A stretch of DNA of 64,000 nucleotides from Stentor roeselii. Its lineage: Eukaryota > Ciliophora > Heterotrichea > Heterotrichida > Stentoridae. Below the pieces are notes generated by a model, which had not been told where the DNA came from, searched no databases, and saw only the letters and a program-made list of their open reading frames with translations. Location: the NCBI GenBank assembly GCA_006503475.1, contig RSEH01000144.1:1-64000 (forward strand), read 5' to 3'. This document shows, one piece after another, positions 1 to 64,000 of the stretch (positions within the stretch are counted from its first letter, which is position 1; the number at the start of each line of letters is the position of its first letter). A program made the translations under genes and the position numbers.

Positions 1-2
1 TT

Positions 3-284
3 GCAAGGATTTTATTGAAGGAAAATTTTGTTGTTGTTATGGATGAAGCTACTTCTAAATTGTATCATATGTCTGATCACTTGGTGCAAAAAATGGTGAA
101 GGAAAAGTTTAGAGATAAGACTTTAATTGTTATTGCTCATCGATTACTTACTGTTGTTGATAGCGATTTGATTTGTGTCATGGAAGAGGGAAAATGTGTT
201 GAATTTGGAAAACATGAGGATTTGGTTTTGATGGAAAATTCGGTTTATAGAAGTCTTGTTGAGTTTAGCTTAGGTAATCAGTAG
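3..284 (+). CDS. ABC transporter, C-terminal end of a nucleotide-binding domain (partial)
   Basis: The frame is open from the window edge and ends at TAG 282-284. What remains is the end of an ATP-binding cassette: a Walker B strand (VVVMDEA), then the switch-histidine segment (IVIAHRL), then the MEEGKCVEFG strand and a short tail. The spacing and the closing EFG..E.L pattern resemble the second NBD of ABCC/MRP-type full transporters, which export anions or conjugates across membranes. The D-loop is odd: the usual SxLD after Walker B reads SKLY, so the conserved Asp is absent. The 5' part lies outside the window, so subfamily and membrane topology cannot be judged. The ABC assignment is firm; the ABCC assignment is inference. 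Confidence 0.85.
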   Translation, partial: ARILLKENFVVVMDEATSKLYHMSDHLVQKMVKEKFRDKTLIVIAHRLLTVVDSDLICVMEEGKCVEFGKHEDLVLMENSVYRSLVEFSLGNQ

Positions 285-392
285 AATTTTGAAAAGGGTT
301 GAAAGAGAATGGTTTTATAGATATTGATTTCAGAGTAATGCTTTAGTTTGAAGTTTAGATTCTAATAATAATATAAAATCTGAACTAATCAA

Positions 393-866
393 TTAAGAAT
401 TACCCCATATAGAGTTTTTGCACTCAGGATAAGCTGACTTCCACTTTTTTGCTGCTGTTGAATTGTTTTCTTCCCAGCCAAACTTTCCGGTTTTGATGAG
501 ATATTCCTTCCTCATATTAATAATTTGCACTAATTGAATCTAACAGCGTTCTTAATGGCTGTTACCTGTTTATTCCAACTATCTCCAACTTCAGTAAAAT
601 TTACAACCTTCTTTAAAGTTACTATCTTGGGAAAATTTACAATATATTCTTGGTGTGATTTTGTAAGATACCTCGATAAAGTAGGTTTGATAAATATATT
701 GCATCTTAATTCTTTTGGAATTACAAACGATGCTGCATTAATCAGTTCATTTGAATTAGATATAATTTAAAGAATTAAAGCATCCGTTCTCATTACCCAA
801 TATCATTTCCCAATAAAAATCTAATTTTTCACTGGAATCAAGTATAGAACAATTAGATGGTTTCAT
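393..866 (-). pseudogene. Decayed protein-coding gene, family unknown
   Basis: Read on the minus strand, three consecutive open stretches in shifting frames look like former coding sequence. One starts at ATG 864-866, the second runs through the middle, and the third starts with ATG 513-515 and ends at TAA 393-395. The last one encodes 40 residues rich in Trp, Gly and Lys (YLIKTGKFGWEEN, then AAKKWKSAYPE). Between the second and third lies GTTAGATTCAATTAG, which has the length, borders and A10 of the introns seen elsewhere in this window, but splicing it out does not join the frames. The C-terminal piece has a weak likeness to a WGR (PARP-type) fold, which I do not trust. It could also be chance. 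Confidence 0.35.
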
Positions 867-1703
867 AATCTAAATACCACCCCGATATAAAAGGATTATA
901 AAAATTAAGTCTGAAACTGAAAAAAATTAAAAGTTTATTAAACTGAATGATAAATAACTTTGAATGGCTTAAAGCATTTGAATACCAAGTTCAAAACATT
1001 GAACTTTTTACATATTTTTAGCGTTAAAAGTATATCACAATATTCAAAAACTATCAATACCACTTCAACATAATCAAATGTAAAAAGTTATTACAATTCT
1101 GATCATCATCAACATACTATCATAAAAAACATAGTAGAGAAAATTCCTGTTCAAATTGAATTCCAGACATAAACCTGGAAAAAAAATTGTTTTGATGATT
1201 TTTCGATAGGACAAATATAAGGAGCTCACATGAAATCTTAAGATGCAGGCGAAAACATAGTGATGGTCGTCACTTGCAATTATAAGTAAATATAGATAAT
1301 TTATTTACTTTCAAAGTCGAATCCCATCCTAAACTTTGAATATTTTTCTAAGCTTCCTCAAATTATGTGAAAAAGCACTTTTTTATAAAGTCAAGTGAAA
1401 ATTTAAACGATTCCAATAAGATAAGAGGTAATCATAAACATTAAATGATTACCCATATTTCAACAGATCATAAAAGATTCAAAACTTTTAGCTGAGTATA
1501 TTTAGTAATGATTAACTTCATTCACTTTAAAAGAATTAAAAATACTACATTTGATTAAGTTTTTAGATTAATTACATTAAATTTACCTTAGAATAATCTA
1601 ATCCTGAGAATCTAAAATTGAGAGATAGATAATTCTTCAATAAACTAATTAGAATACCTTTCAAATAATGCCATCTCAAATTACTTCAACTAATCAGTCT
1701 GCT
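867..1703. other. AT-rich intergenic DNA
   Basis: No open frame with protein-like content was seen on either strand, and no RNA gene. The stretch is strongly AT-rich with short homopolymer runs. It separates the decayed gene from the 3' end of the first receptor gene. Confidence 0.6.
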
Positions 1704-2516
1704 CTATTGAATTAGATTAACTAAAGAATGATTATTAATTTCTCTCTCTACTTTGATAGCTTGCTTGAGTTCAGGAGTGAATCCAAGTGAAATACTATTG
1801 AAAAATCCTATCAAGCAAAGCATATAAAATGAAAAAACCTGAAAAGCAAAACTTTCTTGATTCTTAAACAAAAGATAATAAACAGTAACAGGAATAACAC
1901 AAACAAAAGTAATAAAAGGATAAACCAGGAGTCTAACATAAGTCCATCTCATATAATTCAAAGAGTCTCGAGTCATTCTAAATGTTTTTGTAATGATTTT
2001 AGAACTCGTATATGCACTCCAAGTAAGTGAAAACAATAATATCAGTGAATCCAGAACAGAAACTAAAATATAAATAATACTTTCGCATTCAAAAATGCAA
2101 ATTTCATCTGACACTGAAATACAATCAAACCCCAGGACAAGACTACTTGAAAGCAATGAAAGAAACGCTCCTATCATCAGAGGCTTTTTCAATGAAATCG
2201 TCCCTTTTTCAATACCTAAATATGTGACCTTATAAATGAAATTTGAAAAAACTGACACCCAGTACGTTTGAATCAAGATAAATGCTAGAAAAGTTGATGT
2301 CATCACTTTACAGGCTGTTTCGTCATTTAAAAATTCAACAAATGGAATCAGATTCACCAAGGTCATCATTAGGTCGAAGGTTTGAAGTATTGCAACATAT
2401 TTCATGCCGAATGTCAAACGGACTGAACGATATTTGAAGAATAAATAGAGAAAAGCTGAACAACCAAGAGCACTCAAGGAACAAGGAATGATCAAAAGGT
2501 AGTAAAGTAAGTTCAT
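1704..2516 (-). CDS. Seven-transmembrane GPCR-like receptor, family member 1
   Basis: 270 aa with seven hydrophobic segments at roughly 4-27, 38-58, 72-95, 110-131, 146-170, 192-215 and 226-247, and almost no tails. Family signatures are YRSVRLTFGMK before TM2, WTYVRLLVYPFI entering TM6, and GFFNSISLGFTPEL at the end of TM7. Cys69 at the head of TM3 and Cys132/140/144 in the second outer loop could form the usual GPCR disulfide. The TM7 GFFNS pattern recalls the cAMP-receptor/GPR157-like branch of GPCRs, but no family can be named with certainty. It is probably a surface receptor, perhaps chemosensory (inference). It is the first of eight copies in this window and one of two on the minus strand. 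Confidence 0.8.
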   Translation of the reverse strand: MNLLYYLLIIPCSLSALGCSAFLYLFFKYRSVRLTFGMKYVAILQTFDLMMTLVNLIPFVEFLNDETACKVMTSTFLAFILIQTYWVSVFSNFIYKVTYLGIEKGTISLKKPLMIGAFLSLLSSSLVLGFDCISVSDEICIFECESIIYILVSVLDSLILLFSLTWSAYTSSKIITKTFRMTRDSLNYMRWTYVRLLVYPFITFVCVIPVTVYYLLFKNQESFAFQVFSFYMLCLIGFFNSISLGFTPELKQAIKVEREINNHSLVNLIQ

Positions 2517-3786
2517 TTTATTTTGGGGAAATTTTATATTTTAGATTTGTAATAAGCTATACAAAATTCATTTGAAAAGAAATAAATTCACTATACTTTT
2601 AACCAAACTTAAAACTTTCTATTATATTTTCATAAGTCTAGTATTTAATATATAACGAGAATCAATTAATAGTTTGAGAGTCTATATGCTGATATTTGAA
2701 AGATAGGTCACGTTGCTTTTACTAATTCTTTACAATTTCGAATCTAACATCAAATTCACTTATAGCATCATAATTCAAAAATGTATATATTGATGATAAC
2801 ACTAATTAAGCTAAAACTTGAAAAAATTTAATTATTATTCTTTATTAAATTAGTCACTGTGATATAAATAAATCTATGTTTTCTTCAGGTTAGAATTAAA
2901 GTTCGATTGTAATATTGATTTAGGGTCTTAATTTAACTAGACATGAACATAATTTGATTTAATAGTTAATATATATATAAAATTAATATATTTAGCATTC
3001 AAAGTCAGTTCCAATGTTTCTTATCAGTGATTTCTCTAACTAAATAAAAAATCAATTGAAAACTCGGGTCTAAAATAATATATTAAAATCACAAACATAA
3101 AATGATCATTTTTTTCAATTAAATCCACTGGAAAAATGCAAGTATAATAATATGGCAGTCGACTAGTTCAAATTTTAATAATTTATCAGACATAATCAAT
3201 TTATATAACTAGGGGCTTTCAAAAATATTATCTGAGCTTGCATTTCATTGGACATGTATGAAGCCTAATAATGATTTTTTCCTAGTTCTTTTATCTTTTT
3301 TAAAGCCATGTTTTACTCAGCTTTTATTCTTCTTTTATCTTTTTTAAAGCCATATTTTACTCGGTTTTTATTCTTCTTTTATCTTTTTTAAAGCCATGTT
3401 TTACTCAGCTTTTATTCTTCTTTTGTGTTTTGACTATGCTTAATTCTAATAAATAATCAAAGCTAAAAATATAGTAAGTTGATTTATAAATATATTCATT
3501 GAATCTTTCGAACCATTGATATTATGATAATGAATCTGAATAGATAAATTATGGCATTGTTGACTGATGAATCTGAAAAAATTGCAAATTGATTTCTAAA
3601 ATTTAATTAGATCGATCATCTAACTGCATTATTTTTATGAAATGTATTTACACTTAGTTCATATTTTATTGCAGCATTGATCATTAACATGATATAACCA
3701 TTTATAAACTCAGAGAATGTCTGATATAATTTTCATCAAAAAGTGTAAACATATATTAATTAATATCACAGATAGACAATAATTTA
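2517..3786. other. AT-rich spacer with a short tandem repeat
   Basis: This spacer separates the two minus-strand receptor genes. Apart from the 44-bp tandem repeat near 3286-3424, I see only AT-rich sequence without protein-like frames. Confidence 0.6.
3286..3424. repeat. Tandem repeat, three copies of a 44-bp unit
   Basis: Three head-to-tail copies span 3286-3329, 3330-3373 and 3374-3417, followed by the first 7 bases of a fourth. Copies 1 and 3 are identical; copy 2 differs by a few transitions. Each unit carries the core TTTTAAAGCCATRTTTTACTC, which is T-rich on the plus strand. No coding frame runs through it. Confidence 0.9.
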
Positions 3787-4605
3787 CTAAGTTTCTAATA
3801 ATATAAATGTTATTTTTGATTGTTTCTTGATATCATTTTCAAGTCTGATCGCATGTAGTAGTTCTGGAGTAAATCCTAAAACAACGCTATTGAAAAATCC
3901 AATTAAATAAGGAAAGCAATCACAAAATACCACAGAAGGAGTATCAATTGCATTAGGATGCAAAATATAATAAACAAAACTTGGTAAAGAACATAGATAT
4001 GTAATATAAGGATAAATCAAAAGTCTAGTTAATGTCCATTTGTGCTGATTCAAACTTCCTTTAAGGTTTATCCGAATTTTTCGAATGGTTTTTAAATTAG
4101 TATATAAACTGAATAATAAAGAAATCAAAGCTAAGAAAATGTTTATCCAATTAACAATTAACGTGATTTCATGAAAACGACATTCTAATGAACAAAAATG
4201 ATCATTTAATTTATAACACAAGAAGATTGATTCCAAGAAAGGAGTAAATAATGAAATTATTGTAGAGAAGATTAATTGTTGTTTTAATTTTATTCTTTCT
4301 TTCTCTCTCCCTAGATAAATCGTTTGATACATGTAATTTGATAATATTGATACCCATAAGGTTTGAAATAGTACAAAAAAATCGTAGGGAGCACTCACAA
4401 TATTACAAAGTATATCATTACCATAAAGTACTGGGACTAAACCTAAAGAACACATCATTAAATCTGCTAATTGTAAAATCGCTACGTATTTCATTCCAAA
4501 AGTCAGTCTAATTCCTTTGAATTTATAGAACAGAAAAAGGAAGATAGAGCAGCCTAGTACACTTAAAGTGCAAGGTAGGATAAGCATATAATATATTGAT
4601 ACCAT
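3787..4605 (-). CDS. Seven-transmembrane GPCR-like receptor, family member 2
   Basis: 272 aa, the same family as the gene at 1704-2516, shown by FKGIRLTFGMKYVAILQ before TM2, the TM3 cysteine (LCNIV), the paired outer-loop cysteines (CSLEC), WTLTRLLIYPYI at TM6 and GFFNSVVLGFTPELLHAIR at TM7. It is the most divergent full-length member here, with long changes in the outer loops. The start is the only Met before TM1, and the stop TAA is followed by AT-rich DNA. It appears intact. Ligand and coupling are unknown. Confidence 0.78.
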   Translation of the reverse strand: MVSIYYMLILPCTLSVLGCSIFLFLFYKFKGIRLTFGMKYVAILQLADLMMCSLGLVPVLYGNDILCNIVSAPYDFFVLFQTLWVSILSNYMYQTIYLGREKERIKLKQQLIFSTIISLFTPFLESIFLCYKLNDHFCSLECRFHEITLIVNWINIFLALISLLFSLYTNLKTIRKIRINLKGSLNQHKWTLTRLLIYPYITYLCSLPSFVYYILHPNAIDTPSVVFCDCFPYLIGFFNSVVLGFTPELLHAIRLENDIKKQSKITFILLET

Positions 4606-7600
4606 TAGAGATTTATTTAGCTAGTTTCCATAATATTCTATGATCTAATTTTTCAAATACATTCAAATCTTAAAGTTGTTTATATGGATAAGTGCAAGGA
4701 TAGTACTAAACATTAGCGTAGTATTATTTCTGGCTCTCCAACCACCCATCAGTTAGCGACACGCAATTCTGCATTATTTTTCATCTTAATTGTTTTTCAA
4801 TTTTCTCATAATCAAATTGTCTTCGTTAAATTTAATAAAATGCTTACAAAATTAAAATCAGAACTAATTTCCAAACACTCAACAGATATGAATCACTATT
4901 GAATTAGAATTTTGAAGATATTGATTTTTTGTAAGCTATAAGGAAATTTTTTCAAGGATGAGCTCTCTTTTTTAAAATAATATAAACTTTGTCGCACTTA
5001 CTTCCTTAAATCCTAAACAAAAATTTTCATATCTGTAAAATTTATCTTTCTACAAGATAAGTTTCACATAATAGAGCCTACCACGAATTAAAGAAGAAAA
5101 TAACGAAATAAATAAATAAAAATTCAATTTAGAAGATATTAGCTTGGCCAATTTAATAAAACGCTAATTGTATACAAGGTTTAGGAAAGTATTGTTATAA
5201 TATTAATAGTTTATTCACCTGCACTATTGTTTTTCACACTATTGTTTAATTAAGTCAGATAATTAGTTATGAAATAATCATTCCTTCAATGAAGAATTTG
5301 ACTGGTAATTATAATCACTTTTCTCCTCAATTATATGATAAAAAAAAGACATGGTCTAAACACATTCAAAATAAAAAAACTGATAGCTTCTGCATGCCTA
5401 AAGCTATACTTCAATTATTGATATTTCTCTGCCCAGAATACTCTTAAACTGAAAATGGTGCATCATATAATAGCTAAAACTAACTCTAATCTGAAAGCAT
5501 AATATAGGAATGAATATATCTTCATATATTCTTATTAATTCTTTCATTTTATTTAAAACATAGTGCATTATAATGATTAAAGTAATTATTAAGATATCCA
5601 ATGATTATACCAACCAATTCTTTTTCTTCATATTGTAAAGATCTTTAAACACAATATTTCTATAATTATTTTAGATTTTCAAGTTAAAAAATAAAACTAG
5701 AAGATATACTTGATTAAAATTTAAGAAAATAGATTAATAGATAGAATATCATCAATTCTATTTATAACTTGACTGTTTAATAAATAAATTTTATATATAA
5801 CGCTGATCGATATAAAATCATAAATTTTTCATTGAATAAATATTTGCTATTCAAGATTTTAAAAAGCGATTCTTAAAGCATTGAATCTAAATACTTTTGT
5901 TTTTGCTTGATCATTAAATATTTAATAATTAAATATAGCCTAGAAAATTATGAAATCAATAACTTGTGAAATAAAACCATAGTTCTAATTAATTACTCAC
6001 ATCAAAATTTACAAGGATAAGCTTAAGGCTGGCTTATTAATTTTTGGAAATAATTAAATTGAATTTAGGTCGATCTCAAACTTTTTGAATATAAATCACG
6101 TTACTTCATTATGTTTGTTGATATTGTTCACAAACAAGCTAATCCCACATTTTTATAGCAGTTCTAATTTATTGATTCTATTTATTTATATATCATTCTT
6201 CTTTTGCAATCCGCTTCGATAGTTAACAATTTAATGAAATTAATCAAACAAATATACTAAAGATGTACTTGTAAAATCATTAGAATTGATTATAAAATTC
6301 ATCTAAACTTAAATTCCAATAAAATATTGAATTTTTTTATCCTTTTCGCCACTGCCATAAAGTTAATTTTATATATTCTTGCAAGTTTAATAAATAAATA
6401 AGATTATTGGTAATTTATTGTTTGGTCAAATAACAGGCTTCTATTGTAATCGAAAAGGAATATTTGAATTCTATAGGAAAGCAAAATTTGTTTAGAGAAA
6501 ATGATTTATTATTATTGTGATGTTAAAATTCAAAGCATTTGTATTATTTTTCATGTTGAAGCTGCAATTTTGTTATAATTTATATGAATAACAAATTTCA
6601 TCCTCACTTTGTGAATGATAAGTAATAAGGACGATTGAAGTTACTTAATTAAATTTAGAGAAACTTGAAATCTAATGGGTGAGCGTAGATTGAAATGTAA
6701 GAGATATCAACATAAATCATAATTCTGAAACTAATAACTTTAGGGTTTACATAAAATTAACTAAATATTTTATTTTAGGTTTTCAAAGTTATGGGCTTAA
6801 TACTAACTAAAGCAAAATATTCTCGCAACCTTCATATATATAAAAAAGATTAAACCTAGGAATTTGCTTTATTTATTTAGAGTTTGATAATGATTTGTTT
6901 ATACAAAAGCTCATATTCACAATAAGCCTGTTAATCATAGGTCCAGCTCTATCTATCAAATAAACATTTTAGTTTTAAAACTTAAAAATTAAAATAAAAA
7001 CAATAATGTAGATTTTCAAAAGTATTACATTACTCATTCAAGAAGTCATTAAAACCAGAATCATAAGAATAATGATTTATTTTTATAAACTCTGAGATTT
7101 GGTTTATGAAGATTGCAAGTTTCTTATTTTTACTTTGATTTCTCAATAAATTTTTTCATACATTTTTGGTGTAAATGCTTTTGAATTAATATTTTTAAAG
7201 TATCGATTTTAATTCTTATTTTTTATTCAATTCTTTTTTTTGGATTTACTAGTTACTGCTATTTATTGAATTTACTTTGAATTTCCTCAATTTTTTCATT
7301 TAGAATTATTATAAATGAAAGTTTGGGTTAATAAGCTGATTTCTTATTCATTAGATCACTAATGATTATAATTTCTAATACTTTTATCATGTTTTCGAAA
7401 TAGTCATTTAGAGATTTCTGTGAAAATGAGGCAAAATTAAGACTTTCAAAAAATTTCATAGCTTTGGCACTTAAAAATTGATTGAATTCGAAGTTTTAGC
7501 GAAATATTCAAAGATATATATATTAAATATTCTCTACTCAAATATAATGATAAAAACATTTACATTAACTTCCAGTAATTTAAGATAAATATTTAAAAGT

Positions 7601-8613
7601 CTACTTCAGATTATTTTCTACTCAAGATAGTCATAAAAACATCACCTTTTCATTAAATTTCAGAAAAATTCCTTAGTTTTTAACATGCTTTAAAATATAT
7701 TAGACTTTCTAAATATTCAAATTCATGCATAACAATTTAGTTATTAAATGAAAAACTTCCCTGATGTGGATAGAGCAAACTTCTTAAGAATAGTCTTCTA
7801 TAATTTTAATTTTAGATAGCATGGTTCTTTCTGCTTTTATTAAGATCAAACCATAAAAAAATTTTTGCTAAGATCTTCATTAATAATACTAATAATGCCA
7901 ATTATTAGCTTCTAATAAAAAATATAAATTTTCTTTATCTATTATAAAATCTGAAAATTTGATCTTCACTCAGATTGATTTCTAAAATTATTAAATAAAA
8001 TGAATTTTCTTTTAAGTATTCGAAGTTGTCTACTATTGAAATTTAAACCTAACAAAGATAGGATATTATTCACACTTTAATCTCTTATTTGTTTAATTTT
8101 TATCAGATATCTTGAATACTTTGTTAAATATTTAGTCAAGTTTAATAATTTTGTAATTTTTTTTAAATAGGTAGTTTTGGATTTTCTTTGGTTTCTTCAG
8201 AAATTTTTTAGGTCTATTTTCAAAATAGTAAAGATTTTAAGTTACGAAAACGATATTACCAAGATTCTTATATATAAGTAACTTGCTCTCTACATTTCCG
8301 AAAGAATATTTATTGTAAAGGTACTTTAATAAGATAATTTTATTGAACTTCGATTTCACTGCTTTCTAAAGTATTAGACTTCTCTGATTTGGCTATTTGT
8401 CAATTGTCAGTTAAAATTTGAATTATAATTATATGATTTATTTGCATATTTGAATGATTTCTAGATATTTTCATATTTGGATAGTTTAGTTGAACTTAAT
8501 GAAATGATCTAAATTTTTTCGAAGGTGGCTTTGTCATGGTTTGACTTGAAAGAAATTCATCTATAAAGTCTCCTTAAAAAGTGCATATTTTCTATTATTT
8601 ACTCTAAATAAAT
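4606..8613. other. 4-kb gene-poor, very AT-rich region
   Basis: No convincing gene was found on either strand. A 65-codon minus-strand frame at 5404-5601 lacks family features and I treat it as chance. The segment lies between minus-strand receptors on the left and plus-strand receptors on the right, so it holds the point where array orientation switches. I looked for the family words LTFGMK and GFTPEL in both orientations and saw no decayed copies. An origin, a promoter or fossils too old to see cannot be excluded. Confidence 0.55.
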
Positions 8614-9432
8614 ATGCTCTTGATATACTATCTCCTTATCTTTCCTTGCACACTAAGTTCAATAGGCTGTTCAGTTTATCTAATCTTATTTTGCAAATAT
8701 CGATCAATCCAAATGACATTCGGGATGAAACACGTAGCAATTCTCCAAACAGCAGACCTATTAATGTCCCTATCAAGTATCATGCCAGCAACTCAAATAT
8801 TAAATAACGATTACATGTGTAAAGTTGTATCTTTTACATTTAAAACTTCAATATTGATTCAAACTTTATGGGTATCAGTGTTCTCGAACTTTATTTATCA
8901 AGTAGTTTGCCAAGAAAAAGAAAAAGAATCAATATCGATAAAAAAACCTTTTATTTTAGTAGTGCTTATATCGACGTTATCGTCATGCTTGAGTATTGGA
9001 TTCAACTGCATCGTGAGTACTGATGAAGGCTGCAGGTTTGACTGCAAAATTTCTGTAACAATTGCAGTTTACTTGATTAATTATCTTATTATCTCGATTT
9101 CTTTGCTTTTTAGTATTTATGCAAGTGTGAAGGTCATCAAAAAAGTTTTAAGAAATTCATGTGAAAGTTCAGGAAGATTCAAATGGACTTTTGTTAGGTT
9201 ATTCGTTTACCCTTTTATTACTTTTGGGTGTTTGTTGCCTTCTTCTGTTAATCATCTGTTTTTTGATAATCGAATTGATTCTTTTACGTTTCAGGTGTTT
9301 TCTGATTATATGATTTGCTTGATTGGGTTTTTTAATAGTCTTGCACTTGGATTTACTCCTGAACTCAAGCAAGCGATCAAAGTGGATGAAGATCTAAAAA
9401 ATCAGTCATTAATTAGATTAAATAAGATTTAA
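8614..9432 (+). CDS. Seven-transmembrane GPCR-like receptor, family member 3
   Basis: 272 aa, intact. It carries the full signature set: YRSIQMTFGMKHVAILQ, the TM3 cysteine (MCKVV), outer-loop cysteines at GFNC and GCRFDC, FKWTFVRLFVYPFI at TM6 and GFFNSLALGFTPELKQAIK at TM7. It is the first plus-strand copy of the array and the nearest full-length relative of the member at 1704-2516. The 200 bases upstream hold no other gene. Receptor function is inferred from topology and the conserved cysteine pair only. Confidence 0.8.
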   Translation: MLLIYYLLIFPCTLSSIGCSVYLILFCKYRSIQMTFGMKHVAILQTADLLMSLSSIMPATQILNNDYMCKVVSFTFKTSILIQTLWVSVFSNFIYQVVCQEKEKESISIKKPFILVVLISTLSSCLSIGFNCIVSTDEGCRFDCKISVTIAVYLINYLIISISLLFSIYASVKVIKKVLRNSCESSGRFKWTFVRLFVYPFITFGCLLPSSVNHLFFDNRIDSFTFQVFSDYMICLIGFFNSLALGFTPELKQAIKVDEDLKNQSLIRLNKI

Positions 9433-9923
9433 GTCTTTTTAATCAGTTTTATGTTTAGGAATGAATTTGATTTTGATTATAAGAGTGATCAGGTTATTTT
9501 AGAAATAGTTCAGAAAATCATATTAAACTGATCTCATATAGAATATAATCAAAAATACAATAATAAACTATCTTATGAAATTAAGTACTTATTTTATACA
9601 GATATCATCATTCTATGTACCATCAACTGCTAAATTTTTCCAATAATGTTTCTAAAATACGAAGCATTAGATAAAAATTTTAAATGAAGTATATAGGAAT
9701 ATTTCGAATGATTGATAGGAATATTGCATTTGATTAGTATGATTTTTGCTATAGGATCTAATAGAAATCTATGATTCCCTTACTACTCCTTTTAATAGGT
9801 CGAGATAACTTAGAACATATTAAAAATTGATAATATATAAAAAATTTATATATATAGCTTAAAAGATTAGTTCTTAAAGAAATGTGCATATAATTCAATA
9901 GCCAATTAAGATATAAATTATAA
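9433..9923. other. AT-rich spacer between receptors 3 and 4
   Basis: No gene seen. The minus-strand frame at 9758-10126 overlaps the start of the next receptor and reads as a shadow of it. Confidence 0.6.
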
Positions 9924-10739
9924 ATGGATTTATACAGCTGGTTGTTTATGATACCATCGATTCTCAGTGCATTTGGCTGCTCAGTCTTTCTCATACTATT
10001 CTTGAAATATAAGACTATAAGATTAACATTTGGAATGAAACATATAGCAATCTTACAATCAATAGATCTAATAATGTCAATAAGTGCTTTATGTATTTTA
10101 TCTGAATCAAGTATGATTACATGCACATTTTTCAGTGGTACCTATCTAGGATGCATAATCTTTCAATCAGTTTGGGTCTCAGTTTTTTCTAACTATCTAT
10201 ATCAGGTGATTTATAATGGTAAAGATAAGGATAATATATCGATTTCGAAGCCATTTTTTCTTAGTCTGAGTATTTCTTCAATAATTCCTTCATTGAATAT
10301 AGGATTTCAATGTTTTTCTTATAATGGAAGAAGCTGCGCGAGTGATTGTTTGCAGGAAAATTATAATTGGTTTTTCTTATCCTCTGCATCAATATTATTT
10401 CTTTCTTTTTGTTTTAGTCTTTATGCCAACTTTAAAACAATCAAAAAGATTATAATAAATCTAAGTGACTCAAAGAAAAATATGAAATGGTCTCTTGCCA
10501 GACTTATTGCATTCCCATTTATTATCTTGTTATGCCTAGCTCCAGGGCCAATTTACGGTTATTCAAAGGATCTTAATGTAAAGAGAGATGATCCAATTGC
10601 GATTCTTTTAGATTGTTTAATCGATTTGATTGGATTCTTTAATAGTGTTGTTCTAGCTTTATCACCTGAACTTCTAGACGCAATAAAATTAGATCGAGAA
10701 CTGATAAGTCAATCAGAAATTATTTTAAATTCATCTTAG
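9924..10739 (+). CDS. Seven-transmembrane GPCR-like receptor, family member 4 (recent duplicate)
   Basis: 271 aa, intact, with YKTIRLTFGMKHIAILQ, ITCTFF at TM3, CASDC in outer loop 2, MKWSLARLIAFPFI at TM6 and GFFNSVVLALSPELLDAIK at TM7. It forms a close pair with the gene at 11517-12332. Segments expected to face the cytoplasm (about 17-47, 90-107, 170-207) are almost identical between the two, while the N-terminus, the TM2-TM3 region, outer loop 2 and outer loop 3 carry most differences. The DNA similarity stops close to the start codon, so the promoters differ. The pair forms a subgroup with SPELLDAIK instead of the TPELKQAIK of other members. Confidence 0.82.
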   Translation: MDLYSWLFMIPSILSAFGCSVFLILFLKYKTIRLTFGMKHIAILQSIDLIMSISALCILSESSMITCTFFSGTYLGCIIFQSVWVSVFSNYLYQVIYNGKDKDNISISKPFFLSLSISSIIPSLNIGFQCFSYNGRSCASDCLQENYNWFFLSSASILFLSFCFSLYANFKTIKKIIINLSDSKKNMKWSLARLIAFPFIILLCLAPGPIYGYSKDLNVKRDDPIAILLDCLIDLIGFFNSVVLALSPELLDAIKLDRELISQSEIILNSS

Positions 10740-10867
10740 TCTTTAAAATATTTACAAACTTCAATCTCTATAATTTTTCTATAATTTTATTAGTTTGTCT
10801 TTCAAAATAAACGTTATTGATGATTTATTTTGTTATAATTCCATAGTATTTAAGTATCAGAGGTTGT

Positions 10868-11125
10868 TAATTTTCTCTATTGTACTTCAAATATCGTCTA
10901 TCCGTCTGGCCTTTGAAATGAAAAATATAGCAACCCTCCAAATCTTTTGCAATTCCTAAAAGAGTCTGATTCCACTACAGGGAACTTTGAACATGCCTTT
11001 TAAGATAATAAGTAAAACTTTTTCAGTTCTTATTCCAATATTCTAGGTACCAGTCTTTAATTTTATTTATCAAGTCATTTACCTAGGAAAGGAAAAAGGA
11101 TCCTTCTCAAATAAACTTTTAAACC
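10868..11125 (+). pseudogene. Decayed receptor-family copy (TM1 end to TM3/TM4 loop)
   Basis: The DNA aligns by eye with the 12401-13213 gene from its TTTGGAATGAAA region (here TTTGAAATGAAAAATATAGC) to the TM3-TM4 loop (here TTTATCAAGTCATTTACCTAGG, then GGAAAAAGGA). Several stops and frame changes interrupt it and both ends are missing, so it is an old, partial, non-functional copy. It passes directly into the relic at 11139-11482. Confidence 0.75.
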
Positions 11126-11138
11126 GATGTTCAGAAGG

Positions 11139-11482
11139 TAATTAAAGTTCTGCTGGCCATTCTAATAGATTAAGGCAAAGGGATTAAGCAGAGGTTACAG
11201 ATTAATTGATTGAATTCCTCCTTCCAATCATACATAAAGAGAAACTTTCGAAGAAAATTTAAGTAGGTTCAAATAATTTTTTAACAGATAAACCTTAGAC
11301 TCTTCAGAAGTTAAGTATGAGAATTACATCTTGATACTTATTCAAAATAAAGTCGCAAAATTGACAATTTCTTATGAGTTTTAACATGAAGAATAAACTT
11401 GAGGCTATTATGATTGTAGTCAATCACTACAACTTGTGTGAAAATGCTCGAGGTTTAAGGAAAATTTAAAAATTATTGGAGC
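11139..11482 (+). pseudogene. Decayed copy of the gene now at 16887-17624
   Basis: The DNA matches the middle of the 16887-17624 gene (about nt 17115-17485) along its length. Shared blocks include CATAAAGAGAAACTTTCGAAG, a stretch ending AAGTCGCAAAATTGACAATTTC, and AACTTGTGTGAAAATGCTC. It is in the same orientation as the receptors but full of stops, and both ends are missing. It shows that a paralogue or copy of that N-myristoylation-type gene once stood directly downstream of a receptor copy, as part of a duplicated segment. Confidence 0.8.
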
Positions 11483-11516
11483 ACTGATACAATTAAAATT
11501 ACTTTATAATTTTGAA

Positions 11517-12332
11517 ATGGATTATTTAACCTATTTAAGAATGATACCATCAATGATCAGTGCATTTGGCTGCTCAGTCTTTCTCATACTATTCTTGAAA
11601 TATAAGACTATAAGATTAACATTTGGAATGAAACATATAGCAATCTTACAATCAATAGGTCTAATTATGTCAATAAGTTCTTTATGCGGTTTTTCTCAAT
11701 CAAGTATGTTTATATGCACATTTTTCTATGGTACCTATATAGGATGCATAATCTTTCAATCAGTTTGGGTCTCAGTTTTTTCTAACTATCTATATCAGGT
11801 AATTTATAATGGTAAAGATAAGGATAATATATCGATTTTGAAGCCATTTGCTCTTAATCTGAGCATTTCTTCAATAATTCCTTCATTTTTTATAGGATTC
11901 CGATGTTTTTCTTATAATGGAAGAAGGTGCGCGGTGGATTGTTCGCAGGAAAATTATAATTGGATTTTCTTATCCTTTGCATCAATATTATTTCTTTCTT
12001 TTTGTTTTAGTCTTTATGCCAACTTAAAAACAATCAAAAAGATTATAATAAATCTAAGTGATTCAAAGAAAAATATGAAATGGTCTCTTGCCAGACTTAT
12101 TGCATTCCCATTTATTATCTTGTTATGCCTAGCTCCGAGCCCAATTTACTATTATTCAAAGGGTCTTAATGTAAAGAGAGATGATTCAATTTCGATTCTT
12201 TTAAATTGTTTAATCGATTTGATTGGATTCTTTAATAGTGTTGTTTTAGCATTATCACCTGAACTTCTAGACGCAATAAAATTTGACCGAGAAATGAAAA
12301 GAAAATCAGATTTAAGTTTAATTTCAACTTAG
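11517..12332 (+). CDS. Seven-transmembrane GPCR-like receptor, family member 5 (recent duplicate)
   Basis: 271 aa, intact, closest relative of the gene at 9924-10739. Long stretches of DNA are identical, for example from the TM1 end to TM2 and across the TM5-TM6 inner loop. Differences are mostly amino-acid-changing and cluster on the outer face: N-terminal residues 3-8, residues about 55-75, CAVDC versus CASDC, and YYYSKGLN versus YGYSKDLN before TM7. The C-terminal tail also differs (MKRKSDLSLIST). The next family member starts only 68 nt downstream of the stop codon. Confidence 0.82.
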   Translation: MDYLTYLRMIPSMISAFGCSVFLILFLKYKTIRLTFGMKHIAILQSIGLIMSISSLCGFSQSSMFICTFFYGTYIGCIIFQSVWVSVFSNYLYQVIYNGKDKDNISILKPFALNLSISSIIPSFFIGFRCFSYNGRRCAVDCSQENYNWIFLSFASILFLSFCFSLYANLKTIKKIIINLSDSKKNMKWSLARLIAFPFIILLCLAPSPIYYYSKGLNVKRDDSISILLNCLIDLIGFFNSVVLALSPELLDAIKFDREMKRKSDLSLIST

Positions 12333-12400
12333 TCTTAAATAGTAAATGATACTTAATCCCCTGAAAATTATAACCATTATAAATATATTTGTGAGTCTAA

Positions 12401-13213
12401 ATGATATTGATGTACTATCTTCTTATTCTTCCTTGCTCTTTAAGTATCATAGGCTGCTCGATTTTCCTTTATTTATACTGGAAATATCGATCTATCCGTT
12501 TGACATTTGGAATGAAACACATAGCAATCCTTCAAACCTTCGACCTAATAATGGCAACAGTGAGTTTCGTTCCACTCTTAGGATTCATCGACGATAAGAT
12601 GACTTGCAAGGTAATAACAATCTCTTTTCTCACTCTAATCTTAATTCAAACATTCTGGGTCTCAGTCTTTTCAACTATCATTTATCAAGTCATTTACCTG
12701 GGCAAGGAAAAAGAATGTATCTCAATAAAAAAACCTTTGATTTTAGGAGTGGCTGTTTCATTATTAACACCTTCATTGAATATAGGATTTGACTGTGTTT
12801 CGAATAAAGGCGAGGTATGAATATTTGACTGTGATTTATTGGTTTTTATTATAATATTTATCATCAATTCAGTTATAGTTGTCGGGTCTTTTTTATTGAG
12901 TCTTTACACAAGCTTCAAAGTAACTCGGAAAATTTTTAGTGATGCTAGAGGATCTCTGAGGAAAATGAAATGGTCTTTGATAAGACTACTTGTTTTTCCA
13001 TTTATCGCTTTTTTTTGTATCGCCCCGATTGCTATTTATTATATTTTTTATAGGGACTCAAGGAAAAATTATCCAGTTCTTATTATTTGTGCTTACTTGT
13101 TGTGTCTTATCGGATTTTTTAATAGTCTTACTTTAGGATTCACACCTGAACTTAAACAAGCTATAAAATTAGATAAGGACTTAAAGAATCAGTCAGCAGT
13201 TAGCTTAGTTTAA
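12401..13213 (+). pseudogene. Seven-transmembrane GPCR-like receptor, family member 6, with an in-frame TGA
   Basis: The frame runs unbroken for 271 codons (12401-13213) except for one TGA at 12818-12820 (codon 140). Everything else is conserved, including YRSIRLTFGMKHIAILQ, the TM3 cysteine (TCKV), IFDC just after the TGA, MKWSLIRLLVFPFI and GFFNSLTLGFTPELKQAIK. Paralogues have Cys at this codon (EIC, EGC, RSC, RRC), so the change is most simply TGT or TGC to TGA. Either the gene is freshly dead, or the stop is read through, or one base is an error. An intron cannot explain it: the flanks align residue for residue with the paralogues. Confidence 0.75.
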
Positions 13214-13267
13214 TCATTTAATCAAATCACTTGAATTATTCTATCATCAAAGTTTTCTCATAATAAA

Positions 13268-14165
13268 ATGGATACTTTATACTTGGTAAAATTATTTCCT
13301 TGTTTACTTAGTTCAATTGGATGCTCTATATTTCTTTGTCTTTACTACAAATATAGATCCATCCAGCTTACATTTGGAATGAAACATGTTGCAATACTTC
13401 AATCATTTGATCTGCTAATGACCTTAATCAACATTATTCCATTTCCTTTGTTTTCAAATAGTCGAGATACTTGCAAAGTAATAAGTTCAGTGTTCTTAGC
13501 TTCTATTTTGATGCAAACTTTTTGGGTTGCAGTGTTTTCGAATTATCTCTACCAGTTTATCCATTAGAGGCTTTATAAAATTTATAAATATTGATGGCAG
13601 TCTTTATAATTAATATGTTTATACCATATAAACATTATTAAATATATTACAGAAGGATAAAGACTCAATTTCAATTAAATTCCCATTTATCTTGGGCATT
13701 TCAATTTCGATAATTCCTTCGATTTTAATTCTTATATTTGATTGTATTCGGGATCATGATAATATTTGCCAATTTTGCATTAATCCTCCCTTAGTTCTAT
13801 TTGTTGAAGTTTACAACTTTTTTATAGTCGTTGCTTCTTTCTGCTGGAGTCTTTACACAAGCTTTAAATCATATAAAAAAATTTTGAATGATGTAAGAGA
13901 ATCATTAAGAGCTATGAAATGGAGCTTAGTAAGATTGATTTTTTTCCCTTTCATTACAATTATCTGCATTATACCATCAACTATTTATTATATGTTGTAT
14001 GCAAACAGTTTACATAACTACCCTTTCCTGATTTTCTCGTATAGCTTAGTATGTTTGATTGGATTTTTGAATAGTATTTCTTTAGGATTTACACCAGAAC
14101 TAAAGCAAGCGATTAAATTAGATAGAGAACTTAGAAAGCAATCAGAGATTAATTTGGTTTATTAG
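13268..14165 (+). pseudogene. Seven-transmembrane GPCR-like receptor, family member 7, interrupted by about 85 bp
   Basis: Residues 1-97 run from 13268 to a point just before TAG 13565-13567. The rest of the protein resumes in another frame at about 13650 (KDKDSISI...) and runs to 14165 with TM4-TM7 fully conserved (MKWSLVRLIFFPFI, GFLNSISLGFTPELKQAIK). The insert of about 85 bp is over 75% AT and has no 15-nt intron structure. Removing 85 bp between two TAT sites (13558 and 13643) would restore one frame of 270 codons, one residue short of the paralogues in that loop. A retained TA-bounded internal eliminated sequence, a small mobile element or simple decay are all possible. Confidence 0.7.
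13558..13645. other. AT-rich insert within receptor 7
   Basis: About 85 bp absent from all paralogues, inserted in the TM3-TM4 inner loop. It contains the near-palindrome GTTTATACCATATAAAC (about 13618-13634). TAT occurs at both proposed borders. The length and TA borders would suit a ciliate IES, but the exact ends cannot be fixed from one sequence. Confidence 0.5.
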
Positions 14166-14274
14166 ATCAAGCCAAAGAGAATATTTTAGTTAATTAGAGT
14201 AAGAATCAATAACACAGTCTTAGACTAAAAAATATTTACTCAACAATAAAAGTCTTACATTATTGCAAGAATAA

Positions 14275-15077
14275 ATGGAACTCTTACATTTAATCTTAAT
14301 CTTTCCCTCGTTAATCAGTGCATTAGGATGCTCTATCTTTCTGTTTATTTATGGAAAATACAGATCAGTCAGGCTAACATTCGGAATGAAATATGTCGCG
14401 ATATTACAAATCTTAGATCTCTTAATGACCTTAATTAACTTATTTCTCTTCTTGAATCTTTCAAATGATAGAGATCTCTGCAGAATCGTCAATACAAGTT
14501 TCTTATTTTTTATTTTTATGCAAACTTTCTGGGTTTCAGCTTTTTCAAATTATATATACCAGGTTGTTTATAGAGAGGAAAGGATAAAAATAGCATTTCT
14601 TTAAAGATTCCTTTGATTCTTGGTATTATAATTTCCATCCCTGTTCCTGTGCTTATGCTTGGATTTGATTGTATTGGTATTAAGCAAAATTCTTGTGTTC
14701 TAAATTGTGAAATTATGACATTGACTTTGTTTTTAGGATTTATTGTTACTTCTTTCTCATGGAGTACTTATACTAGCTTTAAATCATTAAAAAAAATTTG
14801 GAATGATGCACGTGGATCATTAAAAGAAATGAAATGGTCACTTGCAAGGCTAATTGTTTATCCCTTTATTACATTTATTTGTGTTATCCCTATTACTATA
14901 AATTATTCGCTATATACAGATCATCCAGTGAATACTCCATTTCTTATCTTTTCAACTATTTTGGTATTTTTAATTGGGTTTTTTAATAGTGTTGCACTGG
15001 GATTCACACCTGAACTAAAACAAGCGATAAAATTGGACAGAAATTTGAGAAAACAATCAGCAATAGACCTTATTTAG
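14275..15077 (+). pseudogene. Seven-transmembrane GPCR-like receptor, family member 8, with a 1-nt frameshift
   Basis: The first frame (14275-14604) gives TM1-TM3 and ends in YREERIKIAFL. The correct continuation (GIIISIPVPVLMLGFDC...) lies one frame away and runs to TAG 15077. Alignment with paralogues (GKEKECISIKK, GKDKDNISI) points to one missing A in the A/G run at about 14578-14583; with it the protein would be 267 aa. Other signatures are intact: YRSVRLTFGMKYVAILQ, LCRIV, MKWSLARLIVYPFI, GFFNSVALGFTPELKQAIK. A recent null allele and an assembly error in an A-run are equally possible. Confidence 0.72.
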
Positions 15078-15157
15078 TGCTAGTTAAATAGCTAAAATGT
15101 TTATCAAATTCATCCATAAACTTCCAACCCATCCTAAAACTCAACCCATAAAATTAT

Positions 15158-15757
15158 CTACCTGAGTTCTTTTTCCCAAACCTCATTTTCACATTTCTTA
15201 AGAAACTCTTTAATTTCCCTAACAGTCTGCGAAAGAAACTTTTCCTTTTTAACCACAACAGCTAAAGGTGCCTGCAATATTTTGGTAGGAACCGGTTTAA
15301 AAACAGCGATAGTATCCAGTCTAAGCCTCAAAAGTAAAAAACACTGAGAATCAATTCCCTGCGAATGAGGTTTAAACTGATAAAGAATAAGATTCTTAAC
15401 CGTAAATTCTTTTTCCAAATGTTGAATAATCCCAATAAACCTTTTATGAACATCACCTAAAGTATAAAGTCCAATCACCGAGTATTTCGGATGAATTTCT
15501 CTAACAAGTCCAAGCTGTTGTTTAAGACTTTCTCCAAAAGGTTTAACATTAACTTTGCTTTCATCCGAAGACAAGTAGTTAACCGGCAGGACTGAACAGA
15601 CCTGTACAAGTCCTTCAGTGATAGTTCCAAGAAGTAAGCCCATGCAAGACGCGGGTGGTCCTTGTTTTCTGAGGAAATGCTGAATAATCATAGAAGGCAC
15701 TACTGGGTGTACCTCACAAGAGTATTCTTCGATTTCACCAAACCACAGATTGGACAT
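15158..15757 (-). CDS. MPN-domain protein, eIF3 subunit f-like
   Basis: 199 aa. The N-terminal half is an MPN (Mov34) domain: CEVHPVVPSMIIQHFLRK, then GLLLGTITEGLVQVCSVLPV, then VIGLYTLGDV. These match the MPN- subunits, closest by eye to eIF3f, which helps scaffold eIF3 on the 40S subunit. The JAMM zinc motif (HxHPxxxxxxSxxD) is absent, so no isopeptidase activity is expected. The C-terminal part is shorter than in animal eIF3f. It converges with the last receptor gene and is followed upstream by the MRH protein on the same strand. CSN6 or Rpn8 are less likely alternatives. Confidence 0.7.
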   Translation of the reverse strand: MSNLWFGEIEEYSCEVHPVVPSMIIQHFLRKQGPPASCMGLLLGTITEGLVQVCSVLPVNYLSSDESKVNVKPFGESLKQQLGLVREIHPKYSVIGLYTLGDVHKRFIGIIQHLEKEFTVKNLILYQFKPHSQGIDSQCFLLLRLRLDTIAVFKPVPTKILQAPLAVVVKKEKFLSQTVREIKEFLKKCENEVWEKELR

Positions 15758-15783
15758 TTATACTCAAGCTACTTAAACTTTAA

Positions 15784-16428
15784 CTAATGACGAAAGCGAC
15801 TCACAGCTGATGAAAGGATTTCAGTTATTCTCTCAAAATGAGGAATCGCTTCAGTTGTTGAAAGAGTCTTGTCCTTCATTTTGTTGTACATGAAACCGAT
15901 GAAGAAGTACCCGAAAAAGACAGCAAGACTTAAAAGAAACAGCCAAGAAACAGCAGTTTCGATTTCTTCTTCTGTTGAAGAAGAGTCAAAACAAGTGTAC
16001 TTGCTGTAAATGTCGAAATTGTAAATGCAGGCTTCAGGTTCTTCTACAAGGCCGATCTTTGTCTTTTTGTTGGAACAGTGGAAGATGTAGTTGACTTTTC
16101 TTGGACCTGTGTAACAATAGTCTCCGTTTTTGTAGGTAAGGACTAAGTTGTCGTCTTTCTTTGAAAGAACTGGAGGCTCTGGTCCTTGTCTTGCTAGGAC
16201 TGAAATACAGCCGCCGTAGTAGTTCCATTGAGATGCGATGCTGAACTCACCGTTGCAGAGGATCGCTGTGTCTATGCAGATGTTAAATCGGTATACGAAG
16301 TCCATTGAATCCGCCTCGTAGTCTGGGATTTCTCGCATTAGAGGGGAAAAATCGTATTCTTCTCCTGATGAAAGTTTGAACTTGCAGTTGTAGGATTGGA
16401 CTACTTGGATTATTAGCAAATATAACAT
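15784..16428 (-). CDS. MRH-domain type I membrane protein (Atg27 / mannose-6-phosphate receptor-like)
   Basis: 214 aa. A short N-terminal hydrophobic signal (MLYLLIIQVV) precedes a lumenal domain at about 15-150 with paired cysteines (C51, C58, C74, C105, C118, C134, C146), the WNYYGGCISVL motif and the GDYCYTGPRK motif, as in MRH lectin domains. Q67, R110, E132 and Y136 could be the sugar-binding set, but I assign them only by position. One membrane segment follows at about 160-182, then a 32-residue basic cytoplasmic tail. The likely role is receptor sorting or autophagy-related membrane traffic between Golgi and endosomes or lysosomes. The start follows ATAA, the common context here. Confidence 0.65.
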   Translation of the reverse strand: MLYLLIIQVVQSYNCKFKLSSGEEYDFSPLMREIPDYEADSMDFVYRFNICIDTAILCNGEFSIASQWNYYGGCISVLARQGPEPPVLSKKDDNLVLTYKNGDYCYTGPRKVNYIFHCSNKKTKIGLVEEPEACIYNFDIYSKYTCFDSSSTEEEIETAVSWLFLLSLAVFFGYFFIGFMYNKMKDKTLSTTEAIPHFERITEILSSAVSRFRH

Positions 16429-16886
16429 TTATTGATTATTCGTTTTTTAAGGAATATGAAAGATTTTGCAAGGTTTTGGATGTTTTGGTGAGAAGGGTGT
16501 TAGGGAATAGAACTTTAATGATTTAGGTGGAGGAATTAAATGGCTATGGTTGATGTTTTTAGGGTTTGATTGGGTTTGGTTATTAATGTGTTTAAGACCG
16601 GCTTCTTTTTAATGATACCCAAAACAAATGGTAAATAAAGGAATATTAACTCCTAGTGATAAAAAGTTAGTATCTCACAAGATATTTAATAAACAATCCC
16701 TAATTAACCCTCTTAAAAATGAAAATTTCCCAAATAATCAAATCCAATAAACCAACTAATAACCCCCAAAATACTCAATCTTCAACCCTAATAATCCATC
16801 CAATCCCTAAAAAAACCTCCATAAACCCTCAAAACATTTCTACTTCCCACAAAGCCATTTCTCCAATCTTCTCATAAATCTCCAAT
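16429..16886. promoter_or_regulatory. Divergent intergenic region with a strand-composition switch
   Basis: 458 bases between divergent genes. The half next to the minus-strand gene (to about 16600) is G/T-rich on the plus strand, with TTAGGG and GGGTTT words. The half next to the plus-strand gene (16610-16886) is A/C-rich, with TCCCTAA and ACCCTAA words. Each gene therefore has an A/C-rich sense-strand leader. No RNA gene or frame was seen. Promoter function is inferred. Confidence 0.5.
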
Positions 16887-17624
16887 ATGGGTTCAAAATC
16901 TTCTAGAATCCCAACAGCTGTTCCAGGCCACCTACTACTACTAACAGGCATCGAAGAATTCGACAAAGTCTACCGAGTTCTGGAACTTCCAACAAAACGA
17001 ATAAAAGAAACAGAAATCGACTTAAACATGCACACAACTGAATTCATCCGAAGCCTTGGCGCTCGTGAAGTCTGGGAAGTGAAGCCAAATGTTCAGAAGT
17101 TGATTCAAGTTATGCTTGTAATTCTTTCAGCTGATGGCAGCGGGACATTGACAGAGTTAGTTGACTACTCGATTGACTTTCCGTTTCTTGTCATTCATAA
17201 AGAGAAACTTTCGAAGAGTAGTCAAGGAGTTGCAGATCATTTCGTTAAATTGATGAACTTACTTCAGACTCTTCCGAAAAATATTAATAAACCGGTTCAG
17301 AAACTTAGTACGAGGATTGATACTTTAAGACTTTTTCAGAATGAAGTCGCGAAAAAGACGATTTCTTCTGGGTATAATATGAAGGATAAACTTGCTGCTA
17401 TTTCGATTGTGGTTAATAACTACAATATGTGTGAAAATGCTCTCAAGGTTTCGAGGGAAATGGAAAAAATCAGTGAAGAAGTCATTGAAGCGGTTAGCAG
17501 TGCAGTTCAAAAAGCCCAAGTATCACCTCATTGCGAAATCCTAGCAAGTCGTGGTCTTCAAGCATCAAGTGAAGGTTTAACAAAGCCGAAGTCAATAGTA
17601 AAAAAGTTCTGGCCTTTGGTTTAA
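16887..17624 (+). CDS. Putative N-myristoylated protein of unknown function
   Basis: 245 aa. It begins MGSKSSRIP, with Gly2 and Ser6 fitting the N-myristoylation consensus. The rest is mostly helical and has no family that I recognise. It is neither secreted nor membrane-spanning, so it may be a membrane-anchored soluble protein. A decayed copy lies at 11139-11482, next to a receptor relic. The stop TAA (17622-17624) is only 10 nt before the ATG of the STPGR gene. Removing GTTTAATACTTAATAG (16 nt, 17619-17634) would join both proteins in frame, but that string lacks the A found six bases from the 3' end of the 15-nt introns, so I keep two genes. Confidence 0.75.
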   Translation: MGSKSSRIPTAVPGHLLLLTGIEEFDKVYRVLELPTKRIKETEIDLNMHTTEFIRSLGAREVWEVKPNVQKLIQVMLVILSADGSGTLTELVDYSIDFPFLVIHKEKLSKSSQGVADHFVKLMNLLQTLPKNINKPVQKLSTRIDTLRLFQNEVAKKTISSGYNMKDKLAAISIVVNNYNMCENALKVSREMEKISEEVIEAVSSAVQKAQVSPHCEILASRGLQASSEGLTKPKSIVKKFWPLV

Positions 17625-17634
17625 TACTTAATAG

Positions 17635-18783
17635 ATGGTCTTTGTTAGTCGAGCAGAACGAAAACTAACTGATTTGATCACATCAGGAGTAGGGCCAGGC
17701 AGTTACAATGTTTTAGGAACCGGGTCTTCACAAGTACTTCAAACAACGCAAGGTTTCGCCCCTTTCGCTTCGACTTCGACTAGGAATTTATTTGAAGAAA
17801 AATCGTTTGTGCCAGGGCCTGGGTCTTATGACCTTTCAAGGACTCGCGCAAGGAAAGGACCGAAGACGAGTTCGAGTCCTAGATTTAAAGAAAAAAAAAA
17901 GGAAGAGTCGCCGGGACCTGGTTCTTATTCGAATTTGGAATCTTGGAAACAGAAAAAACAATACCCGAAGACTGTACAGTCATCTTCTTATAATCGACTT
18001 CCTTCTGCTCCTTCTATTCCTGCTGTGCATCAGTCTTATGGATATGAAGAGACTTTGGATGGGGACTTGGTTATGCATACTTCACCTGATCTTATTCATT
18101 CTGGAATGATTCAAGATTCAGTTGGACCTGGACATTATTCGGTTAAGGTCGGGGTTAAACCTGGAGGCTGCTGGTTTAAAAGTAAGAGTAAAAGGTATTT
18201 GAAACACTTTGATACTACTGGACCTGATATTGGTCCAGGTTCCTATAACGAATGCTCTACCATAGCCCCTTTGTATAAATTTAAACAAAGTGCTGTCTTT
18301 TTAAGCAGGTATAAAGAAGATCCTGTTGAAAAAGACTCAGCCGAATTACCTGGCCCTGGGTCATACGATTTGTCTAAATCTTTGCATAAAAAACATCAAG
18401 TACGGTTTCAAAACTTTGGAAGTGGAAGCATCAGGTTCAACAATAAGAGAAATGCGAACAGTGTTGGGCCAGGTAGCTACTCTGTTGAAAACTCAAGCGT
18501 AGATAAAATATTCAAAACTCCATTTAACTCTTCAAATTCTAGATTCAAGTACTCACATTCAAGTAGTACTCCTGGACCTGGAAGCTATGAAGGTGGAAAA
18601 TCAGGTCAAAGCCCAGTTAAGAATAAGAAAATAAGTGCGTTTGGTACTAAAGGCAAACGATTCACCAACTTGGGAAAATTTTCCACACCAGGCCCAGGCC
18701 AATACTCCGACAAAAAGTCAGAAAACTATTTATCCTACAAAACCAACGCAGTTTTCGCAAGCCAATCAAAAAGACTCTTATAA
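17635..18783 (+). CDS. STPGR-repeat (ODF3/SHIPPO-like) axonemal protein
   Basis: 382 aa with at least nine sperm-tail PG-rich repeats of the form PGPGSY or VGPGxY, spaced 25-60 residues apart from residue 20 to the C-terminus (GVGPGSYN, PGPGSYDL, PGPGSYSN, VGPGHYSV, IGPGSYNE, PGPGSYDL, VGPGSYSV, PGPGSYEG, PGPGQYSD). Between repeats are basic FxSKxKR-type segments (FGTKGKRF, FASQSKRL). Proteins of this family bind ciliary doublet microtubules, often in the lumen. It lies 10 nt after the preceding gene's stop and converges with the coiled-coil gene at 18799. Confidence 0.9.
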   Translation: MVFVSRAERKLTDLITSGVGPGSYNVLGTGSSQVLQTTQGFAPFASTSTRNLFEEKSFVPGPGSYDLSRTRARKGPKTSSSPRFKEKKKEESPGPGSYSNLESWKQKKQYPKTVQSSSYNRLPSAPSIPAVHQSYGYEETLDGDLVMHTSPDLIHSGMIQDSVGPGHYSVKVGVKPGGCWFKSKSKRYLKHFDTTGPDIGPGSYNECSTIAPLYKFKQSAVFLSRYKEDPVEKDSAELPGPGSYDLSKSLHKKHQVRFQNFGSGSIRFNNKRNANSVGPGSYSVENSSVDKIFKTPFNSSNSRFKYSHSSSTPGPGSYEGGKSGQSPVKNKKISAFGTKGKRFTNLGKFSTPGPGQYSDKKSENYLSYKTNAVFASQSKRLL

Positions 18784-18798
18784 TAAATACTATAAACA

Positions 18799-19770
18799 TC
18801 ACAACCCCTTCTCAAAAAACTTCTCAGAAACCACTTTACTAACTTCCAAGCATCTTTCCTTCCATTTTTCTTCCAACAAATTCCTCTGATTCTCTCCATA
18901 TTTAACTCTTTCAGCGATTTCACTTTCCAATTTTCGATTTTCCATTAAAAGACTATCAAGTTCCTTTTGAATTTTCATAAGTATGACTTGACATTCACAT
19001 TTTTCATTAAAATCTGTTTGAACCGCTGCTTCATTTGGAACTTTTTCAATGCAAGAAACGCTTTTTGCACTTTTAACACTTTTCGCAGAACTCACTGAGT
19101 CTCTTCTGTGACTTGCAGTGACAGGTCTTGACTTGCCTTTTGTTAATCCTGGAGGAGGAAGATGTGGCCTTGCTGAAGAACATCTGGGCTTTATTGGTTG
19201 TCGCTCGAGAAGAACACTTGTTAAAAACCATTGATTTTCGCTCAAGGTCCAAATCAATTCTATTGATTTAAGGTTTTTCATTTGGTATAAAAGAAATTGG
19301 ATTACTTGTTTTGAGTCGGATGATAAGTCTTCAGTCATTTCTCTTGTTGGGGTTGGCTGGTTTGGAGCTTCGGTGGATGAGTGAACTTGATTGAGTTGTT
19401 CAGATTTTAAATCTGATTTTAATGATAGGATTAACTCTGCCGGGATGTACTTCTGGAGAGTGAAGTTTGACTCACATGAACCTTCTGTGATAGCAAGCAG
19501 TACCATTTCAAACTCCTGCATACAAAGCATCATTTTTTTCTCAGTACTCTGATAAACAGCGACAAATTCCAAAACTCCTCTAAACACATCAAGTATCCTC
19601 GAAATAGAAATCGACTGTTTTTTATGTTTCATGACCTGTCCTTTCTACCTGTGATTTACATTCGAAGTATATATCCAAAGTGCTATCTGTCTATCCTTAA
19701 CAACAATAGTATCAGGTACACGAACAGTAAGGTGTCCATATTCCTGCCACAAGACATCAACTTGATTCAT
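18799..19770 (-). CDS. Unknown protein with C-terminal coiled coil (two exons)
   Basis: Exon 1 is 19660-19770 and exon 2 is 18799-19644, joined by removing the intron GTAAATCACAGGTAG; the product is 318 aa. The long frame alone would start at 19632 (MKHKKQ), but the spliced frame adds 41 well-formed upstream residues (MNQVDVLWQEYGHLTVRVPD...). The middle is Ser/Pro/Lys-rich with SAKSVKSAKSVS, and the C-terminal 65 residues (IQKELDSLLMENRKLESEI...) form a coiled coil. No family is recognised; a cytoskeletal role is a guess. It lies 25 nt downstream of the EF-hand gene on the same strand. Confidence 0.75.
19645..19659 (-). other. 15-nt intron
   Basis: GTAAATCACAGGTAG, phase 0, in-frame TAG. 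Removal joins TSN to KGQVMKHKKQ. Confidence 0.9.
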
Positions 19771-19795
19771 TTATAACTTTCTATCTATTATCTAC

Positions 19796-20137
19796 CTAGT
19801 CAGTCAGTCTTTTCATTACAGCGATGAACTCTCGAATGTCTACCTGGCCGTCGTGGTTTTTGTCGACTATCGATAACAAATGTTGAAGCTTCTCGTCTGA
19901 AAAGCCGTGGCCTGAGACTTGCTCCATCACTGTCTTTATCTCCAGTGGGCTTAAAGAACCGTTCTTGTTTCGGTCAAACAAGTTGAATAACTCTTCAAGA
20001 CGTGAGTTGTCGTGACGGGTTAAGAAAACAAGTAAGATCTCGTTGAATGTAGCTATTTCGGATTCGCTTAGGGGTCGGGATTCAGATGATAGACCAGTTG
20101 GAGAGGATTCGACTAGGTTCACTTGTGCTTCTTCCAT
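19796..20137 (-). CDS. Small EF-hand protein (two hands)
   Basis: 113 aa. An acidic, Ser-rich N-terminus (1-28) is followed by one EF-hand pair. Loop 1 is DRNKNGSLSPLE (55-66) and loop 2 is DKNHDGQVDIRE (92-103). Both have Asp/Asn at positions 1, 3 and 5, Gly at 6 and Glu at 12, so both should bind Ca2+. It equals one lobe of a calmodulin/centrin-type protein and is shorter than four-hand members, so it is probably a Ca2+ sensor that binds a partner helix. It is the middle of three head-to-tail minus-strand genes with gaps of 47 and 25 nt. Confidence 0.85.
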   Translation of the reverse strand: MEEAQVNLVESSPTGLSSESRPLSESEIATFNEILLVFLTRHDNSRLEELFNLFDRNKNGSLSPLEIKTVMEQVSGHGFSDEKLQHLLSIVDKNHDGQVDIREFIAVMKRLTD

Positions 20138-20184
20138 TTATTTAAAAATTTTGGAAGAATTATTGTTTGCTATAAACTACGAGT

Positions 20185-20661
20185 TTAATCAAGTACTCGT
20201 TTCTTATGCCACTTAGTCTTCTCAGCAATAATCCCCTGATTAGTAAGTCCATCCAAAATATTTTTACTAACAAGCAGTGCCTGATTAGTAGTTTTAAAAA
20301 CGCTTTTCTGGCTACAAGCAGTGCGATCTCCAATTTCAAACTGACTAGCATTTCGATAAGGAGCGACATAGTCGGCACTAGGAAGTCTATTCCGATAAGA
20401 GTTGGGGTCATAAGCGACGAGTGGCTTTCCAGGCATTCCAGCGTGCATACTTGAATGAACCTTGTAAGTAGCTCCTGAATGACTGACAGTTTCCGTAGAC
20501 CTGCTTTGATTGACCCAAGAGTTAGGCGCCTTGTAGCCTGTTTTCGTCACCGGAAAAGAAACAGCGACTGTTTGGCCGTTTTTGGTTGAAACGTATTGGC
20601 AGGAGTCTACTCTGGTCGTTTGGAAGAACTTCGGAGATTTGGTCGATTTCAGTGAATCCAT
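20185..20661 (-). CDS. Unknown basic protein, 158 aa
   Basis: 158 aa, rich in Ser, Thr, Asn and Lys, without membrane segments or coiled coil. Short aromatic or glycine-containing patches (TKTGYKAPNSW, SGATYKVHSSMHAG, LPSADYVAPYRN) resemble those of extended microtubule-associated proteins, but I recognise no family. It starts with ATG in an ATAAATG context and ends at TAA 20185-20187. It is first in a three-gene minus-strand run and divergent from the gene at 20752. Confidence 0.65.
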   Translation of the reverse strand: MDSLKSTKSPKFFQTTRVDSCQYVSTKNGQTVAVSFPVTKTGYKAPNSWVNQSRSTETVSHSGATYKVHSSMHAGMPGKPLVAYDPNSYRNRLPSADYVAPYRNASQFEIGDRTACSQKSVFKTTNQALLVSKNILDGLTNQGIIAEKTKWHKKRVLD

Positions 20662-20751
20662 TTATATAACGTCCGCTGGAGGATATGGATTGGTGGAGTA
20701 TTCATTCTAATGTTCGATAAATGAGGTTAAGTAGATGGAACACAGGCATGA

Positions 20752-21411
20752 ATGAAAGATATATCAATTATTTGTATGTCGGGGAGAAAGAGTAAAAAAC
20801 GGAATGTGTCACTTTGTCAGACTTCGAAGAGTCCTAGGTCTTGTACTTGTAAGTCTGTTTGTACTTCTAGAGTTAATACTAGTCCTTCAGGCCGTACCCC
20901 GAAATTCTTTAAAACTTCAGTTAAAAAGTCCGATCCTTCAACAGACCCAATTTCACGTTCAGGCTGCAACACTCCAACTTACTCATGCCCAACACACCTA
21001 GAAGTGATTGACAGACTTCGAAAAATCAGCAACATCAACCGAATAATGCCTTTCAGTCCAGAGATCCCTCCAGCAGTTCTACGTAAGACCCATTTAGCAT
21101 TTTCAAAGCCAAGTCTTTCACTTATGACAAGAATGAAAAATCGTAAAGAAAAAATCGAGTTTCCTTTGCCTGAAGAGAAGAAAATGGATGAGTTTTTGAA
21201 GAGAATCAAAGAAACTGAAAGAATTATTCGACAAGAACAAGGATTTGTTGGAAAAATTCGAAAGTTTAAAGCGAAAATACAACTGGACCATTCAATTCAA
21301 AGAGAAGAGACACCGAAACTGAAAAGGATTAAAAAAAGGAAAAACTCGACACCGACGAAGATTCTTCGATCAGGGATCAATGCGAGGTTTTGTTATAAAA
21401 GTAATAGTTAA
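20752..21411 (+). CDS. Unknown basic protein with a cysteine-rich start
   Basis: 219 aa as written. A second possible start is Met9 (MSGRKSKKR) at 20776, and upstream composition does not decide. Residues 15-75 hold seven cysteines without a clear metal-binding spacing. The middle is a charged helix (EEKKMDEFLKRIKETERIIRQ), and the C-terminus is Lys/Arg-rich. No family is recognised. The high charge suggests a cytoskeletal or nucleic-acid partner (inference only). It converges with the small gene at 21416, only 4 nt away. Confidence 0.65.
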   Translation: MKDISIICMSGRKSKKRNVSLCQTSKSPRSCTCKSVCTSRVNTSPSGRTPKFFKTSVKKSDPSTDPISRSGCNTPTYSCPTHLEVIDRLRKISNINRIMPFSPEIPPAVLRKTHLAFSKPSLSLMTRMKNRKEKIEFPLPEEKKMDEFLKRIKETERIIRQEQGFVGKIRKFKAKIQLDHSIQREETPKLKRIKKRKNSTPTKILRSGINARFCYKSNS

Positions 21412-21415
21412 GCTA

Positions 21416-21577
21416 TCAGCAGAATGTCTTGTAATATAATTGCTTCTTCTGGCCTTTTGAACGAAAAGTTACTACTGTGATGTTGCATCGGTCTTTTTGG
21501 TAGTCTGAGTCTGAAACGATCTCTATTGCAGTGGTTTTTCCAACTTTTTGAAAATTATGACTCAGACCGCAGCCCAT
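21416..21577 (-). CDS. Small acylated-type protein, 53 aa
   Basis: A 54-codon minus-strand frame from ATG 21575-21577 to TGA 21416-21418. The product starts MGCGLSHNFQKVGK: Gly2 with Ser6 fits N-myristoylation and Cys3 fits palmitoylation. It continues with a well-balanced, protein-like sequence (TAIEIVSDSDYQKD, CNITVVTFRSKGQKK, LYYKTFC). Two signs favour a real gene: the ATG follows ATAA as in neighbouring genes, and the DNA upstream (21580-21840) is G/T-rich on the plus strand, like the leaders of other minus-strand genes here. The function is unknown; it may be a small membrane-tethered protein. Confidence 0.6.
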   Translation of the reverse strand: MGCGLSHNFQKVGKTTAIEIVSDSDYQKDRCNITVVTFRSKGQKKQLYYKTFC

Positions 21578-22257
21578 TTATAAAGACCATTAAAATTCGT
21601 AGAGATTTGATAATTTTAAAGATTTATTTGAATTATTTGGAGACTCTATTGTGGATTGTATATCGTTGAAAATTTTAAATTTTTTAGGGAGTTAGAGGGA
21701 TGAAGGTTGGAAGTTGGTTAGTGATTGAAGTTTGTTATTTTATTGATTCTGGTGATATTTAATTATTATACTTTTTCTAGGGTTTAAGATGTGGGTTGAG
21801 AATTACTTTTCAGTATTTATGTTTTTATTTAACCTATCCATTTAGAGTGCTAATTTATAGTTGATTAATAGTTCTGAATCAAAATTTTTAAATTATAGAG
21901 ACAATAATCATATATAACCCAAACTCTAATCTTGTAGCTTTCAGGTTAAATACCTAAAATTTAAACTATATCAAGAATGATGAACCAAATATTCTTTTCA
22001 AGCCTAAAATTAATCTATTATAAAAACTTGGCAACTCTTAGTATTGAACAAATTTCATCGAATAACACCCAAACTCTAAAAGCATGAATAAAACTCAAAC
22101 CTTTCAAAAATCCTCGAAAACCCTAAAAAGCCCCGAAATCATCAAAATTCCTCTTAATATTTTTCCATATTCATCTAGATATAAAAATATGAATGGAAAA
22201 CCCTGAAAACTCTCTCCAGTAGCCAAGAAGAAAAAAGCCTGTTCGGGTTTTAAATTA
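21578..22257. promoter_or_regulatory. Divergent intergenic region with a strand-composition switch
   Basis: 680 bases without a gene. The plus strand is G/T-rich to about 21800 (AGGGAGTTAGAGGG, CTAGGGTTTAAG), then mixed, then A/C-rich from 22060 to 22250 (ACACCCAAACTC, AAAACCCTAAAAAGCCCC). This suits a bidirectional promoter region serving 21577 leftward and 22258 rightward. Confidence 0.45.
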
Positions 22258-22602
22258 ATGGATAAGGTTTATAAATCGAAAATGGCACTGAAATGTCCTG
22301 CTGACAGCAAAATCAATAGCGAAGCTGAGACCTCCTCATCCAGCGAAACTTTCAATAATTTTGTAAGACGATTAGTTAAGTCCGAAGTAAAAATAGTGTT
22401 TAAAGGACTGTCAGAAGAAGGTATCCAGGCCGGAAGGAAAGATATTGATTTGACTATCAAAAAGTAATTTCTAATTAGGATCACTAAAAAGGTCGTCCTC
22501 GGGGATAAGGGCAGACATCGCATGGATCCTGGCTCTGAGGATAAAATCAAGGCGTTTGTTAAGAGCTATCTTATACAAAAGTTTGTTCATCATAAGAGAT
22601 AA
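22258..22602 (+). CDS. Unknown small protein, 109 aa (two exons)
   Basis: Exon 1 is 22258-22463 and exon 2 is 22479-22602; without splicing the frame stops at TAA inside the intron after 69 codons. The joined product is 109 aa, basic, with a Ser/Glu patch (ETSSSSETF) at about 25-32 and a basic C-terminus (FVKSYLIQKFVHHKR). No family is recognised. The exon-2 frame is protein-like and ends at TAA 22600-22602. The leader is A/C-rich, as for other plus-strand genes. Confidence 0.7.
22464..22478 (+). other. 15-nt intron
   Basis: GTAATTTCTAATTAG, phase 2, in-frame TAA. Removal joins LTIKK to ITKKVV. Confidence 0.88.
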
Positions 22603-22743
22603 CCTGTTTTTTACCAGAATGAGTTTTCTTTAGAATAGGGTTTAGTGGTTTATTTGGTTTTGAAAACTCTTCTTGCTTCCCATTTCTTGGAGGGAAACTT
22701 TCATATTGGTATCAATCCATATCACTAAAATTAAACAACATCT

Positions 22744-23793
22744 TCACTTATGAGAAATGCCATGAAGTCTCGGAATAGTTCTATAGTACATCTCAGCAGC
22801 AGCTTCCATCTGATGATCAATATCCACGCCACTTAAATTTTCCCTCGAGTACTCTTTATACATCCTAGCCTGTTCATCTCCATCATCCGAAACCATGAAA
22901 TGCGGAATATTCTGCGGTTGTTTGACAAGTGTCTCAACATCCAGTTCATGCCTCAAGAAAAGTCCAGCAGCCTTCAACAGTTCATTCGGCCTAACCTCAT
23001 TATGTCCTCCTCTAAGCACCCTGACTTCCTTCACATTCTTCAAACTACTCTGTATAAAAACGAAATGTTCAGGCGGTATCAATTCATCATCCTGAGAATA
23101 AATAAAAAAAGTAGGAATATCAAATTTTCCAGCAACTCTCACAGGTTTCAACTCATCAATATCCGCTCCAATCTTTTTCTTAATAGTTTTCCTGATGACC
23201 TTATAAGCAAGTTTTAAAAAGACATTCGGAATATAAGAAGAATGAGATTTTGCCAGGTCTAAAGCGAGTTTTTTGAATTTAGAAAAAGGACTGTCAAGGA
23301 CAAGTGCTTGAATTTTGCTTGGACTGTTGGCGCAGTATAAAATTGAAGTGACAGCTCCCATGCTACGTCCCCAAAGAGCGATTTTGCCGACTCTTCTTTC
23401 GTACCTAATAAATTCTATGATATTTGCAAGGTCGTGCTGCTCGTACCAGCCGAGACTGATGTACTTGCCTTCTGACATGCCACATCCGGGGAAGTCAAAG
23501 GTGAAAAGAGTCATGTTTCCTGTCAGGACAAAGAGAAGGTCAAGGGCGTCTAGTCGAGAACTTGAATTTCCATGAACGTAGATCACACATGGCATTATTG
23601 GGGAAATTCTTCGAGATTCAACTGGTTCAAAGTGAGAACCGTAGATTTTTTCACCTTTTATGCTGAAAAACTCGAGGTCTGTACGTTGGTAAAGCTTTTT
23701 TGATAGTTTAAACTCCTTGTCTCCAAGGTGATCGATGGAATATTCTGTTCTTGGAGGGCGGATTATCTGTTTCCAAAGCATTTTGTAGGACAT
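22744..23793 (-). CDS. Alpha/beta-hydrolase, ABHD17/ABHD13-like serine hydrolase
   Basis: 349 aa from the start at 23793 (MSYKMLWKQIIRPPR). A longer frame reaches 23940 but would overlap the divergent gene at 23845, and its extra residues are not family-like. Visible features are the oxyanion segment YVHGNSSSR (about 73-81), DFPGCGMSEG, the nucleophile elbow GRSMGAV (Ser at about 145), an acid in YSQDDELIPP and the histidine in RGGHNEV. The family removes acyl groups or cleaves ester bonds; ABHD17 members depalmitoylate membrane proteins. A cysteine-rich N-terminus, needed for ABHD17 membrane anchoring, is not present, so the substrate is uncertain. Confidence 0.85.
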   Translation of the reverse strand: MSYKMLWKQIIRPPRTEYSIDHLGDKEFKLSKKLYQRTDLEFFSIKGEKIYGSHFEPVESRRISPIMPCVIYVHGNSSSRLDALDLLFVLTGNMTLFTFDFPGCGMSEGKYISLGWYEQHDLANIIEFIRYERRVGKIALWGRSMGAVTSILYCANSPSKIQALVLDSPFSKFKKLALDLAKSHSSYIPNVFLKLAYKVIRKTIKKKIGADIDELKPVRVAGKFDIPTFFIYSQDDELIPPEHFVFIQSSLKNVKEVRVLRGGHNEVRPNELLKAAGLFLRHELDVETLVKQPQNIPHFMVSDDGDEQARMYKEYSRENLSGVDIDHQMEAAAEMYYRTIPRLHGISHK

Positions 23794-23844
23794 TTCAAGA
23801 TTATTAGAGGTAATTGGAAGAAAGATATAATGAATATTAAATAG
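23794..23844. promoter_or_regulatory. 51-bp divergent promoter region
   Basis: Only 51 bases separate the start codons of the hydrolase and the LRR-ankyrin gene, so both promoters must lie here or inside coding DNA. The sequence is AT-rich, with no known motif seen. Confidence 0.45.
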
Positions 23845-25686
23845 ATGAACAGTAATGGGCTTCTTCTCGTTTCTAGTGAAGGCGAACTGCATGTAAGGGA
23901 AGGGGAAATAGAGAAGTACAGGGAATACTTGGAAAATCAACCGAGTTCTGTGAAATCTCTTGATATGAGAAATAGTTCTTTGAAAATAATGCCAGTTTTT
24001 ATTTGTGAACTGAATAACTTACTCTCATTGGACTTACGAGAAAACCTTTTAGAGACTCTTCCAAGTAGCATAAGTTGTCTTCAATCACTGCAGATTTTGA
24101 AATTAGACTACAATCACCTGAAAGTTATTCCTGTTGAACTGTTTGAATTAGAAAACATGAGAAACTTCAGCGCGTCTCATAATCAAATAGAAATCTTAGG
24201 AAAAGGAGTGAAAAAATGGAAAAAACTGATATTTTTAGACCTGTCTTACAATGTTTTACTAGAAATTCCTAAAGCTATTGGAAAACTGCGTAATTTAAAC
24301 CTGCTTTCAATACAAAATAACAGTTTTTCATCGTTACCTCCTGTCATTCACAAGCTTGAATCTCTAAAACAGCTAAGTCTTGACTGGTTCCGATACACCC
24401 AGCCCGGCCTTCCTACAACGTTAAAAGGTCCAAACGGGGAAATATTGATAAAATCCTTACAAAACTTATCCCAACTTCACCATTCCTCAAATAATTCCGA
24501 AAACATCACAATTATCAAACTTTTATCATATTTCACTGACTTTCCAGCTTTTTCTTTAGAAAGATGTGGTTTTGGTCCGATTTCACTTCTTCATAAAGCA
24601 AGTCTCAACAATGACTTAGGAGTTGTTTCAGGTTTATTAGAAGCTGGTTGTGATATCGACCTTCTCGACTCAGAAGGTCTTTCAGCTTTCGTCATTTCGA
24701 TTCGAGATGGTTTCACAGGTATTTCAAAACTTTTACTAAAAAAAGGATGCAACGTTAATATCGGAGGAGGCATCTACGGCAGTGCTCTTCATTTAGCAGT
24801 AGCAAAAAACGACGTGGAACTAGTAAAAGAATTAGTTGAAAAGTCCTGTCGACTTGACCAGAAGAACTGTGACGGAAACACAATAATGCATATTTTGATG
24901 ATAAATTTCAATAAACATAAAACAACCAGTCAAGAAATAGGAGAAATTTTAATTCGCGCTGGAACTGACGTCAACTCTTTGAACAGGGATAACTGGGCAC
25001 CTTTGCACATTGCTTCAAGAAAAGCTCAAAATTCTGCGATTTCCTGGATTTGTAAGGTGAATTTTTCTAAACTTTCAAAGTACTCCTTCTTTGATATCAA
25101 TGTGATCGGAGGTAAACAGGACTGGACTGCTCTTCATCTCGCTGCTCATGCCGGACTTTTCAAAACTACTCAAAAACTGATAAAAGCTGGGTGTGACTTA
25201 TTCGCTGCTAACAAAATGGGAAAGACTGCAAGAGACGTCTCTAAAGGAAACTTGGCTCTTTATAAGTATTTGACTGGAATGGAAAAAGTGTTTTTGAAGC
25301 AAGGGTTGAAAGATAACCAAATCGAAACCCTTCCAAAAGGATATGAAAAAAACGAGTATAACGGAATTTACGCTGCTTTTAAAAGAAGAAATCCTGAGAA
25401 AATCAGAGAAATCTTAGAAAATACCCAAGATATTGAAGGAACTGTTAAAGCTGATGGGGTTTATCTAATTGGGAAGATTATAGAGAAACATCCGAAGGAG
25501 TACTTGAAGACCTGCAGCAAAGACAGTAATGAACTTGTCGCTCATGAGGCTTTTGAGGCCTTGGCAAGTATAAAATTCTTTGAAAAATTGATCCTTTCTC
25601 CAAAAAGCGTGATTGGGCCAAGAGCGAGCATGGGTTCTCAAGTAAGAAAAGTAAGTCGTCGAATCTCAGAGTTTTACGACGATTAA
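23845..25686 (+). CDS. Leucine-rich repeat plus ankyrin repeat protein
   Basis: 613 aa. Residues about 35-190 hold six to seven leucine-rich repeats of the LxxLPxxIxxLxxLxxLxLxxN type (LRENLLETLPSSI, LDLSYNVLLEIPKAIGKL, LSIQNNSFSSLPPVIHKL). Residues about 245-475 hold ankyrin repeats (HKASLNNDLGVVSGLLEAGCDI, SALHLAVAKNDVELVKELV, WTALHLAAHAGLFKTTQKLI). The C-terminal 130 residues are charged and not recognised. There is no membrane segment and no kinase or Roc domain, so it is a scaffold made only of repeats. Partners are unknown. Confidence 0.88.
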   Translation: MNSNGLLLVSSEGELHVREGEIEKYREYLENQPSSVKSLDMRNSSLKIMPVFICELNNLLSLDLRENLLETLPSSISCLQSLQILKLDYNHLKVIPVELFELENMRNFSASHNQIEILGKGVKKWKKLIFLDLSYNVLLEIPKAIGKLRNLNLLSIQNNSFSSLPPVIHKLESLKQLSLDWFRYTQPGLPTTLKGPNGEILIKSLQNLSQLHHSSNNSENITIIKLLSYFTDFPAFSLERCGFGPISLLHKASLNNDLGVVSGLLEAGCDIDLLDSEGLSAFVISIRDGFTGISKLLLKKGCNVNIGGGIYGSALHLAVAKNDVELVKELVEKSCRLDQKNCDGNTIMHILMINFNKHKTTSQEIGEILIRAGTDVNSLNRDNWAPLHIASRKAQNSAISWICKVNFSKLSKYSFFDINVIGGKQDWTALHLAAHAGLFKTTQKLIKAGCDLFAANKMGKTARDVSKGNLALYKYLTGMEKVFLKQGLKDNQIETLPKGYEKNEYNGIYAAFKRRNPEKIREILENTQDIEGTVKADGVYLIGKIIEKHPKEYLKTCSKDSNELVAHEAFEALASIKFFEKLILSPKSVIGPRASMGSQVRKVSRRISEFYDD

Positions 25687-25707
25687 TGCTAAGTATTGAT
25701 TAATTAC

Positions 25708-26655
25708 CTAAAGTCTCTCCCTATCATGAGGCTTATCAAAGTCCACCTGAGGTCCAGCAGGGACAATTCCAGTGCCATTGATCCAAGTGTGACTTCTGTA
25801 ATAATGTTCTTTAATATGCCTCATGTTAACAGTCTCCCTTATTCCTTCCATTTGGTAAATCTCTCTTAAATAGCTCCAGATGTTGGGAAAGTCTTGAATC
25901 ATTTTCAAGTTACACTTGAAATGACCGAAGTAAACTGAGTCGAATCGCACAAGGCAAGTGAAAAGTCTCACATCGGCTAATGTGAATCGATTTCCTGTCA
26001 AATATCTTTGGTTTGATAAAATTGATTCAACTCTTTCTAGACCGTTGAAGACCTCGGAGACTGATTCTTCGTATGCCTCTTGGGTTGATGCGAAACCACT
26101 TTTGTAGACACCGTTGTTGATCTGGTCGTATATCCATTGATTCACATCGTCTATTGAAGATTTCAAGTCAAGGGGGTAAAGGTCGGGCCCGTCGAAACAG
26201 TCGTTCAACATGATAATGATCTCAGAAGATTCATTGTTCACGATTGTGTTCGTATGCTTGTCGAATAGAACTGGAACTGTCACTCGGCAGGTTACGTCTG
26301 GCTTTGATTTTTGGTAGATCTCATATAGATGTCGAGAGTTGAAGATTGGGTCAGGGATAGCTCCTGGGTAGTCCGAAAACACCCACCCATCTTCATCAGT
26401 CATCAAGGGGTCCACGACTGAAACACCTATACAATTCTGAAGTTTCTTCAACGAGAGAAGAATTAAAGTTCGATGTGCCCAAGGACAAGCCAGCGAAACA
26501 TAAAGATGATAACGACCTGGTTCCGCTAAATACCCTGAACTTCCATCACGAGTCAACCAATTCCGAAACTGACTAGGCTGCCTAACAAACTTTCCGTCTT
26601 TCACATTCACAGTATAAGAGTTCGAGACCCATTTCCCTTCAACCAAATACCCCAT
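25708..26655 (-). CDS. Glutathionyl-hydroquinone reductase (GST superfamily, ECM4/YqjG type)
   Basis: 315 aa from the start at 26655 (MGYLVEGKWV). A longer frame to 26739 would overlap the divergent kelch gene. The family hallmarks are plain: QFRNWLTRDGSSGY, the catalytic CPWAHR with Cys57, VVDPLMTDEDGWVF, then the helical C-terminal domain (SGFASTQEAYEE, LTGNRFTLADVRLFTCLVRFD). The enzyme uses glutathione to reduce glutathionyl-hydroquinones to hydroquinones, part of quinone detoxification, in the cytosol. Length agrees with bacterial and fungal relatives. Heterotrichs carry quinone-type pigments, which makes a pigment-related role an attractive but unproven idea. Confidence 0.92.
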   Translation of the reverse strand: MGYLVEGKWVSNSYTVNVKDGKFVRQPSQFRNWLTRDGSSGYLAEPGRYHLYVSLACPWAHRTLILLSLKKLQNCIGVSVVDPLMTDEDGWVFSDYPGAIPDPIFNSRHLYEIYQKSKPDVTCRVTVPVLFDKHTNTIVNNESSEIIIMLNDCFDGPDLYPLDLKSSIDDVNQWIYDQINNGVYKSGFASTQEAYEESVSEVFNGLERVESILSNQRYLTGNRFTLADVRLFTCLVRFDSVYFGHFKCNLKMIQDFPNIWSYLREIYQMEGIRETVNMRHIKEHYYRSHTWINGTGIVPAGPQVDFDKPHDRERL

Positions 26656-26709
26656 TAAATACAACCATTCTGTGAAAATCAAAATCTTTAATAATTTTAG
26701 ACCTTTAAA
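26656..26709. promoter_or_regulatory. 54-bp divergent promoter region
   Basis: The start codons of the hydroquinone reductase and the kelch gene are separated by 54 AT-rich bases. No specific motif seen. Confidence 0.4.
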
Positions 26710-29061
26710 ATGGGAGCCTGCAACAACAAGTCCCGTCAAGAAAGCCTTCCTTTCTTATCAAAATTCTCAAATTTCCAGTATTTTGACAGAAGAAAAGGTA
26801 AACTTTTGAGGATCCAGAAAAAAAAGCTAACAAAAACTAAAGTCAAGTCGAATTTCTTTTATTCACAAGATTCTTCCATCTGCACTCTTTCCAATCATCG
26901 TCTGATGTTCGTAGGAGGGAGTAAAGACGGGCAGCTATCAAATCATTGCACGATTTTTTCTGTGGTGAATAACAAAGTCCTAAAACAGAACTTTCTCCCT
27001 TTCAGTTCTCGTCTTGGAAGCCTTCATGAACATGGCGACTGGGTTTATTACGTCGGAGGCCATCTTTCAATGGAAGGGTCTCCTGCCCCGTTGCTGAAAT
27101 ACAACCAAAGGGCGAATACTTGGATCGAAATGACGAATGTTTCAAATTTCTCATCATTTAAAAATTTAACCAACTTCGGGTCTTGTATCTTGCATAATAA
27201 AATTTTGATATTTGGAGGAGAACTTCGCATTGAAAATCTTGTTGAAAACAATAAAATTGTTCTTTCTGTTGATTTGGATTCTGGAACTGTGAAAAATGAA
27301 GGAGAATTTCCTTGTTTACTCGCTTTTCCTGTTGTCGCTGCTGGAGAAAAACATGGAATCATTGTTGGAGGAATTGATTTGAAAACTAACAAATTTTCTC
27401 GTAGGGGTTTTTATATACAAGTTAAAGACGGGAAACTGGAATTTCATAAGTTGGATAAAGTTAACGTTGATGTTATTGAGAATTACCCACCTGTCTACAC
27501 GAAAGACTATGCATTATTCGTAAGTTATCCTTATATCATTGTTCGATTTCGACGTGAACTTCAATGGAGCACCTTTGGTTTGAAGTCAAATCACAAAACT
27601 AGCAAAAATTATTCAACTAAAATAAAAGAACAACCTAACTTCTTCTCTCTGATAAAAACCGAGAAATCTGCCTATTCTGCATCAGAAAATCTAGAAAAAC
27701 CTAAAAAATCCATTTCTTCAAGTTCGAGTTCCAGCAGTTCAAAGAAAATAAAAAAATCAAAAAAAAAATCATCAGAGCCCGTTCAAGAAATTTCTCATCA
27801 ACATTCAAAAAAACTTTCAGAAACAGATGTTTTCGAAGACATAACAATCGACAACTTAAAACCCGAAGAGATCCAAGTAATAAATCCAGAAAAACCAGAA
27901 GAAAAAGATGAAAAACCTCATCCAAAAGAAAATCTTCCAAAGATAACAATTTCAAAACTCGAAGGTATTTCAACAAGTGTAAGAAATTCAACTGAGGCAG
28001 GGTTGGCAGTGAAGCCTTCTGAAGTAAGTCCTTCAGAGCACTCGTCGTCAATTCAGCTGAACCCGTCAAACTTCAGTCAGGTCTCTCCCCGTCACAACAG
28101 CGAAGTGAAAATAAGAAAAATAGTTCCGTTTCATGTGAAAAGTCTCAGTTCTCCTGATGTTCTACGGTTTGAAGGAGGAAATGCTGTTAACAAGGTCCAG
28201 ATCACGATAAAAAAAAGAGTCTCTGACCTCGGAAAGCTAATGGCTGAGTTTACTATAAAGAAACAGTCAAGTTACTCTGACTCTTCTTCTTCTTCTAGCT
28301 CTGAAAGCAAGTCTAGTAAGAAAAATTCTAGTCAGGGAATGCCTGAGTCTTCGAAGATGAAGAATAATGATGAAAGTTTTAAGGAAGGATGTGTTGCTGA
28401 ATTTCTTAATATCAGTCCTAGGGATCATCGAAGTGATAAGGAAGAGGCTTCTGAAAAGTCTAGCTCGTCTCAAAGGGATAAGTCGGAATCGAAGGGATCT
28501 CGGGAAAGAAGTGAGTCGAGTGAAAGGAGTGAGTCGAGTGAAAGTAGTGAGTCGAGTGAAAGGAGTGAGTCGAGTGAAAGTAGTGAGTCGAGTGAGTCTG
28601 GGGAGTCTGGTGATGAGTCTAGCTCTGACTCTTTCCCAGTCCCTACAAGAACAAAACGAACCCATACAATAGCATCAGTAAACTCTTCAGATGTATCAGA
28701 CGAGGAAAACGACGACAGTTTAACCCTCGACTCCGATATTTTCCTAAAGTTCTCCGACCTAATCTCATCAAAGCTTGACGCATCCCACTCCTCAATGAGC
28801 ACATCAACCTTAGACATCAGTTCAATCCAAAAATGGTTAGATTCCTCAATAATCTCCAAAACTTACTCAATCTCAAAAGACTTTCTTCCACTTCTAAGCG
28901 ATTTGCCAGTTCTATTCGAAAAACGATCTTTAAAAGAAAAAGAAAAGTGGAACATCGTGTTATCCTCAAGACTTCTTCCAGAAGACGACGAAATCACTTC
29001 AGAACAACTTGCATACGCTTTAAGCAGAGGCCTGAAATACATGATGTTAAGAGAAGGTTAA
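26710..29061 (+). CDS. Kelch-type beta-propeller protein with a long Ser-rich tail
   Basis: 783 aa. It starts MGACNNKSR (Gly2, Cys3; myristoylation and palmitoylation possible). Residues about 45-290 contain kelch-like blades (RLMFVGGSKDG, WVYYVGGHLS, ILIFGGELR, HGIIVGGIDLK). The remainder is low-complexity, with Ser runs, Lys/Ser and Glu/Lys/Pro stretches. An 18-nt minisatellite at 28510-28596 encodes alternating SESSER/SESSES. A conserved-looking folded C-terminus (IFLKFSDLISSKLD... to the end) follows. The tail is probably disordered and phosphorylated. The next gene, also kelch-type, begins 29 nt downstream. Confidence 0.8.
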   Translation: MGACNNKSRQESLPFLSKFSNFQYFDRRKGKLLRIQKKKLTKTKVKSNFFYSQDSSICTLSNHRLMFVGGSKDGQLSNHCTIFSVVNNKVLKQNFLPFSSRLGSLHEHGDWVYYVGGHLSMEGSPAPLLKYNQRANTWIEMTNVSNFSSFKNLTNFGSCILHNKILIFGGELRIENLVENNKIVLSVDLDSGTVKNEGEFPCLLAFPVVAAGEKHGIIVGGIDLKTNKFSRRGFYIQVKDGKLEFHKLDKVNVDVIENYPPVYTKDYALFVSYPYIIVRFRRELQWSTFGLKSNHKTSKNYSTKIKEQPNFFSLIKTEKSAYSASENLEKPKKSISSSSSSSSSKKIKKSKKKSSEPVQEISHQHSKKLSETDVFEDITIDNLKPEEIQVINPEKPEEKDEKPHPKENLPKITISKLEGISTSVRNSTEAGLAVKPSEVSPSEHSSSIQLNPSNFSQVSPRHNSEVKIRKIVPFHVKSLSSPDVLRFEGGNAVNKVQITIKKRVSDLGKLMAEFTIKKQSSYSDSSSSSSSESKSSKKNSSQGMPESSKMKNNDESFKEGCVAEFLNISPRDHRSDKEEASEKSSSSQRDKSESKGSRERSESSERSESSESSESSERSESSESSESSESGESGDESSSDSFPVPTRTKRTHTIASVNSSDVSDEENDDSLTLDSDIFLKFSDLISSKLDASHSSMSTSTLDISSIQKWLDSSIISKTYSISKDFLPLLSDLPVLFEKRSLKEKEKWNIVLSSRLLPEDDEITSEQLAYALSRGLKYMMLREG
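28510..28596 (+). repeat. 18-bp coding minisatellite
   Basis: Four full units of AGTGAGTCGAGTGAAAGK (28510-28527, 28528-28545, 28546-28563, 28564-28581) and a 15-base partial unit. The last base alternates G, T, G, T, giving a 36-bp higher-order unit and alternating Arg/Ser in the Ser-Glu-rich tail. Confidence 0.92.
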
Positions 29062-29090
29062 TTCTTAATTATTAATCAAAGGGGGCTATA

Positions 29091-30551
29091 ATGGTTTTAT
29101 GCAAATGTGGCAATGAAGCGACCTACCAATGCACAGGCTGCATCCCTGCCTTTCAAATCTGTTTGAACTGCATTACAAGTCACTTGTCGTTAAACAACAA
29201 TGACTGCATAAAGCCCATCAAATCGCGACAGGTCGGATCCAACATCTGCGAATCTTGTGGAACTGAAAAAGCTGTAAAATTAGGCGTCTTTGATAATTGT
29301 TCGAAAAAACTTTGCAAACTTTGCAAAGTCTCGGCTGATCTTTGTATTGACTTGAAATGGAGCTGCTTTGTTTATAAGTATAATGACTTGGAACAACTGT
29401 CTTTGAGGAAAGCTGCTTTGGCTAGGGTTCATAGAGAACTTGATGAAAGTCTTGGGAAATCGTCGGTTTTGGTCGATTTAGAAGCTTTTAAACAGGATTG
29501 TATTGATGCTTTGAATGAAGGGTTTAGGGAAAAAATGCAGGAGTTTAAGAATTTTAGCTCGAAACATGATGCTTGGGTTGGGAAAGTTAGGAAAGAAGCT
29601 AGTGAGCAGAGCTTTAAGAAAGATATTGATTTGTCTACTGAGGGAGGGAGACTATTCAACTCAATCTTAAATAACAAAAAATACGAACTATCAAATGGAG
29701 TCCCTCCAGTAATCTACCCTGAAATAAAACTTTTCAAAAATTCAGTCTCTTCATTTTTATCAATGATCCAACTTGCTCAATGCCAATCACAAGAAAAAGC
29801 TGTCTATCTATTCAGCCCAGGCAAAAACGTATTAATCAAGATTTCTTTAGAACCTCTTAAAAAAACTGAAATTATCTTCGATAAAAGCTGGAACTTTGAA
29901 GCTTCCTGGATACTTCTCGACAGTGGAGAACTTTTCTTTTGTGGAGGCAATGGTCGAGATAACTCTGAAGTTCTTTTAGTCAATTTGAATAACCGAACTT
30001 TGAAAAATCTCCAAAGTTTCAATGGAAGGTCGGGCCATACTCTTGCTCAGATTAACAATGAAATTTTTGTGTTTGGCGGAAATAAAGGAAACTTCACTGA
30101 AAAGTACCAGTTTTTGAATGATTCTTGGACTGTCCTGGCAGCCATTCCTTGTAAAATTCCAAGAGCCAGTTCATGTGTGAACAGTCAAGGCGTGATATTA
30201 ACAGGAGCAGAGACAGAAAGATTCTTTTTATACAACCTGGAAGAAAACAAATACACAACTCTTGACCTGGTGCTTAATGGTTACAATTTGAAGAACAAAA
30301 TCATTTTCTTGAGTGGAGATTCCTTGATTTGTCTTTCAGGTGATAAGATATTTGTTCAGAAATGGAGTCCGAATCAAGAGGAATCTGAATTGATTGAGCA
30401 TCGAGCCATGGATAGAGACTGGTGGAGCTACTCAGCACCAGTGATTCACGGAAACTGTGCATATTTTATTAAGTACTTTGTAAGGAACTTGTGGTGTCTT
30501 AACCTTGAGACTTTCAAGTTGACTGAAATAGGATTAAGCACTATTAGTTAA
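29091..30551 (+). CDS. B-box-like zinc-binding and kelch protein
   Basis: 486 aa. The N-terminal 90 residues have two cysteine clusters (CKCGNEATYQCTGC with CLNC, then CESCGTEKAVKLGVFDNCSKKLCKLC) resembling tandem B-box-type zinc modules. A helical stretch follows at about 105-175 (LSLRKAALARVHRELDESL). Kelch-like blades run from about 240 to the end (GELFFCGGNGRDN, IFVFGGNKGN, GVILTGAETE). The layout (B-box, coiled coil, propeller) is TRIM-like but without a RING, so ligase activity is not expected. Architectures of this kind are frequent in ciliates (from memory). Confidence 0.75.
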   Translation: MVLCKCGNEATYQCTGCIPAFQICLNCITSHLSLNNNDCIKPIKSRQVGSNICESCGTEKAVKLGVFDNCSKKLCKLCKVSADLCIDLKWSCFVYKYNDLEQLSLRKAALARVHRELDESLGKSSVLVDLEAFKQDCIDALNEGFREKMQEFKNFSSKHDAWVGKVRKEASEQSFKKDIDLSTEGGRLFNSILNNKKYELSNGVPPVIYPEIKLFKNSVSSFLSMIQLAQCQSQEKAVYLFSPGKNVLIKISLEPLKKTEIIFDKSWNFEASWILLDSGELFFCGGNGRDNSEVLLVNLNNRTLKNLQSFNGRSGHTLAQINNEIFVFGGNKGNFTEKYQFLNDSWTVLAAIPCKIPRASSCVNSQGVILTGAETERFFLYNLEENKYTTLDLVLNGYNLKNKIIFLSGDSLICLSGDKIFVQKWSPNQEESELIEHRAMDRDWWSYSAPVIHGNCAYFIKYFVRNLWCLNLETFKLTEIGLSTIS

Positions 30552-30749
30552 TCAACTGGTTTATAAGGACACAAATTAATCAATACACGGTTTAACCCTT
30601 GATAGGGGATTAGGAGTTATGTCATTAGCAGGATTCAATTTATAATCCTCTTAAAATCAAATTCTTACCTAAACCTCCTCCCTTATCAATCCAACCCTCG
30701 CCTCATCAACAGAAAAATCAATCCAAATAGCCCGAACCGAGCTATAAAT

Positions 30750-31145
30750 ATGGACGGTGGATACACTCTTCGGACTAGGAAAGTGATGACAAACAAACTA
30801 CTGCACAGGCTGCAAATGGTGATTGACGTTATTCATCCTAATCTCGGTGGAGTCTCAAAAGACAAACTGAAAGAAAGATTAGCCAAAACCTATAAATCGA
30901 AACCAGAAAACGTGGTGGTCTATGGCTTGAGAACCGTCTTCGGAGGGTCCAGATCGACTGGATTCGCTCTAATCTACGACAGCAAAGACGTGCTTCAAAA
31001 GTACGAATGCAAGTACGTCTTGAGAAGACTAGGAACCCTCCCTGCCCGAACAGGTTCCCGCAAACAGAAGCGAGAACTGAAGAACAAGAGAAAGAAGGTC
31101 AGAGGAACCGCCAAGAAGGGAGTGGGTCTTGGAAAGAAAAAGTAA
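30750..31145 (+). CDS. RPS24: Small ribosomal subunit protein eS24
   Basis: 131 aa, near the usual eukaryotic length. The conserved blocks are all present: TLRTRKVMTNKLLHRLQMVIDV near the start, YKSKPENVVVYGLRTVFGGSRSTGFALIYDS in the middle, and the basic C-terminal tail (KKVRGTAKKGVGLGKKK). It is a 40S component needed for 18S rRNA maturation. It is intronless and more GC-rich at third positions than its neighbours, as expected for a highly expressed gene. The upstream 200 bases are AT-rich with a TTAACCCTTGATAGGGG stretch. The next gene begins 19 nt after its stop. Confidence 0.97.
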   Translation: MDGGYTLRTRKVMTNKLLHRLQMVIDVIHPNLGGVSKDKLKERLAKTYKSKPENVVVYGLRTVFGGSRSTGFALIYDSKDVLQKYECKYVLRRLGTLPARTGSRKQKRELKNKRKKVRGTAKKGVGLGKKK

Positions 31146-31164
31146 GTAGTTAACCACAGAATAA

Positions 31165-33204
31165 ATGGAGAGTCCTGTTCCTCGAATCATCATCGCTTAT
31201 GTCGAGTCGAAAGGTTTGAACCTCAAGCCTTCATCTTTCTTCAAGTTTTGCATTCGTGATCAGTTCAAAACTTTTCAAGTACCTGTCAAATAGTCACCCT
31301 TTACCATTCCACTTCATTTTGACTTGGACCAGGTGGGACCTGCTGAACCGATTTATGTGACTTTAGAAGAAAACTCGGAAGAAATCGCTTCTGGGGATAT
31401 GACGACTAAGGATGGTGAACATTTTTTTTCGATGTTTTCTCCTGATTCGGTTGAAGTTGGGACTGTTAAATTTTCAGTGATTTCTGTGATTGAAGATTCT
31501 TCGCAGGTGAAAAAAATTTCAGTAGAAAAAAGTTTGAGTTCTGATCATGACTGTCCTAAATGCTCGTATATGGAAAAAGTATTTGAAAGCACAACGAATC
31601 AGCTGATGGCTCTTGAAGAACATAAAGAAACTTTAAATGATATTAAAGAATTGATTAAAGATTATTATTCGGTTGATCGGATTAGATATGCACCTAAGTA
31701 TATACCTGAAGTTCTTGAACTTAGTGTTGAACTCAAGTCTAGTCATAACTGGAAACTTGCACCTATTAGTAAACAAGAAGCTGAAAATTATAAGACTAAT
31801 ATCATTAACATTGCTGATAAATTGAAGAATTTGCATGTTGTTCAAGATGAAGTTAAAGGGTTAAGACAACAGTTGTTTGAAAGTCATGTTAATCGACTCA
31901 ACCTACAAACAACAATAAAAGAAAAAACCAGCGATCTCGAATCAAAAACTTCAGATATAATCGAAAGACGACTCGAATCCCTAAACAACAGATCAAAAGC
32001 ATCATTAGAATACATAGAAAAGCAGCATATTTTAATGCAAAAAAAGATCGATCTTGAGCAAGCCCGTAGTGAAATTTCAATTTTAAATGGTGTCCTTCTC
32101 CAACTAAAAGCAGAAAGACAAAACTTCAACACGATGAAACAACACGTCTCAAAATTAGACTCCGAACTTCACGTCTCCATCACAAAGCGAGACGACCTTG
32201 TTAATGTAAACGAAACAATCATGGAATCTTTCCATTCAGCGCGATCAAAACACTACGAAAACATCCAAAACCTAAACAACGACAAAACTATTCTAACAAG
32301 CGAAATTTCTCTTATCCAAAAAGAAATCAACGACGAAAAAAGCCAAAACGAGGTCTTAACCCGTCAAAACCATTACCTTGAAACAGAAATCTCGAAACTT
32401 GATGAAGAAGTGCAAAAACTTTCAGACATCAACAAAGAACTCGAACAAAGCCGACAAATTGCTTCTGATAAAGAAGAAACCAGCATAAAACTCCATAAAA
32501 GTATCAATGAGGCCTCTCAACGATTCAAGGATCAATTAGCAGAACTTTCAAAAGTAAACTCTTTGCTGCTAAAAGAAAAACTTAACGTCGTCGAAGAACT
32601 CAACAAATTAGAAAGTTCTCTTGAAACAAAAACAGGGGAAGTGCAGGACTTGACCAGAAACAACTACAGTTCAATCGCGCAATGCACTATCCTTGAACAA
32701 CAAGTGCACATCTTAAACGACCAGCTGAAAACACAGAAGTCAATCGACTCAATGCAAGAAAAAAACGAGAAAATAAAAAATATTCTTCTTGAAGAAATCA
32801 ATTCAATGGCTTCAAAACTGAAACTTCAAAGTGAAGAATGCATGACTCTCAGTAAAAAAGTTGAAGTCTACAAAAAGTCCTTGGATGAGAGAAATAACTT
32901 CAAGAAAGAAATGAAAAGAATCATTGCGGATATAAAACTTATGAAAAAGGTTTATGTTCCTGTCAGGGGTGAACAAACTGATGAGTTACTTGCTGAGATT
33001 CTCAGGTTTCGCAGTGATTGGGTCTTGGTTGATGTGAAGCGAGTGGAAAAGGGAAAATATTTCTTTGGATCTAAAGAAGTGCAGTTGATTATTGAAGATA
33101 ATTGTCTTATGGTCTGTTTTGGAAGAGCGAAAATGGACATTGAGGAGTTTTTGGAAGTCTATATTCCACTTGAACTGCAGAAAAGAAAACTTGCTAAAAA
33201 GTGA
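31165..33204 (+). CDS. C2-like domain plus long coiled-coil protein (two exons)
   Basis: Exon 1 is 31165-31278 and exon 2 is 31294-33204, giving 674 aa; an unspliced reading would start only at 31324 and lose half the first domain. Residues 1-110 form a C2-like beta sandwich (RIIIAYVESKGLNLK, FKFCIRDQFKTFQS, VGTVKFSVISVIE). A short CxxC follows (HDCPKCSYME), then about 400 residues of coiled coil with Glu/Lys/Gln heptads. A compact conserved end closes it (GKYFFGSKEVQLIIEDNCLMVCFGRAKMD). The overall look is of a basal-body or ciliary transition-zone protein, but I cannot name the family. Confidence 0.8.
31279..31293 (+). other. 15-nt intron
   Basis: GTACCTGTCAAATAG, phase 0, in-frame TAG. 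Removal joins FKTFQ to SPFTIPLHFD. Confidence 0.9.
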
Positions 33205-33208
33205 TTAA

Positions 33209-34060
33209 TTAGTTAATGAATTTAATTGACAGAGATTCATATTTCATTATTTTCAGCTCGTGAAGGCCACTGTTTATCTGCTGCTTTCTTTCTTTCTGGT
33301 GCTGCTCCATGATGATCTTTTCAAGTTTCAAGTTATTTTCAGTGTTTTTCGTCCAGGCGTTTAGTTCAGGAGCGAGATAGTCTCTTTCGTCATGTTCGAC
33401 TGGGTATTCACAAATGCTATTTCGTGCACGGGTCATAATTTTTTTCAGCTGAGTTTCAGCTTTTTGCACAAATCGACTTGATCTAAACCTTTTTTCCTCT
33501 TTTTTTTCCTTCTCTACCCTAACCTTATAAATAAGTCCCAATTTCTTCCCCATGTAATTTTGAATCAAACTATCTAAAAAATTCTGTCTGTTCTTCTGCT
33601 GAACTCTCCTTTTTTTACCTTCAACTTCAAGATTTTTACAAACCGAGTCTTTTTTTGAATAATCTGAAAAATTAGAACCGATGTAAACATCTTTCCAGGT
33701 TTTTCCAAATTTTCTCTTTTGTCGAGATAAGTTCTGAAAAACGTTGTTGGTTTCAGAGCCTTGGAAGGAAAGACTTGTCTGAGTAGAAGTCATGATTTCT
33801 CGAACTGGGATTTCAGTTGACTTAAATTTTTCTTTCACGTACTCCTCGATCATGTTTGAAGAGTTTTCAAGACTAAGAGGTCTGCGAAGTCTTTTCAGTT
33901 TTTCTAAACTTTTATGAAAATTTTCGAAGTTTTTGTGAATCTCTTGCTGTGTTGGAGAAGTTTCTTCTAAACTTTCACAAGACTGTAGTAAATGATCGAG
34001 TTTTACTGTTAAAGTCTTTTGGTTTTGACGAATTTGAGGCTTGATCACAGGGAGGATCAT
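33209..34060 (-). CDS. Unknown basic helical protein, 283 aa
   Basis: 283 aa, Lys/Arg/Gln-rich and mainly helical, with short coiled-coil potential at about 35-65 and in the C-terminal third. No known motif was recognised. It is the downstream partner of DRC1 on the minus strand (35-nt gap) and converges with the C2/coiled-coil gene so closely that only 4 nt separate the stop codons. A cytoskeletal role is plausible from composition and neighbours only. Confidence 0.65.
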   Translation of the reverse strand: MILPVIKPQIRQNQKTLTVKLDHLLQSCESLEETSPTQQEIHKNFENFHKSLEKLKRLRRPLSLENSSNMIEEYVKEKFKSTEIPVREIMTSTQTSLSFQGSETNNVFQNLSRQKRKFGKTWKDVYIGSNFSDYSKKDSVCKNLEVEGKKRRVQQKNRQNFLDSLIQNYMGKKLGLIYKVRVEKEKKEEKRFRSSRFVQKAETQLKKIMTRARNSICEYPVEHDERDYLAPELNAWTKNTENNLKLEKIIMEQHQKERKQQINSGLHELKIMKYESLSIKFIN

Positions 34061-34095
34061 TTATTAGAATTAAGTAAGAATTACGAGAAATTAAA

Positions 34096-36054
34096 TCATG
34101 AGACTTCTTCTTCTTCTTCCCCGATTCTTAACATCTGGGTTGGGGGTACTTTAAGTTCTTGGTTAACTCCTGCATGGAGGTACTGCTGAAGCAAGCTTTT
34201 CAGTTCTTCATTCTGTTGATGTAGCATTCCAGTTTCCTCCACCAAATTTTGCCTACTTTGAAGTAAATTATAGTACTGCTGAAATGCTCTTTCAAGAGCT
34301 TTCCAAACCCTCAGATGTTTTTCTTCGAGGACTCCTCCAAGTTTGACCCAGTGCATTTTTTCTTCATATAAAACTTTTTCTCTTTTCTGTTTCTCACTGT
34401 CCATAGAGATGGACTTCATGGAGACTCCAGTTTGTTCTCCGATTTTAAAGCGACTTTCATTTTTCAGTTCGATGTACTCGTAGAGGATGTCGAAGACTTC
34501 ATAAGAAGCCACTTGAAGGTCTTCTGTATCAGGAGATTCATCGTCACTTTGGTAGTACATGTCTTTCTGATTAGCCGAGTGCTGGTAAAATAGATTCACC
34601 AGGTTTTGCACGTCGTCCATTGTCTCGATTCCGAGGGTTTTACGGATTGAATCGATTTTTAATGTTAGTTGTTCTTTTTCTGATAAGCCGATTAGCATGT
34701 CTTTCACTTTGTCTTCGAGAAGGTAACTTGCTTCTTCTGCGAGAAGAGTGAAGACTTTTTTTATCTTGGTCATTGAGACTTGAAGAGTGTTTTTACTTTG
34801 TGACTCTTGAGCCTCGATGTAAGGACTGTGGACACTGTCTCCAGATTTACCAACTTCTTCTTTTCGCTTTGAACCGTGAACTTCAGTGATACTCGCTATG
34901 TCTAAATTCGCAACGTTTAGTTCAGGAGGGGTCCAGGTAAGTCCTAGTTGTTGTTCATAAACGATTTTATCACATTTTAACACCTTACTTGCCAGTTCTT
35001 TTGCTTCAATTTCATTCATATCCCAAATTTCTTTAAATTTCTGAGTATCTGCTTTTTCAAAATGTCTGAATTTTTTCCGTAGTTCGTTGAAAGCTTTAGA
35101 AATTTTCTTGAATTTGTTGGTGTACAGGGTGTTAATTTTTGTGAATTCTTTTTCCTTCTCCTCGACTTTCTGGTGCATTGCGAGGTAGTTGGCATGAAGG
35201 GTGCGTTTTTTCTTTGTAAGTTCATTTTTCGTGGTTTCATTTTCGCTTTGTCTTTCCTTTAAAATTTTGACGTTATACTGAAGTTTTTCTAAGTTGAGTT
35301 GATAAACAGCTTTCATATCTTCCATGTAAGTTTCCAATGACTGTAAGTTGGTTTCTACTGAGATCTTTGTTTTTTGCAGGGTGTTAGCATCATCTTCTCT
35401 TTTACGTTCTAGTTCATCAGCGTTTTCCTCTTCCAGTGCTTGTCGATTTGCAGTGTTTTTTTCTTCAAGTTCTCGATGTTTCCTGAACAAATCTTCAATT
35501 TCAGCGCGGTTTGTATCAAGTAATTCTTTTCTCTCTGCCATGAAGGCCAAGTCGATTTCAGCGAGTTGTTTAAGGTACTCATCTCGAAGTGAATAATACT
35601 GTTCTCTCATCGAGTTTATCATTTTTTCAACATCAGTTTCCTGTCCTCTTAAAGCTTTAACATAAAAAGTTTCTTTTTCTTTAAGTACTTTCAAGAACTT
35701 TTCAATGATTTTATTTTTCCCGTCAATGATTTCCTGGCATTCTTTTTTAAGTTCTTCGATTTTTTCATAAAGCTCGCGGTAGTCTTCAAGTTCGAGCAAA
35801 TCATTCCACTTCAACTGAGCTGCCTCGTTTTTTGTTGAGCTTTGAATGGTCTCGTTGCGGATCTTTTGGTACCGCTTGTATCGTGCTTTGTCTTCTTTCA
35901 TTCGACGACGGTTCTCGTTGTCGTCTGCCTGGAGTTTCGTGCTTGAGACCTCGTTCCAGGTTTGACGTTTCATGGCTTCGATGGTGCCTTTGCTGTCTTT
36001 TATCTTTTGCTTGCCTCGAACGCAGTCGAAGCCTTGGATGATCTCCGAGTCCAT
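34096..36054 (-). CDS. DRC1: Dynein regulatory complex subunit 1 (nexin-DRC)
   Basis: 652 aa, nearly all coiled coil. The family core is recognisable at about 110-190 (FLKVLKEKETFYVKALRGQETDVEKMINSM, in pieces), followed by LRDEYLKQLAEIDLAFMAERKELL and a long central rod. The ILTWTPPEL-like turn and C-terminal helices follow at about 370-640. DRC1 is part of the nexin-dynein regulatory complex that links outer doublets and tunes inner-arm dyneins. It is slightly shorter than the animal protein (about 740 aa). It is divergent from BOP1, with starts 128 nt apart. Confidence 0.9.
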   Translation of the reverse strand: MDSEIIQGFDCVRGKQKIKDSKGTIEAMKRQTWNEVSSTKLQADDNENRRRMKEDKARYKRYQKIRNETIQSSTKNEAAQLKWNDLLELEDYRELYEKIEELKKECQEIIDGKNKIIEKFLKVLKEKETFYVKALRGQETDVEKMINSMREQYYSLRDEYLKQLAEIDLAFMAERKELLDTNRAEIEDLFRKHRELEEKNTANRQALEEENADELERKREDDANTLQKTKISVETNLQSLETYMEDMKAVYQLNLEKLQYNVKILKERQSENETTKNELTKKKRTLHANYLAMHQKVEEKEKEFTKINTLYTNKFKKISKAFNELRKKFRHFEKADTQKFKEIWDMNEIEAKELASKVLKCDKIVYEQQLGLTWTPPELNVANLDIASITEVHGSKRKEEVGKSGDSVHSPYIEAQESQSKNTLQVSMTKIKKVFTLLAEEASYLLEDKVKDMLIGLSEKEQLTLKIDSIRKTLGIETMDDVQNLVNLFYQHSANQKDMYYQSDDESPDTEDLQVASYEVFDILYEYIELKNESRFKIGEQTGVSMKSISMDSEKQKREKVLYEEKMHWVKLGGVLEEKHLRVWKALERAFQQYYNLLQSRQNLVEETGMLHQQNEELKSLLQQYLHAGVNQELKVPPTQMLRIGEEEEEVS

Positions 36055-36182
36055 TTTTTATAACTGACGATTTCAGGGATCTTTGAAATTTCTTTGAATA
36101 GATGATAAATAAGTATATAAGTTCTTGTTAGTCTTCTCACTATCAACTTATCCTATTAGTTTAGGCTTTAAGTCTAGGAAAA
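36055..36182. promoter_or_regulatory. 128-bp divergent promoter region (DRC1 / BOP1)
   Basis: The region is AT-rich between the two start codons, with no frame or RNA. It must hold at least part of both promoters. The half near BOP1 is C/T-rich on the plus strand (GTTAGTCTTCTCACTATC). Confidence 0.4.
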
Positions 36183-37955
36183 ATGTCTGTCGATGATTCA
36201 TCAGACGAAGAGCTGAAAGTAAGAATCGGCAACGTTCCTTTGTCCTGGTATGATAATTCTAAGTACCTGGGATATGATATTTCGGGAAAGCGAGTCGCGA
36301 AGGTCCTCGAATCCGACCAACTCGACCAGCACATCTCTAAATCCGACGACCCCGGCTGGTGGCGAACAATCGTCGACCACCTGAACGCAAAGAAGGTGAA
36401 AATAACTGACGAGATGCTTGAAGTCATCCGTAAAGTCCGTGCCCGAAAGCCAGTGGGCAAGTCATTCGACCCTTTTTCTGAATTTGACCTTTCAGCTCCG
36501 AAGCAAGAGTTCGGACTGGGAACTGACGTGATGCCTCCAAAGCGTTCATTCGTGCCTTCCAAGTGGGAACAGCAGAAAGTTAGAAGACTTGCTCGCGCTG
36601 TGGAAAAAGGACTCATCCGAGTCAAAAAGGAACCCAAAGAAGAGGTTTGGGACTTGTGGACTGAAGAAGTCCTTGATGAAAAACCTGCACCGCCCAAGTG
36701 GGTGCTTCCTGGAAATATTGAATCTTATAACCCCCCCAGTGAGTACCTTTGGACTGCTCAGGAGCAACAGGAATGGATTGAAAAAGAACCGATGAACAGG
36801 GAAATTAATTTTATTCCTACTAAGTTTACGGCACTTAGGAAAGTTCCTGCTTATGCCGATATTGTCAAGGAAAGGTTTGGAAGATGCTTGGATTTGTTTA
36901 TTGCTCCTAGAGTTGTTAGACCTAAAATCAATGTTGACCCTGATTCGCTTATACCACAATTACCTGACCCTGAAAATTTCAGACCTTTTCCTGAGGTTTT
37001 GAAGATGAAGTTTCAGGGACATGATGCGGGGGTTAACTTTTGTGACTTTTTTCATACTGGAGAGTTTTTAGCTTCTGGAGACAGCAAAGGAGTAGTAAAA
37101 ATCTGGGAATGTTCAACCGGTAAATGTCTCCACACAACAACATTCAAAAAAAAGATCTCCTGCGTATCCTGGAACCCAATAGTTCCACTTTTAGCAGTAT
37201 GTTCAGGTCGAAAACTCTCAATAACTTCCTTCGAAATCAGCGAAAACTACGAAATCCCATTCGTAACACCCTCTGATTCAAAATTCTGTAACTGGAAATG
37301 GAAAGACGGTCGATGCAAAATCCTATTCAGAAGAAACGTGAGCTTTCTAACATGGCACGGTAAAGGTGACTATTTTTCATCATTCTGCAAACGAGAGAAC
37401 ACATCTTCAAAAGTCCTTGTTCACAGTCTCTCTCGTTTTCAGTCCCACAAGATCTTCAGCAAACAAAGTAAAGGTTCATTAAAAACAATGGCTTTCCACC
37501 CAAAGCGTCCCTTATTTTTTGTAGCAACAGAAAAAAACATCTTAGTTTACAACCTGAAGCAACAACTTCTAATAAAAAAATTCAAAGGAATAGAAAGTCC
37601 TGTCTGTCTAAGCATCCATCAGACAGGAGACCATTTATTAGTCGCTTGTGAAGACTGCAAAGTGTTATGGTTTGACTACGACTTGTCATCGATTCCATTC
37701 AAGACCTTTCCATTCCACAAGAAACAGTTGACTTTTGTAAATTTCCACAAACGTTTTCCCCTCTTCGCCACGGCAGGACAGGACAAAACAGTTCACATCT
37801 TTCACGCGCAGGTCTTCCAGGACTACACGCAACAGCCGCAGGTGGTTCCTTTGAGATCTTTGAAGACTGAGTCAATAGCGAAAGTTTGTATTTTTCACCC
37901 GAGACAGCCGTGGCTTTTGTGCACTGAAGGCAATGACATAAATTTATACATATAG
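36183..37955 (+). CDS. BOP1: Ribosome biogenesis protein BOP1/ERB1
   Basis: 590 aa. The N-terminal half is the BOP1NT domain (VPLSWYDNSKYLGYDISGKRV, DPGWWRTIVDHLNAKKVKITDEML, KPVGKSFDPFSEF, EKEPMNREINFIPTKFTALRKVPAYADIVKERF split over about 20-245). The C-terminal half is a WD40 propeller (GHDAGVNFCDFFHTGEFLASGDSKGVVKIWE and later blades). It works with PES1 and WDR12 in 60S subunit assembly and 27S pre-rRNA processing in the nucleolus. It lacks the long acidic N-terminal extension of animal and yeast proteins, hence its shorter length. No introns were seen. Confidence 0.95.
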   Translation: MSVDDSSDEELKVRIGNVPLSWYDNSKYLGYDISGKRVAKVLESDQLDQHISKSDDPGWWRTIVDHLNAKKVKITDEMLEVIRKVRARKPVGKSFDPFSEFDLSAPKQEFGLGTDVMPPKRSFVPSKWEQQKVRRLARAVEKGLIRVKKEPKEEVWDLWTEEVLDEKPAPPKWVLPGNIESYNPPSEYLWTAQEQQEWIEKEPMNREINFIPTKFTALRKVPAYADIVKERFGRCLDLFIAPRVVRPKINVDPDSLIPQLPDPENFRPFPEVLKMKFQGHDAGVNFCDFFHTGEFLASGDSKGVVKIWECSTGKCLHTTTFKKKISCVSWNPIVPLLAVCSGRKLSITSFEISENYEIPFVTPSDSKFCNWKWKDGRCKILFRRNVSFLTWHGKGDYFSSFCKRENTSSKVLVHSLSRFQSHKIFSKQSKGSLKTMAFHPKRPLFFVATEKNILVYNLKQQLLIKKFKGIESPVCLSIHQTGDHLLVACEDCKVLWFDYDLSSIPFKTFPFHKKQLTFVNFHKRFPLFATAGQDKTVHIFHAQVFQDYTQQPQVVPLRSLKTESIAKVCIFHPRQPWLLCTEGNDINLYI

Positions 37956-37982
37956 TCTAGATAACACTTGAACACTTAACTA

Positions 37983-38804
37983 TTAACAGTCCATTTCCAT
38001 GTCGTCTCTCGTTGTTACTTCAAGAGTTTCGCCGTATTGAATACAAATATCTGCCTGGTACATCACATTCGCGATTGACTCCTCGTCTGATACGTCGAGA
38101 GGCAGGAAGTTTACAAGGTTGAAGTCGCTTAGGACTTGTGAGATTTTTTCTGTCATTTTTTTGAACTTTGAAGAGTAAATTGGAATTTCGTTGAGAAGGT
38201 CTGAAGGGTCTGTTTGGATGAAGGAGTCAAGTTGGGACTTGTCTTTTATTAAGTCACATTTTGAAAGGATGTTTAGAGCTGGGATCTCCATTTGGTTCAT
38301 TGTTGAAAGGGCCCTGAATGGGTTTTACATTAGTGATGCGGAGATGTACTTTGAAGTGTCTGAGAGGAAAGTGCAGTCGATTAAATATATTCCGCAGATG
38401 TTGTAACCGAGGTGCTGCAAGGTCTTTATAAAGTCACGCATTAACGTCATGTGGGTGTAAAGCTCGATTTGGCCTGGGCAGTCTAGGATCAGGTAATCGT
38501 CGTCTGCGAAGTTGTCAAGTTCTTCTTGAAGCCAGTCTGAGTGCTCGATCAGGTATTCTATTGCGAAGACTAATCCTCCGTTTGGACCTAAGCTTGTTTC
38601 TTCCATTACATCGTCTAGAGTTATCAATTCTCTTATGTCTAAGTCGCAGTCGTAGTTTAAGTTCTCGACTGCAGGGTCCAGATTTATCACTTTTATTGTC
38701 TTTCCTAGTGTAGATGCGTGAGTTTTCATTATGTTGCAGTATGTGGACTTACCTGAACCTGCTGGACCCATCACTATTTGTGCATATCTTGTAAATTGAG
38801 CCAT
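37983..38804 (-). CDS. GPN3: GPN-loop GTPase 3 (two exons)
   Basis: Exon 1 is 38329-38804 and exon 2 is 37983-38313, giving 268 aa. Motifs are the P-loop GPAGSGKST near residue 13, INLDPAVENLNYD, the diagnostic GPN loop in LGPNGGLVF, DCPGQIELYTH, and the NKxD-like SKCDL just after the splice. The splice restores SLMALSTMNQMEIPALNIL, which aligns with GPN3 (LAALSAMISLEIPQVNIM). GPN3 acts with GPN1 in assembly and nuclear import of RNA polymerase II. It is the clearest intron in the window, because both flanks are conserved. Confidence 0.95.
38314..38328 (-). other. 15-nt intron in GPN3
   Basis: GTAAAACCCATTCAG, phase 2, in-frame TAA. Both flanks match conserved GPN3 residues. Confidence 0.97.
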
Positions 38805-38953
38805 TTAAGACTTTATGAAAGATTCACTAAACTAACATTCTAAATTGCCTATTTCCTAATTCAATTCCCTATCTACTCTACTATAAAAATCTTTAAATCT
38901 TCATAAACCTTTCCTCAACCAACTGAAAACAATCAATCTAATCTAGTTAATCC

Positions 38954-39508
38954 TTAAGTTCTGATGACCCTTTTATTCATATTAAAAGACAAGTAAATCA
39001 TCCATCCAAACCCAATCAAGTCAATAGTAAGTACTTGATATCCCACAGGAACAAACCTGAAAGTTAAAACTAAGAGACTAGTCCAATAGAAAATACTGAC
39101 TTTATTCGTCTTCACAAAGTCACTTCTCATCCGATTCTCAAACTCTTGCAACCCTCCACCAGTCGAATAACAATGCGCTGCAAAAAATCCAGCCATTATG
39201 ACAGGTCCTAAAGTAAGCCTATCAACTAATGATCTTATAAAAATACTTCTCAGGTCTCTTCCAGGGATTTTCTCAGAGAGCCACTTGTACCAATAGTGCA
39301 AAACAGGCGTCACTGCTGTTGATCGGAATAAGGCTAAATTCAATGATCTTTGCAAATCATAACTTTTCTGGTACTCCTTTTTGTGAAATTTGTTCTCAAT
39401 GAACTGGCAGATCAAGTCGGCTTGAGAAGTGAGGATAAAAGCTGAAATGATTTCTGAAGTTTTCGGGTATTTTGATATCACCTGTGCAAGTGACCGGAAA
39501 AAAAACAT
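38954..39508 (-). CDS. Mpv17/PMP22-family membrane protein
   Basis: 184 aa with four hydrophobic segments. Family features are YPKTSEIISAFILTSQADLICQ at the start, LNLALFRSTAVTPVLHYWYKWL, VDRLTLGPVIMAGFFAAH, and a tail with FVPVGYQV then GWMIYLSFN. The usual WPxxQxxNF motif is changed (RFVPVGYQVLTID). Members sit in the mitochondrial inner or peroxisomal membrane and influence metabolite or ROS balance; some form channels. The localisation here is unknown. Confidence 0.85.
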   Translation of the reverse strand: MFFFRSLAQVISKYPKTSEIISAFILTSQADLICQFIENKFHKKEYQKSYDLQRSLNLALFRSTAVTPVLHYWYKWLSEKIPGRDLRSIFIRSLVDRLTLGPVIMAGFFAAHCYSTGGGLQEFENRMRSDFVKTNKVSIFYWTSLLVLTFRFVPVGYQVLTIDLIGFGWMIYLSFNMNKRVIRT

Positions 39509-39773
39509 TATTACGGATTATTTTAAGTCATTAATTAAATGGCTTGGGTTTATTTAGATGATTTTATTGAAAATTTTTATTTTTGGAAGAAATTTAGGAT
39601 TTTTTTCTGGGATTGATAAATATTTGGTATTTTTATAGTTTTTGAAGTAGTTTGGTAGGTTTTTTTTGGTTAAACTTGGAAAATATTAACTTGAGGGTGT
39701 TTGAGTGGAATAGTTTAATTTCAATTTTTCTAATTAAATTCGTTCGCAAGAAAATCAAATAATAAGAACTTAA
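39509..39773. promoter_or_regulatory. Divergent intergenic region
   Basis: 265 bases. They are G/T-rich on the plus strand over most of the length next to the Mpv17-family start (GGGTTTATTTAG, GGTAGGTTTTTTTTGG, GAGGGTGTTTGAG), turning A-rich in the last 40 bases before the plus-strand gene. No gene seen. Confidence 0.4.
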
Positions 39774-41330
39774 ATGTCTTATCATAGCACTCTAGCTTCG
39801 AGTTTCCCAGCTGATTGTCGAATACCACATTTAGAAAACAACCTCTATATCTATGGAGCAGGCCCTCTTCACAAGCCAAGCCCAATCAAATATTCCTCGG
39901 GTCGTGTTCAAATTTCAAAAGAAGAGCAAGTCCTTCACAGTCGAAGTTCTTACAGAGAAGCAAGTCCTTATTCTCAATCCAAATCAAACAAATCTACCAA
40001 TCCTTACACGATTCCAACGAATGACTCACCATCAACAGGTATGCTGGTTCAAAAAACTAACGAGTTACGAGATAAGAGACTTGAAATCAATGAGAGAGAA
40101 AGTAGAATCTTTCACACCCCAGAAAACCCATCAAATTCAAAATACGAAAAATTTGAACCAAATGACAGTTATTCCAATATATACAGTTCTGCCATACCAA
40201 CCAGGCACAACCCCGGAGCCCGACCAAAAGAAAACATGAGAACAATGCAAGAGTTCCAGCTATTCCAAGACTCCCCATTCCTTCCAGAATTCCAAAAAAA
40301 CCTCCTTCCAAATCAACTGAAAGACCAAGAAAAAAGCCATAGACTCCAAGAGCACGATCGAAACCAAATATCTCGAAAAGAAAAACAAATCGAAAAAGAA
40401 AAACAAGAATTCGAGCATTTTCTCGCCATAAAAAAAAGCGAAGAGCTTCAACGTGAAAGAGAAAAAGAAGAATACCATCAATTTCTACTAAAACAAGAAG
40501 AATCCGCAATACTCGAAAGAGAAAAAAACCAAAGAAAAATCCAAGCCGAGCAAGAATTTCAAAGAAAACAAGCAGAAGAGCTCCAAAGAGCTCAAATTGA
40601 AAGAGCTGAGCAGCTGAGACAAGAAGAAATCCGAAAATTCGAATATGAAAAAGCTTTACACGCAAGGCGACAAGAAGAACTTGAAAGAGCTGAGCAGCTG
40701 AGACAAGAAGAAATCAGAAAATTCGAATATGAAAAAGCTTTACACGCAAGGCGACAGGAAGAACTCGAAAGGGCCGAGTTGGAAAAAGCTCATCGCAAAC
40801 GAATTGAAGAAGAGATTCAAGCTGAAAATGAAAGAGTCTTGATTTTAAGGAATCAGGAAATTCACAGGGCCGAGCTTGAAAAAGAGAGGATGAGAAGAGA
40901 ACACCTTGAACAGGTAAAACGGGTGAAAATGGAAGATATACAAAAGGTTCAAGAATTAGAAGAAAGACTCAGAATGGAAAATTTTGAAAGGCAGAGACTC
41001 AAAGATGGACTTAATCAAAGACAACTCGCCTTGAAGGAAGAAATTGGAAGGGAAAGTCGCCAGTTTGTTAAGGAAAAAAATTTCAATCAGGGGAATGGAG
41101 ATAAAAATAAAATTTGTTCACCGAGAAATGTGAAGAAGGACCCTTCACAGCCAAGTTCTGAAGGGAAGACTCGTATTTTAAGTTCGAAAAGTCTTAATGA
41201 AAAAATCAGGTCACTTTCAGCGAGGAAGAATGAACCTCATTATTACCAACAAACGTTTAGTACAAAAGTTAAGTCCATGGGGAATCAGTCTTATAAATTC
41301 ACAGGAGCTTATAGAACTGGATTCAAGTGA
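39774..41330 (+). CDS. Glu/Arg-rich coiled-coil protein with internal duplication
   Basis: 518 aa. The N-terminal 165 residues are Ser/Pro/Asn-rich and probably disordered. Residues about 175-435 are a continuous charged helix of the EEIRKFEYEKALHARRQEEL type, and the C-terminal 80 residues are basic and Ser-rich, ending in a Tyr/Phe-rich segment. A 28-residue unit occurs twice in tandem, from an exact 84-bp duplication at 40599-40766. The family is not recognised; a trichohyalin-like cytoskeletal rod or microtubule-associated protein is plausible. Confidence 0.75.
   Translation: MSYHSTLASSFPADCRIPHLENNLYIYGAGPLHKPSPIKYSSGRVQISKEEQVLHSRSSYREASPYSQSKSNKSTNPYTIPTNDSPSTGMLVQKTNELRDKRLEINERESRIFHTPENPSNSKYEKFEPNDSYSNIYSSAIPTRHNPGARPKENMRTMQEFQLFQDSPFLPEFQKNLLPNQLKDQEKSHRLQEHDRNQISRKEKQIEKEKQEFEHFLAIKKSEELQREREKEEYHQFLLKQEESAILEREKNQRKIQAEQEFQRKQAEELQRAQIERAEQLRQEEIRKFEYEKALHARRQEELERAEQLRQEEIRKFEYEKALHARRQEELERAELEKAHRKRIEEEIQAENERVLILRNQEIHRAELEKERMRREHLEQVKRVKMEDIQKVQELEERLRMENFERQRLKDGLNQRQLALKEEIGRESRQFVKEKNFNQGNGDKNKICSPRNVKKDPSQPSSEGKTRILSSKSLNEKIRSLSARKNEPHYYQQTFSTKVKSMGNQSYKFTGAYRTGFK
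40599..40766 (+). repeat. 84-bp in-frame tandem duplication
   Basis: Copies 40599-40682 and 40683-40766 differ at only three sites (CCG/CAG-type third-base or Arg-codon changes, CAA/CAG, CTT/CTC). All are silent, and both encode the same 28 residues starting ERAEQLRQEE. This indicates a recent duplication under protein constraint. Confidence 0.93.
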
Positions 41331-41544
41331 TTTAGTCTTAATATAAATAGTAACTCATTAGAATGACGAATAACGAAGCTAAGTATCTTCTTGTATTAAT
41401 AAACCTTAAAAAAAACTCCAAAACTGCTCGTTCACTAAAAACTGAATTCTTAAAAACTCTATTCAACAATCCCTAATAAGACCAAATTTCCTGTCTCAAA
41501 GATTCCATTTAAACTAATCCTCATCCAAGCCAACCCAATAATAA

Positions 41545-41748
41545 ATGGAAGAACAAGGACCTATTCTGGCAACTGTTCAAAAGCTATTAGGAAGAACAGG
41601 ATCTAGAGGAGGAATCACTCAAGTTCGTGTAGTTCTCCATGGAGACGAGAACGGTCGTACCCTAGTAAGAAACGTGAAAGGACCCGTGCGTGAAGGAGAC
41701 ATGTTAGCATTGCTAGAAAGCGAAAGAGAGGCAAGACGTCTAAGATAA
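41545..41748 (+). CDS. RPS28: Small ribosomal subunit protein eS28
   Basis: 67 aa, the normal length. The sequence is canonical: [22 protein letters not shown], then [17 protein letters not shown], and the conserved C-terminus [12 protein letters not shown]. It is part of the 40S head near the mRNA exit. Intronless. The leader is A/C-rich with AACAATCCCTAATAAG about 75 nt upstream. It converges with the coiled-coil gene at 41757, 8 nt apart. Confidence 0.97.
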
Positions 41749-41756
41749 TTAGTATT

Positions 41757-42362
41757 CTACATCAAATCATCAACTCCACTGTTAATCTCCCTGATCTCAA
41801 GTCTAAGTTCCTTGTTAAACTGCTTCAAAGTCAGCAGTCGACTCGTTGTTTCTTCGATTTCGCTGACCAAAGCCCAATACTTATGCTCCAGTTGTTTTCT
41901 TGAAACAGTTTCCTTCAGTCCAACGATCAGTTCTCGCCTTTGCTGAAGCTCCAGTCGCAAGTTTTCAATGTTTTTTTCACTTGTTGTGAGAGACGAGTCA
42001 AGAGATGGACTGATCCTTGAAGGTAAAAAAGATTCTGGAGACTTTCGGTCAGTTTGACAGACAGTTCTCGCATTTTTAACCTGAGTTGATGAGGGACGCT
42101 TGTGAGTCACTGAAGAACGTGAAACTTGGCTCAGGTCTAAAGGTTGATAAGGCGCTAAAAGCTTGGAGGACAGAGGAGTCACTGAACGGGTCACGAACTT
42201 TGAAGAGTTTTGCCTTTCGAGGTTTGATATTCGAGAACTTAAAGTCTCTGTTCGCTTTTTTTCTGTTTTGATGTCTTGGAATAAAGTGCTCAGGGATTCG
42301 GTTTTTAAATTTTTGCTTGGAGTTGATTGACGCGATAAGGTGCTCAGGCGGGACACGCTCAT
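41757..42362 (-). CDS. Unknown Ser-rich protein with C-terminal coiled coil
   Basis: 201 aa. Residues 1-130 are Ser/Thr/Arg/Pro-rich with several SRSS- and TPSK-type patches, probably disordered and phosphorylated. Residues about 130-195 form a coiled coil (NIENLRLELQQRRELIVGL, LVSEIEETTSRLLTLKQFNKELRLEI). No family recognised. It lies downstream of the kelch gene on the same strand, with an 81-nt gap. Confidence 0.65.
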   Translation of the reverse strand: MSVSRLSTLSRQSTPSKNLKTESLSTLFQDIKTEKKRTETLSSRISNLERQNSSKFVTRSVTPLSSKLLAPYQPLDLSQVSRSSVTHKRPSSTQVKNARTVCQTDRKSPESFLPSRISPSLDSSLTTSEKNIENLRLELQQRRELIVGLKETVSRKQLEHKYWALVSEIEETTSRLLTLKQFNKELRLEIREINSGVDDLM

Positions 42363-42443
42363 TCAGGAAGATGAATTATATCTATTTGAATATTTTTTTA
42401 GGTGGGATTGATTTATTATGATTACATTATACTTATGATCTAG

Positions 42444-44213
42444 CTAAACTCGTGTTGTTGGGTACTCTAGGGACCAAAAACATTCTTGAAGGTCGAATTT
42501 AAACAACTTCGCATTTCCTGCGAATGCGTAGACGAAATTTCCGCAGAGTACTGGAGGGTCTCTAAACATCGTCGACTCATTTTCATCATCTTCAGGAAGT
42601 TCAGCAACAAGGGAGAAGCGGTTGCCATCAAAAAAATAAGTGTTAAAGACCTTGATCCCTCCTTTGCAGACACCCCCAAAGCACAGCAACCGATTATTAC
42701 CGACGCCGAGTATTCCAGGTGAGTAGACTCCATAAGGATACTCGACATTAAGTACTTCCCACTTCTCAGACTTAATACAAAACACCTGAACCAGGTACAA
42801 AATAGTCGCTCCTTCTTCATGTGCACATCCTCCCATACAATATATTTTTCCATTAGCATGTCCACACCCAGGTAAAAAAGTAAGATACGGCATCGAAGGT
42901 AGTTCCTTCCAAGCCTCACTTTCCTGCGAGTACCTAGAGCAAAGTGATTCCTTTTCATTAACCCCAGCGACGGCATAAATATCTCTATTAACCTGCAAAA
43001 TCGTGATTCCATACTGTCCCTGAGGCAGGTCATTCAAAACCAAAGACTGATGAAATTTCGGCTCTAATGTCCAGCAGGACTTAAGCAATTCTCCTTTTTC
43101 ATCAAGTCCTCCAGCAATGAGTAATTTTCCATCTAAAAGCAAGCCGACCCCAGGGTACTTCGGAAACTTGTGAAAAGTCGAAGGTCCAGTCATCTGAGTA
43201 CTTTGAGTTTTTATGCAATACTCAATCAAATCACAGTCTTTTTGTGAGTAAAAATAAACCGAGTCTCCATAGCCAGAAGTGATTTTCAGTCTCGGAGACT
43301 CCTGATTAACTTGCAGCTTTTCTTCAAGGTCAATGAAACTCCAAGAGTTCATTAAAAAATCATAAGAAAACAAGATATCATCTTCTGAATACAAATGAGC
43401 TTCGGAGCCATTGCAACACCCTGACTGAGTAAACCTGAGTTGTCCAATATCAGGCAAATCCGCAAGTTGATTGAAAGACGAACCTGAGAACAAAAAGACT
43501 GACTTTGACTCTTCCTGGTAGTTATCAAAAGGGTCATGTCCTCCAACAATGATGACTCCGTGTCCAGTCACAATGCAATTCGGCAGGCCATTGCTGATCG
43601 GACTGTCGATGTTTCCCATCACCCAGGTCGATGTGTGGAAGTTAAACACCAAAAGTGATTGAAAAGGACTCGGCTGATGAGGGTAGTTCAAAAACCCGCC
43701 AATCACAAACAACTTGTCGTCAAATAAGTAACTTCCTGGAAGAGCCAGGACAACTGGAGGCCTGGGCATCCAGGACCACTCATCTGATTTCAAGTTGTAA
43801 CTTAGGAAATCTGCTGGCTTTTCATGACCTTCTGATGAATGAGTCACTGAGCCGATAATGAAGGCAGATCCTCGGTAAATGTGAATAAAACCATAAGACA
43901 AGGGAACTGGAGGACTTTTTAGATAAGAAAATGACTTTGAATCTAATGAAAAACGAAAACAAATTTCACCGTTTTCTAAACCTCCTACTAGGATGTATAC
44001 ACCGGCTGAGATCTTTCCGAAGATTGAACCGCTTTGGAAGAAAAGAGACTCGGTTAGAGACTCTTCCCAGAGGGTCTTGTTTTTCGCTTTGTAGCAGATT
44101 AGAGAGTTTGAGTTTATCTTTGGCTTGCAGAATAAATCGTCTTGGGGAACTGGAGGTTTTAGATGAACATCTGTTCGGGGTTTTTTGTTTTTAGAATAGC
44201 AAAAGTTACCCAT
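42444..44213 (-). CDS. Kelch-repeat protein with an acylation-type N-terminus
   Basis: 589 aa. It starts MGNFCYSKNKK: Gly2 for myristoylation and Cys5 as a possible palmitoylation site. From residue about 65 to the end there are 8-10 kelch-like blades (YILVGGLENGE, LFVIGGFLNYP, GVIIVGGHDPFD, LLIAGGLDEKGE, IYCMGGCAHEEG, LLCFGGVCKGG, FVYAFAGNAK). That number suggests one large or two stacked propellers. It resembles the 26710-29061 protein in having an MGxC-type start followed by a propeller, but lacks the Ser-rich tail. Probably a membrane-tethered interaction scaffold. Confidence 0.82.
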   Translation of the reverse strand: MGNFCYSKNKKPRTDVHLKPPVPQDDLFCKPKINSNSLICYKAKNKTLWEESLTESLFFQSGSIFGKISAGVYILVGGLENGEICFRFSLDSKSFSYLKSPPVPLSYGFIHIYRGSAFIIGSVTHSSEGHEKPADFLSYNLKSDEWSWMPRPPVVLALPGSYLFDDKLFVIGGFLNYPHQPSPFQSLLVFNFHTSTWVMGNIDSPISNGLPNCIVTGHGVIIVGGHDPFDNYQEESKSVFLFSGSSFNQLADLPDIGQLRFTQSGCCNGSEAHLYSEDDILFSYDFLMNSWSFIDLEEKLQVNQESPRLKITSGYGDSVYFYSQKDCDLIEYCIKTQSTQMTGPSTFHKFPKYPGVGLLLDGKLLIAGGLDEKGELLKSCWTLEPKFHQSLVLNDLPQGQYGITILQVNRDIYAVAGVNEKESLCSRYSQESEAWKELPSMPYLTFLPGCGHANGKIYCMGGCAHEEGATILYLVQVFCIKSEKWEVLNVEYPYGVYSPGILGVGNNRLLCFGGVCKGGIKVFNTYFFDGNRFSLVAELPEDDENESTMFRDPPVLCGNFVYAFAGNAKLFKFDLQECFWSLEYPTTRV

Positions 44214-44653
44214 TTTTAAGTTTATTAGAATTTTTAAGTTCTGGGTTGAATGGTCAGGTGTTTGAAAATTGATGATACTAGTAATTTTTTAACATTAATA
44301 ATCTAATCAATAAGTATCTTCAGTATCTTTTAACTAAATCTCAATAAAATCTTACACTATAAACCTCAAGATATCTACCTCACTTGAGAAGTTCTTAAAA
44401 CAAAGAAATCCAGAAAAAATTCTACCTGAACAATCCCTAGAAAATCCAGAACCTATCCTGAGATAAGTCTTTAAAACCTAAGACCTAAACCCTCTAATTT
44501 TCAAGACCTTTCCAGAGAAAATCCTTCTAGAATTTCCAGAATCCTTCAGATGAAAGCTCTCTTTTCTCCAATAAAAACTCTCTCAAACTAACCATCTAAA
44601 AATCTTACCTATTCAATCTCTTAAAAAACCCATAAATCCTTCCTCTAAATTAA
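44214..44653. promoter_or_regulatory. Divergent intergenic region with a strand-composition switch
   Basis: 440 bases. The first 75 are G/T-rich (leader side of the minus-strand kelch gene). From about 44300 the plus strand is A/C-rich up to the LZIC start, with AATCCCTAGAAAATCC and CCTAAACCCTCTAA. Repeated CTAGAAAATCCAGA-like words occur, for example near 44455 and 44520. No gene seen. Confidence 0.45.
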
Positions 44654-45214
44654 ATGGTTTCCAGAGGTGAAGCAGAAACCCAAGCTTTACGTCAACGTGT
44701 AAACGAACAACTGACACGTTTAATGAACCAACTCACCGACCTAGAAGAAAACCGCGAGTCCCTCGACGAAGAAGAATACTCCTCAATGAAGCAAGACACT
44801 CTCCAACAACTAAAAGAATTCGGCGAGTTACTCGAAAGACAAAAAGCCGGCAACGTGACTTTAATCGACCATTTAAACCAAGTTCAAATAGCGATTCGCG
44901 AAGCAGTTTCCCAGGCCTTCAAAACTCCTGAAGTGATTCAGCTCTTCGCAGCGAAGCAGCCTCAGCTGCTTCGAACCCGTTTAGAAGAACTCGAACGAAA
45001 CAAGACCCTTGGAAAGATGAGTGATTCAGAGTATTCAACTCGCAAAGCTGAAATCTTGACAGCTCTGAAGAAGCTTGACGAGGTGCTTTCCCAGCAAGAA
45101 AAAGACTTTTTACTTGCCTTCACCACAGGCGGCTCTCGAGTGCAAGCGACTGACATCGATGTGAACGCGAGAGAGTTGCTTTCAAAGCAAAATGTGCATA
45201 TAGAGAAGAGTTAG
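44654..45214 (+). CDS. LZIC: LZIC-like protein (leucine zipper and ICAT domain)
   Basis: 186 aa, the same length class as animal LZIC. The N-terminal helical part (VSRGEAETQALRQRVNEQL, LMNQLTDLEENRESLDEEEY) aligns with the LZIC leucine zipper. Residues about 88-150 are the ICAT/CTNNBIP1 domain (AIREAVSQAFKTPEVIQLF, KQPQLLRTRLEELE, RKAEILTALKKLDEVL). In animals ICAT binds beta-catenin; a ciliate has no canonical Wnt pathway, so the ancestral role is probably different. The degree of conservation is striking for a little-studied protein. Confidence 0.92.
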   Translation: MVSRGEAETQALRQRVNEQLTRLMNQLTDLEENRESLDEEEYSSMKQDTLQQLKEFGELLERQKAGNVTLIDHLNQVQIAIREAVSQAFKTPEVIQLFAAKQPQLLRTRLEELERNKTLGKMSDSEYSTRKAEILTALKKLDEVLSQQEKDFLLAFTTGGSRVQATDIDVNARELLSKQNVHIEKS

Positions 45215-45222
45215 CTAATCGT

Positions 45223-46185
45223 CTAAAGTCGGATATTCAGTCGTTGACTGACGAGTTTAATCATTTTTTCAGTCATCTGGTCCAGTCCGAACTCGTGCTT
45301 CCAGCCCCAGTCGTGCCTTGCGCAGGAGTCGTCAATGCTCATGGGCCAGGAGTCCGCGTAGGCCTGGCGATGGTCAGGCTTGTAAACGATGCTCGCTTCA
45401 GGGATGTGCTTTTTAATTGACTTGAACAACTCGCCTGGGGTGAAGCTGAAGGCTGCCAGGTTGTAAACTCTTCTATTCAGTTTTTCATTTGGGTAGTCGA
45501 TGAAGTTGATTGTTCCACGGATGAGATCGTCAATGTACATCATGGGCAGCATCGTGTTCTTGCTTAAAAAACACTCGTAGGTCTTGTTTTGGATCAACTC
45601 GAAGAAGATCTCGACCGCGTAGTCCGTAGTCCCTCCTCCTGGGGGGTCAGATGAAACTGCCCCTGGGTACCTCAGGGCTCTGAAGTCCAGGTTGAATCTT
45701 TTATGAAAATAGTTACCCATTAACTCTGTGTACACTTTAGACACGCCGTAAACCGTTGTAGGCTGCAGGATCACATCGTCTGGAGTGTTCAGACGTGGAA
45801 CGTTCGGACCAAAAGCTGCGATTGTACTCGGAATAAAAATCTTGCACTTGTGCGCAAGAGCCACGTCAAAAGCATTTGAGACTCCTTCAATGTTCACTTG
45901 ATGAGCCTTCTCTAAATTCTTCTCCGCTGTTGCGGAAAGAAGGGCAGCAAGATGTAAAATGGTTGTTGGTCGAATATCTTTCACTATTGCACTATATTCG
46001 TCTTTTTTCTAAGTGGAAAGTACTGAGATGTCTAGAAGTTCTGTGTGGACTTCTGAGGGAAGGTCAAGCTTTTTTAGATCTGTGGCCCAGATCTGCTTGC
46101 CAGGAATTGAGAGAAGAGCGGGAATCAGCTTGTTGCCGATTTGGCCTCCTGCTCCAGTGATTAAAATTCTTTCGACGACAGACAT
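45223..46185 (-). CDS. TDH: L-threonine 3-dehydrogenase, short-chain epimerase-like type (two exons)
   Basis: Exon 1 is 46024-46185 and exon 2 is 45223-46008, giving 315 aa. Exon 1 supplies the NAD-binding motif ITGAGGQIGNKL, without which the enzyme would be incomplete. Exon 2 carries ILHLAALLSATAE, STIAAFGPNVPR, the catalytic TVYGVSKVYTE (Tyr and Lys) and the TDH-specific GGGTTDYAVEIF and NTMLPMMYIDDLIRG. It oxidises L-threonine to 2-amino-3-ketobutyrate, which then yields glycine and acetyl-CoA; the pathway is mitochondrial in animals. No clear transit peptide is seen at the start. Confidence 0.95.
46009..46023 (-). other. 15-nt intron in TDH
   Basis: GTACTTTCCACTTAG, phase 0, in-frame TAG. 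Removal joins LLDIS to KKDEYSAIVKDIRP. Confidence 0.95.
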
Positions 46186-46271
46186 ATTTCTTGTGGATCA
46201 TCATGATTGGATTGTATAACAAAGTGAATTTTGTATTTATTCTTATTAAGTTTAATATAATTGTTAAGTAA
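46186..46271. promoter_or_regulatory. 86-bp divergent promoter region (TDH / CEP19-like)
   Basis: AT-rich sequence between the two start codons, with no frame or known motif seen. Confidence 0.4.
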
Positions 46272-46589
46272 ATGTCTTCCGAGATTTCACCTAAGCGCTT
46301 CGGACTTAAATACGACCCTCCTACAATCATTTTAGAGTACCGAGTACCTGCGAAAAATAAGTTATACTTGCATATCATGCCCATGCCTGAACTTGAGTCA
46401 AGCCACGACCCGTATGATTGGCTTGATATTCTGAGAAAAGAACACAAACCTTTTTTGGACCCGAAGCTCATTGAAGAGAAACAGATACTGAATCTGATTG
46501 AAAAACTTCAAGAAAACCTTACTGAAGGGTCTCATGAAGACAGCCAAGAGGAAGAAGAAGACGACGACGAAGACGACTGGGCGTTTTAG
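46272..46589 (+). CDS. CEP19-like centrosome/basal-body protein
   Basis: 105 aa. Residues 7-40 (PKRFGLKYDPPTIILEY, then LYLHIMPMPEL) match the N-terminal region of CEP19 (CGIRFQPPAIILIY... RQRIMPV), followed by a helical part (LDPKLIEEKQILNLIEKLQENL). It ends in a Glu/Asp tract plus DDWAF. CEP19 works with FOP and CEP350 at the ciliary base and recruits RABL2-IFT-B to start intraflagellar transport. It is shorter than animal CEP19 (about 163 aa). Assigned by pattern, so moderately sure. Confidence 0.78.
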   Translation: MSSEISPKRFGLKYDPPTIILEYRVPAKNKLYLHIMPMPELESSHDPYDWLDILRKEHKPFLDPKLIEEKQILNLIEKLQENLTEGSHEDSQEEEEDDDEDDWAF

Positions 46590-46616
46590 TTTTATATTAG
46601 TGTTAAGTTAGAATCA

Positions 46617-47927
46617 CTACTGTCTTGTTACCCACAATGTTGATCTCCGCTTAACTGTTAATTTCTCAATCATATCTTGCAACAATTCCTTAGTGAAGCA
46701 ACTCAAAAGGTTAGGGCAGACTGGTCGTGATTTTTGAATATCTTGCAAATGCACCTGAAGCCAAGAAGATGGCAAATGTGAATTTCGAAGTTTTAAAGAT
46801 GATTTGTAGGTCCTCAACTCGTTTAGATACTGAGAGATAATTTCCTTGATTTTATTTGAAATTTTTTCCAATTTAAAACGGGATGGAATCAGGCTGATTT
46901 CTCTTGAAAATTGAAGATTTTTCAAAATTTTGTTACTTCTTCGAGTGCTGGCTTCATTGATAATCAAATTGTTGAACAGATTGTTTTCTTCTTCATTCCA
47001 AAGATCTAAGATCTTTTCGTAAAGTTTTGACCTGGCTTTCAAAGCATGTTTTAAACCTTTTTGAATAAAAATAGCCTAAGTTTGAGTTACTTTCACCTTG
47101 AATAGTGTGATTAATTTTCGGAACATGTACTTCTTTAAATAAACATCAGAAAATAACACTAAAGTTTTCCTATGCATCAAATATCTTGACCTGTACCATG
47201 TTTTGAAAACAGGGATTAAAGCTCGTAATTTCTAAGTTTTTCTTACTTTTATTGAAAGTTTTCTTTTAATATAGTTTAATTTATGTAAAATTCTTCCGAT
47301 GAACCTAGTCAGGATTATGAATCTTTTCATTTGAAGTCGAACTCCCTCTTTAAATTTAAGTTTTTTATGAAGAAGGATCCTGATAATTTTGTAACTTCCT
47401 AGAAAAGTAATTAAATTGATCCAGCTTGTATAACAAGTAAAAAAGTCCTAAATTGATCTGACTTCTTTATGGGTTCGAAAAAAGAATTTCTTAAATTTTT
47501 CCTCGAGTTTTTCTTTGAATATTTCTTTTTTTTGGCATATTATTTTTGATTTCGCCACTCGAGCTCTAATCCGACGAGATTCAACTTTAATCGAGTCTTT
47601 TTTCAACTTATCTGCTTTGATTAAAGGACTATGTTGCATCATGTTTTTATTCGATTTGATAGAAGACCTAGAAATCAGGTCTTTTCTTCGAGACTTGAAA
47701 TAAAAGCTCATATCTAAATTTCACTTACTTTTGTACTTTTCAACTAACCCAGACTCAAAGCGGGTAGAAATATTGAAAGTAGGAGAATTATTTCTAGAAT
47801 AAATCCTCGGCTGAGGAGTTCTGGTGACTGACCTGTAAGTGACAGCCTCAAAGTTCTCTCTGCCGATTTTCCCAGAAAGATCTTCTTTGTTTTTTTCTAT
47901 CCTTTTCACACATCTTGCTACCTTCAT
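46617..47927 (-). CDS. Unknown basic helical protein spread over five exons
   Basis: Exons are 47729-47927, 47463-47713, 47247-47447, 47091-47231 and 46617-47075. Removing four 15-nt introns gives one open frame of 416 aa. Before splicing the region looks like three unrelated short frames, one even lacking an ATG. The N-terminus is Arg/Lys/Ser-rich (VTYRSVTRTPQPR). The middle is a long run of basic amphipathic helices with regular aromatics (LIPVFKTWYRSRYLMHRKTL, VYLKKYMFRKLITLFKVK), reminiscent of IQ or Sfi1-type centrin/calmodulin-binding helices. That likeness is a guess. It starts 13 nt after the taxilin stop. Confidence 0.8.
47076..47090 (-). other. 15-nt intron (fourth of four)
   Basis: GTAACTCAAACTTAG, phase 0, in-frame TAG. 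Removal joins LFKVK to AIFIQKGLKH. Confidence 0.87.
47232..47246 (-). other. 15-nt intron (third of four)
   Basis: GTAAGAAAAACTTAG, phase 0, in-frame TAG. Removal joins RKLSIK to KLRALIPVF. Confidence 0.87.
47448..47462 (-). other. 15-nt intron (second of four)
   Basis: GTCAGATCAATTTAG, phase 0, in-frame TAG. It is the only one of the eleven with C rather than A at position 3. Confidence 0.85.
47714..47728 (-). other. 15-nt intron (first of four)
   Basis: GTAAGTGAAATTTAG, phase 1, in-frame TGA. Removal joins VEKYK to NMSFYFK. Confidence 0.88.
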
Positions 47928-47940
47928 ATATAACTATAAC

Positions 47941-48894
47941 CTAATTCTTACTCTTCTTAGCCTGCAGAAGTCTAGTGCATTCAGCTTTCACAGCCGCCAA
48001 GTTACTCTTCAAAGAATTGACCTGGGCCAACAGACTATCTTTTTTTGTATAAAGCTGAATAAACTCAATATCAAGTTTTTCCTTCTGCTCTTTCATTTCC
48101 TTGTTCAGTTTCTGTTCTTCTGCAATCTTATCACTGAGTTTTTTCGCTTCGCTTCCAGCCATTCCATAAGCTTCTTCAGATTTTTCAATGATACTTTGAA
48201 ACTCTCCGAATTTATTCTTATACAAATCGACTTGAGTCCTAAGCTGAGGACCTTCGAAGCCAGTTTTGTATTGAACTTGAACTTTTAACATCTCGATTTC
48301 AAGACTTTTTTCCATGATTGTCTTTTGAAACTCGTCATCTCTGGACAAGGCCTGATTTTTCAGGTCTTCCATTTGACTTACAAGTGTTTTATTCTCTTCA
48401 AAAAGTTGAGTTTTTATTGAATCACTTTCTTCAAACTTTTCTTGAATTTCCTTCACAGTGTTATTCATTTTTTCATCGATTTCTTCAAGTTTTTTCTTCT
48501 CATTTTCCTCGATTTCCTTGACTTCTTTAGCGATTGAATCGTTTTTTTCAATGATTTCTCTGCAGAACTTCTCAAGTCTTGTTTTGTGGTCTCGATGTTG
48601 ATTTATGTCACTTATGAAACTTTCTTTTTCACGTTGGTTGTTAGTGACTCGCTTGCGAATACTGCTCGCTTCGATTTCGAGCTTTTTCGTCTGCTCGACT
48701 TGAACTTGGAGTAGTTTGTAGAGTTGTGATGCCTTCTCTTCTGGTGAAAGGTCAGGTGCTGAGTTGATCGAAGTGATTTCTTTCATTTTGGTTCGGAATC
48801 GGTTTTCTAGTTAGGTCTTACTCAGGGCTGCCAGCGGGGACTCTTCAGGGTCAGAGACTGTGAGTTTTGATAGCTGCTCGGAAGTCTTTTCCAT
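47941..48894 (-). CDS. Taxilin-family coiled-coil protein (two exons)
   Basis: Exon 1 is 48822-48894 and exon 2 is 47941-48806, giving 312 aa. Exon 1 adds 24 residues (MEKTSEQLSKLTVSDPEESP...). The protein is almost wholly coiled coil. The taxilin hallmark is the segment KTRLEKFCREIIEKNDSI (compare LEKLCRELQKQN), followed by the long rod and the LYKNKFGEFQSIIEKSEEAY region, also typical. Taxilins bind syntaxins and, in several protists, localise to or near cilia. It lies 13 nt upstream of the five-exon gene and is divergent from the EF-hand/C2 gene. Confidence 0.85.
48807..48821 (-). other. 15-nt intron in the taxilin gene
   Basis: GTAAGACCTAACTAG, phase 1, in-frame TAA. Removal joins SPLAAL to KNRFRTKMKEI. 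Confidence 0.92.
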
Positions 48895-49119
48895 TTATTA
48901 ATAGGAGGTTCTGTAGAATATTGCGAAATTAGCAGCTTCAATGAGGTTTAACTGGTGAAGTTCGGTTTAATGGCTTCAATTTCTTTAATAATGATGTAGG
49001 TTGATGATTTTTTATGTAAATTTTAAAGAATGCATTTTTTTGAATACATTTTTCAGAGTTAGTCGAGGTTTTCAATGATTAATACTCAAGTTATTGTTTG
49101 AGCACTTATGTAAAGTAAT
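48895..49119. promoter_or_regulatory. 225-bp divergent promoter region
   Basis: G/T-rich on the plus strand next to the taxilin start, AT-rich near the EF-hand/C2 start. No frame or RNA seen. Confidence 0.4.
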
Positions 49120-50541
49120 ATGAATAAGCCTGAATCTCCTCTTGAACTTGCCAAATGGGCTAAATTGTCAGTTGAGGCCAGATTACAAGCTGCAGGTCAC
49201 CCGCCTTCTCATCATGAGGTCGACCCGAGGATATCGCAGGAGCGCCGACTGCAGTTGATTCACGCTTTCAATGACATTGACCGAGATGGAAGCGGCAAGT
49301 TGTCCTATGAAGAGATATTCACTTATCTTAAAGACATTAATGAACACGCTGATGAAAACTACGTCAAAACCATCTTCGAGTCCATGGACGAGAACCATGA
49401 CGGCCAGGTGAGTATTGAAGAGTTCCTCAGCACTTACCTGAACCAAGTCAACGCCTTATCCGAAGCTGCAGCCTTTCTACGTAAGCAGATACAAGAGCAC
49501 AAACGAGACCTGGTCCAGTCCCAGCCACAACTCGAAGAAGCCATAAAAACCGAAAGAATCAACTCTTGGGGCATAATGGAAGGTTCTCTTCTATCTCTTC
49601 GTGTTGTAGAAGCTCAGAACCTGACCACACTCTCAGGAAACCCATCAAGTTACGTGAACATCTTATGTGAAAAGCAGCAAATCGCTACAAAAGTCGTTCA
49701 AAACGAGAGAAACCCGACTTGGAACGAAGAATTCAGCTTTAAAGTCGCAGCAGGAAATGGAGAAATGCTTATTCAGGTCTTTCATAAAAGCAACTTGTCT
49801 AAAGATGACCTGCTCGGGGTGTGCTCAGTGCCTTTAGAGGAGTTTAAAGACCAGGCACGCCATGAGAAGTGGTTCCATCTTTCAGGCAAGACGAACACTG
49901 CCAGGGTGTTACTCTCTGTGCAGTGGATCCATCGAAAGACCCAGTATTTAAGAGAAAAGATCGAATTGCTCCAGAAGGAAATCGAAGCTGACACTGCAGA
50001 ACAAATAAAAATTCAAGAAGAAATGATGAAACTAGGAACAAACCCCAGTGGAATGTTCAGCAAAGAGTCCTGGGTTGACAGACTTGAAGTGAAAATCGTT
50101 TCAGAAATTCAGGAACTTCCTGATACTCACTTTCAGGTAAAGTTTAAGTAGAAGTTGGGAAGTCTTGAAAGCGCTCAGGTTATTTTAGTCGTTGTTTTCA
50201 CTGGACTTGCCTTGATGGCTTCTATGAAAAGACCTGATCTTGCTAGTCTCACATGGGCTGGACTTTTTTGGGCAAGGCAGATCTGTGGATGGACGATTCA
50301 AACTTACAGATATGCTGTTGGTGGATTGATTTTCTTGATTTTCATGGACTTTTTGTGGGTTTTCGTGAATTTTCAGTACCTGGTTTTTTCTGTTCATCAG
50401 GACCCACTGGAAAATTTGCATCGGTTTTGCTTTTTGGTTAGTTTTTTTAACTTGATCTTGAAAGTTATTCTTAGCGTATTGATTGTTAAGAATTATATCA
50501 AGTTCAAGGAAATGGATATTTTGAGGGTTTTTGATAGATAA
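49120..50541 (+). CDS. EF-hand, C2 and membrane-anchor protein (two exons)
   Basis: Exon 1 is 49120-50136 and exon 2 is 50152-50541, giving 468 aa. An EF-hand pair has loops DRDGSGKLSYEE (54-65) and DENHDGQVSIEE (90-101), both with full Ca2+ ligands. A C2 domain lies at about 153-265 (LSLRVVEAQNLTTLSGNPSSY, NPTWNEEFSFKV, DDLLGVCSVPLEEF). A helix follows at about 275-310. Exon 2 adds three to four membrane segments from about 345 on (VILVVVFTGLALMA, LIFLIFMDFLWVFV, FCFLVSFFNLILKVILSVLIV). This is a plausible Ca2+-responsive membrane or tether protein. The combination is not one I can assign to a named family. Confidence 0.87.
50137..50151 (+). other. 15-nt intron
   Basis: GTAAAGTTTAAGTAG, phase 0, in-frame TAG. 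Removal joins DTHFQ to KLGSLESAQVI and so adds the membrane domain. Confidence 0.92.
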
Positions 50542-50655
50542 TTTTTATGAACTTTTTTGGAAATTTTAGGAAATTTTTAGGGAATTTTAGGAATTTTTTG
50601 CATTGGGAGAATGTTTTGATTAGAGAGTTGGATTGATGTGATGAGGGTTTAGTTT

Positions 50656-50667
50656 AAAAAAAAAAAA
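50656..50667 (-). terminator. RNA polymerase III terminator of tRNA-Lys
   Basis: A run of 12 A on the plus strand, that is 12 T on the tRNA strand, directly after the tRNA 3' end. Confidence 0.9.
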
Positions 50668-50740
50668 CGCCCACCGTGGGGCTCGAACCCACGACCACAA
50701 GGTTAAAAGCCTTGCGCTCTACCAACTGAGCTAGACGGGC
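50668..50740 (-). tRNA. tRNA-Lys (anticodon UUU)
   Basis: 73 nt reading 5' GCCCGTCTAGCTCAGTTGG on the minus strand. A full cloverleaf can be drawn: a 7-bp acceptor stem (GCCCGTC with GGTGGGC, two G-U pairs), a D arm with AGCTCAGTTGGTAGAGC, an anticodon loop CTTTTAA giving UUU, and a T arm GTGGGTTCGAGCCCCAC. The discriminator is G and no CCA is encoded. A box and B box match the eukaryotic internal promoter. No intron. Confidence 0.97.
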
Positions 50741-50970
50741 TTTGACTATAACCAGATGACTTGATTAAATAGGAAAGATTTTAATGTTACCGAAATCTTT
50801 ATCATCCAGTTTGATAAAAATAGGTTTAATTTATTTCCTTTCAAAATTTTATCTGCATCTATAAAATGTCAATCCTTAAATAAACCTCAAATACATTCAT
50901 CTGAAACATTCTCTTTTCCCTAAAATCAAAAACCAAACAAAAGTTCCTTCTTTATTCTCATCTATAAAAA
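50741..50970. promoter_or_regulatory. Leader region of the 50971 gene
   Basis: Separates the tRNA 5' end from the next gene. It is AT-rich, becoming A/C-rich from about 50860 (ACCTCAAATACATTC, TTTTCCCTAAAATC). No gene seen. Confidence 0.4.
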
Positions 50971-51534
50971 ATGTTTAATAATTATTCCTCAAAGTCTTCT
51001 GACACCTCCTTCCTAATGCTAACTCAAAGTCTGATCTCGCACTTATCCTCCAGACTTCTCAAAGCTTTAAAAAACGAGTACGTTGACGACAGCAAGTTCA
51101 CAGCATCATTGATGAGCATATACAAAAAGTTAATCGATTTCGAAATAACCCGATCATCTTTATCCCGAACTTCAGAAACAATAGAAGACCTTGTAAAATT
51201 CTGCAACAAGCACCTGAGTCTCCGGTCAAGTTCAAATGACCGAGTAACGCTAAAAAAGTACCAACATGAAAAAATCTCTTCAGCTCGAACTCCGAATTTC
51301 CAGAGACTCGGTCGGATTCCAGAAGAGTCTCCAAGACTTTCTCGGCCTTTACGAAAAAGTGTGAAAAAAGTGAATAAAAAGGAGAAAATTCACGCTTATT
51401 ACGAAAGCATGATCGGACAGTACCTTAAAATGACTCTAAAAAGTCCTGTCAAAACGAAACCTGGTCAGTCAATCAGCAGGTCACAGGCAAGTCAGGTGCA
51501 GTTGAAGGATGGGATGTTTTTTAGACTGTATTAA
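50971..51534 (+). CDS. Unknown basic protein, 187 aa
   Basis: 187 aa. The N-terminal 90 residues look folded and helical (LTQSLISHLSSRLLKALKNEYVDDSKF in pieces, ETIEDLVKFCNKHL). The rest is Arg/Lys/Ser-rich (RPLRKSVKKVNKKEK), with a small conserved-looking end (YYESMIGQYLKMTLKSP). The beginning, with small paired helices, resembles LisH/TOF-like dimerisation segments only vaguely. Family unknown. Confidence 0.65.
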   Translation: MFNNYSSKSSDTSFLMLTQSLISHLSSRLLKALKNEYVDDSKFTASLMSIYKKLIDFEITRSSLSRTSETIEDLVKFCNKHLSLRSSSNDRVTLKKYQHEKISSARTPNFQRLGRIPEESPRLSRPLRKSVKKVNKKEKIHAYYESMIGQYLKMTLKSPVKTKPGQSISRSQASQVQLKDGMFFRLY

Positions 51535-51567
51535 AAGCTGAAGAACCTTTGGTGCTTTAGTTATTGA

Positions 51568-52032
51568 TTAGTAATTAAAATGGAATGAGTCTAAAACTGC
51601 GGAATATTTCAGTTTGTTGTTGCTGATCATTGGGTAATGAGAGTTTTTCAGGTAACTTATTTGAAAGGTTTGGACTTTCACTCGGATATCTGGATTTTTT
51701 AAGGCTTTTTTACTGTTATTATCAAAAATGTTGTAGTTTGGAATGATTGGGTTCAAAAAAGTCTTTTCGTAAGGTTTTTTTCCGTTTCTTGCACATTTTT
51801 GAGACTGAGTTTTTAGCCTTTTTGTTATACTTTTAGGAGTTCGGTATGAGTAAGAAAGGTTCGCAGGACTTTTTAACTTCAGATAGAAAGACTTTGGAGA
51901 AATTTCTAAGGTTTTTGACTGGATTCTTGATTTAGAACTACTGGTTTTATTTGAATCTTGTGTCATCTTAGTGGGGTTGAAATCGAAGTCGGTCTGATAC
52001 ATGAAGTCCACATTATTTTTTTGAGTGCTCAT
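51568..52032 (-). CDS. Unknown basic protein, 154 aa
   Basis: 154 aa from the start at 52032 (MSTQKNNVDF). The frame is open up to 52080, but that part overlaps the end of the sulfatase-like gene (stop at 52059-52061) and starts in hydrophobic sequence unlike the rest. The protein is Ser/Lys/Asn-rich with Tyr patches (SPANLSYSYRTPKSITKR) and no membrane segment. No family. Gap to the upstream gene on the same strand is 26 nt. Confidence 0.6.
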   Translation of the reverse strand: MSTQKNNVDFMYQTDFDFNPTKMTQDSNKTSSSKSRIQSKTLEISPKSFYLKLKSPANLSYSYRTPKSITKRLKTQSQKCARNGKKPYEKTFLNPIIPNYNIFDNNSKKALKNPDIRVKVQTFQISYLKNSHYPMISNNKLKYSAVLDSFHFNY

Positions 52033-52058
52033 ATTTATTAGCGAAGGAATCTTGAAGA

Positions 52059-54290
52059 TTACTGCGAAGAACAAACACAAAACAAGACTTGGATGCCAAA
52101 AGGCCGGGTTTGACAGTATTTTTTAATAGGAAGCACTAAATCATCCTCATGAATCCCGAAATAATCCCCTTTTTTCAACCCACTAAACAAAAAACCAGCA
52201 TTTTTCGTGATTTTCAATAAATTATCCAGGTTTTTCTCCACATGTTCAAAATCTTCACAAGTTTCATTTCTTCCAAGGCAAAGATCCTGACAAGAGTTTT
52301 TAGGCTGTTGCAAGAAATAAGCTCGAAAACGACTTGAAAGACTTTTACATTTGCAGAGTCCTTGAACAGGTGCGAATCTTTGAGGCAACAAGGGACAAAA
52401 AAGTGAATCCGGTTGTTCTATACTGATTATCTGAGTAATTAATTCAACTTCATCCAATCTTTGATTAAAAACCGTTTTTTCAATCACAGGTCTGAGGCCA
52501 TATCTATCCTGCAAAAAACTAAATCCTTTCTTTTTTCCCACTAAAGCCGTAACCCGTATACGAAATTCAGGATTTTTAAAATCACTGAAAAGAATCTCTA
52601 AGTTTTTACTAGCAAATAATTTTTTCTCTTTAATAAAAACCTCATTCGCTTCTTCAACCTTTCCAAGAGATATTTTTTCACAGAACTCAATCATTCCGAA
52701 ATTTACTAGAAATCCATTCACGGCTTCTACTGTTTTTTCAGATATTTCTTTAAGTTCTGAGTTGTTTTCAGGGAATTCTAGTTGGAATTTCCGGTGAAGA
52801 CAGGAACAATAGATTGAAGGAATCTCTGCGTCGAGACAGGTACGGTTTAACAAGAGAGTCTTTGAGAAAAGTGAATTGTTTTCAGGGTTTTCATAAGGAA
52901 GTTGACTTAGAAAGATTAAAGTTTCATGCCAGTCAAACCTGCTTATGAGTCTTTCTGTGTTTTTTTGGAGGTTTTCATGGAAATTTTTTCTTTTTGAAAG
53001 ATTTTTATTTAGGATGAGAAGGTGAAGAGGTAAAAGTTTCTCTTGCCAGGAGTCTCTGGAAGTGACTAGTGAGATGCGTCCATGATCAGAACAAAGCATT
53101 AGAACTATGTCTTCTTCTGGATGTTTTTCATATGTTTTTTGAAGTTTTTCAAGAAAGGTATTTAGTTCTGAATCTATGACTCTTAGTCTTCGGCCTGTTG
53201 ATTCATGAGCGACTCCTAAATGCGCATAAGCAAATCGATTAATTCCCCAATAATTCTGACTAAACTGCAGCAAATATTCCAAAGTGAAATTCGAAGGACT
53301 TTTATTCCCAAGACACTGACTCTCCTCAGTGAAATCTTCAAACCCCGCATGAAAATGTCCAGCTCTCCAAAAATTACAATTGACATGATCAGCAAGTATC
53401 CGTCTTCCAGTAAAAAGCGACACATAATCCGTGTAAGAATCAAAAGAAAACAACGTCACAAACCCTTGCCTTTCAAATTTTTTCCAAATCGCATGTTTTT
53501 CTTGATATTCTTCAAATTTTTTCCAGTCTTTTTCATCAAAAATCGAGGCCTCATTGAAAACATTTTGAAGATGTTCTAAATTTTTTCCATATAAAAGAGG
53601 TGCCAAGTTTTCACTTGTTTTTTCACCTTGTGCATTATTCAGCAGAAAATCAAAAACTTCGTAGTTCGGAGAGTCCTGGTTTAGAAAGGCAACTGTTTTT
53701 TTAAGGTTTCGATAAAAACTTTGACGTGAAACTGAATCAAGGACTAATAAAATCACTGTCAGTGGGCGGAAAGCAGAGGATTTGGACTGAAGACCTTTCG
53801 AGATTGATAAGGCTCTGAAGGCTGATGTCGAGTTAAAAAGATTTCTGAGAATTCCGGATTTTTTACTCCCACAACGCGTTAAAAGCCATTCTGAGGTTGA
53901 AATCGGAAAGTTTGATACGTTTTGCCAATTGAAGTGTTGTGGATATCGCCCGAAAAGCTCTTCTTCAGGTTTTGAGAGAAGTTGGATTTCAGTTTTGCAA
54001 TTGTGAGAAATTTTGTTGTTTTTTAGGGAAATTTGAAATGGGCTTTTAAGGCTGCAATTCTGGTAGTTTAGAGAGATGGGAAAGTATCTGTTGTCTTTTT
54101 CTTCTGGAATTCCGAAGGATGGTGGGTTGCATTTCAGGAAAGGTTCTGATGGTTTTCTGGATCTTGATAGTTTTTCTGGAGTCTGGGTTTGTGGCTTGGT
54201 GAAAGGGATTTGTGCTGTTTGAACATGAAAATTTGTAAGAAAAGTTAGATAAAAGATGACCTGCAGTAGCTTTGGGATGAAAATAGCCAT
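52059..54290 (-). CDS. DUF229 (sulfatase/alkaline-phosphatase-like) secreted or membrane protein
   Basis: 743 aa. It starts with an N-terminal signal or anchor (PKLLQVIFYLTFLTNF). The core at about 170-460 has the DUF229 metal-binding pattern: ILLVLDSVSRQSFYRNL (Asp and Ser as metal ligand and nucleophile), NNAQGEKTSENLAPLLYG, FSFDSYTDYVSLF, YAHLGVAHESTGRR, and LMLCSDHGR with the Asp-His pair. The C-terminal 250 residues hold many cysteines. Family members are poorly characterised hydrolases of the alkaline phosphatase superfamily found in animals and protists. The substrate is unknown, perhaps a surface glycan or phosphoester. No sulfatase CxPxR motif is present. Confidence 0.85.
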   Translation of the reverse strand: MAIFIPKLLQVIFYLTFLTNFHVQTAQIPFTKPQTQTPEKLSRSRKPSEPFLKCNPPSFGIPEEKDNRYFPISLNYQNCSLKSPFQISLKNNKISHNCKTEIQLLSKPEEELFGRYPQHFNWQNVSNFPISTSEWLLTRCGSKKSGILRNLFNSTSAFRALSISKGLQSKSSAFRPLTVILLVLDSVSRQSFYRNLKKTVAFLNQDSPNYEVFDFLLNNAQGEKTSENLAPLLYGKNLEHLQNVFNEASIFDEKDWKKFEEYQEKHAIWKKFERQGFVTLFSFDSYTDYVSLFTGRRILADHVNCNFWRAGHFHAGFEDFTEESQCLGNKSPSNFTLEYLLQFSQNYWGINRFAYAHLGVAHESTGRRLRVIDSELNTFLEKLQKTYEKHPEEDIVLMLCSDHGRISLVTSRDSWQEKLLPLHLLILNKNLSKRKNFHENLQKNTERLISRFDWHETLIFLSQLPYENPENNSLFSKTLLLNRTCLDAEIPSIYCSCLHRKFQLEFPENNSELKEISEKTVEAVNGFLVNFGMIEFCEKISLGKVEEANEVFIKEKKLFASKNLEILFSDFKNPEFRIRVTALVGKKKGFSFLQDRYGLRPVIEKTVFNQRLDEVELITQIISIEQPDSLFCPLLPQRFAPVQGLCKCKSLSSRFRAYFLQQPKNSCQDLCLGRNETCEDFEHVEKNLDNLLKITKNAGFLFSGLKKGDYFGIHEDDLVLPIKKYCQTRPFGIQVLFCVCSSQ

Positions 54291-54857
54291 GAAAAGGTTT
54301 GAAATGTGTTAAAAGATGATATTAAGTTGTAATGAGAGATTATGTATCGATTAGAATATTATAAATTTTTAGTGTTTGGGTTTTTTTAAGTAGACCTGGG
54401 AGAATAGAGGATTGAGGAGAGGACTAGCGTTTAATTGAGGTTTGAGGGTCTTTTAAATTCTTGCAACTTTTTTTAAGTGTAAAAATCAGCTGAATATGAA
54501 ATGATTTATAGAGTTTAATTAAAAGGATAGATATATTAATCTTAAAATTTGAATTATACTTAATATATTCATCCTGAACCTTCTCAGTCTGAGCATTAGA
54601 CCTGGTTAAAGCTCCTAGTCATATATTAGTCCTTTTTATTCAAGATAATTGATCTTCATTGCTTCTCTTATCAAATTCTAAAACACCTACCAAATCAAAT
54701 CGAAATCAAGGAAATCCAAATGATTAAAAATGCACAAAATTCCAAAAAAATCCTTGAAAACCTAATCAATTCATTAAAATCCTTCGAAAAATCTCATATA
54801 ACATTCCATGTTCTAATATTATACGATCAGTAATTTAAGTTTTTTTATATATTATAT
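54291..54857. promoter_or_regulatory. Divergent intergenic region with a strand-composition switch
   Basis: 567 bases without a gene. The plus strand is G/T-rich to about 54480 (GGGTTTTTTTAAG, GGAGAGGACTAGCG, TTTGAGGGTC), then AT-rich, then A/C-rich from about 54670 to 54790 (AACACCTACCAAATC, CCAAAAAAATCC). This suits two outward promoters. Confidence 0.45.
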
Positions 54858-55220
54858 ATGGAGTTATCCACAGGTAGTTTACTCATCGAAACTCAACTAA
54901 TCCTCTTATCCCTCATACATATATCTCAAGAGCAACTCCAGACTGAATTTCTTTGCATGAAATGTGGGAAAAAATTCACTTCTTCTCATTCTCTCGACAA
55001 ACACAAAACAAAATTCCATAGCAAGACGCCTAAACTATTCACTTGCGTCATTTGCTATAAAAATTATGAGTTTCGCAGTCAACTCGAGAGTCATCTTAAA
55101 CGAATTCATGATGATTCACGAAAAATCAACTGTTCTAAGTGTGGAAAAAAATTTTCAAATAAAACATGTTTTTCTACTCATATAAAGAAGTTTCATCCTG
55201 TAAGGCCTTCGATACAGTAA
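54858..55220 (+). CDS. C2H2 zinc-finger protein, three fingers
   Basis: 120 aa. After a hydrophobic-looking N-terminus (about 1-30) come three C2H2 fingers: CMKCGKKFTSSHSLDKHKTKFH, CVICYKNYEFRSQLESHLKRIH and CSKCGKKFSNKTCFSTHIKKFH (split here across about 33-115). All have the C-x2-C-x12-H-x4-H spacing and hydrophobic core positions, so they should bind zinc and probably DNA. The linkers are not the TGEKP type. A short transcription factor or chromatin protein is likely. The leader is A/C-rich. Confidence 0.85.
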   Translation: MELSTGSLLIETQLILLSLIHISQEQLQTEFLCMKCGKKFTSSHSLDKHKTKFHSKTPKLFTCVICYKNYEFRSQLESHLKRIHDDSRKINCSKCGKKFSNKTCFSTHIKKFHPVRPSIQ

Positions 55221-55814
55221 AAAGGGTACCTTAGAGTAAATTTAGATTAGTTATTCTAGTATATTCTCTTATTTTTTAATTTTTTTAGGGGAAGTTAAAT
55301 TGTATGGCCTGCTGAGTTCACTTCTTGGAGTTTCGTGTGAAATAATTAATATTTCTCTATTTTTAGGAGATTTAACATACTTTTTTCTAGAGTTTTCAAT
55401 AGTTCCCCTGAATTTTTAATTCAAAAAAATTAAGCACTATACATATTTCCGCCCTAATAAAGTAATCAATACAAAATAATAGTTTAAATTATTAAAATCA
55501 AAGATTTCCTTGTCTTTAATATTCAAATCATGTTGTAAGTTCTAGAAATTGAATTATATCTCTCTAGTTAATAGATATAACTTGGAAAATTATTAATAGT
55601 TTTGAATACTTTCGAGGTTTTATATACAATGTGAAAATAATTTTAAATAAAAAAGAGCGCGATGTACGAAGAGAAATTGAAATTTTCAATAAGCATTAAT
55701 AAATCCAAAATAAAAATGAATCTTTCACTAACAACTAAGATTATAAGTGTTGAAAAATTTAATATATGATTTAATATTTTTAAGATGTGTTTATTTACTC
55801 TCTCATTTTAAATC
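55221..55814. other. AT-rich intergenic DNA between convergent genes
   Basis: 594 bases between the zinc-finger stop and the HEAT-like stop. Nothing recognisable was found. This is unusually long for a convergent pair here, where stops are often under 30 nt apart, so a small RNA or old gene relic could be hidden. Confidence 0.5.
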
Positions 55815-58160
55815 TTATCCAAGAGGATTTACCTCCATTGTAGAAATTAGCATACCTTTCAACTTCTCAGTCCAAAATTTTATTTCATGCCCTTCAAGTT
55901 CTCCAAGCTTATCACATATCTTTACAACCTCTTCTCGAATATCATGAATACCTTTTTTTCCAAGCTCAAACATGAACCGAATCAATTCAATCCAAAGCTT
56001 TTCAAGTCTTTTATTGTCACTTTTCATTAAGATTTTGAATAAAGGAAAAAACTTTAAACTGAATCTTTTTTCAGTTATAAAAAAATCTTCATCAAACTGA
56101 TGAATTTTCCGCAAAACCTCGACTAATGTCAAAGAAATTCCTGAACAATTCGAGTCAGCCATCATTTTGAAGCAAAATAAAAAACTTGGTAAAAATTCAT
56201 ATGAAAGTTCAGATAAACCATTGGGAATACTGACATTTGAGTCTTCTTCGAAAGCAAAAGTCGAGCGGTCAGAAGGATCTATTTCAAAGGGAACTTTGTC
56301 AATCAGCTCCAAAGAATCCCTGAACAAAACAAGCCCAATCTGAATAATCTTCCGGTTTTCCAATGAATTCGGCCGAAGAGCTAAAAACTTTTTACTTCTC
56401 ATCAGAATAAGTCTAACCAGGTTCCCATTTTCCAGTTTTTTCTTCTGACCATCTAAAATTTCTTTCAAATTTAATACAATTGAATGAAAATAACGCAAAA
56501 ATGAAAGTACCTGCTCAGGAGAGTAAAACATGTGCTTAGAATCAAAGACTTTCATTGATTCTTCTGCAACTTGTTTTGTGGTTTCTAAGTTTTCAGCGAG
56601 TTTAAGGTACTGGATGATTCCATTTTGAGTGATTGGACCGAAAATACGAAGTTTCATGATTAAAGAGTCATTCAAAATTTTTGAATTTTCTGAGAGAAAT
56701 GTGGGAATTGAAGACTTTTCCTTGTTTAAATAAGAAAAAATTTCTAAGCAGTATGAACTGGTTTCAGGGGAAAAGCTAAATAAAAGGTTTTCTATCAGCT
56801 CTAGTAAAGTTAAGTCATGGTTGAGGAAAGATGAAAAACTTGCATACACGTTGAAAAACTTGCTGAATGTGATGTGATGTCTGCTTAGATCTGTCAAAAA
56901 TATCAGCTCTGATAGGATGTGCAAAGAGTTTTCAGGGTAGTTGCAGCGAAAAAGAAGACAAATGGTTATCAGTTCTTCTGTTTCTTCTTTTGTCAATCCT
57001 TTTTTAAGATTCTTCATTAAAACATGCTGAGTTTCGAAGAAGTAATCAAAAACTTCGAATTTCAAGGAAACTTTAATAAAGTCATGAATCAAATCCAAAC
57101 ATTCTCTATCACCTTGACTACTCTGAAGCCATTCTTCAAGTTTAAAGGTTTCAAAGTTAACAGGACTTGCAACAACCATCAATTTTTTCAAAGCAAAAAT
57201 GACTTTCTCCTTATGAATACAGAGAAACCCAGCAAGATTATCTTTAAGCAGCTCAATTCCTTTCCTAGCCATTTTCAACCTAATTTTTCTCTGTACCAAA
57301 TCCTGAGATTCTCCTATCTCAGAAACATTCCCTAAAACTGCCCTTTTCACAATATCCTCATCAAATTCAACACGAACCCGTACCTCAAAACAAGCAGAAA
57401 CTTTAAACAAACATCTAAAAACCTCATCATTCCCACCAAAAACATTGAGATACCCAGTAAAAATCTCTGAAATCACTTCAAAAATTTCTTTATCTTTCTC
57501 AAATCCATCCCCATCAATTCTAATAAAAAGTCCAAGATCAACAACTCTCACAATTTCCTTGACCCCCTCCAAAAAAGCATCTCGAGACATACGAAGAGCC
57601 AAATTTTTCCACTCATCATCCTCATTCCTTTCAAGCACCTGCAAAAGTCGAGCAAAGCAAGCCAAAGCCGATTTGAAGCCACTTTCACTGCATGCAAGTC
57701 CTTGCGCCCTGAATTTTTTAATTTCTTCAATGGAAGGTTTTAGTAGTCCAGGAAATGCGGCTTTGATGATTTCTTGTGGAAGATTTTTCTTTAAAATAAC
57801 AGTTTTCAAGGCATTCCAAGCGATTTTCTTAAGTCCAGATTCGTTTTTTTCAATGTTTTTAACTAGAGCTGAGAGCATTACAGTGAGAATCATGGAGCTA
57901 TCCTGAGAACAGTCGAATAAGTCATTGATGAAGTCAGAGTCGATTAACATCTGCAGGATTTCCAGACTTTTTTGACTGACTTCAGCTGTTTTTGCAATTG
58001 CAGAGACTCGAACGAGGATTACCCTCAGCATATTGTGAGGCAACATTGGAAAACTAGTCAAAGCTGAGTGGATCAGGTCGATAGAAGACTTCAACTTTAA
58101 ACCTTTTGCATCTCGGATGGTTTCAACTGACTGGCAAAGCTGGACAAACAGGTTTTCCAT
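55815..58160 (-). CDS. Large helical-repeat (HEAT/ARM-like) protein, family uncertain
   Basis: 781 aa, almost entirely amphipathic helices in pairs with HEAT-like spacing (NMLRVILVRVSAIAK, SQKSLEILQMLIDSDFI, LTVMLSALVKNIEKNESGLKKIAWNAL in pieces). No catalytic motif. A TTI1-type (Tel2-interacting) or similar scaffold is conceivable but I cannot confirm it. The start codon lies 4 nt after the stop of the deubiquitinase gene on the same strand (TAA TTAA ATG), so the two are probably co-transcribed or the promoter lies inside the upstream gene. The next Met is 38 residues in, so the first is preferred. Confidence 0.7.
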   Translation of the reverse strand: MENLFVQLCQSVETIRDAKGLKLKSSIDLIHSALTSFPMLPHNMLRVILVRVSAIAKTAEVSQKSLEILQMLIDSDFINDLFDCSQDSSMILTVMLSALVKNIEKNESGLKKIAWNALKTVILKKNLPQEIIKAAFPGLLKPSIEEIKKFRAQGLACSESGFKSALACFARLLQVLERNEDDEWKNLALRMSRDAFLEGVKEIVRVVDLGLFIRIDGDGFEKDKEIFEVISEIFTGYLNVFGGNDEVFRCLFKVSACFEVRVRVEFDEDIVKRAVLGNVSEIGESQDLVQRKIRLKMARKGIELLKDNLAGFLCIHKEKVIFALKKLMVVASPVNFETFKLEEWLQSSQGDRECLDLIHDFIKVSLKFEVFDYFFETQHVLMKNLKKGLTKEETEELITICLLFRCNYPENSLHILSELIFLTDLSRHHITFSKFFNVYASFSSFLNHDLTLLELIENLLFSFSPETSSYCLEIFSYLNKEKSSIPTFLSENSKILNDSLIMKLRIFGPITQNGIIQYLKLAENLETTKQVAEESMKVFDSKHMFYSPEQVLSFLRYFHSIVLNLKEILDGQKKKLENGNLVRLILMRSKKFLALRPNSLENRKIIQIGLVLFRDSLELIDKVPFEIDPSDRSTFAFEEDSNVSIPNGLSELSYEFLPSFLFCFKMMADSNCSGISLTLVEVLRKIHQFDEDFFITEKRFSLKFFPLFKILMKSDNKRLEKLWIELIRFMFELGKKGIHDIREEVVKICDKLGELEGHEIKFWTEKLKGMLISTMEVNPLG

Positions 58161-58164
58161 TTAA

Positions 58165-60807
58165 TTAGTTACAAGATAAGCAAATCTCGCGTGAGATGTG
58201 AATCAAGTTACGGCAAGATTTACACTTTTTATTGAAATGAATGCATTTTTCGCAGAACTTGTGGCAAGTTTCGCTACTGCAGAATAAACAACGGTCACTT
58301 TTTAACTTTAACTTGCAGAACAGGCAGAAGCCGTATGATGGAAGCAAGTCTTCGCAGAGCTCGCAGGATTTTATTGAGTCTTTCACGGTTCTTGGCTTGC
58401 TTTCTTGGGTGTATGAGAGACAGTCGGAGTTTTTGCATTTTGAACCCTTTTCTAAAGGATATCCGCAAGACTTGCATTTTTCTTTTAAAGTGAAGCAGGA
58501 TTTACAGATAATTAGTTTTCCGTCGCATTTTCGGCATTTGATTGAATATTCGAAACAGTTTATACAAAATTTTTCTTCTTTTGAAGAGATTTTTGAGTTG
58601 CAGTAGGTGCAGATGGTTTTAGTTGAATGGTCTAAGGTTGAGGGGTCTTTTTGTTCTTTAAGATCTTTTTGGTCTTTTAGATCTTTTTGCTCTTTTTGTA
58701 GAAGATTAAAGTTCATGTGCCTAACGTTTGGGGTTCCTGTTGAAGAGCAGCTGGAACTTTTGCATTTCTGGCCTTTTTCGATAAGACTTCCACAACTTTT
58801 GCATTCTTCTTTAGATCTTAAACAGGATTTGCAGATAGCTACTATTCCTTCACATTTCTGGCATTTTTTTTTATTATGTATACAGTTTTCGCAGTATTTA
58901 TCTTCAATAGAAATAAATTTCGAGTCGCAAAAATTGCAGTTTTTTTTCAACTGGTTTGGATTTTCCTGCTTTTTTTGTTGGACGTTGAAATTCGAGTGAT
59001 TTAGATTTTCATGAGAGCAATTGCTGCATCGTATTTGGTTGATTTTATTGAAATACTCACAATTATCACATTTTTTTAAGTTTTTCCAACAAGAAGAGCA
59101 GGCACGTTTTTTTGGTTTGTTGAAGCACTTTTTGCATTGAGATGATTCGACTTCCAGTCTGCACCAGGCACAAATTCTTGATTTTTCAAAGGAAAGAGGT
59201 TGAGAACAATCAAAGCATCTATTTTCAACAAGGCACTTTTTGCATATCTTAACCATTTTCGAACCGCATTGTGGACAAATGGTGCAAACGCAAGGCTTAG
59301 ATGTGCAATCACAGGGTGGTTCATTTCTTCTAATTAACTTTTCAGGAGAATTCATTTTCGAGTCAGTAGAAGTTTCATCTTTTGCTAATTTTTTCGAAAG
59401 ATCATAATTATTTCCTTTAGGACTATTCATTTCTTTCTGAGGATTTTTCTTCACTTCTTGTTTCTTCGGAGTATTCAAGTTCTCTTTAACCTCGCCACAA
59501 GATATGCAAGAAGTCTCTTCAGAGTTATTATAAAAAGTGCAGATTTTGCAAACCCACCCTGAAAGTCCAGGTCGAATCAACTTGCATCGAGTACAGAAGA
59601 CCCAGTTAGAATTATTACAATTCCCACATTTGCATTTCCAATCATCATCCTCTTTACTATCTTCTTGATTTTTCATAAAATTCAACAAGTCAGTCTCCAA
59701 TTTGATCCATTCATTAAAAGCGACTCCAGACTCTTCCCAGTTTTCAGCCTCTTCATAAAACAACCCAACAGGAAAGAACCTATTTTTCAAGCAATCAATA
59801 ACGAAGTCGATCCAGCTTCCATCTCCAACGATTTTTCCTCTTTCATCATCAATTTTAAACCATTCCTTGTTGTGGCCTGTACGAATTGCGCAGATATAAT
59901 GACCCCTTCCATACAAAATGACTGATTTCAAATTATAAACAGTTTCGCAGTTCACCTCATAAATCGAGTCAAGTTTCAGTGAATAAGGAACACTAATCAA
60001 CACCTGAAGTATTTGAATCAGCTTGGGGTTGAAATCCTTCCAAATCAAGTTAATTGAAAAAACCTTCGGCGGCTGAAGAAGTTTTAAAATTTTTCTACTT
60101 TTAGCAATTTTGCAGTCTTTCGGACAAGTCTTGTATTCACTTTCAGCCCATTGTATTTTGATGTATTTTTGTAGACTATTCTCAAATCGAATAACATTCG
60201 AAAGCTCAAAAACTTCGAAGTCCTCCCTTCTTTTTTTTTTTAGCAAAGCGTATTTATCCTGTTCTGAGCCTTGTTCAAAGATAAGATTCACGTAAAAATG
60301 ATGGAAAAAGGTGTTAGTGTCCCAGGTTTCCTTTTTTTGCGCTTTGCACTCACAGATCAGTGTTTCTTCAACTTGGATACGGAACAAATCATGTGCAGGG
60401 CAAGACTTGCAAGCGACGTCTTCATCATGAAAGGAAGAAAGAAGTGCTGACAAGGCTTCCATACTGTCAGCTGGCTCGTTGATTGAGAAAAGATTTCGAG
60501 ATTCGAATTTTTCAGCAAGCTCTGCCCGAAGTCTTGAAATGTCAATCGCAGTTCCTCTCTCTGTTGAAGTCTTTTTAGTGTAGTCTGATAAAATCTCTTT
60601 TAAACCACAAAGAAGGCAGTAATGCTGCTTCGATGAACGGCAACTTCCGAATTTCTCGATTGATGCTCGGAATGTTTGCAGGTGGAATAAAACTTGAAGA
60701 GCTGAATTTAAAAAACAGTTCGATTCGCCGAGGTTGTTTATGAAACCTGTTATTTTTGGAGTTGTTGAGGATTGCCTTGATTTGGATATTGGGTTTTTTT
60801 GAGACAT
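58165..60807 (-). CDS. USP53/54-like ubiquitin carboxyl-terminal hydrolase with zinc-finger tail
   Basis: 880 aa. A USP fold occupies about 20-360: Cys box GFINNLGESNCFLNSALQVL (Cys31), ACKSCPAHDLFRIQVEE, and His box YGRGHYICAIR followed by WFKIDDE. The Cys-box wording and LRAELAEKFESRNLF resemble USP53/USP54. The catalytic Cys and His are present, so activity is likely. RanBP2-type fingers follow at about 395-460 (WKCKCGNCNNSNWVFCTRC, WVCKICTFYNNSEETSCISC), then 8-10 paired CxxC zinc ribbons to the end. In animals these enzymes act on K63-linked chains. The zinc tail is not part of animal USP53/54. Confidence 0.87.
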   Translation of the reverse strand: MSQKNPISKSRQSSTTPKITGFINNLGESNCFLNSALQVLFHLQTFRASIEKFGSCRSSKQHYCLLCGLKEILSDYTKKTSTERGTAIDISRLRAELAEKFESRNLFSINEPADSMEALSALLSSFHDEDVACKSCPAHDLFRIQVEETLICECKAQKKETWDTNTFFHHFYVNLIFEQGSEQDKYALLKKKRREDFEVFELSNVIRFENSLQKYIKIQWAESEYKTCPKDCKIAKSRKILKLLQPPKVFSINLIWKDFNPKLIQILQVLISVPYSLKLDSIYEVNCETVYNLKSVILYGRGHYICAIRTGHNKEWFKIDDERGKIVGDGSWIDFVIDCLKNRFFPVGLFYEEAENWEESGVAFNEWIKLETDLLNFMKNQEDSKEDDDWKCKCGNCNNSNWVFCTRCKLIRPGLSGWVCKICTFYNNSEETSCISCGEVKENLNTPKKQEVKKNPQKEMNSPKGNNYDLSKKLAKDETSTDSKMNSPEKLIRRNEPPCDCTSKPCVCTICPQCGSKMVKICKKCLVENRCFDCSQPLSFEKSRICAWCRLEVESSQCKKCFNKPKKRACSSCWKNLKKCDNCEYFNKINQIRCSNCSHENLNHSNFNVQQKKQENPNQLKKNCNFCDSKFISIEDKYCENCIHNKKKCQKCEGIVAICKSCLRSKEECKSCGSLIEKGQKCKSSSCSSTGTPNVRHMNFNLLQKEQKDLKDQKDLKEQKDPSTLDHSTKTICTYCNSKISSKEEKFCINCFEYSIKCRKCDGKLIICKSCFTLKEKCKSCGYPLEKGSKCKNSDCLSYTQESKPRTVKDSIKSCELCEDLLPSYGFCLFCKLKLKSDRCLFCSSETCHKFCEKCIHFNKKCKSCRNLIHISREICLSCN

Positions 60808-61346
60808 TTTATTGAGAGTTGTTTGGAAGGTTGTTTGATTTAGGATTGAAATGAGTTGGAGAGAAGAGATGATCGTTTAATTTATTGATGAGAGATTTTT
60901 CGGATGGAATTTATTATTCAATGTATTTTTTCTATGAGGGTTAACACTTGATATAATAACTTGAAATCGAATGAGATCAAATATCTAAAAAACGTGAGTT
61001 GTTATAGTTGGTGACTTTGTAAATCTTTGGAAATCATGAATTGATAAATTCTTTTAAAAAGGTTCATGGAATCTATCAAATTGTATGCTCTTTTTAAATT
61101 TTCTTAAATATTTTAGCGAAAGAAGCATCCTTAGTGGTTAATTATTAAAACTTACGTCTAAAAACCTTAAATTTTCTGCTTCCAGAAGAGATATTTCTTT
61201 TTTTTCCACATAAAGGGTAGCCACTGACACAAAAATTTTTACTACGACATAATTAAATGATAGTAAATATTATTCAAGGAATCTAGTTAAATTGGGTTGA
61301 AGGGCTTTACCATTTATATATTAGTGTTATAATTTTAGGATATACT
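60808..61346. promoter_or_regulatory. Divergent intergenic region
   Basis: 539 bases. They are G/T-rich on the plus strand near the deubiquitinase start (to about 60960, with GAGGGTTAAC) and AT-rich without clear skew near the ABCG start. No gene seen. Confidence 0.45.
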
Positions 61347-63161
61347 ATGCGTTTTGAAGACCCTGAAAAGGAAAAATTGGTGAATGACAACAGCTCATTA
61401 GAATTAGACCAGGTTCAGCAAATCACGGTCAACTGGCGTAATATAAACCTTACCGTGGAAACAAATGGACAGTCCAATGAGATACTCAAAGACATTTCAG
61501 GGTATGCGAATCCTCATGAAATGTTAGCCATTATGGGCATGTCGGGCTCGGGAAAGACCTCTTTGCTTTCAATTATCTCAAACCATATTGAGATCAAGAC
61601 CTCCTATAACCTCACTGGGACTTTAAAGCTTAACAATGTTGAATATTCTGAAATAAATCCCAATCGATTCATGAGATATATTGCTCAAGATGATGAGTTA
61701 TACGATTTTCTGACCCCTCGAGAAACTTTTAAGTTCTTTGGAAAACTTCAAACCAATTTGTCAAATGAAAAAATTAACAAAAAGGTTAACCAAATTATCC
61801 ATGAATTAAAACTTGAAAGGGTGGCTGATTCGATTGTAGGAAACAACATAATCAAAGGACTTTCAGGAGGTGAAAAGAAAAGAGTTTCAATCGGATTAAA
61901 TCTCGTCAGCGACCCATCAGTGATAATCTTAGATGAGCCCACTTCAGGTTTAGACAGTAGCATTGCCCTGTCTGTGATGGAGTTAATTAAAAATACATGC
62001 AACCAAGGAATCACTGTGATTCTAACAATTCATCAGCCAAGCAAATCAATTTTTGACCTATTCGATAGACTAGCCCTAATGCATAAAGGTCAATTGGTAT
62101 ATCAAGGACCAGCGAAAGATTCAATGGATTACTTCAAATCAATTGATTATCCTGTTCCACATGAAACAAACCCTTGTGATCACTTTTTAACAGTTTTAAG
62201 CCTGAAAAACATGGAATTCCCAGAAGAAGTTCTAAAAAAATTCCACGAAGCTTACAAAAAACTCGAACCAGAAATACTGAAAAAAATTGATTCAATAGAT
62301 GAAACTGTCATAGAAAATGAAGAAGCGTCTTCAGGATTTTTCAAAGCTTTGATAATCCTACTGGGAAAAGCGATGATTTCAATGAAAAGAAATCCGCTGG
62401 TACTTGCTTTCAAATTATTTCAAGCAACAGCCATCGGACTTTTCATGGCCTTGACCTTTATTGATCTAGGGTACGATGAAGACGGTATCGGAGATAGAAG
62501 TGGAGCAATTATATTCACAATAGTCAACACTATAGTCCTAAACATTATTTTTTACTCACTTGTTATAGCGAATGAAAAGAGGTCACTAATGAAAAACTAT
62601 AAAAACGGACTTTATAACTTCCACAGTCATTTTATTTCATTTTTACTTATTGAAGCGGTTTTAGCAATTCCTTGCAGTACGTTCTTTACCCTGATCTCCT
62701 ACTGGATCATAGGGTTTAATGATGATTCTGGCTCAAAAGTGATTCTTTTCATCCTGATTACTTATTGTGCATTTATTGGAGGAGCTGTTTATGGACTATT
62801 AGCTTCTTCTGTTTCTGATACTATCACTCAGGCTACTTTTGTTGGACCTACTATTGCAACTATTCAAGGAATTTGTGGAGCGGTCTTCACTCATTCTGAT
62901 ACTCATCCATCAGGCATGGCCTGGCTCAAGTATTGTTCTTTCATGTATTATTTAAGAACAGCTTATTATAAGAATGAGTTTGATGATCTGGATTATGATG
63001 ATGATGTCGTATTTGAACCGGATGATCGATTTGGAATTGAGAAATCTATTGCTAGGAATCTTCTCTGTGGAATGGGGATTACATTGTTTACTTACTTCGT
63101 GTGTGTGTTCATCTTTTGGTATGGCACCAAAACTATAAGACTTTCAAAGATATTTGGATAG
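61347..63161 (+). CDS. ABCG (White)-family half ABC transporter
   Basis: 604 aa, the normal half-transporter length, with the NBD first. Walker A is GMSGSGKT (64-71), then a Q-loop (IAQDDELYDFLTPRE), the signature LSGGEKKR at about 173-180, Walker B with D-loop VIILDEPTSGLDS, and the H-loop ILTIHQPS. A linker to about 350 is followed by six membrane segments (LVLAFKLFQATAIGLFMAL, IIFTIVNTIVLNIIFYSLV, ISFLLIEAVLAIPC, VILFILITYCAFIGGAVYGLL, a re-entrant or outer region, then LFTYFVCVFIFWYG). Such proteins dimerise and export lipids, sterols or drugs. Intronless; appears complete. Confidence 0.95.
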   Translation: MRFEDPEKEKLVNDNSSLELDQVQQITVNWRNINLTVETNGQSNEILKDISGYANPHEMLAIMGMSGSGKTSLLSIISNHIEIKTSYNLTGTLKLNNVEYSEINPNRFMRYIAQDDELYDFLTPRETFKFFGKLQTNLSNEKINKKVNQIIHELKLERVADSIVGNNIIKGLSGGEKKRVSIGLNLVSDPSVIILDEPTSGLDSSIALSVMELIKNTCNQGITVILTIHQPSKSIFDLFDRLALMHKGQLVYQGPAKDSMDYFKSIDYPVPHETNPCDHFLTVLSLKNMEFPEEVLKKFHEAYKKLEPEILKKIDSIDETVIENEEASSGFFKALIILLGKAMISMKRNPLVLAFKLFQATAIGLFMALTFIDLGYDEDGIGDRSGAIIFTIVNTIVLNIIFYSLVIANEKRSLMKNYKNGLYNFHSHFISFLLIEAVLAIPCSTFFTLISYWIIGFNDDSGSKVILFILITYCAFIGGAVYGLLASSVSDTITQATFVGPTIATIQGICGAVFTHSDTHPSGMAWLKYCSFMYYLRTAYYKNEFDDLDYDDDVVFEPDDRFGIEKSIARNLLCGMGITLFTYFVCVFIFWYGTKTIRLSKIFG

Positions 63162-64000
63162 AATTAGGTAGTTTAAGTTATAGAATTTATGAATAAATCT
63201 TTTTGATGAGGTTTTGGTTTATTATTAAATAATTTTGTGATTTATGTTTTAGATAAATTACTTGAGTGAGGTTCTAATGGAGCTTAGATTTATTAGATAA
63301 AATCTTTTGAAGTAAAGAATTTGATGGGAATTATATTTCTTACAAATATAAGATTTTATTGTTGTTAGCATAGAATTTTATATATGGTGAACTATGATAG
63401 GAAATTATTCAATTTATCTTTATTGGGATTTTAAAGCAATAGAAATTTATTTCTTTACAAAAATCTGGTGGAAAATTAAGGATTTCTAATTAAATGTAAC
63501 TTGGTAAATCAAAAATATTAGTGAATATTTATATGTTGAAGTCTAGTAATTAATCTGAGTTTGATTGTTGAAATATAAAATTAAATGAAAAAAATTAGTT
63601 AATCTTTGTTCTAATTAAAGTGACTAAATTAAGTTATTTTGAGTAAGTGCCTCACCTTGTAAATGATGCCGAGTTTTTCATTTATACTTGCTAAATAAAA
63701 AACTTTTTTTTGGGACTAATATTATTGATATAGATTTTTTTAATATAATAATGATCAAAATCTGCTAGCAATATTAAACTATTTATATAACTTTTAGATT
63801 AAAATTAAAAATAAGTAAGGTTTGATTGATTCTACTTATTAATTAAGAATTTTTACATTTTAACAAAAAATTAAATTAAATAGCATGACCACATGGGCCT
63901 AGTGATTGTAACTATGTGGCTACCTGGTAAACTTATTCTGGCCTAGCAAGGAAATATTCCTGGAGGTAAAAATCTTTTAAAAAACATTAAAACTGTTCAA
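63162..64000. other. AT-rich intergenic DNA to the window edge
   Basis: No supportable gene. The last 130 bases are less AT-rich and contain the inverted words CCACATGGGCC and ATGTGGCTACC, and GGCCTAG twice. This could be the edge of another gene or relic beyond the window, but no frame is convincing. Confidence 0.5.

Follow-up and report, generated by a model that had tools for sequence, protein, structure and literature searches.

Reading the DNA with the standard genetic code, we found five intact one-exon receptor genes, three copies with a single lesion apiece and a truncated relic between positions 1,704 and 15,077 of the window, that is, the whole 64-kb stretch that was analysed (Table 1; copies are named below by their first position). 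The initial annotation had counted eight copies plus a relic, which stands, and had given the copies 267-272 aa, whereas the intact ones measure 270-272 aa. It had also placed the array in AT-rich DNA with no copies to its right, and both statements agree with our data. The GC content is 22-29% over positions 1-14,000 versus 34-42% in 16,000-54,000, and is again lower (29-36%) past 54,000; a tblastn search of the whole 64 kb, in which 24 proteins of the family served as queries (E up to 1e-3), gave no family match right of 15,074. The signature GFFNSxxLGFTPELxxAI proved less strict than described, with copies 9924 and 11517 reading LALSPEL and one broken copy reading GFLNS.

Table 1. Receptor genes, broken copies and relics of the array, in window positions
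Feature	Positions	Strand	Evidence and remarks
Intact receptor gene, 270 aa	1704-2516	-	ORF, standard code
Intact receptor gene, 272 aa	3787-4605	-	ORF; second AF2 model; tree partner is the C149 copy (100/98)
Intact receptor gene, 272 aa	8614-9432	+	ORF; first AF2 model
Intact receptor gene, 271 aa	9924-10739	+	ORF; 84% aa identity with 11517-12332
Truncated receptor relic	10817-11115	+	tblastn, best E 1.6e-8
Neighbour-gene relic (gene at 17089-17468)	11127-11472	+	69% over 382 columns
Intact receptor gene, 271 aa	11517-12332	+	ORF
Broken receptor copy, in-frame TGA at 12818-12820	12401-13213	+	TGA codon aligned with Cys140
Broken receptor copy, 82-nt insert at 13565-13646	13268-14165	+	
Broken receptor copy, 2-nt excess in 14572-14578	14275-15077	+	

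Translation with the ciliate code of table 6 (TAA and TAG as Q) produced ragged extensions of the copies and recoding was rejected; under the standard code the receptor copies stop at nearly one common position, and two relatives (L006 and L024) terminate with TGA. A window gene that we take, from recognition by eye, to encode an NAD-dependent epimerase is interrupted by the 15-mer GTACTTTCCACTTAG. Similarly, five interrupted receptor genes carry a 15-nt intron at one common site, found with a search pattern that demanded A at position 10, and joining the flanking sequences restored a continuous protein in all five. About 91% of Stentor introns are described as being 15 nt long, their branch A lying at position 10 (PMC9505925). 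Standard stops together with 15-nt introns of this type point to a Stentor-type heterotrich ciliate, in agreement with the ciliate origin first proposed.

The initial annotation had suggested comparing an HMM of the five intact copies with ciliate genomes and the Pfam GPCR clans. In Pfam, none of the five copies matched any GPCR family at E up to 10, and none passed the cut-off of PF05462 (Dicty_CAR), a profile that genome relatives do match. NCBIfam returned nothing for eight members, and profiles built from array members only found no relative among PDB sequences, apart from one chance hit. The array alone was thus not identified in these three resources, and its identification came through its relatives in the genome. 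Pairwise searches linked the array to the Dicty_CAR-matching genes C510, C396 and C107 with E values from 2.5e-13 to 6.7e-11. When eight array-core members were combined with 16 other genome relatives, the matches at E up to 0.1 were to Dicty_CAR in 5/24 members (best 2e-16), to 7tm_2 in 5/24 and to 7tm_1 in 3/24; the profile of this set aligned over almost the whole of its own length with class-B and adhesion GPCR chains (best 8e-13, among the best 60 of 158 matches). The class-E rows of the set account for these hits; what ties the array to them is the pairwise matches and the tree.

AF2 models of two copies, 8614 and 3787, were built from window sequences only, and reached pLDDT 78.2 and pTM 0.77 for the first and pLDDT 81.3 and pTM 0.80 for the second. 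Both models contain seven helices, an ECL2 hairpin and a helix 8, and the helices span residues 2 to 271; as each of the five intact copies is 270-272 aa long, the N- and C-termini are short. Foldseek searches listed 50 matches per model, at least 49 and at least 48 of which, respectively, were GPCRs by title; the entries titled otherwise were 7sr8 for the first model and 7sr8 and 8xgo for the second. Best E values were 3.6e-6 and 8.5e-7, with query TM-scores of 0.61-0.77. In addition, the five intact copies carry 2-6 K/R residues per inner loop and 0-3 per outer loop.

The genome searched comprised 44.4 Mb in 522 contigs. Besides 10 rows in the window, copy 8614 as query gave 39 of its 49 matches on other contigs, so the receptor family extends beyond the array. 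Merging of matches yielded at least 81 places on 52 contigs, a lower bound that includes fragments and was obtained by merging coordinates by hand, with at least 29 places lying in nine clusters (gaps up to 5 kb). The PF05462 profile gave 39 genome matches, 38 of them over Pfam's cut-off, and all 13 matches of the 7tm_2 profile fell on genes of this same Dicty_CAR-matching set. A tree was computed from 48 rows (45 intact proteins and three broken copies), leaving out four duplicate loci, five intron-broken genes, one fragment and the places for which no locus had been fetched. In it, 15 of the 48 rows formed an array clade with support 100/100 beside the class-E rows. This clade is made up of the eight window copies, the dispersed copies C220, C149 and C252, and a long-stemmed subclade of C179, C184 and C253 (two rows); the first eleven of these rows are hereafter called the array core, which has eight intact members in the genome, five in the window and three elsewhere. 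The pair 9924/11517 grouped with C252, with weak support (91/45). This grouping and the pairing of 3787 with C149 indicate that copies have also moved between contigs.

Judged by sequence comparison and predicted structure, the locus is a genuine tandem array of genes for predicted GPCRs, the broad type to which human smell and hormone receptors belong; it is part of a divergent class-E-like branch, and the pairwise matches and the tree place it in common descent with the Dicty_CAR genes. The seven-transmembrane GPCR topology and the cAMP-receptor-like kinship put forward at first were thus borne out, by the models with their Foldseek matches and by the Dicty_CAR-gene matches with the tree, respectively. 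Two other expectations were not: instead of a family without known kin we found a divergent branch of a known class, and the missing tails, which had been regarded as an oddity, correspond to the short tails that are described as the norm among cAMP receptors (PMC12716839).

Cysteine positions separated the array core from the remaining rows. Cys69 in TM3 is present in 11/11 array-core rows and 36/37 other rows, and Cys140 in ECL2 in 10/11 (the eleventh reads TGA) and 37/37; these residues make up the near-universal TM3-ECL2 cysteine pair, a putative disulfide. A second pair, Cys132 (11/11 core rows) and Cys144 (10/11), is absent from all 37 other rows and hence private to the window copies and the three dispersed copies C220, C149 and C252. 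Because residues 132 and 144 lie on either side of the ECL2 hairpin in the first model, a second disulfide between them is plausible. GPR157 is described as carrying the motifs WCWI/V/L in ECL2 and QGxxNxIxF in TM7 (PMC12716839). The WCW motif occurs in 0/11 array-core rows, and only the G-F-x-N part of the TM7 motif is retained there.

A tandem unit is repeated at 9904-11115 and 11497-12729, with 83% identity over 1244 columns; the truncated receptor relic is the second half of this unit and the neighbour-gene relic follows directly behind. Since the coding bodies of 9924 and 11517 differ by 8.6% and their flanks, which partly consist of the relic, by 29-40%, the comparison suggests an older duplication followed by gene conversion of the coding body. 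The computable pairs that include a broken copy gave dN/dS of 0.18-0.37 with saturated dS, a rough sign of long past constraint. The three lesions are recent events or assembly errors. We also considered introns as their cause, and inspection by eye showed that the 15-nt introns of this genome fit none of the three: the TGA copy lacks AG at +15, a 15-nt candidate in copy 14275 leaves the frame wrong, and the insert of copy 13268 measures 82 nt, not 15 nt. Likewise, TA-to-TA excisions of the 82-nt stretch tried by eye, as for a TA-bounded excised element, did not restore the frame. All in all, the array combines tandem duplicates with copies that are broken or truncated, even if the lesions could be assembly errors, and the signs of birth and death noted at the outset are supported by the tandem unit, the relics, the lesions and the contrast between coding bodies and flanks.

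The helix boundaries in the first AF2 model served to divide the receptors into an inner and an outer half. Mean pairwise identity among the 11 core rows was 0.55 in the inner half versus 0.29 in the outer half (ratio 1.9, p 2.6e-14), and the four-row sister subclade gave 0.50 and 0.26. Ratios in control groups were 1.34 for C518 (4 rows) and, for Dicty_CAR-matching groups, 1.25 (C34/C86/C327, 7 rows), 0.90 (C510/C107/C32/C318/C162, 5 rows) and 1.03 (C383/C208/C101/C396b, 4 rows), so that a weaker contrast is also found in two control groups. Ordinary GPCRs are often more variable outside. In the core of the only unsaturated pair, 9924/11517 (residues 15-259), the inner half gave dN 0.018, dS 0.071 and omega 0.26, and the outer half dN 0.127, dS 0.078 and omega 1.62; nonsynonymous sites differed between the halves with Fisher p 1.3e-6. 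Ten pairs were tested, of which nine were computable, and the outer omega was higher in all nine, class-E pairs included, exceeding 1 in 9924/11517 only; Fisher tests fell under 0.05 in 4/10 pairs. A mutation-rate or patchy-conversion origin of the outer-half change is not favoured: dS is alike in both halves, and patchy conversion therefore does not explain the contrast. In the array core, then, the outer half diversifies and the inner half is constrained, and positive selection proper is not significant, as the excess of the outer omega over 1 has p 0.24.

Outer-half variability strengthens the reading that we consider somewhat probable, namely that the array represents a lineage-specific branch of the cAMP-receptor-like (class E) GPCRs and supplies a heterotrich-type ciliate with chemoreceptors. 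The chemoreceptor proposal of the initial annotation gains from this variability and from the birth-and-death signs, while chemoreception itself is what we infer. The copies would be located in the membrane of the cell surface or of the cilia, their N-terminus facing outward. Outer helix halves and the outer loop, pinned by Cys69-Cys140 and possibly by Cys132-Cys144, would shape a pocket whose specificity varies from copy to copy, and the conserved inner face (the ICL1 RLTFGMK region, inner TM2 and TM3, and the TM7-H8 PELxxAI) would relay the signal to a single shared partner. Tandem duplication and homogenisation of the coding body, with later change of the outer half, might generate new specificities, and simple lesions might remove them. 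Several points speak against use as chemoreceptors: the small size of the intact array (five copies in the window and three elsewhere in the core clade), an outer omega not significantly above 1 in the single unsaturated pair, the higher outer omega seen in class-E pairs too, and the greater outside variability common in ordinary GPCRs.

The transducer step of this explanation is unsupported, since no G-alpha, RGS or Ric8 match passed the cut-off. The G-alpha profile PF00503 gave 20 genome matches, none over cut-off; the four best were Arf proteins, and two of the other 16 matched the profile weakly, in its N-terminal part. RGS and Ric8 profiles gave none over cut-off in the genome in a search to which no control genome responded, so that absence is not shown for these or for G-alpha. 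The signalling partner may be other than a canonical G-alpha protein. A bolder form of the chemoreceptor reading, which we hold to be unlikely, is that a single-celled organism independently built an olfactory-style receptor family from a class-E GPCR scaffold. In this family a private cysteine clamp would hold the outer loop, the outer half would diversify once the coding body had been homogenised, and the conserved inner face would signal to a partner other than canonical G-alpha.

Alternatively, the copies could be receptors for self-made cues, such as signals for mating or between cells, or ligands resembling cAMP in the manner of the Dictyostelium cAMP receptors, their divergence tracking co-evolving ligands and not the chemical environment. 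The class-E kinship of the array points this way, as do Tetrahymena cAMP-clade genes that are described as shifting expression in mating (PMC3226668), but a small tandem family with a variable outer half fits many ligands better than one, and we regard this explanation as rather unlikely. Quite unlikely, in our judgement, is relaxed constraint, by which a redundant subfamily is decaying, its outer half drifting as ligand binding ceased to matter while weak selection preserves the inner half and the fold. Three broken copies and a relic next to five intact genes, and an outer omega not significantly over 1, would fit such decay; against it stand the eight intact array-core members in the genome, the inner omega of 0.26, the retention of the outer cysteines in 10-11 of 11 rows and the dN/dS of the broken copies (0.18-0.37, though with saturated dS). 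Finally, a seven-helix membrane protein that is merely GPCR-like (transporter, enzyme or inverted receptor-channel) would account for the 0/5 Pfam GPCR matches and for array-only profiles finding no GPCR among PDB sequences, but is very improbable in view of the homology with Dicty_CAR genes, the predicted GPCR fold, which includes an ECL2 hairpin and a helix 8, the TM3-ECL2 cysteines and the loop charges.

Ciliates display rich chemical and avoidance behaviour, and few receptors have been linked to either. Under the chemoreceptor reading, this branch offers defined candidates, in which the variable outer half should set specificity and the fixed inner half should point the way to the transducer. 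Were G-alpha truly missing from a genome that has 38 Dicty_CAR places over cut-off, the coupling partner of ciliate GPCRs would become a sharp question. The branch would, moreover, escape a Pfam-only survey.

Large, duplication-driven GPCR sets are described in heterotrichs, with 123 in Stentor coeruleus (Luo et al. 2023, PMC9960496), and the proposal of an undescribed system has to be qualified in view of this published expansion. That study lists Pfam, Superfamily, PROSITE and BLASTP among its methods, of which the Pfam route would miss the window copies, and the parts of it available to us contain no chemoreceptor-type analysis. Among the matches listed in a search of the open literature, no titles or abstract openings described such a ciliate array. 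The array shares descent, short termini, the TM3-ECL2 cysteines, the TM7 G-F-x-N and helix 8 with class E/cAMP-receptor-like GPCRs (PF05462), and departs from them in giving no Pfam match, in having no outer-loop WCW, in its private Cys132/Cys144 and in its strong outer-half variability. The kind is thus known, both the branch and the way in which it changes look new, and the function is one that we infer. Animal olfactory and vomeronasal families, compared here from general knowledge, belong to another GPCR class, and the ciliate family is far smaller; both consist of tandem copies, include broken ones, and are constrained inside and variable outside.

The whole genome assembly (G000) gave no match over the cut-off in a profile search for G-alpha (PF00503); Dicty_CAR, the Pfam family of class E (cAMP-receptor-like) GPCRs, was found over the cut-off at 38 places in this same genome. 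The four best sub-threshold PF00503 matches were Arf GTPases.

Related 7TM genes form eight more small clusters in the assembly, on contigs C518, C253, C522, C34, C86, C5, C288 and C310, with 2-4 places in each when gaps of up to 5 kb were allowed. Five class-E receptor genes (L043, L045, L049, L053 and L062) have in common a 15-nt intron at an identical site near the end of TM2, which the array copies lack.

Within the array, a 58-nt direct repeat (97% identical) is located in AT-rich DNA between receptor genes, and one receptor copy is interrupted by a very AT-rich insert of 82 nt. A relic of a neighbouring gene, with 69% identity to its counterpart, is fused directly behind the truncated receptor relic. 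Receptor decay has a second site on contig C252, at L016, a partial copy with an in-frame stop that lies ∼8 kb from the intact receptor copy of that contig.

Coordinates of the features described
Feature	Sequence	Position
Direct repeat, first unit	window	3286-3343
Direct repeat, second unit	window	3374-3431
Neighbour-gene relic	window	11127-11472
Counterpart of relic	window	17089-17468
Neighbouring gene, whole	window	16887-17624
AT-rich insert	window	13565-13646
L016	G000:C252	3880-4326
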